The notes beneath the pieces are model-generated. The model was not told where the DNA came from. It worked only from the letters and a program-made list of their open reading frames with translations, and searched no databases. A DNA stretch of 64,000 bases from Owenia fusiformis (lineage: Eukaryota; Annelida; Polychaeta; Sabellida; Oweniidae), in assembly GCA_903813345.2 (NCBI GenBank), contig CAIIXF020000011.1, forward strand, positions 30,992,166-31,056,165. The letters run 5' to 3'. Made by a program: the position numbers and the translations under genes. Positions 1 to 64,000 of this stretch are shown here, piece by piece (position 1 is the stretch's first letter; the number at the start of each line of letters is the position of its first letter).

Positions 1-132
1 AGTGTTATATGATCCCTAACGCTATTGTTTAACCATCGTCAGGTCCTCTACACTCTACTTATTCTTAGAATATGAATAAATAAGAGTATAAATAGTTCAG
101 ACTTTTATTTACACATGTCTATCTGTATTTAG

Positions 133-3100
133 CAACAAGGCCAGGAAAAGTTTGAAGACAAATGGCCGGCAATGCGCCCTACTGTCCTGCGACTTCTACG
201 TCAGGAGCCTGTCTCGAGAGAAGACTGGCAAAATCTCTTCTGGTAAGATTTTTTAAGAAGAAAACTACATACAGTGGTAATTTATAAGAAATAAAGTTCA
301 GTAAAACTTGTTTAGACTGCAGGGTTTGACTAAAATGTTTATATTGGGATTTTTATTTAAATAACCCCATACTTTTTGGGTTAACTTTCTTTCGAGTCTT
401 CATTTGTTTAAAAAATAGAGAATCTCCTTCAAAAACCTCTGTGATATCTTTGGCTTCTCCAAGAGATAAATAGTAACAAATTTCAATGTGTTTCTTTCAG
501 GACCGTCCATTCAGTGTGTCTGTGGAATGATAAAGGTCCGGCCAAAGTACATGAAGCATTGCAACATGATGTGTTGGACTTCATCAAACAAGCACAAGCT
601 GTGAGTGACGTTATCATGATCCTTCTACATAAAATTGTTGTATGCTCATGTTGTTATGGACATTAGCATTCATATGTCGCAAATATATTCACACACATTG
701 AGACACTTTACTCTAATGTGTTTCTGACTGGTCAACATTTGATGTTGAAGCATTTAATTATAAATATTTCCAGACTATTTATCTTTATACATTGAAACAC
801 TCCCAATTAATTTTTATTTAGACAACTCACTTGTTCGTTGTATGTGTCTTAGTCCCGGTAATGTTATTGTCTTATAGAGGGATGGGTACTACCCAAAACA
901 TTTGGCATTTATCATTTTTAAAATATATAGCTGCTAAAATATATGATATAAGATGTTGAAAAGTAAGATATAAGAGATTATATTAGATATATTTGTAAAT
1001 ATCATTGATACTAACAAGAAGCTACTGGTACCTATTATTTTCACAGTTCAGTCGAATAGTACATGTTTAAGAAGACACTGTAATTTGTAATGCAAAACCA
1101 ACCAGGGCTCTAATAAGTGCTACTGTGCTTTAAATGGTAATTCTGCATGAGGGAAATTACGAAACAAAACAAAATGTGTTAGAAATTATACTTAATAGTT
1201 GTCTGTTGCTATAGTAACATGTGTTGTATTAAATGTATAATTATTAAAATGTAAAATGAGTTAGAAGCAATTATTTTTCATTATTTAATAACATTACATG
1301 CCAGCTAAGGTAATTTGCTTTGTTCTTTGTTTCTATATCGTTTTGATTCATGAGTTTTTATAATGCCACACATGCAGTAAAGGGGCAACAAGGCCTGTAG
1401 AGAGAAAATTTTTACTTTTTCTGGGCTATCAGGGTGACATTTGGCTTATCGTCTTCTTTGACATACCTATTTTCTTAAAATATATGGATTAACTATCAAT
1501 TTCAGCATTAATAAGTATAAATTCAGTTCAAAGCTTCTATAAAGGGAGTCCCACTTATAGATTTTTAAGATCCATCACATAATGTTCATCCAAGGGGTTT
1601 CTTTGGAGAATAGTCTTAATGAAATATCCAAAATTAGATATTTTTTGGCACTGGTCCATGATCTGCACTAATTGTTGCACCTTTAATAATTTTACTTCAT
1701 TGATATCAATAGCAAAATTCTGAAATAAATCAGGAAATGCAATTCGATGAAAAATTAAGGCAATAACATTCAAGGCGTTTTTTAGTGTCCTTGTTTCAAT
1801 TGAAGTTACATATTGCAATTGCACTTCTTTCTGAAAAGTAATTTACAAGTTCATTGACTGTTTTTTCATTAATGTGTCTAGACAGTTATACAACATTATG
1901 CGCTGTTATTATATAAGAATAATCAGTACGAAAAGACAATGAAGAAATTAAATTTATTTACAGTAGTTGACAAATACGGTATCATCTTTTAGTGTTGGAA
2001 TTCACATTAATTTTGAGGTCTTTTTAATATAAAGCTTTTTTGTTTTCATATAGTAAATAATTATATGCCAATGTTATATTATATGAATATCAAAGGTATT
2101 TTAGGAGCATTTTGTGAATATTATATCATGAAGTCATGTCATGTATTGTTTTCCTTATAGAGAGGTGCTCCTATTACTGTATTATATTTTGTTTTGTTTT
2201 TGTAGCGAGTCTTACAACACCAAGAAGACACAGCCCTCCTGAAGGCTTACATAGCAGAATGGAGCAAGTTCTTCACGCAGTGCAATTATCTCCCAAAGCC
2301 ATTCTGCTATCTAGAGACCTCCCTCACAGGCAAGGCTCATAGTACCATGCAGAAAAACAGGCAAACAGAAGAAAGTATAGTCAGAAAGGTATATTGAGTT
2401 GAAATCACTAGGTTACATCACATTGATATCCCCGCCATAATGCATGCAGTTCCACACTCTGTTGAAAAGCTGAAAATTAAATGCCACCCCATTGAAAAGC
2501 TAAAAATTACATACCACCCCATTGAAAACCTGAAAATTATATCCCATCCTGTTGATAAACTGAAAATTACATTCCACCATGCTGGAAATCTATCTGCAAC
2601 AGTGGAAAGACAAGTACATCAGACAAGTAACATAAGGTTTTGTTTTAATGTTATAAGGTTTGGATTTCTCTTTATTAACAAAGTTTTGTGAAATCATGAA
2701 GTGATAATTTCAGTCGCTTATCACATTATTTCATTTCAAAAGATTACTAAATGTCTGTATGTGGCATGTTGCAAGGGCTTGAGCTTAAAGGGCCAGTCCA
2801 TTAAATGTCTGTATGTGGCATGTTGCCAGGGCTTGAGCTAAGGGCCAGTCCACTAAATGTCTGTATGTGGATATATGTTGCCAGGGCTTGAACTAAGGGC
2901 CAGTCCACTAAATGTCTGTTGGCATGTTACCAGGGCTTGAGTTAAGGGCTGGTCCACTGGCCATTTGCTAAGTCACTTTTGATACGGAACAGTTGATTTT
3001 TTCATTAGGCAACAATGCAACTGGTTCATAATGCCATTTTGACCAACTGCTCTCAGAACCTTAGCTCAACCACTGCATGTTGCCTAGAAATATTGTACTG

Positions 3101-6100
3101 CATCTAGTATAAAATGTAATGTTTGCACAATATGAAGTCTGGTGGCTGAAAATGACACACTATATGAGATGCATCATATTTCCATTGCAGTTAATGTTGG
3201 ACAGTTGGAACATGAACATATTCAACAACATCAAACAAAGGCTACAGGACAGTGCAATGAAGTTGGTACATGCGGAGCGTAATGGAGAGGCTTTTGATTC
3301 ACAGCTAGTTATAGGTGTCCGTGAGTCATATGGTAAGTAATAGAAAATGCTAAAGTAGGATATATCCCAGGTTTCTCTTTGAAGGATATATCCCAGGAAC
3401 CCCTTGGGAGAATATATCCCATGTACCCCTTGGGAGGATATATCCCAGGTACCCCTTGGGAGGATATATCCCAGGTACCCCTTGGGAGAATATATCCCAG
3501 GTACCCCTTTGGAGGATATATCCCAGGAACCCCTTGGGAGAATATATCCCATGTACCCCTTGGGAGGATATATCCCAGGTACCCCTTGGGAGAATATATC
3601 TCAGGTACCCCTTGTGAGCATATATCCCAGGTACCTCTTGAGAGGATATATTCCAGGTACCCCACTTACTGTTTGAGATTCCAGGAAGATGTCAACATAA
3701 TTTATAATTCAATTAAAAAGCAAAATAAAATCCATTTCACATAACATGTATTTGATTTAAAAAGCCTTTGATTATATCGACGTAATGTTTTACTCTATAA
3801 AAATAACATCAATATTCAACACAGGGATGAGGATTATGCAACGAAATACTATTTTAATAATTTCATTGACGACCTCTCTGTGTTGACATTATAGACGTGA
3901 AATATGGCAAACAAAGAAACAAATCAATCATTTTGAAATATGGAAATTTTCATTTATCTTTTCAGTCAACCTCTGCAGTAACCAAGAAGATCGGCTTAAA
4001 ATCTACAGAGATAACTTTGAGAAAGCATACCTTGAGGCTACAGATGCCTTCTACAAGGCCAAGGCCCCCCAGTACCTGGCGGACAATGGTGTGCAGAACT
4101 ATATGAAATATGCAGACCAGAAGCTTAAAGAGGAAGAACAAAGGGCTACTAGGTATCTAGAAACAAGGAAGGGGTGTAACTCAGTTATAGCAGTAAGTGG
4201 TTACTTTTATATGCTCCCTTAACCTCTGTTCAGTAAGATATTACAATGCAATATTTTTGAGATTTTTTTTTTAATTTTTGGGATTTTAATCCTAAATATT
4301 TACATTTACATTTTTTATCACAAATGTCTAGCTTGATATTGTCAGTCACCTCACTCGTTGAGACTTCAGCATTAAAACCTTACAAACTGTTGTTTAACCA
4401 TTGCTAAACTGATTATGATGAAACACATTTGTTTGTACTTGTTTCAGCTAACGGAGTGCTGTGTCCAATCGCTTGTAACTTCCTATAAAGACACAATACT
4501 AGCAGACTGCAGGGGAATGATTAAACAGAACGAAACTGCAAGTAAGTCGCAACTTACATATTTCTATTTTATTAATGAATAAATAGAATTTATATAAATT
4601 AAGTAATTTGTGTTGATCATTGAACAGACATCGTGTTAAGGAAATGTCTACTCATTTTTGCATGATCTTAACAAAAGTAATTTGTATACTTGATATAGAA
4701 TATTTTATATATTCTTAATTTGAACCAGTTCTCGTACTCATAATTGTCTAATTCATAAAATTAGCTTAAATTGCCAGTTTTAATTTGAAAAAAATATTAA
4801 ATCAATACTGAATAATAATCAATATAAACACATTAAAAAATCAGGTAAAAGTTGAATATGATCATTGTGTCACATGATCATGGATTAACACCTAACTATT
4901 TCCACGTGATTTCAATGTGACACTCTATATTTGCAGAGTTAGAGTTAATGTTCTCTCTGATGGACCGGGTACCTGATGGAATTAGCCCTATGCTGGAGTA
5001 CCTGGCCGACCATATAAAGGAGGATGGCTTGGCAGACATGCACGCTGCTGCTAGTATAATAACTACAGTGAGTTGAAATAGTAATTCTTTGAAATGAAGA
5101 GATAAAATTAAGACATTAATAGGAACTTTGTACAGTTAAGCAGCCCTCTAGAATCCATTGTTTTTACCGTGACATCATTATATCATTGGTTGTGTACAAT
5201 AGATTAGGAATTTTTGTTAACTAAGTATCTGTTAGTGACCGCCTTGAGATCATATTCATGGGTTTCACTTGAATTTCTGCCAACAGACAGATTGAATGAA
5301 AATAACAAAAAAATAGTTATGCAATTCCTCAAAACAACTTGCAATTTTGGTAAAAACAATTAGAGAAAATTATCAGCTGCCTAGTGCTAATAAAAGCACT
5401 GATTAGGTTTAAGGTATGCAATGTAAATAACATGGTGACCATTTTGCTCTTCAAAGTCTATATGTCTTGTTTCCTGGTTTTCTCGACGTTTACATATTGA
5501 TATTTTAGGCATTTCACACAAGCATGAAATCATTCGAGACTCACCACCACTTTTGTGTCTTAAAAATGGGATGTAATGGATTAAATCATCCATGACCAGT
5601 ACATGTACACAACCATTAACACAACCAACACTTAGCTTTATTTTGGGGGACCTTGAAGGCAATCCCCACTGGACTACAACATATACTTCTTATGATTTTA
5701 GGACTCAGAGAAATATGTAGAACAGCTACTAGAATTATTCAACAAGTTTAGTTTACTTGTAAAAGATGCTTTCCTTGATGATCCAAGATTCTTGACAGCT
5801 AGAGATAAGGTAAATCTAACAATAGGGAACTTTTGATTTTTTTAGATGTTATGAATTTCAGTGTGTAAAAAAACAGGTTAAAAATAAAACCATCATTTTC
5901 ATAATTTCAGGAAGGAAGTTAAACCATAGGAAAATTAACTTTTTCTTTAACAACTGTCTACTATTGGATTCAATCCCTATCCTCAGTAACCTGCTTATGT
6001 GGAACACTTTAAGTACCTCTAAAAGTGCTCCACTGCGAAGGTGTTCATTTAACAGAGGTTCATTTTACATCCTGGGATTCTGAAAGTGTTTCATTTACAG

Positions 6101-9100
6101 AGGTTTTCCAATTGACAGTTTTACTGTTGTAACACACTGATATATTGTAAATTATTTTTTTGTTTTTAGGCTTATAAACAAGTAGTGAACGACACATCTG
6201 TCTTCAGACTTGACCTTCCTGCTAAAAACAAAGGGTGAGTCATGTGACTTGCAGACATATCTCTGGTCAGGTTTATATACTGTATTTTTCTAATGGAAAT
6301 AAAGAGTTAATAAGAACAAATATGCCTAAGTAGTGTTTTGATTGATTTTTAAAAATATTTATTTTTTAATTAAAGTACAACAACAGTTAATGCTCGATAC
6401 TTAAATAACTGTATCAGTGTAGAAACATAATAACTTTGAGTAATACATTGATAAAAAAGTTCATTGTATATACTTGTCCATAGCCATTGGTGAGTTGTAC
6501 ATTTTATCATTTCACACTTTCCAGTATTGGTGCTAAGACTCAGCCAGAATCTAAATGTCCAGAGCTGTTGGCAAACTTCTGTGATATGTTGCTACGTAAG
6601 ACACCCCTCAGTAAGAAACTCACGTCTGAGGAGGTTGAGAAGAAATTACGAGACGTGGTAAGTACATATGTACTGTAGATGTAACATGTGTCGAGTAGAA
6701 TGTATAATTTGTTTAAATGGGTCCACAGGGTAAAGTCAGGATTTTATAATACCTGGGAGAAATGTGAATTTTGATTGGTCTTTCATCCAAAATCACGTAC
6801 GTCTAATTTTGATTTAAAATATGATGAACACCTTAAGCTGATCCTAAAAGCAAAGAAACGCCTAGAATTGTTCAAGTATGTAAATAAGGTACTTATCAAA
6901 TTTACGATGATTTTCAGCTGCTTGTGCTGAAGTATGTTCAGAACAAAGATGTGTTCATGCGATACCACAAAGCTCATCTGACAAGGAGGCTCATTCTAGA
7001 CACATCAGCGGATAATGAGAAAGAGGAAAATATGGTAGAATGGCTCAGGGTATGTGGATTTAAAATTTAAACGGAGAATCAGATCTAGAGAGCAAGCTAA
7101 ACAAAAAATTGTTTCTATTTTTCGAATATTTTTGGCTCATATCATTTCTTGCCAAATCTATTTTCTAAAAACCCCCAAAGTGCATATTTTATTTCAGGAA
7201 AACTAAAGGTTTTCACAATAATGTATTATTTTACTATAATTGGTTACCATTTTTATTATTTGGGCAAATTGAAACATTTCGCCCATTTTGGCATTTTTAA
7301 TCCTTCGTAAATTCGCTAAACCAATATTTGCATTACAGGAAGTTGGAATGCCAGCAGACTATGTCAACAAATTAGCGAGAATGTTTCAAGATGTCAAGGT
7401 CAGTGAAGATTTGAACGTAGAGTTCAAGGAAGCGACAAGAAATAACAATGAAGAAATTGCAGGTACGCAATTTAAGAGTTTCATGAGAGGTAACTATTAT
7501 TTTGTTTTTATTTAGCTTTTGCTTCTATTTTAGTTCTGTATCTTAAAGTATATGTTGGTCAGGTATTGATCAGAACAAATGGGCAAAAACTTGCAATGGG
7601 CGCATCTGTGTGATCATTGCTACATGGTAAATGCATTCAATGAAGTGCAGAATTGATTTATCTGGAACTGTTTTGAAGACTCGTGTTGTCCTCAAGTGAG
7701 CAATAATACCAAAATGAAGGCTCTGTGTCATATTCTACTCAATTAGGTCTTAAGTTGCCGGTAGATTGTGAGAGTCAAAGAGCTTGTTGTGATTTAATAG
7801 TCAGGTAATAGAAAGTCTTAATTGGTCCATGCTTTGTTCTGAACTTGAGAGCAGAGAAATCTGAAAGGCTGTGAAGGAATCTGCCTGAGCTACAGGCCAC
7901 CCCAAACCATCTCTTATTATCACATGTATTTTATTGATTTGCTTATTTTGTAAAAGTACATAGATTTAGCCATCTTCTACAAGTATGTACTTTAGATCTA
8001 GTTTTTTGTCCTGTCATTTTTTCTCTATTGTGTAATGAGGGTGAAATAAATCGAAAACAGATTGGCGAATATATGCATATGATTATGACCCTATTTGTTC
8101 TATTGGATTGGCCATTATTTCTAGACATTAGCTTCAAGACACAACATTTCGAAATTAAGGAAATGAATCCATTGTTTAAAATGCAAAATACAAATATTTG
8201 CAATATTGAATATTCAGATTCAATCAACATAAAGATCTTGAATGCTGGTGCCTGGGCACGGAGTAGTGACCGTGTGGCCGTATCACTCCCTATGGAGCTA
8301 GAGGACTATATTCCCCAAGTGGAAGAATTCTACAGGCTCAAACACAGTGGACGCAAACTACAGTGGCACCATCTCATGTCAAATGGCATCGTAAGTGACA
8401 GCTTTTGTTTTATCTCATGTTACAATTCGAGGAAAACCGCTTATCCATTCAACTTGAATTTTAACAGATGCAAGAACAGACTTACTATAAGGGCTAAGAT
8501 CTGATAAGGTTTTTGGCATGCTAAGTAAACTTAAATTACATGGCAGCCTTTTTGCTTTTCAAAGTGGGATATTTATCACTTTGTGACATGTTTATTGTAA
8601 AATATAATGAATCACCATGTAAGATGCTGTATGCTTATTGTTCAATATGCAGGGTTCTCACTAGGCTTTTAGACTCCGGAGGTTCTCCGGAGACCCTCTT
8701 GCTCCAGAGTCTAATAGCTTTTCCAGAGTCTAAAGTGCTTTTTCCGGAGTCTAATTTTACATTTTTGTCACATTATTTGCGGTAAAACTCTTGAGAAAAT
8801 ACATAAAACTGCATACAAACAAGGAATACAAAGTCAGAAACCTTTTAGAAATGTATTAAATTGTGATTAAAATAGGAAGATAATCTTAAGTAGTATTCTA
8901 AGAGGATATCTCTGATCTCACATCGGGGAGTAGTAGTCGCGATACCGCGAAAAATCCAGGGTGTAAAAAATTCCTAGTGAGAACCTGATGTAGTAGGTAA
9001 TCATCTTTTTGTAAATCAATTTTTTCATTATTTCTTTTCAGGTGACATTTGTTAATGACATTGGTAAATTTGACATAGAGGTTACAACTTTTCAAATGGC

Positions 9101-11067
9101 AGTGTTATTTGCATGGAATCAAAGGCGGAGAGATAAGATATCTTACGAAAATCTACGTCTTGCCACTGAACTTCCCGATGCAGAGCTTAGGCGCACTCTA
9201 GGGGTAAACATAATATTGAACATAACTGTTGTTGAAATGAGAATGTCATTGTATGTACATCCCCCAATCTGCACTCTGAAAATCATTGTACTGTATGGTA
9301 CATTAAGAGTATGGTGCCATATAGTGTTCACAATATCATAGGGTACTGTTCTTGTCTGGGAGAAACTGGGAGAGTCCGTATGATACCATATTTTACAGTA
9401 CCATAGCCAAAATGGTACCATACGGTCGGAGATTGCCTGTGATTAATTGTATGTCCCTTATATGAATGGCAGTAAAGACTTACGGTGCAAACAATATAAA
9501 AAAAACATTGATTTTGGATATGAATCAGTAGATGAGATTATGTATTGCTGAGCTAGTAAAATCCGTAGTAAGATGAACACATTAGCAATCTTTGTTGCCT
9601 ATTTTGACCTCTTAAAGAGTACACAATTATATGTAAACAGGGTTATCAAATCTCACAATTATAAGTCTTTACCAAGAAGACAGTATGTATGAGGCATTAT
9701 ATATACGATATATGTGGATTAAGTATAAAGCTCTAAAATGACATGATTTTTCTATTGCAGTCTCTCATTGCATTTCCGAAGATAAAGCGCCAGATCTTGA
9801 AGTGCCCACCTGACACAAGGTCCCCAAAGGACTTCCATGACAGCACGTTATTTTGGGTCAATCAGGAGTTTGCTCTCATGTATGTTATTCTCTTCAGTAA
9901 CATGAAACCTTTGTTTCCAAGAATATCTCCCATTAATTTACATGTTTATAAAATCTTGAAATGTGAACAGCTGTTAATCTGTCATCCTGTCTTTGACTTT
10001 ATTTCCCCATGTGATTATAATGGCAAAATTCAAAAAGACAATCAAGTTAAATGAATCATAATAGACATTACAATATATTTGAGAATGTGCAATTACACAA
10101 TACCTTTTTTGAATATTATTTTTCCAATCTCTACTGTTATAAAATGTGCATTGTTTTATGAGTTAATATTTAAGCTGTCACTGCTGTAAAGGTGATTGGG
10201 AAATAAATGTAGATGGTATTTTATGGTAAATTCTAATATTTTTTCAATAATTTAACATCTATTAAAAGTTGAATTATCATTTTTCAGAAAAAATGGTAAG
10301 GTGCAGAAAAGAGGTAAGATCAATCTGATTGGTCGGTTACAGCTGTCTACAGAGCGCAGCAAGGAAGAAGATAACGAGGGTATCGTCCAGCTCAGGATTC
10401 TTAGAGTACAGGTTAGTACATGTACATTTTACAGTAGAACAATCATCCAATCTATGTAAAGTACACATGTCTTTCATAAACTGGTGTTTTTAGCTTTTGA
10501 AATCAAGAATCAAGTAGCTTTTGAAATCTAGAAAAATCAGTAGATCTATACACTGATTTTGTTAGATTATTACATGAACATCAATCTATACACTGATTTT
10601 GTTAGATTATTACATGAACATCATTTACAGAACAAGAATCCAAATTATACAATATGACACTTCAATATAGTTCACACATTTAACACAATTGTGTATTTAG
10701 CTTTTGAAATAAACACAAAATTTGGTCAAAAGAACTATTGTTGAAAGATTTTAGTTATGATTGATATAACTTTTTTTGTGGACAGTGTTTGGCATTCAGG
10801 AGTTGGTGTTTAATGTCTGTAACAAATGACAGGTGGTTACATTTTGCACATTAATTCCCTTTTTATTTTCAGGAGGCTATAGTAAAAATCATGAAAATGC
10901 GCAAGAGAATCAGCAATGCAGCTTTACAGACTGAACTAGTTGAAATACTAAAAAATATGTTCCATCCAACAAAGAAAATGATAAAGGAACAGATAGAATG
11001 GTTGATAGAACATAAATACATGAAGAGAGATGAGGACAATATCAACATGTTCATATACATGGCTTAA
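133..11067 (+). CDS. CUL5: Cullin-5, ubiquitin-ligase scaffold (5' end outside window)
   Basis: Scaffold of cullin-RING E3 ubiquitin ligases; cullin-5 binds SOCS-box adaptors through Elongin B/C and a RING protein at its C-terminus. I read 17 exons: 133-242, 501-600, 2206-2388, 3191-3332, 3966-4192, 4448-4541, 4937-5067, 5702-5809, 6170-6234, 6525-6657, 6918-7049, 7339-7462, 8218-8390, 9042-9203, 9761-9879, 10288-10411 and 10873-11067. All have GT..AG borders and compatible phases. They give 773 residues plus TAA, against about 780 in vertebrate CUL5, so only about eight N-terminal residues are missing upstream. Recognisable blocks are FEDKW near the start, LVHAERNGEAFDSQLVIGV, KTQPESKCPELLANFCDML, NKDVFMRYHKAHLTRRLI, EVGMPADYVNKLARMFQD and the C-terminal WLIEHKYMKRDEDNINMFIYMA region. 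The neddylation lysine is in IVKIMKMRK, codon 10894-10896. One oddity is Gly (GGG 9201-9203) where vertebrates have Trp in RTLWSL. Confidence 0.97.
2452..2592. repeat. 33-bp minisatellite, about 4 copies, CUL5 intron
   Basis: Tandem unit containing ATTGAAAAGCTGAAAATTA followed by a CCACCCC-type block. The period of 33 is a multiple of three, so the array stays open as a pseudo-protein with an 11-residue repeat (HPIEKLKI). It sits just downstream of the exon ending at 2388 and has no coding support. Confidence 0.8.
2747..2959. repeat. Tandem repeat of 52-55 bp, 4 copies, CUL5 intron
   Basis: Copies begin near 2747, 2802, 2853 and 2908. Each has CTAAATGTCTGT, then GGCATGTTGCCAGGGCTTGA and GGGCCAGTCCA. 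Copies differ by small indels and the last is the most diverged. Confidence 0.88.
3357..3664. repeat. 26-bp minisatellite, 12 copies, CUL5 intron
   Basis: Copies start every 26 bases from 3357 to 3643 without a change of length. The core contains two palindromic words, GGATATATCC and GGTACC, so each unit can pair with its neighbours. Because 26 is not a multiple of three, the array is open in several frames on both strands as a 26-residue super-repeat. These open frames are artefacts. Confidence 0.95.
5985..6130. repeat. Dispersed 'GTGGAACAC' element copy
   Basis: This intronic stretch carries GTGGAACACTTTAAGTACCTC near its left end and ACAGTTTTACTGT at its right end. It is related to sequences at 14500-14640, about 21990-22090 and 37138-37305, so it is a dispersed short repeat. 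Confidence 0.55.
8648..8990. mobile_element. Small inverted-repeat element in a CUL5 intron
   Basis: The left end has CAGGGTTCTCACTAGG and the right end CCTAGTGAGAACCTG, giving terminal inverted repeats of about 15 bp around 340 bp. The interior repeats TCCGGAGTCTA several times. There is no coding capacity. It looks like a non-autonomous (MITE-type) DNA transposon. I do not see a clear target duplication, so the superfamily is open. Confidence 0.65.
10544..10623. repeat. 40-bp perfect direct duplication in a CUL5 intron
   Basis: 10544-10583 is repeated immediately at 10584-10623 without a mismatch that I can see. It starts ATCTATACACTGATTTTG and ends CATGAACATCA. The lack of divergence suggests a recent event or an assembly artefact. 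Confidence 0.95.
10873..11067 (+). CDS. CUL5: CUL5 last exon: neddylation site and WHB domain
   Basis: Terminal coding exon holding the cullin neddylation motif (IVKIMKMRK, acceptor lysine codon 10894-10896) and the winged-helix B domain, ending in IYMA and TAA. In cullins NEDD8 on this lysine frees the RING subunit to activate E2 enzymes. All residues around the site match the cullin consensus, so the protein should be regulated in the usual way. Confidence 0.95.
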   Translation, partial: EAIVKIMKMRKRISNAALQTELVEILKNMFHPTKKMIKEQIEWLIEHKYMKRDEDNINMFIYMA

Positions 11068-11722
11068 AGTGAATCAGTTAATATCTCAGAGATGAATCGT
11101 TGGCTATCTCCAAGATAGATCCATCTAATACATGGATCTATGGATCTATTTCTTCAGTGGATCTCTTCTAGTTGGATCAGTGAATATCTCCTAGATAGAT
11201 CCATGGATATCTTATAGATGGATATTGTTGATAAATCTCAGTGGATCTCTTCTAGTTGGATCTGTGAATATATCCTAGCTAAATGAGCTAGATCCATGGA
11301 TATCTTCATCTATGGATCTGTGGATACATCTAAGATGAATCCATGGATTATATCCATTAAATTGGCCTGAGGATTTCTGCAATATGGATGTCATCCTAGA
11401 TTGATGAATGAGTGTACAGTTTAGACTATCCGAGTTGATGTATGCTAGGTGAATCTGTGGATATTATCATCGAGAAACTTTACACAAGAATCAGTCAATA
11501 TCGATGGGTTACCTCATTGATGTTTGATCAATTGATTTTTTTCAAAGATGAATCAATGGATATAATTCAATTGGATCCATGGATTATTTAAAGATGGATC
11601 ATTTGATATCCCAAAGTGGTGTAAAATACTTTTATCAAGGTTTTTGAACAACTAATGGTGCATTAAACTATTTTTTTCTCATGTGAAAAGAGACACACTT
11701 AACTCTGCTTCCCAGGATTTTT

Positions 11723-11880
11723 GTGGGTGCAAATGGGTTTTTATGTGGGTGCAAATGGGTTTTTATGTGGGTGCAAATGGGTTCTTATGTGGGTGCAATT
11801 GGGTTTATGTGGGTGCAAATGGGTTCTTATGTGGGTGCAAATGGGTTCTTATGTGGGTGCAAATGGGTTTTTATGTGGGA
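11723..11880. repeat. 22-bp minisatellite, 7 copies plus a partial one
   Basis: The unit is GTGGGTGCAAATGGGTTTTT plus AT. Copies start near 11723, 11745, 11767, 11789, 11809, 11831 and 11853, with one shortened copy. It is G-rich on the sense strand, with clusters of GGG every 11 or so bases, and lies in the likely CUL5 3' UTR. The open frames across it are repeat artefacts. Confidence 0.93.
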
Positions 11881-12152
11881 ACAAACCTGCTTCCAAATTT
11901 TCAACCACTACCTTTCAATAACATCTTCTGTCATCTAACCTTTTCATAGAGTACATTATTGAAGGAATTTCACCAAAACTGCATGAATTTATCATTAGTT
12001 AACTTTGAACTGTTCTAATCCACTTTCAATTTGTTCATTTTAGTATTTATTTTTGGAGTGTAACTCCGTAGCTCAAGCTGAGATTAAGATTCATAGTATG
12101 TATGTGTCATTTATAGCAATGCTGACTATATTAGAAACAATGATTTGAGTTA

Positions 12153-12158
12153 AATAAA
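12153..12158 (+). terminator. Candidate CUL5 polyadenylation signal AATAAA
   Basis: Canonical hexamer about 1.09 kb after the CUL5 stop. Placement is by motif only. Confidence 0.45.
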
Positions 12159-12180
12159 GCAGGTGTTTTAGAAAGCCCAT

Positions 12181-14470
12181 GTTATATATTTTTCAGTCAT
12201 GTATTCGAAATAATTAATAATTATAATTAATAATTGTGAATCAAGTTTCATTGACTCGACATATATTGTTGAATTAAAATGTATGTAATAATAATTCCTG
12301 TTTTTGGAGTCCAATGTTATTGTATTTATTACTGATTTTGTTCATTGCTCAAATTAAACTGATTGATGTAGAAAATAAGATTGAAACCAGTTGGTTTTCT
12401 TCTCACTTCTAGTCTAAATTGAAAGTTAAGATTCTGTCCAATGTCTTGTTCATAATATCATCATTTTATTAATGTGCCAAACCCAACAAAAGTATAATTT
12501 TGGAATTTAGACTAATATACATCACCTCACCTAACCCTTGATGTGGATAAATAACTGTATGGTGTGTGGAGCCAATGGAATCTGAGAATAGATTTTAAAG
12601 TATTTTGCTAGGAGACTAAACTAATATTGAAAGGTTGAATTTAGATTATTAGGAAATTGACTATCATTGAAATTTCTTGGCCAAGTCACTCATTATACAG
12701 AGACTAATTTTATTAGGCCTTATATTCAGGATTCAGATTTGCAGTATGTAAGATTATTTATAGCATTATAGTTCTGAAAATAGTTGACAATCGTAGTTAA
12801 CTGATATTGTTAGTAAATCCTTCCAGAGACAATTTTTGTGTGCAACAGAAGTTTGAAGTTTGAAATTGAGTTGCTGTGTAAGGTAAATAGAATTGTTAGT
12901 CAGTAAAGTTGTCTTGCATTCATATTAAGTTATACTAATTGAAGGGTCTTTATGAATAGTTATTCTAGGGTTTGTAACTTCCGATTCCGAGAAAACCTGT
13001 CGATGAACAATAACTTGCGACAAATTCGTAAGTTATGACAGTGTTGAAAACGAACCCCTCAATCATATTAAATGGAATAGGTTCAAGGTTTTAACATTTT
13101 TTCTAACTGGAAAAAATGCATATGGTTCAGAAAGACTTAAGTACTCATGTATAAGAACTAAAAATAAATGTTGTATATTTTTGTTTTAAATAATGTTGTC
13201 CTGAATTGCTTGTAAATTATTATTAAACTTTCAGTTTGCTTTATATGTAATCTCCAAACAAACATGCGATGAGCCTCACTTTGGAAAACCCATTCAGTCC
13301 ATTTATCAAATTTATTGGTCACTCATTATGAGATGGGCAAATAAATTTATGATTCAGTGCTTTAGGAAGTATAGATTTTATCCACATTCTGTACAGTGTC
13401 AGTGTATTATGTACTTGTACCAATACAGTGAGTACCGTATAGAAAAGCCATCTACAGTTTTACATTTACAAGTATCACTTATCTTGTATGGTTTAATCTT
13501 TTTGATAAAATGAGAAGCTCAAGTTGTATTGTGACATAATGGTATAATCATTTCAAATCCTTCTCTGTAGATTGTCCAGGGTGCGTTGAACATGACATAG
13601 GGATTTTAATTTGAGTGAAGACCTCTCCAATAATGCCTGACCTCTTTAGGTAAACCAAACACACTGCAGTGGTGCATATTGGCTAGATAGTATACAATAT
13701 GATGTCATACTTTGCAGGTACCATTGTAGGTACCAAAATTGAAAGGTTTTGAGCATGCATCCTCGCACGCTCGGTCTTCATTGCTTTCAACAGGAGCTGT
13801 GTGAACGAAGATGTGAGCATGCCTGTTATCCTATTTCTGCTCTGTAATGGAGCTGTCACAATAGGCAGGAAGGGCTCACTGTTTGCCACTGTATGAATAC
13901 TTTGGGTCAGACTGCATCACACAGTGGGCAAAACAAATATTTTTACTGCAAAATATCCCCCCTCACACCAAAAACAACAAATTGATAATTGAAAAATTAA
14001 CGCCCAAAATTATTCACATGGCGCCGAATGGTAAGCCAACACTGCTAATGTCACAGCTACTTAACCTGTTTAAGAAAGACATCATAACCATGATTTACTG
14101 GATAGTTCTCATGAATTAAAAGTGTGGCTTATGACATTCTTGAACATTTTATTCAGAGTAACAAGAATTGTTTTAATCTATCAATTCTTGCTTATCTTTC
14201 CTTGTTCATTCACCCTCTCTCAAAATCTGAAGGATTGCAAGTGTGGCATATGTCACTATATCTTCAGACTAGTGTGACATATGAGTTTGAATGTCACCAT
14301 ATTACCGTGTATGTATTGTAATATAAACTAATGCTTTGTAACTATGTGTACATAATGAGAAAATAAAATAAAAAACACCTGAATATTATATCTCTGCCTT
14401 CTCTATTTGGATTATATTTTACAATAATTTACAACACAATCAACATGTACATCCTATATCACATATTCGA
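12181..14470. other. Intergenic, no gene seen
   Basis: AT-rich sequence between the CUL5 3' UTR and the repeat cluster. Open frames here are short and match nothing I know. No splice-flanked conserved exon was found on either strand. Confidence 0.6.
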
Positions 14471-14476
14471 CAATGA

Positions 14477-14504
14477 TATGTCACCACTTGTGGTGGTGAC
14501 ATAA
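14477..14504. repeat. TATGTCACCAC hairpin
   Basis: TATGTCACCAC, a short spacer, then GTGGTGACATA form a small perfect-arm hairpin. The arm also occurs at both ends of the element at 20630-21331, so this is likely a stub of that family. Confidence 0.65.
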
Positions 14505-14640
14505 TAAAACCTGTCAAGTTGAACACCTTTATAAGTGGAACACTTTTGTAAGATGAACACTTCAGAGTCCCATGAACCATTGATTATTAATTTATTAGGG
14601 GGGAACCAAGGGTGTTCAACTTGCACAAGTTTCAAAATAT
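14500..14640. repeat. Dispersed 'GTGGAACAC' element copy
   Basis: Contains CCTGTCAAGTTGAACACC, then AAGTGGAACACTTTT and, near the right, GGTGTTCAACTTG in inverse orientation. Same word set as 37138-37305. Confidence 0.5.
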
Positions 14641-15047
14641 TGGTGATACATAGATCCCCCATGAATAAAACTGCAGATTTTTAGTATCTTTGCAATGGAG
14701 GTTCCAATGATTTATTTTAGTGTGTTGAAACTAAAAAACAAGTTGAATCTGACTTCCAGGGTGATCTAGAAGTAGCCTTCAAGCCAAATATATTCATGTG
14801 ATATCACATGATTTTGTGTAATACCATTTTCAGAGTTTAGACGAGTATTGGCACAAGGGAGTATAGTGAACTCTTGTTGATGTTGATTGCAAGAAGCTGT
14901 TAAGAATGAAAACAAGGATCCAATGATTATTTCCAAATCGTTGACCATCCTCGCCGATAACCATGTATATGGTTGCGATACCAATGCCATTCAGTTAATG
15001 TTTGAAAACAAATCCAGATGCAGTAGGAATAACCGAAAACATAACAA

Positions 15048-16510
15048 GACACACAGTGATAAATATCGCACTTTGAAGAGCAAACTGGCCAGCATGCAAT
15101 TTACCCAGCATGGCCAAAACCTAATCAGACCTTGGCACTAGTCTGCTCTTGCATCTGTAAACATTTCAAGTTGACAAGGTTAGCGGTTTTCCTGCAATTT
15201 TGATGACAAGAATTTATTTGTAGTCTTGAACTTTGGGAAAATTTAGATAACATTGTTTGTGACCTAATTTGATGACCTTCGACCTTGAAAATTTCACTTT
15301 TTCAGACCTCAGTAGGTCTTTTGTAATTAGCTGACCTAAATTTAAATCCAAAATATCAATTTAGAAAATCAAATTTTTGACCTTTTCAAGGCCACTGAAG
15401 GTCAACGAAAGGTCAAATCTGAAATCTAAGGTCAGATTTGAACTTCTGAGAACTTGTAGATGTTTTTAAAAAAAAAATTTGGTCAATTTGGAGCAAGTTG
15501 AAAAATTCAAAATGGCCGCCAAATTGAAAAATTCAAAATGGCCACCATGTAATTCAGCCAGCATACCCAAAACCTAATCAGATCTTGGCAATAGTCTGTT
15601 CTTGCATCTGTAAAAATTTCAAGTTGAACGGATAAGTGGTTTTCCTGGAATTTTGATGACAAGATTTGTTGAAAAATTCAAAATGGCCACCACGTAGTTT
15701 ACCCAGCATGCCCTTAACCTAATCAGATCTTGGCACTAGTCTGCTATTGCATGTGTAAAAATTTCAAGTTGAACAGGTTAGCGGGTTTCTTGGAATTTTG
15801 ATGACAAGAATTGATTTGTAGTCTCAAACTTTGAGAAACTTGGATAACATCATTTGTGACCTAGTTTAATGACCTTGACTTTCGACCTTGAAAATTTCAC
15901 TTTTTCAGACCTCAGTAGGTGTTTTGTAATTAAGCTGACCTAAATTTAAATCCAAAATATCAATTTAGAAAATCAACTTTTTTGACCTTTTCAAGGTCAC
16001 TGAAGGTGAAGGAAAGGTCAAATCTGAAATCTAAGGTCAAATTTGAACTTCTGATAACTTGTAGATGTTTTTAAAAAAAAAATTTGGTCAATTTGGAGCA
16101 AGTTAAAAAATTCAAAATGGCCGCCAAATTGAAAAATTCAAAATGGCCACCATGTAATTCAGCCAGCATACCCAAAACCTAATCAGATCTTGGCAATAGT
16201 CTGCTCTTGCATCTGTAAAAATTTCAAGTTGAACGGATAAGTGGTTTTCCTGGAATTTTGATGACAAGTTTTGTTGAAAAATTCAAAATGGCCGCCACAT
16301 AGTTTACCCAGCATGCCCTTAACCTAATCAGATCTTGGTACTAGTCTGCTCTTGCATCTGTAAAAATTTCAAGTTGAACAGGTAAGCAGTTATCCTGGAA
16401 ATTTGATGACAAGATTTGGTTTATGTCCCGCCCGCCCGCACGCCCAAACGCCCGCCCAACAGCACAAGACGACGACAATATAGCACTTTTTCAAAGTGCG
16501 ATAAAAAAAA
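15048..16510. mobile_element. 1.46-kb composite repeat, copy A
   Basis: Begins GACACACAGTGATAAATATCG and ends with TTCAAAGTGCGATA. The start (TATCGCACTTTGA) and end (TCAAAGTGCGATA) are inverse complements, giving 13-bp terminal inverted repeats. Inside, two direct sub-repeats of about 605 bp each carry a 'TTTGACCTTTTCAAGG' block, a 'CAAAATGGCCGCCA' block and 'AACTTGTAGATGTTTTT'. A CCCGCCCGCCCGCACG tract lies just before the right end. No protein-coding frame survives. Copy B follows directly. Confidence 0.88.
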
Positions 16511-17981
16511 GACACACAGTGATAAATATCGCACTTTGAAGAGCAAACTGGCCACCATGCAATTTACCCAGCATGGCCAAAACCTAATCAGACCTTGGCA
16601 CTAGTCTGCTCTTGCATCTGTAAACATTTCAAGTTGACAAGGTTAGCGGTTTTCCTGCAATTTTGATGACAAGAATTTATTTGTAGTCTTGAACTTTGGG
16701 AAAATTTAGATAACATTGTTTGTGACCTAATTTGATGACCTTCGACCTTGAAAATTTCACTTTTTCAGACCTCAGTAGGTCTTTTGTAATTAGCTGACCT
16801 AAATTTAAATCTAAAATATCAATTTAGAAAATCAAATTTTTGACCTTTTCAAGGCCACTGAAGGTCAACGAAAGGTCAAATCTGAAATCTAAGGTCAGAT
16901 TTGAACTTCTGAGAACTTGTAGATGTTTTTTTTAAAAAAATTTGGTCAATTTGGAGCAAGTTGAAAAATTCAAAATGGCCGCCAAATTGAAAAATTCAAA
17001 ATGGCCACCATGTAATTCAGCCAGCATACCCAAAACCTAATCAGATCTTGGCAATAGTCTGTTCTTGCATCTGTAAAAATTTCAAGTTGAACGGATAAGT
17101 GGTTTTCCTGGAATTTGATGACAAGATTTGTTGAAAAATTCAAAATGGCCACCACGTAGTTTACCCAGCATGCCCTTAACCTAATCAGATCTTGGCACTA
17201 GTCTGCTATTGCATGTGTAAAAATTTCAAGTTGAACAGGTTAGCGGTTTTCTTGGAATTTTGATGACAAGAATTGATTTGTAGTCTCAAACTTTGAGAAA
17301 CTTGGATAACATCATTTGTGACCTAGTTTAATGACCTTGACTTTCGACCATGAAAATTTCACTTTTTCAGACCTCAGTAGGTGTTTTGTAATTAAGCTGA
17401 CCTAAATTTAAATCCAAAATATCAATTTAGAAAATCAACTTTTTTGACCTTTTCAAGGTCACTGAAGGTGAATGAAAGGTCAAATCTGAAATCTAAGGTC
17501 AGATTTGAACTTCTGAGAACTTGTAGATGTTTTTTAAAAAAAAATTTGGTCAATTTGGAGCAAGTTGAAAAATTCAAAATGGCCGCCAAATTCAAAAATT
17601 CAAAATGGCCACCATGTAATTCAGCTAGCATACCCAAAACCTAATCAGATCTTGGCAATAGTCTGCTCTTGCATCTGTAAAAATTTGAAGTTAAACGGAT
17701 AAGTGGTTTTCCTGGAATTTTGATGACAAGATTTGTTGAAAAATTCAAAATGGCCGCCACATAGTTTACCCAGCATGCCCTTAACCTAATCAGATCTTGG
17801 TACTAGTCTGCTGTTGCATCTGTAAAAATTTCAAGTTGAACAGGTAAGCAGTTATCCTGGAAATTTGATGACAAGATTTGGTTTATGTCCCGCCCGCCCG
17901 CACGCCCGCACGCCCAAACGCCCAAACGCCCGCTCAACAGCACAAGACGACGACAATATAGCACTTTTTCAAAGTGCGATA
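16511..17981. mobile_element. 1.46-kb composite repeat, copy B
   Basis: Near-identical to copy A over its whole length, including both 605-bp sub-repeats and the C-rich tract, which is longer here by two short units. It starts with the same GACACACAGTGATAAATATCG and ends AAAGTGCGATAA. The A/B junction is an A-run, so the pair looks like a head-to-tail dimer or one element inserted beside another. Confidence 0.88.
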
Positions 17982-18040
17982 ATAACACATCATTTGTATT
18001 AACAATATCAACAGAGGATATCCCATGATTATGCAAATAT

Positions 18041-18440
18041 ATAAGGGTTATGTACTGGGAGGTTTTGGATATGGGGTTTATCCAGAGGGAGATATGCATA
18101 TCTACCTGAGGGACCGTAGGGACCGAAGGTAGATGTGCATATCTCACGAGGGATGAACCCAATATCCAAACCAACCGTACATAACTGCTTTATCCTATAC
18201 CAAGTAGAGTTTTCAGGGGCATATGGCCATTTCAATAGTACAAGGTGTAAAAATAAACAAATCATTCATATGCAAAGTCATTTTATTGCATTTCCACTAC
18301 TTACCGGAAGCGGGAAGATATGCACCAAAGCGGGAGATATGGGGGGAGATATGGAGGTTCTGGATATGGAAACCTCAAAATCAGGATACGGGATATATCT
18401 TACCAACTTATCTCCCTAAAACTCTACTTGGCATAGGATA
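18041..18440. mobile_element. 400-bp inverted-repeat element, copy 1
   Basis: Related to 63541-63942. Begins ATAAGGGTTATGTACTGGG; the second copy ends with the inverse complement, so the family has terminal inverted repeats of about 30 bp. 18061-18112 pairs with 18127-18172 as a hairpin around GAGGGACCGTAGGGACC. It lies 99 bp beyond the ATG5 stop and carries AATAAA on the minus strand at 18282-18287. Confidence 0.8.
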
Positions 18441-18538
18441 AGAAACACTATTTTGAGGGGTCACAGGTATTCCACTTCCACATTCGTATATTACTGTATC
18501 ACCAACGTGAACTATTCTGGAAATCCATATTTTCTGAA

Positions 18539-24502
<5,964 letters not shown>

Positions 24503-24528
24503 GGTGCTTTATCTTATCAATGAACCAT

Positions 24529-24530
24529 CT
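24529..24530 (-). other. Splice acceptor in the ATG5 5' UTR
   Basis: On the minus strand TTTAGCTTTGCAG ends at 24529, 26 bases before the ATG at 24502. It has a pyrimidine tract, so a non-coding first exon further upstream is likely. Confidence 0.5.
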
Positions 24531-25910
24531 GCAAAGCTAAAAAAAATAAACTGACTATGAGCTTGTAGTTATAATAGAAGGTTGGCACTTGAGATCTCAT
24601 ATATAACAGGAATATTTAGTCTTGATTCAAATAGAGGCTTTGCTGTATAGAAAAATCTCAATGAAGTCTTGTTTTCAATGAGATGTCAAAAGATTTGCTT
24701 GTTTAGCCATTGATTTGAATTCTGTGTATATTTCTGCTAGAACTTTGATTTTCACAATTATTTTCTTGTGTTCAATTTAGCGCATGAATTTTCAAATGCT
24801 ATGTAAAGCTTTAAATCTTAAATCTAAATTTTAAGCCTCACTATCAAATTAACAGTTTTTAAAATAGACAGTGCCTAAAATAATGACAAATAATTTTCAA
24901 GGGTATTTTTCTGTGGTAAAAATCAAAGGCATTAATCTCAGCTTATAGCCTATATCTCAATCTGTCTAAAATTTACAGTGAATTGCACTTTGTTTTGAAT
25001 CTACCCTGGGGATTCTCCTCATTCCTTTCTCTAAGATGGTCAATATAAATCAAAATTGTGTCAGCATACCTCCTATAGATTGACTAAAGATTCCACAAAG
25101 ATCCCGCATTTTGGCAAACAATTCTAATAGTTGACAAATATAGACTAGTCAAGATTGTATCCTTATCATTGTTTTAATAAATATGCCTTCAATTTGATCA
25201 ATAATTGACAAAAAAAAGAGAATATCTTTCAAAACAATCTTGCAGGATAGTTTTTGAACTTCCAGGTTGATAATTCAAAGGTAAATTCAAATTGAGAACT
25301 TGCCTGTGATTCAATAAAATAGCGAAATGTAAGTGTCAGATCGGTCCAAACTCCAAAGATAACTTATGGCAAATGGACACTATATTACATGACTGTCAAT
25401 GTGTATTGTTGGCAAATATACTAACAATTCACCACGGCCATACAAGTAAATATGGGGCCAAAATGCTAATTGCCAGGCAAGTTGGTTTCAACTAAACAAT
25501 CATATTACGAAATATGGTTTGCGACTTAGGGCGTGATCAAATAGCTAGTATAAATGTGCGATTCATTGTTCAAGCAAAAAATCTTTCTGAAAGTGGGGTT
25601 CGTTCGCAGCCTGGGGTTCATTGATCTTTCAGAAAACAGGTTGTTCCCAGTCAGGGCTCAATGTATAACGAAAGGAGTTTCAAAGCGAGTGAGGGGGTTC
25701 TCATGAACCAGATGAATCTACGCCATGCATCTTTCTTCACAATACACGGCATTGAACTGTTTTTGAAAATAGTGATCTTGGATTTTTTTCATAAATTATG
25801 TTGATCAACTTGAGAGAGGATCAGGTACAATCTGATTAGGGTTTGCCAAAATCAAAATGCAGTTGACCATGGGCATCCAATAGAGGACTGACACTTTCTG
25901 AGTGACAGTG
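24531..25910. other. Probable ATG5 5' UTR intron, no gene seen
   Basis: AT-rich sequence between the ATG5 5' acceptor and the element at 25915. No conserved exon is visible. It is assigned to the intron only if the first exon proposed at 26425 is real. Confidence 0.35.
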
Positions 25911-25914
25911 AGTG

Positions 25915-26285
25915 AGCAGAGGGGGAGAAACACCAGGGTTCAAAGATGACATACGCTTATAATGTAAATCTGTATTGAGATGACATTGTCGCTGATTGGT
26001 CAAAAGTCGACAAACAAATGACGTCATCGATGGCGGTTTCAAAATTTTCGAAATACGCTTCGAATAATATTATGTTCATTTCTGGCGTGTTAAGCAATAT
26101 CATAGCTTCTCATTTTACAACAAGATAAAGCAAGGTGTACGGAATATGCCTATGTCAATTAAAACATCCCATCGAAGTGTAGTATTTGATAACTAGCCGA
26201 TGAAAATTCGAACGAACGAAGGTGGTAAGCAAGAGAGGTAATTATGTCTGTCATCTTTAAACTCTGGGACTTTCCCTCCTCTTGT
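25915..26285. mobile_element. 370-bp MITE-like element, copy 1
   Basis: In inverse orientation this matches 59232-59600 along its length. Its ends (GAGGGGGAGAAACACCAGGG; TTAAACTCTGGGACTTTCCC) are imperfect terminal inverted repeats of about 30 bp. The interior has AATGACGTCATCGATGGCGG and no coding frame. Confidence 0.82.
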
Positions 26286-26424
26286 GAGTGAGTGTTCTGT
26301 TTGTGAAAATTATTTAATTTTTGCTTTCACAATTTATAAAGATTTTGCAATAATCCAAAAGCAGAAACATAAATACCGGGAAGTTTGTAATAACGTGCTA
26401 TGTTTAAAACAAATGTATACTTAC

Positions 26425-26560
26425 GATATTGTTCGTTTATTCCTTATTCTGTCAATAAAGCCAGGAAGGAATATTGGGAAGGAAGTTTATTTTGAGTTTC
26501 TTATCAAGAACATTCAAACCGCTCTAGCGAAATCTGACGTCACGTGATCAGGCCTCATTC
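26425..26560 (-). promoter_or_regulatory. Candidate ATG5 first non-coding exon and promoter
   Basis: On the minus strand a consensus donor GTAAGT starts at 26424. It would join by splicing to the acceptor at 24529. The candidate exon would begin just below the CRE/E-box composite at 26535-26546. This is inference from motifs, with no transcript evidence. Confidence 0.35.
26535..26546. promoter_or_regulatory. CRE plus E-box composite, TGACGTCACGTG
   Basis: TGACGTCA (CREB/ATF-type site) overlaps CACGTG (E-box). Read on the minus strand it gives ATCACGTGAC, nine of ten bases of the CLEAR element bound by TFEB-type factors that drive autophagy genes. It lies between ATG5 and the divergent FN3 gene, about 350 bp from the latter's ATG. 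Confidence 0.45.
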
Positions 26561-26898
26561 TGAAATAAAAATTAAAAACACAGAAAGTATCGAGTGAAAT
26601 TATTAGCAACTATCTTGAGTTTGGAGGCTCAAATATGGATTAATCCAAAGGCAAGATGTATCGAATAACACCACATATAAGTCCAGAAATGTATGGGATG
26701 TAAAACTCAATGAGATTAAAGTTTGGAACTAATTTATAGCACCTGCATTTTCTGGGTTGTGTTGACACAGGCTCACTGATTTTCCAACTCACATTTACAC
26801 ATTCCATCAAAATCTAGAGGTCTCTAGATTGTTAATTATATAACACCATGTAATATGATGCTCGTATCACTTTGATCAACATTTTACACAAGAGAACT

Positions 26899-26946
26899 AT
26901 GGATACCACAAAGAGATTATGTGTATTTTTGCTTGGAATTATTCAG
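26899..26946 (+). CDS. FN3 gene exon 1: start and signal peptide
   Basis: ATG at 26899 gives MDTTKRLCVFLLGIIQ, and the next exon continues VLYVTC. A basic start and a hydrophobic stretch of about 14 residues make a good secretory signal, with cleavage likely near the TC at the start of FN3-1. The donor is GTAAGT at 26947, phase 0. The start is chosen because the frame fits exon 2 and gives a signal peptide. Confidence 0.8.
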
Positions 26947-29900
26947 GTAAGTCGACCTACTCGGCTACCAGGCTTCAGAACATTCTAATTTTATGATTGG
27001 GTGTCCGATTAGGGAATTCACTATTCCCCTGCATGAATTTTTGAGGGTATCATTATCACCCGTAATGATATGAGTAACCTTATTATTTGAAAAATACTAT
27101 TTTCCCAGTCATGTCATGGATATATGATTCATAAAGGGGTGTGGTCAGGGGTTTGTAGAAAATACCGGGTACCAGGTAGTAAATCCTCCATACTGGGTTC
27201 AAACTTGGTATCCGGTACCCAGTCGAAAAATATGGGTACCCCAAAAATGGGTTTGTAAAAACATACATTTCTTTGCAGTAGACTAGAACAGGAATAAAGC
27301 TTGCAATCCCTTTATTTACGTCATATTTGCTGTTCTATTCACACCGGAATTATTATATTATATACAAACACACAAAGTACATTCAGGGGCGTAGCCAGCT
27401 TTCACTCAAAGGGGTGTGTGATCGTGGCATAAGCAACGACTAAAATTTGTTTTGAATTTACAAAAATGTATGTAACTATCCTTCAAAATTGAGCTAGAAG
27501 CTTCAATTAAAAATAATTTTAAGGCTCTTTTCTTCCTCTATCATCATGGTTATATTTTCATTGGTTATGGGGGAGGTGCGATCGCACCATTGCACCCCAT
27601 CCTGGCTACACCTATGACATTGTAAGACGTAACAATTTACACTTCAGTGGATGTTTCGTCGAAAATTGGGTAACTTGAATTATGATTAATAATCAAAATC
27701 TTACCAGTTGCATCATCTAAATTAACATACGTCACCTCTCTGCTAAAGTAATGATAGCTATTTACAGATTTAAATCATAATCAAAACAATTCACGATACG
27801 TGTCGTACCAACATACGAACTATTGAAAATAAAGTAAGATTGATTTGTCATGTTTTTCAAATATTACTTGTTATATTCATGTCAAAAAATTATTTTTCGT
27901 TTTTGGGGTACCCGGTTTTTTCGACCGGGTACCAAGTTTGAACCCAGCATGGAGGATTTACTAACCGGTACCCGGTATTTTCTACAAACCCGTGTGGGCA
28001 GATGTATATACCTCTAAGAATGATCTAACGAGATACGGTATACCTCTTCAATTATGAAGTATATTATGGAGCCTTCATCATCTAAAGCACCACATTTATT
28101 TATTCTGGACTGAGTGGTGATCATAGGCCAAGGGAAAAGTAATAGTAAGCTGTAAATACACCTTACTATTACTTTTTCCTTGGCCTATGATGGTGATGTT
28201 GTAAATGGATACTACATTAAAAGCATGTCTATATTTAAAGCTAGCTGTTCATAGTGTTATTCAACACGCAAATTGACAAAGCCTACATCTATATCTGGGA
28301 AGGATTAATCAACAAGTTGTCAACATTTATATGAACATAAAGACTTTTAAATCTCCAATGATTTGAAAATCTGATTCAAATAGATTTATAAGCCATATAT
28401 TTCAGAAACACCCAATCAATGTTTTTAAAAATTTGGATATCACGATAAAAAAAATTGAATATTTTTGAGTAAGTTTGTATGAAATATGGGATATTTTATA
28501 AAAAGTGTTCATATCAGACAGGTTGTTTTTTCAATTCTGAATGTTCACTGTTCGAATTAGGAGGTGTTCAGATTTTAAGGGAACCAAAGGGTGGAAAAAT
28601 CTTGACAGAAAAAGTGTTCAAACTGGTAGGTGTTCCAATCAGCCAGGTGATTGGATATACACGTTATACTGCCTGTATATATAGCGATAATGTTAGACAG
28701 GCTGCCGTTGTGGGTTGGGCTATCTGATTAACAAAATGACTCCTGTCAGGCTTCTGATATATAAGCTCAACAACATCTCAGATTGATATATCACAATGAT
28801 AGGCTACTTGTAGAGTTGGCATTCCTATGAATTTACATTTTCATCATAAGGTTTAAGGATGTCTCTATACTATTAATATCTTGCAACACAGAACAAGGTC
28901 AGAAAATTTGCTTGATAGATTGTTGAAATTGAATGTGTTCTGATGACGAGGTCTTTTATAATGGCTATACCATTTACTAGTTATTATCAGTCAGCTGATT
29001 TGTTTAAAAAAATTCAGACAATTTGGCTTCTAGGCATTTTAGGCATTTGAGAAAGTATGAAGTGCATATACTTTCCTTGCCTCTAATAAATCAGAATAGG
29101 ATGGCCATGATTTACACAGGAGAAACAATTTATAGGTTGAAGTCATTCAAGTCAACCATCAACTGACTACAGGGTAGGCTTAAGTGGCAGAGTTCACTTA
29201 CTGTTCCAACAAATGTTCTTGTAGTTTAGAAGTATATATGTATAGTTGCCTACAGGTGGTTTGTTTACATTGACATAGCAAGAAGGTTTAAAACATTCAA
29301 ATAGCCCATAAGTAAACTAGCAATGATCTACTTGCAAACAATCTGATCAACATTTTTTCAAAGCAAACATTTGTTCTCTAATGGTTGGAAAAATATAGCC
29401 CTACACTACACAAGGCCTATCTTGAAGTAGCATTTGAAACTTGAAAGGAGATCTTGCTTCATTATATATTGATTCAGAAGCTGAAATCATTTGGTTTTAA
29501 TTAATTGTTGGTAATTATAAATTTACATATAGTGAAATCTATAGTCTCTAATAGATTGGTGAAGAGATAATATCTCACAAATATTAGATAAAGAGATTCT
29601 GGTAAATCTTCTGATTCTGGTAAATCAGAATATGAAATCCAGGATGTTTATAAAAATGTCATTTAAAGACAAAATGATTGAAAATGAAGGTTTAAAAGAG
29701 GAGAAAATCATAATTTTTCCTGGTTGCAGACTATTTTGAATAGAGTCACCTCGGATTACTGGTAGACCCTCACAAAATATATATACCTAATAGATGATTT
29801 ATCAAAACAGTTTCTAAGAATATATTTTGTATATCTTAGTTATGTTTTAGAACTTCTGTTTGTAAATGCTTCATTGAATAATGAAATTAAAACATATTGA

Positions 29901-32900
29901 ATCAAGTCAATCATTTGAAAAAATGTATTTTCCAAATTTTTGATAAAGGCCTTTTATAATATTAATCATTTAACATTTAATAGTCTTGTTTCTATAAGGT
30001 CAATATCTAAGGTCTCTGGTTGATTACCGGCTGTCACCTTAGGGCAGATGATAATATATTGTCATATTGGAAGACAGGTAGTTATACAGAAAGTAATTAC
30101 CACCTGTATTTGGTCTTTATGATAATTGTATTGTCCAGTGTTTATTACAGTATTAATTGCTATTAATAGGGTCAGTTTTCAATATTAATTGCAATAGATA
30201 TCCAAATTTACCAGTATATGTGACTTAGATAGATATTAAATTTTTTGTACAAGTGATGCTTGCACTTTAACTATTCCAGTCTCTAGAGCATATTAGTGTT
30301 ACATGATTTATTTGCACCCCCCACTTGAATTGAAACATTCCTTTGAAATAAGCAGAGGCTTCATGTACTTGACTAGTAGAGGCTTCTACCAGTTTAAAAT
30401 TCACTTACTGTTTATCAAGATTATACTACCCCCACTACAGTATGGATAAAATCCCCAAGTCATGTACCGGTCAGTCTGAATGTTCATCATTTCAAACATT
30501 ATTTCATAGATGCATATTTATTCATGACATCAACCATATTTCTATTCCTGTCTCATGATCCATTTTAATGTAGCAAATCCTGATCCTCTTACAGTAAGCC
30601 CCAGTGATTATTTGCCTTCAGTATTAAGGACAGGTTCATGTTTAACATTGGTGGACTACAAATTTGGAAAGTTTAAAGGCTCTTATGCAACGAACAGTAG
30701 CCTATTCTGTAAGCTCATGACTTAAAGCCACTGGTAATTGTTCAAAATTAGTGTGTCTAAAAGTGGACTCAGTTATATTCATATTTGAAAATTTTATTTT
30801 TAAAAGTCTCAATTTTACCATGTCATACCTTAATATTCTGAAAGTCTAACCATTCTGACTTTTTACCTTGATAACAGTTTGATTTCCAAGGTTGTTTGAT
30901 AATAAAAGGAGAAAGGAGATATCTCCAAGTTTTAATCCAAATCGATATAGACATTTCTGCATCTCAAATCTTCAACTCCCACATTTAATCAGATATCTAG
31001 ATTATCTGATTAAGATAATTAATTGTCTGTTATGAATTAGGATTATAAGATAACTTTGGCATTTTTAAGAGATTAAACCTTCCATAAGTTTACATATGTA
31101 CTGTTTTTCAGTAACTTAAATTATGTGTTAAGAAAGTAAGGAATGGATTAAAAATTTTGTTTTGTTTTACAGGTTTTATATGTCACCTGTACCCCTACCA
31201 CAGTCAGCAATACAACTGCCATATCTATATCCTGGGATGCGTCATCTTATAAATTAGACATTTACAACTACACAGTCAAATATGACTTGGTGGGAGCATC
31301 AACTTTAGACAATATAATCATAATTGAAACGGGAGATTTAAAAGATGAACAATTAATTGAGATTTCACCACTTTCACCAGGAGAGCTCTTCAAAATAGAA
31401 GTATATGCACAATATAAAAATGGCAGTAATGCTTTATTGTATACCTTGGAGAAAGCAACAAGTAAGTATAAATGAGCTGAATATTATATCTAGGATACTC
31501 TTAATTATGTCTGAAATGAAAAGTAATGGAAAATGATGGCGATAAGTTATACAAGAGTTCATAGTTTCCACTTAACAAATGCGTTGGTGGCAAAATAAGT
31601 GGGAGTTAAAATTGAAAACAGTGTTTTCATTGTTTCATTAGATTTTATCTAGTTTCAACATATCTTCATACCTCTATTTTGTAGGTAGTTGAAGCTGATA
31701 AATTCTTTGAGGGGAGTGAACATAACTCCCTCTGCTGCTGTATAAGATGTGCAAATCGACATGTATATTGCAAAATAATTAGGGAACCAACTTGTCCATA
31801 ACTAAACATAGATTTATACTAATATGCTAACATACACAAAATTATTAAATATTTTTCTTTCAGATAACCTAAGATGTCCATCTTCATTCTTATTAGTCTA
31901 GATATCTTAATTTTGAATAAATACTTTTTTTAAATCTTCAATAATATTCCAGAGCCTGTTTCCCCATTACTAGTCACCTTGGTAACAGTCTCTACTGACA
32001 ATGCTATGTTGTCATGGCAACCAGGAAACTCAAATACTACATTCAGAATTACAGTTCGAAATCAAGACAGAAATGTTATTGATTATCTGAATACAACATC
32101 AAGTTTTCTAGACCTGACCCAGTTGGTACCAGGGATGTCATATACTGTTGAGATTTCTTCTGAAAGTTATGGAGAAATTAGTGAAGTTGTAGCTATCTCT
32201 ATGGCAACAAGTAGGTGCTTAATAGGTTGTTGTTCAATGTTGTGATGTCTGTATTTCCTGGCTAATTTTTCAGAATTTTTATTTACCTGTTATATGTAAA
32301 ACCATATGCTAAGTGAAAAGATGAGAGTTAGTGATACATGAAGTTGTGAATTATTTTGAGTGCAACAAAGCACTGTCAGACTTTCCCCTTCTGATGATTT
32401 TGTTCATTGAGCAATTGATACATGGCCCCTCATATGACATATCCTGATATGTTACATTTGATTAACAAAGTAAATGATTACAAACACTTGTTTTTATAAA
32501 CCTTTAATTAATTAGCTGAAAGGTTTAACTTAATAGACTCATGTAATGCAATGGTTTTCTATGGAGTAATCCAGCCCTGAGTATCTGTCTCAAAGTCACA
32601 GTGGAAAAATATTGTTAGGATGTGTTGTTGCACAGACATGAGTTGGAAAATGGAGGTCTAGTTGTACATGTACAGGTCTCTCAGTACGTTCAGAAATGTT
32701 GTTAAGGTTATCAAACCCATTAAGTGGTGGATATTGGCAAAAAATGACCCATACCTAATTAGACCATGTATAACCCTGGTGAGACTTTTGTGTGGAAACT
32801 CATCTGCCACTCATTTGTGAAATATATAAAGATAGTGAGACATGTCTACTTTGTCATAGGGCAGTGCAGACTCTGCAACACTTATTATTTCACTGCCAGG

Positions 32901-35900
32901 CAGTTGAGCATTTACGTCATCAATTAAACAACATTATTGAGAACAGTAACCTATATGGCACTGATTTAGAAAAGATAAGACTTATCCTGGACAGTAGTCA
33001 GTTTGGAGATAGGGACTGTCTATTAATATTGAGGACAATACATGCTATCTATGAAATGCACAGGGATGCATTAAAGCAATCATCGAACCCAAGGGCATAT
33101 AAGTATATGTTCTGTACACCACCACCACCCTTTACTATCACTGTAAAATTGTAATATTGTTTTACTTAACTTAATATATACCAGTATATGTATTTGTATG
33201 ATCAATTTATGGTCCAAATAAAGAAACATAAACATAAACAAAACTAAATGTCACCTGCATGAGATTCAGTAAAAAAGAACCTAGTGAGGTCATAAGAAAA
33301 AACTTTAACTTCATGAACTTTATCCGTAATCTGATCAGTTTTAGCACTAAACATGAGAATATTACTTCATGCTTCAGTTTCATTTTTAAAGAAGAGTCAT
33401 GTGTAATTTTACATTTGGTTCACACTATATATATATATATATATATTATTTATTATATCATTGAAATGTTTCTCGCTTTCTCATTGGATAAGAACCGATC
33501 ACATGATTAAAAATATTAGGGTGTATTTCATTGTTTCCTGCAGTCTCCAGCCGCAGCCTCGTTTTCAACTGTATATTCCACGATGTATATACCACGGTAG
33601 AAAGTCCCGGATGTTATGTTTTTGTTATGATTCACAACAATATTGTGGAAAATACCTGGATATGCACGGCAACAAAACTTCATTGCTATGACGTCACAGC
33701 TTATATTTGTAGTATGAGCATGGGTACTCATAGCAATTGTGCATCCGTTGCCATGTTCTTGATGTTTATAAACCAGTGACGTCACAAGTCATCTTTCACG
33801 TGTGACTTTTGAGGATGAAAGATGGTAATATCTTGCATCTAAGAGTGGCTGTAGTAAGAGTGGTTATTCTGATGAGCACAATATGTATTGTATCTATGTA
33901 TTAAATGGTTAAAAGAAATACAATTAATTTATAGAAGATTCAAATGATTTAATAAATCAAATATTCCATTCTATTTTCGGTGAATACATGTTCATCTTTC
34001 CCTCAGGTGTATTTCCCTTGCCCTTCGGGCTGCGGGAAATATACTTAAGAAAAGATGAACATGTATTCACCCCAATAGAATGGAATATTTGGTATACATA
34101 TATATTAAACGACAATGGATCACCCGTAGTTGATATATTTACACCCCACTGGTTTTGAATGTATATTTACATACTGTATTATAAGTAAAAATAAATCAAT
34201 TATAAGTGCACTGTATCTGTATGCCAAATAATATGACCATCATCAATGTGAAAGTAATTCAGTTTTGTTATCTGTTCATTTTTTTGTTATTAGCCATCTG
34301 CACTGCCAATCTATTTCACATTTTCTTTAATTCAAATACAAGATGGTTTAGTGAAGGTCTGAAGGGGTAGCAGGTTATAAAACAAGAGTGTTTTTAAATC
34401 AGAAGTAATTTAGAATTTTAGAATCGGCCTAGTTATAATGAATTAGTGAAGTTAGGATTTATATGTATAAGGTTAGGCTAGCTAGAATTATTAATTCTTG
34501 ACAAATTGGTTTTTCTAGAACCGCACCCTCCAGAGCATTTAATCATTGTCAGTTCTACATCAATGTAAATGTGGTTGCCATGGAAACAGGATGTTTCTAC
34601 CAACATTGATGGATTCATAATATTATATTATGAAGCCAGGTATACTCATATAAAACACCTGTTAATAATTGCATAGCATTAGGCCAGTTCTCTGATGGAA
34701 TTACATAGAGATGTGTCTAGAGCTGTGATTGCAGTTCTTAACACCTGGGATCTCATATCGTTACTCTGGTTACCATTAGCAACAATATAACAAGCAAATG
34801 TGTTTTCAATTTGGTTATTGGAGTAATAAGCAAGCATGTATTATATAGCAAGTTAGATGTATAGTAGTTTATGATTTGTCATAAATGATATAGACTTTGA
34901 TGATATAGACAGATACGGACAGTTAAGGTTTTTTAAGATCTGGGGGGGTGTCATTTTACCAGATATTATATTATAGATTTTTCTCAGCAAAACCATGTTG
35001 CATATAACAAATGTAAACGGCTGTATTTTATTAGTCTCGTGAAGATGTGATGTGATGTCAGTGAGTCTTCAAACTGTATTTTGACAGTCTTCCTTCATAA
35101 TTCATATCTGAACATCTCATGAAGCCCATAAAAACGCCTGTAGTCATGTAATTGTATCTTGATCATCTTCCTTTCTCATCACTTTTAATGGTTGTTGTAT
35201 CCAAAGTATTACATAATCTGATTATAAAAACAGTATTTTATATCCTACATCAATTGTCAAATCTTATGCTTGTGCTCCGGTCTCAATTGTTGCATGCATG
35301 TATGTTATCTCCAAATTCAAAATTCTCCCTCTCCTATGCAACGTTACTGTAGACTAGTAGCTTTAAAGTATTGTTTCTCCATGTCTAAAGGTTCACGAAA
35401 TGAAAAGTATTTACTTTATAATTGTCCTTATGCTTCGTTTTGGAAGTTTAAAATAATATGTCATTATTTTATTATTATAATATATATAATTATTTTTATT
35501 CATTTTATGTTATTTTTAAGAAGGATAGGATTACTCATATAAACACTTTGATACTCTATTGATTAATCAAAGTTCTTATTCTAATTTTAGAACCCTTGCC
35601 CCCAATTCAAGCACTTTTGACAGATGGCAGCACCTCATCAGTTCAGTTGTCATGGCAACAAATCCGGAGCAGCATCATTGACCATTTTATTGTTGAATAC
35701 TTCATTGTTGACAGTAATAAGACACTGTCAGTTGATACAAGTGTCTCTAAAGCTGTTGTGAATGTGTCAAATGCAGTGTTGAATGTGTCTGCCAACACGG
35801 ACACAATCAACTATAATTTGACTAATCTTAGACCAGGATTCTGTTACAGGATATGCATTTATGGAATTAGCAATGGGATGCAGAGTGATCCGGTGACGCT

Positions 35901-38900
35901 TGATTTTCTTCCATGTATGCAAATGTTTCATTATTTATCATAGATACTAGTATTCCGTAATTCCGCGGCGTGGACGGAATTTGACAAAACTTCAATTTTT
36001 TGCAGAATCCCTGATTTTCATGAAAATCCCGCGGAATTACCAGAATTTCCAGAAATTTCATATTTTACGATCTCCTACCTTTGCGGGGTATTTGAAGAGT
36101 GTTTATGTCCAACAATCAATCATTATTGAGTACAAGTACGATTTCACCGTGAAATTCAACATTCTATCACGTTTAAATTCGCTAAAGCGAGTTCGCTAAT
36201 GACGCGCAGTTCTTACCTAGAAAGTAGCTGACTTCCGTTTCCGTTGCTACGTCAATTTTCATCGTTTTAAAAGATTGCAGAATTTGGACTTTTTTGAAAA
36301 TTTGTGCAGAATTTCGATTTTCTCCTTGCAGAATTTGCTTTTTTTCTTGCAGAATTTTTTGCAGAATTTTGTTTATAGGTATTGTCATGTGGACTGTTGG
36401 AGATATAAAGTTTTGCAATGGAAATATTAATATTTAATAATGTTTATGTCTGATATACATTTTAATAAACTTCACTTCCCCTTTATATAATGTGCATTGA
36501 ATTTGCAATAGATATGAAATTATTATACAGCAGAATTGCTATCCTCATATTCCATTCGCACTTACATATTATATTACCTTATTACCCTGGCATAAAATAT
36601 GACTTAAAATGTCATCCTTAAATTCTTTTTAAACCACAAGCAAAATATATTTTAAAATTGTGACTTTTTATAAAGTTTTCCTCATTTTATATGTTTGCAT
36701 CCATGCACTTCCAACTGTTTTGATAAGTCCTGAGTCTTGTCCAGTTCTGTGATTTGATGCGGGCTGCTATTTTGTTATGTCCGTTCCATCAATGGGTTTA
36801 TACTCACATAATATAATATGTTACTTCTTTATTGGCCAGGATGAATACATTTGTATTTTCTACACCATTTGTTCAATCTTACATGTGCTAAAAAAATTAT
36901 TCAAAATTGGCTGACTAGTATAGAAAGAATAGAGTAGACAGCATTTGGAAATAAATATTTACTGTACATGATATAAACTTGTATCTCCATTAGCTTATAG
37001 AACCTGTGTTTAAGAGAAAACTCTAACCTTGAACTGTAGAGAGGTCGACACAACTTAGTCATCTTTCAAATCGTTCCTAACCCTCTGAAAATATTGAAAA
37101 ATCTTGAAAGTTCATGTGTTTACTTATTGCGTGCAATGAAACCTGTAAAGTGGAACACTGGCTCTAGAAGTATAACACCTCTGTCAATAGAATACTTAAT
37201 AGAGTCCAAAGTACGACTGACTCAATGTTAAATGAACATCTATAAGTGGAACACCTCACAAGTGGAGCACTTTTAGAGTTCACTTAGACAGGTTTTACAG
37301 TAATTCGTTTAATTAGTTTTTAATTGTTTGTTCTTTATTTTTAGCACCTTTGCCACCAACTAACTTCACATTGCTCAACTTCACTTCAGCCAGCATCCTG
37401 TTGTCATGGCAACCAGGAAATGGAGGCAGAGTGGATTATTTTATCATCAACTACTCCCCAAGTGATATAATCAATTTTAACACTACTAACTTCACTAATA
37501 CCCTCAATGTGACAGTGTCACCAAGGAGTCAGAATGTGTCATCAAGAGATACATTCAATCAGGAAGTGTCTAATTTGACACCTGGAGTAAATTATTCTGT
37601 GACACTATTCGCTGTCAGTTATGGTATCCATAGTAACCATGTGGAGATATTCGCAGTTACAAGTATGCATATTTCTCATATCAATTAAGTAATGCCGATA
37701 TACATGTTGATGGCTTTGATTGTCCAACTTCAGAACTCATTTGTTGTATATTTTAATAATGTCAATTTCAAGAATGCTTTTATTGTTGTTTACAGCAATT
37801 ATGTCCAGTGGTAAAAATAACAAAAATGATACCTTTCCTTCCAGTAGAATATGTTTTTTTGATTTTTATTTAACCTCTCCCTTCTTTTAACAGAAATCAG
37901 GCAAAAAATCCTGTTAGACTAATATTAAACAAATACTGGATGACCATGAGGTGGATATGCCAGAATACCTATCCGAGGAAAAAATACTAGGCGAGGCGAA
38001 GCCGAGCCTAGTATTTCTTTTCGAGGATAGGTATTCTGGCATATCCACCTCATGGTCATCCAGTATTTATTTTATTATGCACCTCCTTTTAGAAATACTT
38101 TATTTTAAAGAATGGGTCTACTAAAACAGAAGCCGAGCCTATACTCTAAAATCCGATGTTCGACAATCAAATATTCCATTTATTCTCTCATTTGGCCTTA
38201 TTCTTAAGTATTCCCTCCATATCTAATAAGTTTAGCCGATCCCTTATCTAGCGCCGCCTACCTTTTGTCGGTTAATCACAGGGAATTGAATAGAAATCCC
38301 CTTCTCTCATATCACGCAAATCATTTCTCCCTCGCATTCGTCTCAAATTCAACATGGAAGAGATTCTAAGAAAATGACGTCATCGACAATTGGACTTGTT
38401 GAAATTATTTTTTTCGAGGATAGGTATTCTGGTATACGGGATGGTTGGAGATCTCGTTGCTTCAATACTGGATAGAACGAGATCTTGCTGCCACGTATGG
38501 CAATAGACCCTGCAGCTCTTAACCAATCAGATTTAAGTATTTTAATGAGGTGCATAATAATATGAAATACTAGTCGCAAATATAATCTACACGTATGATG
38601 AAATATGTGCTAATCTGTTTTTGCTTCAGAATGATCACACTTTTTGATTAGATATATATTTTATGTTGTTTGCTTATTTTCAAACAAACATTCATATAAG
38701 ACTAAGATTGGAAATTCTGATGGCTTGAAGCTAGATTGAAAAGAATGTTGGGATGGGGATGGGGCATTATATATTGCTTTGATGCAGGTTTATATTAAAC
38801 CATAATGCAGTATTTTCCCCTGGTCTTCATATTTCAAATGGCTGCAAAACGCTCATAATTCAGAAACAAATTTACGTCAAAACAAGCCTATTTTCATGTT

Positions 38901-41900
38901 TTCTCATTGCAAGTAGGTGCAAATAGATTCTACATTGGTGCAAGCCTGTTTTTAAAAAAATTCAAATAGGCGCAGCATCCATTTTCTATGAAGTTGGGGA
39001 GATACTGTGTAATGATATTGTGTATATGTGTACTAATACGTATACTTAATTGTTGTCTTTCTCATCTCTTCCAGTACCATTACCAGTGATATCTGTCACT
39101 TTGGTTTCTATAACAACAAATACAGCAGTGTTGTCTTGGCAACCAAATCCACTTAGTAACAACATTGAGTTTGAAATCAATGTCAGTGAATATTTCAATG
39201 AATTCAACACATCTGTATGGATTAGTGATATGACATCATCGAACAATTACACAGCCGAGGGCTTAAACCCTGGTCACACTTATACTGCACAAGTGAGAAC
39301 ATTTTCTCATGACGTGTTCAGTGACCCAAGTCTCAAATCATTAACAACTGGTAATTTTTATTGTCTTGGGAATCGGAATGGTTGTTGTTATGGTTACATA
39401 GTAGGGGACTAGATGAACATTTTGATATTGTCCAAAAATGTAATTACATTTCATATTTTCCTCCCTGTCCTCTAAAGATAGACACAATGATTATTTTTTC
39501 AAAAAATGTCATTTTTTGTTAATCATTTTATGTTGACAAAATTCCTCTCCAAAGGTAATCAATTACATTTTTGGGCATATATCACTTGCTCTTTTTTTAC
39601 CTTGTCCCTAAATAATTTGGATTTCGCATGTTGCCCTGCATTTTCTAACGTCACAGGTAAACAGGTTCAAATATTGGCCACTCTGACAATTTTTGGTTTA
39701 TATTGCACTAGTCTTATGGAATGGGTTTTGCATTAAACTCAAGAGAAATCTTTTTGTTACTAATTTATTGTTGATAGCTATTTTAAATTTATAGTTTTTA
39801 AATCAACAGATTATTTTGTGTCGGGCATCTCTTATTATATTTTTGGAGGGTCCCAAACAAAAACAACTCCAAATTATAGCATGCAAGATTTTATCTTGAA
39901 TGTGGTATTTGTATTTTAAAGATGTTGTGTTCTGTTTTTTGGAAATGGTTATCACATTTGGGATTGTTTTTTTATATGTTATGGTTTGATACCCCTGCAC
40001 TTTCCTTGCATATTACCCTGATCTATGTGTGTCTTTTATTTTAGTTACTTGTTCATACCCTGCATTTTTATAAATGTTTTCAGCTATTGCATAGTCCTAA
40101 ATGGCCCACCTCATTAATAATCTTGTATGCAAATCACCTTATGCTTTTGGCCTATAAGAGAGAGATTAAAGACCCTGTGATACCCAACTGTGTGCTCAAT
40201 GTTTGTAATATCAAATTCCTGTATCATCAAATCGGGGCTTAGCACACAGTATGATAGAATAGTAAAGGGCTGTTGTCTCTTGAAAAGTTCCTGCATTTTT
40301 GCATGTTTTGTCTGTTACCATATATGGTATATGCACAATTAAAATATTTGATGCATGGCGATGTGCACTTATTTGCATATTAGAACCATGCATTATTATG
40401 CATCTTGTATGAATTTTATATTAAATGAATTGTTGTCTCAGTAGAGAATCATGGAGAATTAGTAACATATATATATATATTTGACAATTGTCTCATGAAG
40501 GAGAAGCTGTCAATGACTTGAGTTGAGATATTTGAGTTAATGTTGCAGGAAAGTTAACTTTCAAATATGAATATTGAGATCATTCAGATTCAAATGTCAT
40601 AATTATTTCACCTATCTAATGAATAATTAGCAGCTAAATATTATCATACCAGAACAGCTTGTATTTCATTCACACTTAAATGTGTTACTGTTATCAATTT
40701 AATTAAAATCATGTCTAATCCTATCCTGTCCCTGTATATGTAAATCAGTCATATTATGTTTCATGTTTGGCCTGATCTTAATTGAAGATTTAAATGTAAT
40801 CGTATCCCAAATAACTTTATACTTGAGCATTGTCCTTCATATGATTTATATACTTTTTGTTTCAGTACCCCTACCAGCTGCTAGCTTTACCATACATAAT
40901 GTGACAACAACCACAATCCAGTTCTATACCAATATAGATGCCAGCAGCAAACAGGACTACTGGGACATCTTATATAAAGACTTAAGTGGGGGAACCAATA
41001 CTGAGAAGAGTTTAAACTCCACTGGGCCACTCCATACCCTGCCTGGTCTCCTGCCTGGGCATTGGTATAGGATCACTGCTGCAGCAGTCTCAAATGGAAT
41101 CAGAAGTACTGACAATACTGTCGAGCAAAATACAGGTACTGAGCACATGTTTTACCAAAAGGGCTCACAAAGATTTCTAGTTCATGTACTTTATATCTTC
41201 AAAGTATTATATATTTTGTCCATGAATATTGACATTTGTGATTTTAAGTTAGCACTGTGGATGACCTACCACAGAGTTAACCATGTTTATGTAGAGAAGT
41301 ACTCTTTAAATTGCTATAATTTTATCATTGTGACATGTATTCTACACCTTGGCATTTATGAGTATTAAGTATAAAACATAAAGCAGGCATAGTGATCCCA
41401 ATTAAATTTGAATTCAATAAAACAATATTTTTGAGGAAATCTTAAAGCAGTATTGCAAGTGATTTGCCAATGATAGAACATTTTGACAGTCCATTTTGCC
41501 TGAACAAAAATTTTCAATGTAAATTAGTTTTAAATTAATTCTATCTTCTTTGCAGTGCCCCTATCCCCTGTACTTGTGGCAGTATCTGCAGTGAATACAA
41601 CATTCGTATCTCTACAATGGGAACCAGGAACAGATAGTTTGCAGGTATATAGACTTTACTTGATACATACACATAAACCCTCCCAATCTAAAATTCTGAT
41701 TGGGTACTTAACCCTTACAAATATGTGCATCATATATGTTGAAATGAACTGTTACAAAAAGTAGAATGAGTCTGTAGTGTAGGTGAACCAGAAGTCCATA
41801 CTAGCGAGTCAAAAGTATCAAGTTTTCATTGTTGTTTAGTGTTTACCGTTAAAAGATATGCATATTAGATTTTATATTTGCGATATACAGTAACTTTAAA

Positions 41901-44900
41901 TGAAGAAGTATGCACATTATGAATTCTAAATATATTCTGGTGTATAATATTTTACCAAAATATTGAAATAAAACTATTTTTTTTAAAAACAAAAATAAAA
42001 GACATTGTGTTTTATTTCAGGATACTTATGAAGTGACATATGAGGGAGTCACTACCTGTTCAGGTCCAAGCACAACATGTCTCATAGACACCAGTTCATC
42101 TGCTGTATTCCCTCCAGGATATCTATTTACATTCAATGTATATAGTATAAAGGATGCTCAACGAAGTAGTCCCCTACAAGTACAACATAGTACTAGTAAG
42201 TATATAAAAATAACAACATTTATTCACAGTTACAACATGATTAATACAATAACAAGACATATAGTACATCATCAGGGATTTCATTAGAATTTTAGAATTT
42301 GTCATGAAATGTCGAATAAATGTAGATTCCTGTCTTTCCTTGTTGAGTGAAATATGTGTACTGTCCCCATTTACCACACATCCTAACTACATGTGTATCC
42401 CTCTCTGTTATACTAACCATATCTTTCATTTCAGAACCTATTCCACCTAGTAATATCACCATAGTAACCAACTCAAAAACATCATTAACTGTCTCCTGGG
42501 ATGAGCCTCAGGCAGAATTCCAGACCTATACTATCTCAGTGTCTCCATCTGTTACTATAACAACTGCATCTGTTGCTAAGGGCAGCACAAGGGAGACGGT
42601 ACTAAGTGATTTAGTTGCTGGGCAACATTACTTAGTGTCCATAGTAACTGTTAGTGGGAGTGAGGAGAGTGCCGCATACTCTAGATCCTATACAACAGGT
42701 CTGCTAATCTGTCTGTTGATTAAAATTAACATTGATCAATACATGTTGTTTATAACTTCCCTGGTCAAACCAATTTTCTGGCTATTTATGTGTATTTGTA
42801 TCAACCACTCGTTTAAATTATAGAGCTTGGGAAAACTTCTTGTCTCCTTGGTCTATTTACCTGTTATATTCAAGCAATAAACATATTTGTTCTGAACTGT
42901 TAAGAAAGACAATTTAAGTCAAAGAAGAAATATACAAACTAGTTTAAATAAAGAAAACACCTGTTCATTTTTTTGTGTTGATTTCAGAGCCACCTGCAGC
43001 CAAGAATCTCAAATCTGTCAGTTCAAAGGAGAGAGCCCTTGATTTACAATGGGAAGCCCCCACTGAAGCAGATGGAAATTTTGACAGATTCAAAGTCAAC
43101 TTAATGCCAGCTGATGGAGCAACCTATCCTATGTAAGGCTTACTTTGTGATTTTACGAAATTCATGGACTGATGTATTATTTAAATATTATACCTGTCAT
43201 TCTTTTCTTATAAATGTTTAAATATAGTCAATATTGATAATTTAAAAATGTACTGCTCATTTCCAGTAAGCTGCCATCTTTTAAGATTTTACTCAGGAAG
43301 TGATGTCATCGACTCTCAACTTCCATGACCTTGCATATAACAGTATAGGGAAGTAGCACAAAAGTGGTTCTTACTTTATGTGCAAAAATATTTTCAGAGT
43401 TTGTCAGCTTAGAATAATAGAAGAGACTTATAGAAGGATTAAATCATAGACAAAATTGAAAAAGAATGCACAGCTGGTTTTTGTAATTCTTAATAGCTCC
43501 TTATAATGTTATATGTAAAGTTGAGAGTCGATGACATCACTTCCTGAGTGAAATACTAAAAGATGGCAGCCTACTGGAATTCAGCACTACATCTTCAAGT
43601 GATCAATATTGACTATATTAAAACGTTTTCCCTGTTTTGCTAAATATGGAAAGTATATATATGGGTTATAGCTACCATATTAGGAGAAAATTGGTCTGGC
43701 CAGGAATGTTCCTTTAAGCTGACAAAATATAACAAATGTTCAAAGTACGATTTCAGATTCTTTATATTGAATGTTTGCATTCATTTCAGCCACCAAAAAG
43801 AGGTGACATACAGAGTGATCAAATTGTTTGAATGAGATTATTTTGTCACTGAAAAAAAAATGTGACACATTGTTACAGTCCTCATGGTTTTGGCATGCAT
43901 GTCTGTAACAATGGTTGTTACACTTTATGATTGTTGTGTTCTAGATATGTGAATAGTTCCATGCCTAATATCACATTAGAGGATCTCATTCCTGGGAAGC
44001 TATATACAGTGAGTGTATTGACCATCAGTGGGGAGGTAGAAAGTCAGCCACTATCCCAACAGTTCAGAACAGGTAAGATAAAGTACTATGTCTTAATGCA
44101 TTCACAATCTCTCAACCTCTTGTATTCTTTATTCATTCCCTTCTAGTAGGCAATCAGTGAATTCTCAGCAAGGTAGAGCTGGTCACTGTATCAGAATGAG
44201 TTTCCATGGATATATGTTTATTTATCTGATGGATAAATAGCTTGGTAGTCTAGTGTAGTTGATGTTTTGATTTGCAGTGCCTTTACCTGTGCGTTCCGAC
44301 AGTATTTTCCGACAGAATTATACAACAGAATCAGTTACTTTCACATGGACTGGCAATCCCAGCTCAGATCCAAATTCAGCCGTCCATGATGATATTTATG
44401 CTGCAACACTACTGACATCTGGTGGTGAAATTCAGGCCCAGAAAAATATTTCTGGTGATCGAATTGTGACTTTTGATGGGCTTAGTGCTGCAAGCCAATA
44501 CACATTCCAAATATCTGTATACAGTGGAGAGTTGGAGAGCTCCATACAAAATCGTACAGCCCTGACTGGTAAGTTGGTGTTTTTTATTAACTTATCAACA
44601 AATTCAGATCCCCTTGTTTCTAATATTCCCTGTTTTCATGCGCTCAAGTTTAGTCACATTAGCAAGATACTGGCATATTTGTGTCTGGAATGGAATAGAC
44701 ATACATTACTTTCGTAAATATAATACTGGAGTAACACATTGTACACAGCCTTATATTCATTTTACAGGTATCACATGTATACTGTATATAAGTGGTATTT
44801 AATCCGAGTGGTTTATTTTCCGAATGGTCAAATTTCATTATTTTCCTAATTTTGATTTTCCTAATGACAAGAAACCTCCCATTGGATAACATTATAAAGA

Positions 44901-47900
44901 CAATATTTCCGACATTTAATTTTCCGAACCTGAAAAAATTAGGAAATAGGCAAATTAAATGATTAGACAAAATTACCACTTATACAATATAATGCTGCAA
45001 AGTCTATGTTTTATAGAATTTAAGAATTTTGAGTTAACTCTACTTCAAAACTTATAGTGAACTTTTCATCATTTTTAGTATGTTTTATTTGGTCTGCAAT
45101 TAATAAACATTTTAGAACTGCAAACTTATTTACTTATTCATTTTTTTTATTATTTTCAGCACCTAACCCTCCAAGAAACTTCAAGATTGATAGCGTAACT
45201 TCAACAACCATATCTGTCTCATGGGATGCTCCCATAAGTGGGGACTTTACTTATTACCATATATGGTTATTCTATGCTGGGACTCCCTCAATCGTTCAAA
45301 ACGAGAATACAACTTTACAAACATTACAGTTTAAGAATCTCACCCCAGGAAATCGCTATGGAATAACAATGAATACTTATCTTCAAAGAGATCAATATTT
45401 ATTTACTGGCAGTGAATTCCTTACACTGACAAATATAACAACAAGTAAGTTGACAATACAAGTATGATTGAGATTGTATCATGTCAAAACTTCAAATCTA
45501 CAGATTGAAATGTCATCGCAGGCCAGTTGTTATAATGTTATTTGCTATTCACACAATGTCATGATGAGACTTAAGAGCTGGTCTGTGGTAAAATTAGTTG
45601 TCTAGCAGTGCTTCGATGCTGCATCCTTGTAGCATTCATAAAACTAGGGGTAGTCATGACAATACATTGGGCTTTTATTGATTTTTATCGTTTGCATTGG
45701 TTTATTCCAGTGTTTCTCGTCAAGTTTTTCAATTTGAAGCTGACAGATCCACAAGACACACCCAAAACCCAATCCCCAAATTAAAGCAAACCTCAACAGG
45801 AACATGACACTAAAATGTTTTTAATCATCTCTAAAACACATTTTCATTATTTCAGTACCCCTCCCCATTAATGACCTTCGAGAGGACCCTGGTAAGACCA
45901 GTACAACCAGCCTAGGGGTGACCTGGAAACCCCCACATAACATCTACTACTCTGCGTTCAAGTTACAATTACTCCATGGGTTGACAGAGATTGCCACAGC
46001 TATTACTGATGACCTCACGTTGATGCACCAATTTACAGATTTAGTGCCTGGCCGCACGTACACTGTTAATGTACTTGTCTTGAGATATGATGCTGAGAGC
46101 TCAATCATTTCTGGATCGTTTACGACAAGTAAGAAATACCAAACTTTAAATGCTTATTTGGACAGAATCATTTCCAATATTGTATTAAAGTAAATTTGTT
46201 GATCTGAATTTGAATTGAATTGAATCTTTATTGCATTAAATAAAAAAAATGTTAATATATTATTCTTTGAATAATTATTATATACTTGCAGTTGTTTGCA
46301 TGTAAAAATTTCATCATAACATTTCATCATAAAATAGTATAAAATTGTACCCTCATTTGACCATTTGTGTGTGCTTCAGTTCATTTGTTATTTTCACAGT
46401 ATTGCATGTACTTGAGTGATTGTGGCTTGTATCATGTGAACATTAGTGTTTCTGTGTTTCTAATACTTTAATATTAAAACTTGGTAATGTTGTTGTGTAG
46501 GATCATTTTTCTTAATAGACTACCTTTGTATTGATATATTCAGAAGTATAGACACATTACTAATAGTAGTTGTGAACTTATCATCAATTCCTGATATTCA
46601 ATCGTTGTAACCATGGTAATCGTGACATCATAGCAAGGGAGGAACCAATAGGATTTCTGAACCTGACAAAAGTCATTTGTCCTCTTACTACAATAATTGA
46701 TAGCAAAGAAATCATTTTACATGGAGAAACATAACTTTTATGTGCTATTTTACGATATATACCCTTAATGATTGAAGCCCAATATCTCATTTCCATTTAA
46801 CCCCCCCCCCCCATCCCCCTCTTATTTAGGTGTCCATGATATGAATGATGATGTCATCAAATTCAGTTCATCAGATATATAAAGGTGCAATAAATGTTAT
46901 ATTATTCAAACAAAGGTAGTCTAATATGCACAGGCCATTACATCTTGGAGGGTGTAACCTTTTCAAAAAAATACCTGGTTATGAAAGTCAAAAAAAAAAA
47001 ATTGGATAGTCTGAGAGAAAATATTCTGAAGAATAATCAGATGGTCGTTTTTGCCTACTGAATAAGTGTTCAGTAACAAAAAAATACTTTGGTCTAATTA
47101 ACAAAACATTGTATTCAAGGATGGTGGGTGAAAGGTTAAAGTTGACCTAAGATGTAATGGTCGAACAAATTTATTTTATGACCATGCTAGTCCTGCAGAG
47201 TTGATATTGTCCTGCACTTGTGATCTTCTTCTTTAGTTCCTATACCACCTGGCGAATTACTTGTCAATCACGTCAGCCAATCAGAAGCCAGACTGGGCTG
47301 GGTCATCCCTACGAGTGATTACGAAAGTTATAAGTTAACTGTGAGAAAATTGCCTGACTCGACACTTGAGCAAATTATTAGCATCCCAGACAAAGCAACT
47401 CAGTTATATACAGTGAAGAGACTCCTAACAGGAACTCAATATGAGATAGAACTGAAAACAGTCAGCAAGGATAAGAGCAGTGAATCAGTCATGGCAGTTA
47501 TTGAAACATGTAGGGTTTATTATAGGCAGTTTGCATTTACATTATATATTGTCTAAAGCTGAGCACCAAAATAAAAATAATAATGTGTTAAGGAGAAAAA
47601 CAATACCATGATAGTATAGAGGACCCATGTAGTTTTTGTTTCTTTACTTTGATTGATCTATAGCAAAACATGCTTGAGTCTTCAAAATTGTTATCATCAG
47701 AAGATATATCCCCTGTAGATACATGTATAGAGGATATCCTATGATTTATGAGTGATATGATTTTTATCCACGGATGGATATGATATCTGCACGAGCGAGC
47801 GTAGCGAGAGAGTGCAGATATCAATAACCATGAGTGGATTAAAATCATATCACGAGTAAATCATAGGATGTTCTTTTTATTCCATAGTTAAAGTCATCAT

Positions 47901-50900
47901 CAGAATTGTCGGAAATTAACTCATTTAATTCAAATTTTCCAAACGATCCGGCGATGTTGACACTTAGCCTCGTTTTGAGTCAGAAGTAGCAAAAATCCAT
48001 AAACCATCGCATACGACGTCGTATGTCATGGCTAAAAAACCGTATGCTATGGTTAAGTGAAAATTTGTCAAAAATATCATATTTTACCACTGATTACAAA
48101 AATACCGTTTTTATTTTCACATGTTATCCTATGAATATCATGCTAACTAAAACTATGGAATAAATACATGTATTCAATGCAATGTATTGAAGATGCACAT
48201 TAGTATTTTGGTACCTGCTTAATTTGCACATTAAATGAATGGCTGTACATTAGTAATTGATGTTATACATTATGATATTGTCTAACTATATACATGATTT
48301 CACTAGGATTGCCTGCATGTATTTCTTTAGATTCAATAGTTCTGTATGTTGTGCATACGAAAGATACAAGTAAATATGAAAGATACAAGTAAATATATAA
48401 ACATCTCATATTTATTTCCTCCCACACTTTCTAGTACCTCCCACTGTGACGGCTCTGCAGATTCTTAATGTGACGGAGACAACAATAGAAGTTCGTTGGA
48501 TTGCCCCTGAAGGTGGTGACATCACGAAATATAAGTTGGAAATAGACCACTTGGGACAGGATAAAAAAGAAAGCTTTGAATTTGAAAAGTATGAATTTAA
48601 ACTAATAGAAGAAGCAAAATTGATTAACTTATTTATGATGTGGATATTGATCATTTTAGTATAAAGAATATTGAACATACATGTTGTAGCTTTTTAGAGC
48701 TGAACAATAGTTTCTATACTCTGTGCAATAATCTACTATAATTTTTTGTGGATTTTGTTCGGCAGTTGGTGTTTGACACTTGGCGGCTGTAACAAATCGC
48801 AGGTGTTGAAATTTTGCATTTTAATGCCTTTTATTATCCATGTTTCATTACAGAGATGCTGAGCTTCAGTATACATTTACTGGTCTGTTGCCAGGGCGTA
48901 GTTATAATATTACCATAGAAACCCTTAGTAGCAACCAGACAAGTGCACCTAACAATGATGTCCTCACAACAAGTAAGTTCATCAAATTCAAAGAAATATT
49001 TTTTAATTCAGTTTAAATTCGTAAATGATTCTGATTTTTGGATTCAATTTTGAATTATATAAATCTGAAGTTGGCTTAAAAATCTGAAATCTTCTCTTTC
49101 AGAACCTCTCCCCATCTATAACCTGCAGACAAATGCGTATAATACATCAGCTATCCAACTATCTTGGGATGTCAATGCCTCCAGTGTCCAGGATATATTC
49201 AGGGTAGGTGCTTGTATATTTTTGGATGTACAACATATGGGTTTTATTCAACAATTGAGCGTGTCTGTGTGACTTTATCTATCCAATCTTCACTGATATT
49301 TTTGTGCCTTTACATTACCATGAGTTCTATCAATTCCTCCTGGGGAAATATTTGGAAATCGTTGTTTACCTTCTGCCATTTTGTTATTATGAAACATATA
49401 AAATTAAAATTACAATGGATGAAATGCCAGCCAGGGAATAGGCTTTAATGATTACACTGATTGAACTCACTTTTGGCTATTGCTTCTTATTTCCAATGAT
49501 ATAAACCAAACAGATAGTTAGGTAGATGACAGTGAATAATGAATATGATGCTAAATATTTATTTTATGAGGTTCCATACTTATACCATTGGTCCATTTTT
49601 GACCCACTTAAGGTAACAGATGAGTTTTATACAATTTATTTTTGTGTTGATTCATATTAGAACACTCTATATTAAAGCTGTCATTGAACTAAAATGTTGA
49701 AAGTTTTTTTCTTCTTGAAATAATAGATTATCTTCTTAAACATTTCGTAAAGTACGTTTTAATGGCATGTGCTATGTGAAATTCTCACGGTTGATGATCT
49801 GTGAAAGTTGGTAATTGTTTAGTTAATTGTCTTAACATATAATTATAATTATTTTCAATTAATTTTTAAGTAAAACAATGATCATTATACAACACATGTT
49901 TTCATTTAATGTTCGGAATTAAATGATTTCCAGTTAGGTGGCAAACTATAATCCATTTTGGGGTGAGAGAATAAACCAGAAAAAGAAAAAAGAAAAAACA
50001 GAACTAAAATATATTTTAACCTTCAGGATTTCTTCAGATATTCAATGTAAACAAAGTCAGATTTGATGATTTTATGCTAAAATTGCTTTTCCAAAGTAAA
50101 GGCCTTTGCTTAAACTATTTATCAGAAGGAATCAACTAAATATGGAAGTGCAATTATAAAGAGGAAACCACATATAAAAAGGGATTAAACTATAAAGAGT
50201 TTGGACTTATGCATTAACTGTAATATTTCTTCTTTAGATCCTCTATAATGAGGAAAGTGAGAATATAACAACAGACATGGTATCAGTGGAGTGGACACCT
50301 GGCCAGTATTCCTACCAGGCAGCACTCACCAATCTCCTTGCAGGACAGAGGTATCATATCCTGGTGAAAGCAAGCAGTCAGGATGTACTCAGTAGTCCAA
50401 TCTGGGCCTACCAGAATGTGGGTGAGTGAATTTCATTTTTCATTGAGTATTTTTTTCTTATGGGTCTTCCAGAATGTGAAAATGAGTAATTTGTCTTTAT
50501 CTTGTAGATGAGTGATTTTTATGTTTTTGAGTAGTCATGTCTGGTTCTACCAGAGTATTGGTGAGTTTATTGCGTACATCTTTGAGTACTCCAGTCTGGG
50601 CCTACCAATTCCCTTTGGAATGGCTCGTCTGGGCTTACTAGCTAGAATGTTTGTGAGAGGTTCAATAGGGTTTACATAGTCTTGAGTCTGGATCTCATTT
50701 CCAAGTAGTGTGATTAAGGTAAGCAGCATAAAAATATTTGTATACTGCTTTACTTTAACCCTTCATACAATGCATTAGCAATGGGGAAGAAAATGAACAA
50801 ATAAATAAAAAACCTTAACCTAGTAATACTAAAGGAAAGCAAAAAATAGATAATCATGGAAATGAATATGAGATGTAGTTCAAATTCTGGATGTATTGTT

Positions 50901-53900
50901 TCGAATCTTGAAAAAAATTTGAAAATTGAAAAAAATTCATAAATTGAATGTTCATAGATGGATGCAGGCCAATATCACTAAAGTGTATTCATTAAAACTT
51001 CACAAATGATGAAATACTCTGAAAGTAGCAAATCACAAAATAGATGGCGTAAAATGCATCCCATTTATCATATTAATTTATTGTCCCTATAATTGTTTTA
51101 TACCATGTAATTGTATCACCACACCTTCAACAGGTGTTAAGGTGATTAAAGACATATATCTGCTCCTAGTTGTTCATCACACATGTCTCCCGGAGATGTC
51201 GTCTGCAACATAAAGTGCATTATGGGAAAATTGAAAAATGACATTGAAAAATTAAGTGATTGATAGCTAAGTGACAGACTGATTGAAAAGCTGAAAAATA
51301 TTGAATAATGATAAGATAATACAAAATGTTTGTGTCCTATCATAATACAAATGAAGAATAATTGATGGATTTGATAAAGTGAACAGCTGATTATCACATA
51401 CTGGATATGAGTTCACTGTTTGTACCATGACTACCATGTAAAATATTCATGAAGAAGACCATGCTTTATTATGCAACTAATGAATTCTGTGACTTTCAAA
51501 ACCACACAAAGCACAGGAAATACATAAATGACATTTGAAACGAAAAGGTTAGAGTGGTACCTGTTTCGCTATTAGGAAATGATAATTCCATTGACTACAT
51601 TCAATCCTGGAGTGGTATATATTAACATTGGTACCTAAATCAAAACTCATATCATTCAATAGATGAGATCAGGAAGATATACACAAAATTTCAGCTGAAT
51701 TGAAGAATGTAAAGAAAGTTAGAGCCTTGTGCATTACTTCTGGGACTAAACCCTCTTAGGAATCATTTGTAAGGAAGACCAGAACATTTGGAGTATGTGC
51801 AAAAAAACTGAAAAAGTGACAAAAATGTATACTTAAATGTGTGTTCAATAGTCCATCTTTTGAGTATAATATACAGCTCGCTTCCCAAGAATCTCAAGTT
51901 CAATACAAAATATACTCAATACACTGTAATAGTATGGGAGCAAAGGTCATTCCGTGTCCTTTTTAGAGGCGAGCTAAGCGACATATATTTTCATGAACTA
52001 TACTTGATACTTACCAAGAAAAATGATGTTGGCAATTCTGAATCCGCGACGGCGTTGCTATGGTAACCAAGTAAATATGCCACGCCCACTTTTAGGGTCT
52101 CTTTTCAGTGTATGGTCCCTATCTCTGTCATTATTGCTCAGATGTAGATGAAATTCACACCAAATGAAAGGTAATGGATAATGCAATCAGGAAATATTAA
52201 GTTGGCATTTCTGAATCCGATATTGCGTTGCTATGGTAACAAAGTAAATATGCCACGCCCACTTTTCGGAGCTACTTTCAGTGTTTGGCCCCTAACTTTG
52301 TCATTATTGCACAGATTTAGATGAAATTTGCACCAAATTAAAGGTAATAGATAGGGCAATCAAACAATGTTTAAAACATGCAAAGATGGTGATTTGCATT
52401 TTAACTATGACGTCATAACTGTTTGTTCTTGGATATTTTATTTTAATCATAATGTATAAATCTGGGAAATCATTGTCTTTAAAATGGTCAGTATAATGCT
52501 TTTAACTAGTTTAGTTTATTTCTTTCATTTGAGATTATTAGTTTAATTCATTTATACATGTATGATCATAAAAATTGAATAAATATAATGAAAGTGTCCA
52601 ATTCACACTGTTGCTTTGGTGACAGCATGTAACAAAACTATCTGCTATAAACAAGAATTCTTTAGGAAATGTTACATTTTGACCAGTTGAGTGACATGTA
52701 TTCTTTTTAAAATTTGGTGACAGAAAATAATCTAACAACCATAATTATTAAATTTGGATTGTGTTATATTATGATGTCATAATGGCAATTTTGAATCAGG
52801 GGCGCAGCCAGCTTTCAGTCAGAAGGGGGCCTGCGATCGTGGCGGAGGCAACCCAAAAGTATTTATAAGATAGGTTTTGAATATTACAAAAATTGATGCA
52901 ACTTCCTTCAAAATTTAGCAAAAGGCTTCAAATTAAAAGTCTTCTTTTATCCAATGGTTCTATCTTTATTGGTTATTAGGGGGTGGGTGAACCCAGCGCA
53001 CCCCCATCCCCCTAAGCACTACCTCTGTTAATCCAATATGATGTTGCTATGGTAACCATTAGGTGAATATGCTAGGTGAATCAGACAATACATGAATAAT
53101 GTAGATTGGCTGACTGACATACTAAGTACCTGTTATGGTATCATAGCTGCTTTTTGTGATTATTTTCTTGAAATAAGGTAAAATTGCTCAAAATGGTTCC
53201 AAATTGGAACCTTGTCCTTTGACTTTCACCATAAAATGAGGCCAAAGCTGAAAACTATAATTGATTCCATTTCTTTACAAGTACGAGGGGCGTTTGAAAA
53301 GTTCGTTTCTTTTTGCTCTAATTTTTTTATGAAACTTTCAGCATATGTGCCATATACATATATCTTGAGTTTACATCAATATTGATACAATTCCTCATAA
53401 GGAAGTGAACTTTTGGTTGCCGTGGCAACAGCGAGACTTGGTTCCGTGGAGCACCTTACAAATTCAATGAATGAAACAATGCATTCAATGAAAAAAACTT
53501 AATACGTTTTTTTGAAAATAACAGTTATTTGTTTAAAATGTGTTGCCATAGCAAAAAGTTAGTGGTATAATAGTGTTCTACAGGTGAATGGACTCACTGT
53601 GCTGTCAGTGTGATGTCATAATCCTCCGTCAAAACAGTCTCACTCTATTCACTAAAATTTGGTGGAGCAGGTGTTTCCAAACAGTGGAGCGAAATGGTGA
53701 ATGAACTTATCAAAGAGCAGATACCTTGCATTAAAATCTGTGTAAAACAAGGAAAAGACTGTAAGAACGTGAACAGCAACATATGAAGACACCTGTTGTT
53801 CCTTTCCCATGATAAGAAGCTGGTTCAACAAGTTCAAGAAAGGCATCTCAACCAGCGAGGATGGGCCAAGAAGCAGGTGAAAAAGGACAGCGATATTAAA

Positions 53901-56900
53901 ATAAAATATTGACTTAGTGAAGACAATAATTGAACAGGAAAATGCCTATATGGATTGGATACGGAGGTTTCGAAAGTGCATTCTATTGGGGGAGAATACT
54001 TCGAAGGAGATATAGAGCCCTGGCTTAGGCAAACTGGCTTAATGTTGTGGCAATGATAAGATAGGTCCATGGACTGCACATTATGGTTGGATACATTGAT
54101 TGTGACGTAAAAGTATCCACATTCAAACTGCTCCGCGGTATCGAAACAAGTATATTTCAAACGGATGTAAAACTGTGGCTATAATATGTTGCACTCTATA
54201 ATTTTCACAGCTTAATAATAAATATTCAAACTACACATCCTAGAAGTTTTGTCTTGTTCTGAACATTCCTCGTATTTTTAGAGCAAAAAGAAAGGAACTT
54301 TTCAAATGCCCCTCGTATGAAGTATGGAAGCCCTTGATTTCAGATATGCTTTTGGTTTTGAAATCCGACATCCGACCATTCGGTTCAAAATTGATACAGT
54401 TGTGTCTACATGACCTAAAAAGATGAAATAGGCTAAAGTATTGACCAATACCATGAAATGATATTATTTTTATTATGTAAATTGACATTGAACATATTTT
54501 TCGGATTTCAAAACCATTAGCAGCTATTAATGCGACAATGGGTATGCCAGTCAGTCAATCGACATAATCCATGCATTGTCTGAATCTTTAGCTTCAATTT
54601 GGTGAATATTTCTCAAGCTGTAATCATGACAAAGATAGAAGCAAAACTTTGGAAAAGCCCCGAACAGTTGGAATGGCATATTCACCTAGTTACCATAGGA
54701 ACATCATATTGGATTAACATATAGGCATTGCCAGGGGTGCGATGCGCCCCCATAAACAAAAAAATAGAATCATTAAATAGAAGAAGAGCTTTAAAATCAT
54801 TTTGACTTGAAGCTTCTAGCTCAATTTTGAAGGGAGTTGCATCAATTTTTGTAAAATTCAAAACAAATCTTAAAAACATTTTTGCGTTGCTTGTGCTACG
54901 ATCGCAACCGCCCCCCCCTCTCCTGACTGAACGCTGGCTGCACCCCTGATTAATAATTGCCATTATGGCATCATAATATAACATAATTTAAATCAAATAG
55001 TTTTCTATAGTTATAAGATTATTTTCTGTCATCATATTTTAAAAAGAATACATGTGTCAGTCAACTAGTCAAAATGTAAAATTTCCTAAAGAATTCTTTT
55101 TACATCAGATAGTTTTGCTATGTGCTGTAACCATAGCAACAGCATAAACTGGAGATTACATATTTAGATTTATTCAGTTTTTATGACCATACAAGTTTGA
55201 ATGAAATACAATTATAAACTCAACTAAAAGAAATAAACTAATTAACTAGTTAAAAGCATTACTGACTATTTTAAAGACAATAATTTCACAGATTAATATA
55301 TCAAAATTAAGATAAAATATGCAAGAACAAACAGTTATGACGTTATAATCAATTTGCAAATCATCCTATTTGCATAGTTTACTGACTGTATGATTGCTCT
55401 ATCTATTACCTTTAATTTAGTGCAAATTTCATCTAAATCTGAGCAATAATGAAGAAGATAAGGGCGAAACATTGAAAAGAGCCCCTTAAAGTGGATGGGG
55501 CATATTCACTTTGTTACCATAGCAACGCCATCCTTGGGAATTCCTCGATGTCATTTCAATTGTTCCTTCGTGCCAAATCGCGTAGTAATCTATAGTGATC
55601 AATCCACTGATTTTTGACGCAAAATTCATCCCGAGTCAATCACTTGTTTTAAACTTAATGTAACTTTTTCATTTTTTACCAGAGATATATGAAAAATATA
55701 TGAGAAGAAAGTTACAACAAAATAAAAATGTCTGTTGACAATTTTGAGGACCTGCCTGGAACACATGTTGCGGACTATATTCTCTTAGTGTGGATGTTCA
55801 AAAGTACAAGTTGAAGCACCGCAACAATGGGTGGAATTCCTGATTGCATTTTCTATTACCTTCAATTTGGTCAGAATTTCATCAAAATCTGAGCAATAAT
55901 GGTGGAGATGGGGGCCAAACACTGAAAAGAGCCCCTAAAAATGGGCATGGCATATTTACTTGGTTACCATAGCAACAGCATCGCAGATTCAGAATTGCCC
56001 ATAATACTTATTGATCATACTTTATACATGTAAAGAAATAGAATGAAAATCAATCATAGTTTTCAGCTTTGACCTACTTTTAATGTGAATGTCAAAGGAC
56101 AAGGTACCATTTTGGAATCATCTTGAGCAATTTTACCTTATTTCAAGAAAATAATCACGATAACAGCTATGATAGTAGAGTAGTATAGTCTAGATATAGT
56201 ATAGATATAGTATAGATAGTATAGATAGTATAGTATAGTCATACCATAACATGTATGCCAGTCTGTCAATCTACATTCCCAATGCATTGTCTGATTCTTT
56301 AGTTTCCATTTGATGAAAATTTCATATACACCAGAGCTATCATCATGACAACTGATAGAATCAAAACTTTGGAAAAGACCTGAAATTTGGGACGGCATAT
56401 TCACCTGAATACCATAGCTAACATAGGCATAGCCAGGGGGTGTGATGGGGTCACCCCAGCCCCCCCCCCCCCCCCCATGAACCAATCAAAATAGAACCAT
56501 TACAGAGAAGAAGATTTAAAATGCTTTTGACTTGAAGCTTCTAGCTCAATTTTGAAGGAATCTTTGTAAGATTTAGGACACATTAAACATTTTTTGAGTT
56601 GCTTATGCCGAGATCACCCCCCCCCCCCCCCCTGATTGAAAGCTGGCTGCGCCCCTGATTAATAATTGCCATTATGACATCATAATATAACACAATTTAA
56701 AATTAGATAAGTTTCTATCGTTATAAGGTTATTCTCTGCCATCAAATTTTAGAAGGAATACATGTCAGTCAACTGGTCAAAATGTAACATTTCCCAAATA
56801 TTGTTTTTGCAGCAGATAGTTTTGCATCATACTGTTACCATAGCAACAACTTGAATTGGATATAGTCATTACGTTCTTTCAAATTTTTATGACCATACAT

Positions 56901-59900
56901 GTATGAATGAAATAAACTAATAAGCTAAATGAAAATAAATAAACTAATTAACTACTTAAAAGCATTTAAAATACAATAATTTCCCAGATTTATACATCAT
57001 GATTAAAATAAAATGTGCAAGAACAAATGGTTATGACGTCATAATTGATATGCAAATCACCTTATTTGCATATTTCTTAAATTGTGTGATTGCTCTTTCC
57101 ATTACCTTTCATTTGGTACAAATCTCACCTAAATCTGAGCAATATTGACGAATATAGGGACCAAACACTGAAAAGAGCCCCTAAAAGTGGGTATGGGATA
57201 TTCACTTTGTTACCATAGCAACGCCATATCGGATTTAGAATTGCCCACTTAATATTTCCTGATTGCATTATCCATTACCTTCCATTTGGTGTGAATTTCA
57301 TCTAAATCTGAGCAATAATGACAGAGATAGGTGCCATACACTGAAAAGAGCCCCTAAAAGTGGGCGTGGCATATTTACTTGGTTACCATAGCAACGCCGT
57401 CGCGGATTCAGAATTGCCAACATCATTTTTCTTGATCAGTATCACGTATAGTTCATAAAAACATATGTCGCTTAGCTCGCCTCTAAAAAGGACACGGAAC
57501 CTCATATTTGGACTTTTGCTCCCACACTATAAATGATTAAGAAAATATTTGAGAAAGTGACTGTCTATACGTTTATATGACTCGATGGAGGGAGGATTCT
57601 TCATTGTGTTGTTATGGATAACTATAAATATAGGACAAGGTTGAGACATTTTCTTTAATACTCGTACAGGGTCAACAAATTTTTAGTGCATAATTTAGTT
57701 CACAACTTCAGATGTTTTAAGAAGTATTGAAGAAATTTCCTTGTAAAGTTTGCAATGTTCATTAATTAAGAATAATTATGAATAATTACTCCCAGACCTT
57801 TAAAATGCTAAATAATGGCTAATTAATTTATCTTATATTTAATTAAATATCCACCATACATTATATTTCTTATATTTGACTTCATGTTGTCAGTTACAGC
57901 ACCAAATGGGTCATTTATTCTTATATAACTACAATTTTAATTCAATATTAAAATTTATTCGTTAAACTTTGGTAGGTTCAATCATTTACAATGGCATCCC
58001 AGCTATCTAATATTTTATATTTTCGATAAGGTTATATATAAGATGAAAATATTAAGTTGAGTACACACTAATACTACTAATACAGTATAAATGAACCATT
58101 TTTCATTAACGACCTTTTGCAAACTACTAACTTTTTCACTAATGTTTTGATAAATACAATACTTTTTCCGAACTACTAACTTTCTTATTGACTACTAACT
58201 TCTACATTAACTTTTATCTTTGGTTTGTGTCCTGATCATTTCAAAGTTAGAAGTTCATTTACTTTTCTCTCAGAGTCAAGATGTTGCATACTCCATGTTA
58301 ATAATAACTTGCCCTTTCATAAAATGCTAAACGCTTTAATTATTTTTAAATGTAACTTTAAATTATTACAAATCTATCTTTAGTGTTAGTCTCTTTTCAG
58401 TAATTTATAGGAATTTACTATTTAATTTAATTCATTAAAGTATTTATCAAAACATATATTCCTAAATAGATATTGATAAATGTGAAATGTAATGAGAATT
58501 TTAATTTTATGACCCATCTGTCAACTTTACCCTCCTATATAAAATATACACTGTAAATTGAAATTGAGAAAATGAAGATGTACATATACATTCACTTATA
58601 TGTCTTATATGATAGCTACATTATTAGATAACCATCTACATATTGACATTAAAAAAAATAATCGAATTTGGTGGATTAAATTGGATCAGTTACTTTGGAG
58701 ATACTGGATCTGGTGGAATATTTGATGATTTTCAAATTTATAAATATAAAGTATATAGAGTCATACAAATGAAAGGTTTTAGTCAATCTTCCTGATAAGT
58801 GATGTTCTAAAATGAGAGAAAATGGTTAAAGTAAGTCAAAAATAGAAGTGTTGATATTTTGAGTAAAACATGAAGTTGTGTTCTATCAAATACCTTATTG
58901 TACTACCAATAGCCATAGGAGCCCAGAAACCAAACAACATTTTTATAACAGACTTAAGCGAAGACCAGATAGGTTTAGAATGGAACTTGGAAAATAACAC
59001 ATCAACTGAAGTTGAATTTAAAATCCTATATTGGCCCAAGGATAACCCAGATGCATTGAAAATAGAAAACACAGAGGATTTTAATGTTACGTTGAAGAAT
59101 TTGACTGCGGGAGAGTTATATACTGTGTGGATAGTAACAGTAGCAGATAATACAAGTGAATACTCAAGCATTGAGCAGCATACAGGTGGGTTTATATGGG
59201 GTCATACAAGTGAACACTCAGGCATAGGTGGGTGAAGGGGGGGAAAGCCCCAGAGCTTTAGCGATGACTGACATAATACGTCTCTTGCGTACCACCTTCG
59301 TTTGCGCAAATTCTCACCAGTTAATTTTCGAACATATCGTGTCGTCATTATGTTTTAATCAATGTAAACATATTCCTTACATATTTCTTTATCTTGATGT
59401 GAAAAACAAAGCTATGATATTGGTTAATTCGCCAGGAATCAACATAATATTATTCGAAGCGTTATTAGAAAATTTTGAATCCGCCATTTTTGTTTATCGA
59501 TTTGGACCAATCTGAGGTGTATGTCATCTCAATACAGGTTTACATTATAAGCGTATGGCATCTTTGAACTCTGGTGTTAATCCCCCTCTTAGGGGGGTGT
59601 ATATGGGGTCATGCAAGAGAATACTCAAGCATAGACCAGCATATAGGTGGCTGTATACAGCGTCATACAAGTTAACACTCGGGCATTTATATTGCTAACC
59701 GATATGGTTGAGAAACATTTTATTAGGGTAATGATTTGGCATAAAGCTCTATGAAAAACAGAAGAGGAAGAGATATTGGCTGACAATAGTTCAGAGTTGA
59801 AAAACACTTGAAAGCACCAAGCAAAATGATAGATATTTATCGGGAGGATGCATTGCAAATTGCATCACTTTTAACCCCATTTTAATGTAAGTACCATATT

Positions 59901-62900
59901 ATTGCCAACCTGTTTGGAAATTAAATTTTTCTGATGTTTCCATTATACTTGGTTATTCCTTGATATTTCTTGAACTTTGTGTATGTGTAGTAGGATTGGT
60001 GCTTATTAGGGAGTGAATGCTAAATACAGCTATTTCAGTACTTCTCTTATGCAGCTCATAATGATGTTACATTTTATTTGACATAAACAGACATGTATTC
60101 CTATCATGATGTCAGTTATAAGGAAAGAAGTAATTAATAGTCAATTATGAAATTAATTGCTGTTTATTAGATTTTATGGATGAAAAAGTAGAACCAAGTA
60201 GAACTTAAAAAACCTCTTTGATACAATGATTGATTTCAGTCATCCAATCAAATTCTATAATTAAGTGTATGAGAGGTCATGATAATAAGCATCTGAGGGG
60301 TCATGGTAAAAAAATATATGATAATCTGAACAGATAAAAATATTATTTGATAAAATAATATCTTGCCTTCAATGTTTTGTATCAAGCCTAATATTTATAC
60401 TACATGTATAGTGAATGTACCAGTACCTGGTGTATTGTATATAAATACAGTATACAGAATGACTGTTTTTATTATACCAGGAATATTTTGTTCATTCTTG
60501 AGTATAATTTAGACCAACTGTTACTTCATTCCTATACTAGGGAAACTGTAGCCCTTGGAAATCGATTGAAAAAATTAATCAGCCTAAAACTATATGTAAT
60601 ACACAATCTAATTTTGTTAAGATTACATACCAGATTTTCAAAAGTTGCGCTTTGGAATATGATGAAGCAGTCCAATTTGAAGAGGATGAAATCAGTTATC
60701 AATTAATACTTTTTTCATATGCCAGTAAGATTGCATTATTTTTTATGTATACAGCTGTTCCAATGTAATGTGCATCATACCAATTTAATGTACTGCAGAC
60801 ACTGATGGTTTAATTGCATACAAGTTGCACATAGGGCATTATTGGATAATCTTCCTTAATCTACAATGGATCAAAGGATCACATTTCGTAATAGGATATC
60901 AGGATAAGTGACAAAATACATTTGAATATTGATTAACAAGAAAAGGCTTTCCAAGATTAACACTAAGACAACATTGCATTGATGTGTACATTTGAATGAA
61001 TACTCAAGCCTAGAGCTGATCATATTGCAGAATGCTGATATTCCCTAGATCATCTCCTTGGAAATTCCACATTCTACAATCGATACATCAGCCATAAATT
61101 ATTTATTAATGATTACCGAGGTGCAATTTTGGGTAATTAGGAAAATAAAAAGCTTATGAGTTTCGGGATTACGCAAATCCCTAATTGAAATATGTAGTTT
61201 ATTTCCAAGGCATTCCACTACAATTAGCTGATGGTTCATCAACCTGATTGAAGGTTTTATAGACACATTCTCATTTCAACTGAATATAGTACAAATTGCC
61301 TCTAAAATTTTGTTGCGTCAAAAACTTATTATTAATAAGTGGAGAGTAAGGCAGAAGAATATAAGCCCAGAGGATTATAAGTCAAGGGGATATAAGTCCA
61401 GAGGATTATAAGCCAGGGTGATTATAAGTCCAGAGGATTAAACGTCAAGGGGATATAAGTCTAGAGGATTACAAGCCAGGGTGATTATTAGTCCAGAGGA
61501 TTATAAGCCAGGGTGATTATAAGTCCAGAGGATTAAACGTCAAGGGGATATAAGTCTAGAGGATTACAAGCCAGGGTGATTATTAGTCCAGAGGATTATA
61601 AGCCAGGGGGATTATAAGTCCAGAAGATTGTAAGTCAGGGAAATATAAGTCCAGAGGATTATAAGTCAAGGATATATAAGTCAAGAGGATTATCAGCCAG
61701 GGGATTACTAAGTCAGGGGGATATTAGTATGCTGAATACAGGTAAGAATGAGGAGGTTTTGTTCATCTCAATAATAAACAGATTATAAGGCCTATTTTTA
61801 TTATTAATTATTATTATAGTATACAATACATGACTGAGGAATTATATCCTCTGAGGTACAGGGGTAGATACACATATTTCCTGAGAGATTGACCCTGTAT
61901 CCAAAAATATACATAACATGTTTTCTCTACCTACTGGAGTTCTACACTCTAACGTTTCAAAATTATGAAAAATCTATAGATCTGCATCACTATGGAATAT
62001 TATCCTGGACTTGAACGATGGACGCATAAGATGTATTCTTGGATTGGTGTAGTAAATCATGGGTTTCTTGTGTTCTTATGTATTATTTCAAATTTTCAGT
62101 TCTATTTGAAATATACTGCAAATCATAATTTTGGCATTCTCCTAATTGAAAACATCAATCATATCAATTACCTGTATCAAGATTGTAATCATCAACTTGC
62201 AGCTTTGTAATATAATGCTCCTTTGGTTACTATGGAAACATTGTTTAAGGTTGCGTATCTTGAATAAATACAATGTTTTATTGCATTTCATTTTTATAGC
62301 CATTTATCATGATAAGCAGTATTACATGAATTCATAATGTTACTTTGCCTAACATGTATTAAGAGCCTAATCTCCTGTATGAGATATTTCTCATGTGGGC
62401 CAAAAAGGCTATATACCTTGAACCACCCTTATATCAGGTCACTCACAGGTTTTTAGAAATAAATACTGTTAAGATGAGACTCTAGGCTGTATTCCTCTGT
62501 GTATCAACATTCTCAGGTAGGACCTCATATCATGTTATGGTTAGTCACCTTGTTCAATTGCTGGTTTATTTTTTCATTGTGTGCTGCTTTAAATATGTAA
62601 TGTAACTTAATTTGTCTTTCAGCTAGCGGAAATGGTAAGCCGAGTAAATAATATTTTCCCATAGTCATCCAGTTGTTTTTATTTCCATTTATTTATGTAC
62701 CCTGGTTGCCCTACATTACGGTGACTAACATTTTGTGATTTTTAATGTCCAGGTTTCCCCCAGAAGTTTCTTTAATCATTCATCCATGTTTTCCATGTCA
62801 TTTTTTGGTGTGAAGATTTTGTATTCCTAAGAGGGGGAATACCCCAAATTAGTAGATGAACATTAGAGATTCATGAAACTAGGTTCATTTATTATTTCCA

Positions 62901-64000
62901 GGGTATGTCCCCCTCTTTACCCCCTATATGATTTTCCTGGTTTTAGGGTAAAATGCCATTTTTGTATTGCTTTAAATTGTGAGGTTAATGTAAATTCTGG
63001 ATCAAGGGAAGACTTTGTTTTTTATTGATTACTGCTCTGCCATGATTTTGTACGATCCTTTGAGCCAGTAAATTGAATTCTATACTTCAGTGATGCATGC
63101 TGGTATTATTTTAATACATGTACGAGGGAATCCATGTAATTGTATGATCCTAAGATTGACCTTTAGGATGAAGTCAGTCAACAATTTGCATGTTACATTA
63201 TGTTATCTCGCGGCTTATGCTTGGAGAACAAAGATTGTATAAAATTTTGGATTTCAATTCAGTATCTTGAATCTCAAGATTAAAGCCTTACAATTTTGAT
63301 TTCTATAATATTATCATTCAAATCATTACAGTATATTACTTTAACCAAAATATAAAATGGGATATCTTTTAAAAATGATTTAAAATGAATGTCATATTGT
63401 ATTCCATATATACTACCATCCCTCAGTTCCTTGTGGGTGATACAGAGTTTATCCCATCTGAGGTCATAATATTGGGATTATCCAGAGGCCAATGAAATGT
63501 ATCTTCCTCATTTACCTCTAACGTATATGGTATAAATAGATACATACTTGGAGGTTTTGTATATGTAGTTTATCCAAAGTGAGATATGCATATCTACCTG
63601 AGGGGCCAAAGGTAGATGTCCATATCTCACAAGGATAAACCCCATATCCAAACCGACCATACATAACTGCTTTATCCTATGCCCAGTAGAGTTTTCTAAT
63701 TTTTCAATTCTTATTTTTGTCAATTTTTTTTTCAAAAAATATTTTTCATTTTTTTTAAAACTTTTTTGTCAATTTCTTTTCAAAGCAGGAAGATATGCCC
63801 ACAGGTGGGAGATATTGAGGTTCTGGATATGGAAACCTCAAAATTAGGATATAGGATATATCTTACAAACTTATCTCCCTAAAACTCTACCGGGCATAAT
63901 TTAAAACCCTTTATCCAAAACCTCCCAATCCATAACCCTTATATATCTTCATTGTTGTATCATACATTCCAGTGCCAGTGTGTGATCTGATATTAAATGA
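26899..64000 (+). CDS. Large FN3-repeat secreted or receptor protein (3' end outside window)
   Basis: Codes for a signal peptide followed by 16 complete fibronectin III domains and the start of a 17th, about 1,525 residues so far. Exons: 26899-26946, 31173-31461, 31953-32210, 35591-35914, 37345-37662, 39075-39350, 40866-41135, 41556-41644, 42021-42195, 42435-42698, 42988-43132, 43945-44072, 44278-44568, 45160-45444, 45856-46128, 47237-47509, 48435-48588, 48854-48972, 49103-49203, 50238-50421, 58913-59185, 62623-62634 (doubtful) and 63973 onward. Domain borders are all phase 1, the usual FN3 shuffling phase. The domains have the 'P-L-P-P ... S-W ... L-P-G-x-x-Y-x-V ... V-S-x-G-x-x-S' pattern and many N-x-S/T sites, as in R3 receptor tyrosine phosphatases (PTPRB, PTPRQ, Ptp10D). 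No transmembrane or phosphatase domain lies in the window, so a tenascin-like or other adhesion protein is not excluded. Confidence 0.88.
27148..27992. mobile_element. TIR element with ~100-bp arms, FN3 gene intron 1
   Basis: The left arm 27148-27250 (GGTTTGTAGAAAATACCGGG, then CATACTGGGTTCAAACTTGG and GGGTACCCCAAAAA) pairs with 27897-27992. A second small element (27384-27613) is nested inside. No transposase is visible, so it is non-autonomous. Confidence 0.88.
27384..27613. mobile_element. 'CAGGGGCGTAGCCAGC' MITE, copy 1
   Basis: Left end CAGGGGCGTAGCCAGCTTTC; right end inverse (CCTGGCTACACCT). The core has TTCAAAATTGAGCTAGAAGC and CATTGGTTATGGGGG. Related copies are at 52797-53025, 54724-54948 and 56424-56657. 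Confidence 0.82.
28115..28192. repeat. Hairpin with ATCATAGGCCAAGG arms
   Basis: ATCATAGGCCAAGG plus AAAAGTAATAGTAAG on the left pairs with the inverse on the right around CTGTAAATACAC. Arms are about 30 bp and nearly perfect. Located in FN3 gene intron 1. Confidence 0.9.
28200..31172 (+). other. Rest of FN3 gene intron 1, no gene seen
   Basis: AT-rich intron. An 82-codon open frame at 28479-28727 has no recognisable similarity, no splice context and no partner. No repeat of note stands out on inspection. Confidence 0.5.
31173..31461 (+). CDS. FN3 domain 1
   Basis: Single exon, phase 0 in and phase 1 out. Has TAISISWDASS (strand B tryptophan) and LSPGELFKIEVYAQYKNG (strands E-F). Joins the signal-peptide exon and contains the probable cleavage site. 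Confidence 0.85.
31953..32210 (+). CDS. FN3 domain 2
   Basis: Phase 1-1 exon, 86 codons. Begins KPVSPLLVTLVTVST after the split codon, then AMLSWQPGNSNTTF and LVPGMSYTVEISSESYGE. The DNA word TTGTCATGGCAACCAGGAAA is shared with domain 4. Confidence 0.92.
32700..33245 (+). pseudogene. 3' fragment of a non-LTR retrotransposon
   Basis: An open frame ends at 33154 with a C-x2-C-x8-H-x4-C type knuckle (CLLCHRAVQTLQHLLFHC), typical of the C-terminus of LINE reverse transcriptases. A related segment just upstream (LVRLLCGNSSATHL) is in another frame, so there is at least one frameshift. The 3' end is an A-rich tail, AAACATAAACATAAAC, near 33225-33240. It is 5'-truncated and dead, and lies in the intron after FN3 domain 2. 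Confidence 0.7.
33422..33446. repeat. (TA)n microsatellite
   Basis: CACTATATATATATATATAT run, about 11-12 AT units, in an intron. Confidence 0.9.
33958..34092. repeat. Long hairpin with CCCTTCGGGCTGCGGG loop
   Basis: CAAATATTCCATTCTATT, GGTGAATACATGTTCATCTT and GTATTTCCC pair with the inverse set to the right. The AT-rich arms are about 55 bp long and the loop GC-rich. Same style as 37930-38068 and 47730-47871. Confidence 0.9.
34519..34639 (+). pseudogene. Decayed FN3 half-domain or poison exon
   Basis: After acceptor TTTTTCTAG, phase 1, it reads PHPPEHLIIVSSTSM, then TAA (34565-34567), then MWLPWKQDVSTNIDGFII, close in form to domain 3 (SWQQIRSSIIDHFIVEYF). A possible donor GTATAC is at 34640. 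The stop and odd length (121 nt) prevent use as a normal domain. It could be a dead duplicate, or a poison exon if spliced in. Confidence 0.5.
35591..35914 (+). CDS. FN3 domain 3 (long form)
   Basis: Phase 1-1, 108 codons, longer than the usual 90. Starts PLPPIQALLTDGS; SVQLSWQQIRSS; LTNLRPGFCYRICIYGISNG. The extra length is a Ser/Val/Asn-rich stretch (VSKAVVNVSNAVLNVSANT) with repeated NVS sites, mid-domain. A Cys pair (FCYRIC) is uncommon for FN3. Confidence 0.9.
36270..36380. repeat. GCAGAATTT short tandem words
   Basis: GCAGAATTT recurs at irregular 18-30 bp spacing in an intron. It is probably part of a small repeat. The open frame across it on the minus strand is not credible as a gene. 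Confidence 0.5.
37138..37305. mobile_element. Small 'AAACCTGTNNAAGTGGAAC' inverted-repeat element
   Basis: GAAACCTGTAAAGTGGAAC on the left and GTTCACTTAGACAGGTTTTA on the right form terminal inverted repeats. Inside are further AAGTGGAACACC-like words. About 170 bp, no coding. Family copies near 5985, 14500 and 21990. Confidence 0.7.
37345..37662 (+). CDS. FN3 domain 4 (long form)
   Basis: Phase 1-1, 106 codons. PLPPTNFTLLNFTSASILLSW, GRVDYFIINYSPS, LTPGVNYSVTLFAVSYG. Contains an insert rich in N-T/N-V-S sites like domain 3, so 3 and 4 probably arose by duplication. Confidence 0.93.
37930..38068. repeat. Near-perfect long hairpin, GCGAAGC loop
   Basis: AAATACTGGATGACCATGAG and GTGGATATGCCAGAATACCT at left have exact inverses at right, about 44 bases without a mismatch by eye. 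The inner stem is AAATACTAGGC with loop GAGGCGAAGCC. CATTATGCACCTCC at 38075 and its inverse at 38543-38562 suggest the palindrome is the left end of a longer element reaching about 38565. Confidence 0.92.
39075..39350 (+). CDS. FN3 domain 5
   Basis: Phase 1-1, 92 codons. PLPVISVTLVSITTNTAVLS with WQPNPLS next; LNPGHTYTAQVRTFSHDV. Donor GTAATT. Confidence 0.92.
40866..41135 (+). CDS. FN3 domain 6
   Basis: Phase 1-1, 90 codons. PLPAASFTIHNVTTTTIQFY lacks the strand-B Trp (Phe-Tyr instead), and WDILYKDLSGG holds the strand-C aromatic. LLPGHWYRITAAAVSNGIRS is typical of the strand F-G region. Confidence 0.9.
41556..41644 (+). CDS. FN3 domain 7, first half
   Basis: Phase 1 in, 0 out. PLSPVLVAVSAVNTTFVSLQ and WEPGTDSLQ. 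The domain is split before strand C. The partner exon starts DTYEVTYEG. Confidence 0.88.
42021..42195 (+). CDS. FN3 domain 7, second half
   Basis: Phase 0 in, 1 out. DTYEVTYEGVTTCSGPSTTC then FPPGYLFTFNVYSIKDAQRS. Two cysteines may form an internal disulfide, unusual for FN3. Confidence 0.88.
42435..42698 (+). CDS. FN3 domain 8
   Basis: Phase 1-1, 88 codons. PIPPSNITIVTNSKTSLTVS and WDEPQAEFQTYTIS; LVAGQHYLVSIVTVSGSEES. The donor is GTCTGC after TATACAACAG, weak but in phase. Confidence 0.9.
42988..43132 (+). CDS. FN3 domain 9, first half
   Basis: Phase 1 in, 2 out. PPAAKNLKSVSSKERALDLQ, WEAPTEADGNFDRFKVNLMP. The split is after strand C'. Confidence 0.87.
43264..43582. mobile_element. 320-bp element with ~60-bp inverted arms
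   Basis: TTCCAGTAAGCTGCCATCTT, then CTCAGGAAGTGATGTCATCG, inverted at 43500-43582 as CGATGACATCACTTCCTGAG and AAGATGGCAGCCTACTGGAA. The arms have only a few mismatches. It sits in the intron that splits FN3 domain 9. No coding. Confidence 0.88.
43945..44072 (+). CDS. FN3 domain 9, second half
   Basis: Phase 2 in, 1 out. YVNSSMPNITLEDLIPGKLY, then TVSVLTISGEVESQPL. Very like the strand E-G part of R3 phosphatase FN3 domains. Confidence 0.88.
44278..44568 (+). CDS. FN3 domain 10
   Basis: Phase 1-1, 97 codons. PLPVRSDSIFRQNYTTESVT and FTWTGNPSSDP; GLSAASQYTFQISVYSGELE. The L-x-P-G turn is replaced by LSAAS. Confidence 0.9.
45160..45444 (+). CDS. FN3 domain 11
   Basis: Phase 1-1, 95 codons. 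PNPPRNFKIDSVTSTTISVS with WDAPISGDFTYYHIW; LTPGNRYGITMNTYLQ. A textbook FN3 start. Confidence 0.93.
45856..46128 (+). CDS. FN3 domain 12
   Basis: Phase 1-1, 91 codons. PLPINDLREDPGKTSTTSLG and VTWKPPHN; LVPGRTYTVNVLVLRYDAES. Confidence 0.92.
47237..47509 (+). CDS. FN3 domain 13
   Basis: Phase 1-1, 91 codons. PIPPGELLVNHVSQSEARLG, WVIPTSDYESYKLTV; LLTGTQYEIELKTVSKDKSS. The donor GTAGGG is weaker than most. Confidence 0.9.
47730..47871. repeat. Long hairpin with GAGCGAGCGTAGCGAGAG loop
   Basis: Left arm AGGATATCCTATGATTTATG, TGATATGATTTTTATCCAC, GATATCTGCAC; right arm is the inverse with a few mismatches. CCATAGTT at 47882 and AACTATGG at about 48152-48159 may be the far ends of the same element. 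Confidence 0.88.
48435..48588 (+). CDS. FN3 domain 14, first half
   Basis: Phase 1 in, 2 out. PPTVTALQILNVTETTIEVR, WIAPEGGDITKYKLEIDHLG. The intron falls at the same domain position and phase as in domain 9. Confidence 0.87.
48854..48972 (+). CDS. FN3 domain 14, second half
   Basis: Phase 2 in, 1 out. Lys split codon then DAELQYTFTGLLPGRSYNIT, IETLSSNQTSAP. Good donor GTAAGT. Confidence 0.87.
49103..49203 (+). CDS. FN3 domain 15, first half
   Basis: Phase 1 in, 0 out. PLPIYNLQTNAYNTSAIQLS, WDVNASSVQDIFR. Intron position and phase match domain 7. Confidence 0.88.
50238..50421 (+). CDS. FN3 domain 15, second half
   Basis: Phase 0 in, 1 out. ILYNEESENITTDMVSVEW, LLAGQRYHILVKASSQDVLS. Followed by an 8.5-kb intron holding the 51.9-57.5 kb composite. 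Confidence 0.88.
50422..51925 (+). other. Left part of the 8.5-kb intron, no gene seen
   Basis: AT-rich intron. The first 300 bases after the donor repeat exon-like words (CTGGGCCTACCA, CCAGAATGTG) at 50411, 50470 and 50597, perhaps degenerate copies of the exon end. No other feature is supported. Confidence 0.45.
52031..52370. repeat. ~172-bp tandem pair at the end of the left arm
   Basis: GGCAATTCTGAATCCG starts near 52031 and again near 52203. Each unit has GTTGCTATGGTAAC, GCCACGCCCACTTTT and an AGATGAAATT(C/T)(A/G)CACCAAA block. The same pair is present, inverted, near 57060-57420. Confidence 0.85.
52797..53025. mobile_element. 'CAGGGGCGCAGCCAGC' MITE, copy 2
   Basis: CAGGGGCGCAGCCAGCTTTC at left, TTCCTTCAAAATTTAGC inside, C/G-rich right end. 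Nested in the left arm of the composite. Confidence 0.8.
53284..54315 (+). mobile_element. Mariner element, internally deleted
   Basis: Terminal inverted repeats of about 36 bp (CGAGGGGCGTTTGAAAAGTT on the left, AACTTTTCAAATGCCCCTCG on the right) are flanked by TA on both sides (53282-53283, 54316-54317), the Tc1/mariner target duplication. 53818-53880 reads SWFNKFKKGISTSEDGP then stop, like the N-terminal helix-turn-helix of mariner transposase. 53937-54005 reads DWIRRFRKCI and, after a frameshift, GGEYFEGD, the typical C-terminus. The catalytic middle is missing, so it is dead. Confidence 0.85.
54724..54948. mobile_element. 'CAGGGGCGCAGCCAGC' MITE, copy 3 (inverse)
   Basis: Right end GCTGGCTGCACCCCTG, core GAAGCTTCTAGCTCAATTTT. 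In the middle copy of the composite unit, followed by TTAATAATTGCCATTATGG as in copy 4. Confidence 0.85.
56171..56240. repeat. TATAGTATAGA microsatellite
   Basis: Irregular TATAGTATAGATATAG tract inside the third unit. Confidence 0.85.
56424..56657. mobile_element. 'CAGGGGCGCAGCCAGC' MITE, copy 4 (inverse)
   Basis: AGGCATAGCCAGGGGG at left, GCTGGCTGCGCCCCTG at right, GAAGCTTCTAGCTCAATTTT inside, with two long C-runs (56461-56476, 56617-56632). Same site within the unit as copies 2 and 3. Confidence 0.85.
57532..58868 (+). other. Right part of the 8.5-kb intron, no gene seen
   Basis: Very AT-rich. AACTACTAACTT words recur at 58128-58203. No exon or element supported. Confidence 0.45.
58913..59185 (+). 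CDS. FN3 domain 16
   Basis: Phase 1-1, 91 codons, acceptor CTACCAATAG at 58911-58912 (alternative six bases further). AQKPNNIFITDLSEDQIGLE and WNLENNTSTEVEFKILYW; LTAGELYTVWIVTVADNTSE. The frame is open upstream to an ATG at 58870 (see findings). Confidence 0.85.
59140..59700 (+). repeat. Tandem copies of the domain 16 exon end
   Basis: The exon end and donor (ACAAGTGAATACTCAAGCAT ... CAGCATACAGGTGGGT) recur in weaker form near 59205, 59610 and 59665, at about 53-bp spacing when the inserted element 59232-59600 is removed. The three extra copies are intronic. Confidence 0.7.
59232..59600. mobile_element. 370-bp MITE-like element, copy 2
   Basis: Inverse of 25915-26285 and alignable end to end by eye: CTCTTGCGTACCACCTTCGTT, ACATAATATTATTCGAAGCG and TTTACATTATAAGCGTATG are shared. 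It interrupts the exon-end tandem repeat, so it inserted after that repeat formed. Confidence 0.83.
59701..61320 (+). other. Intron, no gene seen
   Basis: AT-rich. A 100-codon open frame at 60404-60706 shows no family pattern or splice context. Confidence 0.5.
61330..61735. repeat. ~16-bp minisatellite with 95-bp higher order
   Basis: Units of the type GGATTATAAGTCCAGA and GGATTATAAGCCAGGG alternate. GATTAAACGTCAAGGGG occurs at 61436 and again at 61531, so a block of 95 bp is duplicated almost exactly. Confidence 0.88.
62623..62634 (+). CDS. Possible 12-nt microexon (FN3 gene)
   Basis: TTGTCTTTCAG, then CTAGCGGAAATG, then GTAAGC. Phase 1-1, adding Ala-Ser-Gly-Asn between domains 16 and 17 as a linker. 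Both splice sites are good, but chance cannot be excluded for so short a piece. Confidence 0.4.
63541..63942. mobile_element. 400-bp inverted-repeat element, copy 2
   Basis: Matches 18041-18440: GAGATATGCATATCTACCTG with inverse GGTAGATGTCCATATCTCAC, then GGAGATATTGAGGTTCTGG and ACTTATCTCCCTAAAACTCT. The right end CCTCCCAATCCATAACCCTT is the inverse of copy 1's left end. Confidence 0.82.
63973..64000 (+). CDS. Start of FN3 domain 17 (cut by window end)
   Basis: After ACATTCCAG, phase 1: Val-Pro-Val-Cys-Asp-Leu-Ile-Leu-Asn, the same x-P-x start as the other domains. The rest is outside. Confidence 0.6.

Follow-up and report, generated by a model that had tools for sequence, protein, structure and literature searches.

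A multi-copy foldback element family with an uncommon three-armed form in Owenia fusiformis

When analysing a 64,000-nucleotide stretch of Owenia fusiformis DNA (G000:C11:30992166-31056165, here called the window) a 5,600-bp composite of three related units was found, which in all likelihood belongs to a foldback family of DNA transposons that is non-autonomous. The family is real and present in many copies, with an uncommon three-armed form, and gave no evidence of a new mechanism. Non-autonomous foldback transposons are already known as a kind, and the family shows the features of that class: long inverted arms with defined termini, subterminal tandem repeats and a target duplication of constant length. 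What sets the family apart is its fixed three-arm layout, together with a duplication of 3 bp and a third arm without a terminus.

Comparison of copies lying on unrelated flanks revealed that the window copy has sharp edges at 51930 and 57529. A preliminary description of the locus had placed it at 51931-57531; its boundaries have to be shifted to the positions given here, with TAA lying outside. The element begins with TAGTATGGGAGCAAA and ends with TTTGCTCCCACACTA, and TAA frames it on both sides. Self-comparison of 51000-58500 bore out the inverse-complement outer arms described earlier; 51950-52486 and 56963-57499 are 90% complementary over 537 nt without gaps, the homology continues in further blocks up to 53266/56048, and the outer arms overall measure ~1.1-1.5 kb with ~86% complementarity. 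The third, partial copy that had been proposed between the arms was also recovered (unit 2). This middle unit has the orientation of the right arm; both are inverted with respect to the left one. The features are collected in Table 1.

Table 1. Features of the window element and its target site (positions within the window).
Feature	Position	Strand	Remarks
Left target site duplication TAA	51927-51929	.	Repeated at 57530-57532
Whole three-armed foldback, mariner-bearing group of subfamily A	51930-57529	+	5,600 bp; copy comparison
Left terminus TAGTATGGGAGCAAA	51930-51944	+	Genome-wide terminus comparison
Unit 1, left arm, as far as the mariner	51930-53283	+	Self-comparison and copy alignment
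Unit 1 subrepeats, 2 x 173 bp in tandem, each with a GTTGCTATGGTAAC-like palindrome	52015-52360	+	
MITE-like block, unit 1	52797-53034	.	Counterparts at ~54718-54953 and 56424-56661
Nested mariner-like element, broken, 1,032 bp	53284-54315	.	TA duplication at 53282-53283 and 54316-54317
Unit 2, middle arm	54540-55999	-	Partial, without terminus; 54320-55999 in the self-comparison
Segment of ~300 bp in unit 2, flanked by its two 173-bp repeats	55535-55836	.	
Unit 3, right arm, full	56000-57529	-	Self-comparison and copy alignment
Unit 3 subrepeats, 2 x 173 bp in tandem	57083-57418	-	Self-comparison
Right terminus, inward reading TAGTGTGGGAGCAAA	57515-57529	-	Genome-wide terminus comparison
Right target site duplication TAA	57530-57532	.	

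Using the left arm, the right arm and the middle unit as queries against the genome (498 Mb, 12 large contigs), ~40 copies of this type (subfamily A) were found dispersed over all twelve large contigs, typically 4.25-4.56 kb long and 92-98% identical over aligned segments to a 4,517-bp consensus, which was built from 20 mariner-free copies. In the consensus, unit 1 occupies positions 1-~1640 while units 2 (~1840-3050) and 3 (3051-4517) are inverted, and two tandem 173-bp subrepeats with a GTTGCTATGGTAAC-like palindrome lie near the outer side of each unit, giving six in total. The same order of left arm, inverted middle arm and inverted right arm is kept across the copies aligned. Set beside the usual foldback layout of two arms and a middle, the outer pair is present and subfamily A, in the copies aligned, adds an inner third arm; a second group, subfamily B, is two-armed. 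The end pairs included no two-arm copy of subfamily A, and only a mini-element of 233 bp was exceptional in size.

The termini of the family read TAGTRTGGGAGCAAA (pattern form TAGTRTGGGAGC), i.e. are of the type TAGTR...YACTA. Exact matches to the left terminus TAGTATGGGAGCAAAGGTC number 40 in the genome, and the terminal pattern, allowing two mismatches at most, gave 182 matches against one for the reversed control pattern. When the right termini were sorted by inspection (n = 79), 38 had GTG (subfamily A), 39 CTG (subfamily B) and two ATG. Both ends could be read in 22 elements, 19 of which are framed by exact 3-bp target duplications on unrelated flanks, two (L023 and L029) by 4-bp duplications and one (L024) by none. 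Mismatched pairing of flanks gives a 3-bp duplication by chance in 4.5% of copies (P = 4e-23). No single word is duplicated, although A and T predominate (TAA, CAA, ATA, AAA, TTA, TAT, TTG, ATT, TAG, CAC, CAT and TCA). Unit 2 lacks the outermost 65-85 bp, so that the middle arm has no terminus; among the same 22 elements none had a terminus in the middle arm, 18 had it only at both ends, and the remaining four had one loose match each, 309 bp from the right end and outside the middle arm.

Some terminus matches were of other kinds. Two exact 15-base matches outside the family (L050 and L056), where seven further bases agree, lie in sequence where no second end was found and were judged to be due to chance, and L049 is an end fragment of 73 bp. 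At G000:C9:33454941-33456791 three left termini in the same direction, 916 bp apart, form a tandem left-arm array adjoining one element. The left ends at C1:33019950 and C1:34425538 (L066 and L069), 1.4 Mb apart, share identical mutations and flank, as in a segmental duplication.

These data bear on two explanations that do without transposition of the element by its own ends. The first is a local segmental inversion-duplication that is not mobile; arms diverged by 10-16% and a partial unit could be the traces of an old local event, but it is refuted by the ~40 copies spread over every large contig, whose edges agree, whose flanks are unrelated and which have 3-bp duplications, and its probability is next to nothing. 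The choice between foldback and local rearrangement had been tied beforehand to the number of copies, their ends and the constancy of the duplication, and on all three the result favours the foldback. The second, that segmental duplications or another repeat carried the copies along, their own ends not being used, is very improbable. It would agree with the fact that no transposase was found (see below), and the shared flank of C1:33.02M and C1:34.43M together with the array at C9:33.45-33.46M indicates that duplication also occurs; however, homology breaks off at an identical base in one copy after another, each with its own 3-bp duplication.

To address the history of the three units, distances were compared within and between elements. 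Units 1 and 2 differ by 0.162 both within and between elements, units 1 and 3 by 0.138 within and 0.137 between, and units 2 and 3 by 0.157 and 0.158, respectively. Copies of one unit differ by ~0.06 between elements while the units inside an element are 14-16% apart, and in a tree of the aligned copies units 1, 2 and 3 are each monophyletic. Since within- and between-element distances are equal and the units monophyletic, the three-unit composite was built once and then multiplied, and the arms have not detectably converted one another since the composite spread. In a midpoint-rooted tree that includes the arms of subfamily B, units 1 and 3 pair, the left and right arms of B pair and unit 2 stands apart. 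The third arm thus did not arise by recent duplication of an outer one; an older origin, or acquisition, is possible.

The nested elements allow further steps to be ordered. As the preliminary description had noted, the MITE-like block lies at one place in all three units and is thus older than their multiplication. Nearly all of its scored genome matches fall inside copies of the foldback family, which leaves the existence of a separate MITE family unproven. The mariner had been described as present in one unit only, which holds for its single place in the window element, but four elements in the genome carry it at that same site (the window copy on C11, C10:18.86M, C1:17.46M and C1:36.84M). 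Seven other copies checked have an empty site with a single TA, and the mariner-bearing copies with aligned arms form a clade in every unit. The four have differing flanks, three of them with the duplications TAA, CAA and TTA and the fourth (L010) with worn ends. As the mariner sits at the same site in four dispersed elements, the composite must have transposed as a whole once the mariner was in it. The order proposed earlier, a unit with its MITE, multiplication of the unit and then the mariner, is therefore kept, with the refinement that the mariner predates the latest transpositions. The ~300-bp insertion in unit 2 (query 1212-1519) was matched only in mariner-bearing copies among those scored, the others skipping it.

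Subfamily B comprises ~35-40 copies, mostly 3.3-6.4 kb long. Its two arms are ~85% like those of subfamily A and enclose a core of minisatellite repeats (GGGGCCACTGGGATGCTTTT-like); the target duplications include GAC, TAA, TAT and TTT. Two mini-elements of 233 and 267 bp retain the ends alone, the former with the 3-bp duplication ATA. Two window segments outside the element, 25918-26000 and 59521-59590, match at 91-98% a short repeat that is also found in the subfamily B loci L072 and L076.

The longer end pairs were considered as candidates for autonomous copies. L073 and L074 (subfamily B, 9.3-10 kb, 98% alike) have a 6.4-kb insert in common, in which no recognisable coding sequence was found in the part of the L073 frames scanned, and they were rejected. 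The insert has short inverted ends (TCTAGAWGAAA-like), a TTTT duplication and a tRNA-like or SINE-like stretch. L080 and L084 contain reverse-transcriptase-like open frames, as judged by eye, while L076-L079 and L081-L083 contain other repeats or low-complexity DNA; none of these was retained. L085 covers the same locus as L077. The latter (positions 1-1328) belongs to subfamily B and carries an additional segment, which contains an open frame of 152 aa. This frame looks MADF-like to the eye, gave no Pfam match and possibly derives from a captured gene.

That no coding gene lies inside the window element, as stated in the preliminary description, agrees with its longest stop-to-stop frame of 115 aa and with the lack of Pfam matches in most of its frames of at least 60 aa, scanned as joined open-frame pieces. 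Nor did a Pfam scan over part of the open frames reveal a transposase-encoding copy with foldback ends among the copies examined, and for this reason we infer that the family is moved in trans.

Several superfamilies were compared as possible sources of such a transposase. In the Mutator superfamily, which includes MULE foldbacks, the duplication is ~9 bp and in the P superfamily (Galileo) 7-8 bp, and both were rejected on the 3 bp found here. PIF/Harbinger elements make 3-bp duplications limited to TWA; TAA or TTA accounts for only five of the 19 here, the others being CAA, AAA, TTG, CAC, CAT, TCA, TAG, ATA etc., and this superfamily was likewise rejected. CACTA/EnSpm elements have 3-bp duplications and the termini CACTA...TAGTG. 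The genome contains 14 Transposase_21 matches, nine of them with an identical-scoring open frame of 608 aa, and two of the nine loci (L090 and L091; G000:C1:24242559 and C9:20344596) show no difference over 4.5 kb of DNA, which suggests from sequence that this CACTA-type element was active very recently. Membership of the foldback family in the CACTA/EnSpm group, with this transposase as its helper, would fit the shared duplication length and the presence of the enzyme, but is unlikely given that the foldback termini are TAGTR...YACTA and that the 608-aa loci, over the 4.5 kb read, which stops short of the element ends, do not resemble the foldback arms significantly.

Academ elements have duplications of 3-4 bp. 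Zator elements have 3-bp target duplications (PMC10045372). A helper from one of these superfamilies or from an undescribed one agrees with mostly 3-bp and a few 4-bp duplications without a fixed target word, and is given somewhat less than an even chance; on the other side, the Zator domain PF07592 (ISAzo13-like transposase) had no match in the genome, although the control genomes were equally silent.

Whichever the helper, a foldback family moved in trans would work as follows. The termini TAGTRTGGGAGCAAA, perhaps together with the tandem 173-bp subterminal repeats, would be bound by a DDE-type transposase encoded at another locus, and the element would be cut out and pasted into a staggered cut, giving the 3-bp duplication. 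The middle arm is an internal passenger which, its outer 65-85 bp being missing, offers no competing end, and the three-armed form may be able to amplify for that reason. A stronger version, in which an undescribed transposase group with 3-bp duplications acts and mobility profits from the third arm, for instance through extra subterminal binding sites without a competing end, so that the three-arm layout would be selected and not merely tolerated, is improbable.

Among known foldbacks, FB of Drosophila and TU of sea urchin have long inverted arms built of subrepeats and are non-coding or carry captured DNA; by description, longer target duplications and two arms set them apart from the Owenia family. 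The closest described architecture is that of Tetris in Drosophila virilis (PMC4079207), also a non-coding foldback with a variable middle, with arms of up to ~1.7 kb and tandem arm subrepeats (~220 bp compared to 173 bp here); in both, a mini-element shares only the ends and no autonomous partner was found. Tetris, which is placed with Mutator, differs in its 8-10 bp duplications and in having two arms and three structurally complete copies (PMC4079207), compared to 3 bp, three arms and ~40 copies in Owenia. For the extra arm the closest precedent is the multiple-TIR Mutator-like elements of plants (PMC3310237), which are also non-autonomous, with an arm tandem to or inside the outer pair and target duplications of their own. 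Plant elements with just one additional TIR scarcely multiplied (PMC3310237), whereas the Owenia three-arm form is fixed in ~40 copies, and unlike in the plant elements its extra arm has no terminus, a difference which may explain the unequal amplification. Galileo of Drosophila, in the P superfamily, has a known transposase in some copies (PMC3573991, PMC3688188), in contrast to the Owenia family, in which no coding copy was found among those read.

The shared nested insertions, the mariner in four elements and the 6.4-kb insert in two, provide clean relative dating within the family. Foldback elements are mostly placed in Mutator and have long target duplications. Finding the same architecture with a 3-bp duplication is what independent origins of foldbacks in several superfamilies would lead one to expect. 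The family also shows that an extra arm does not keep a composite from reaching ~40 copies, in contrast to plant Mutator-like elements with three TIRs, and the suggested reason is that the extra arm has lost its terminus.
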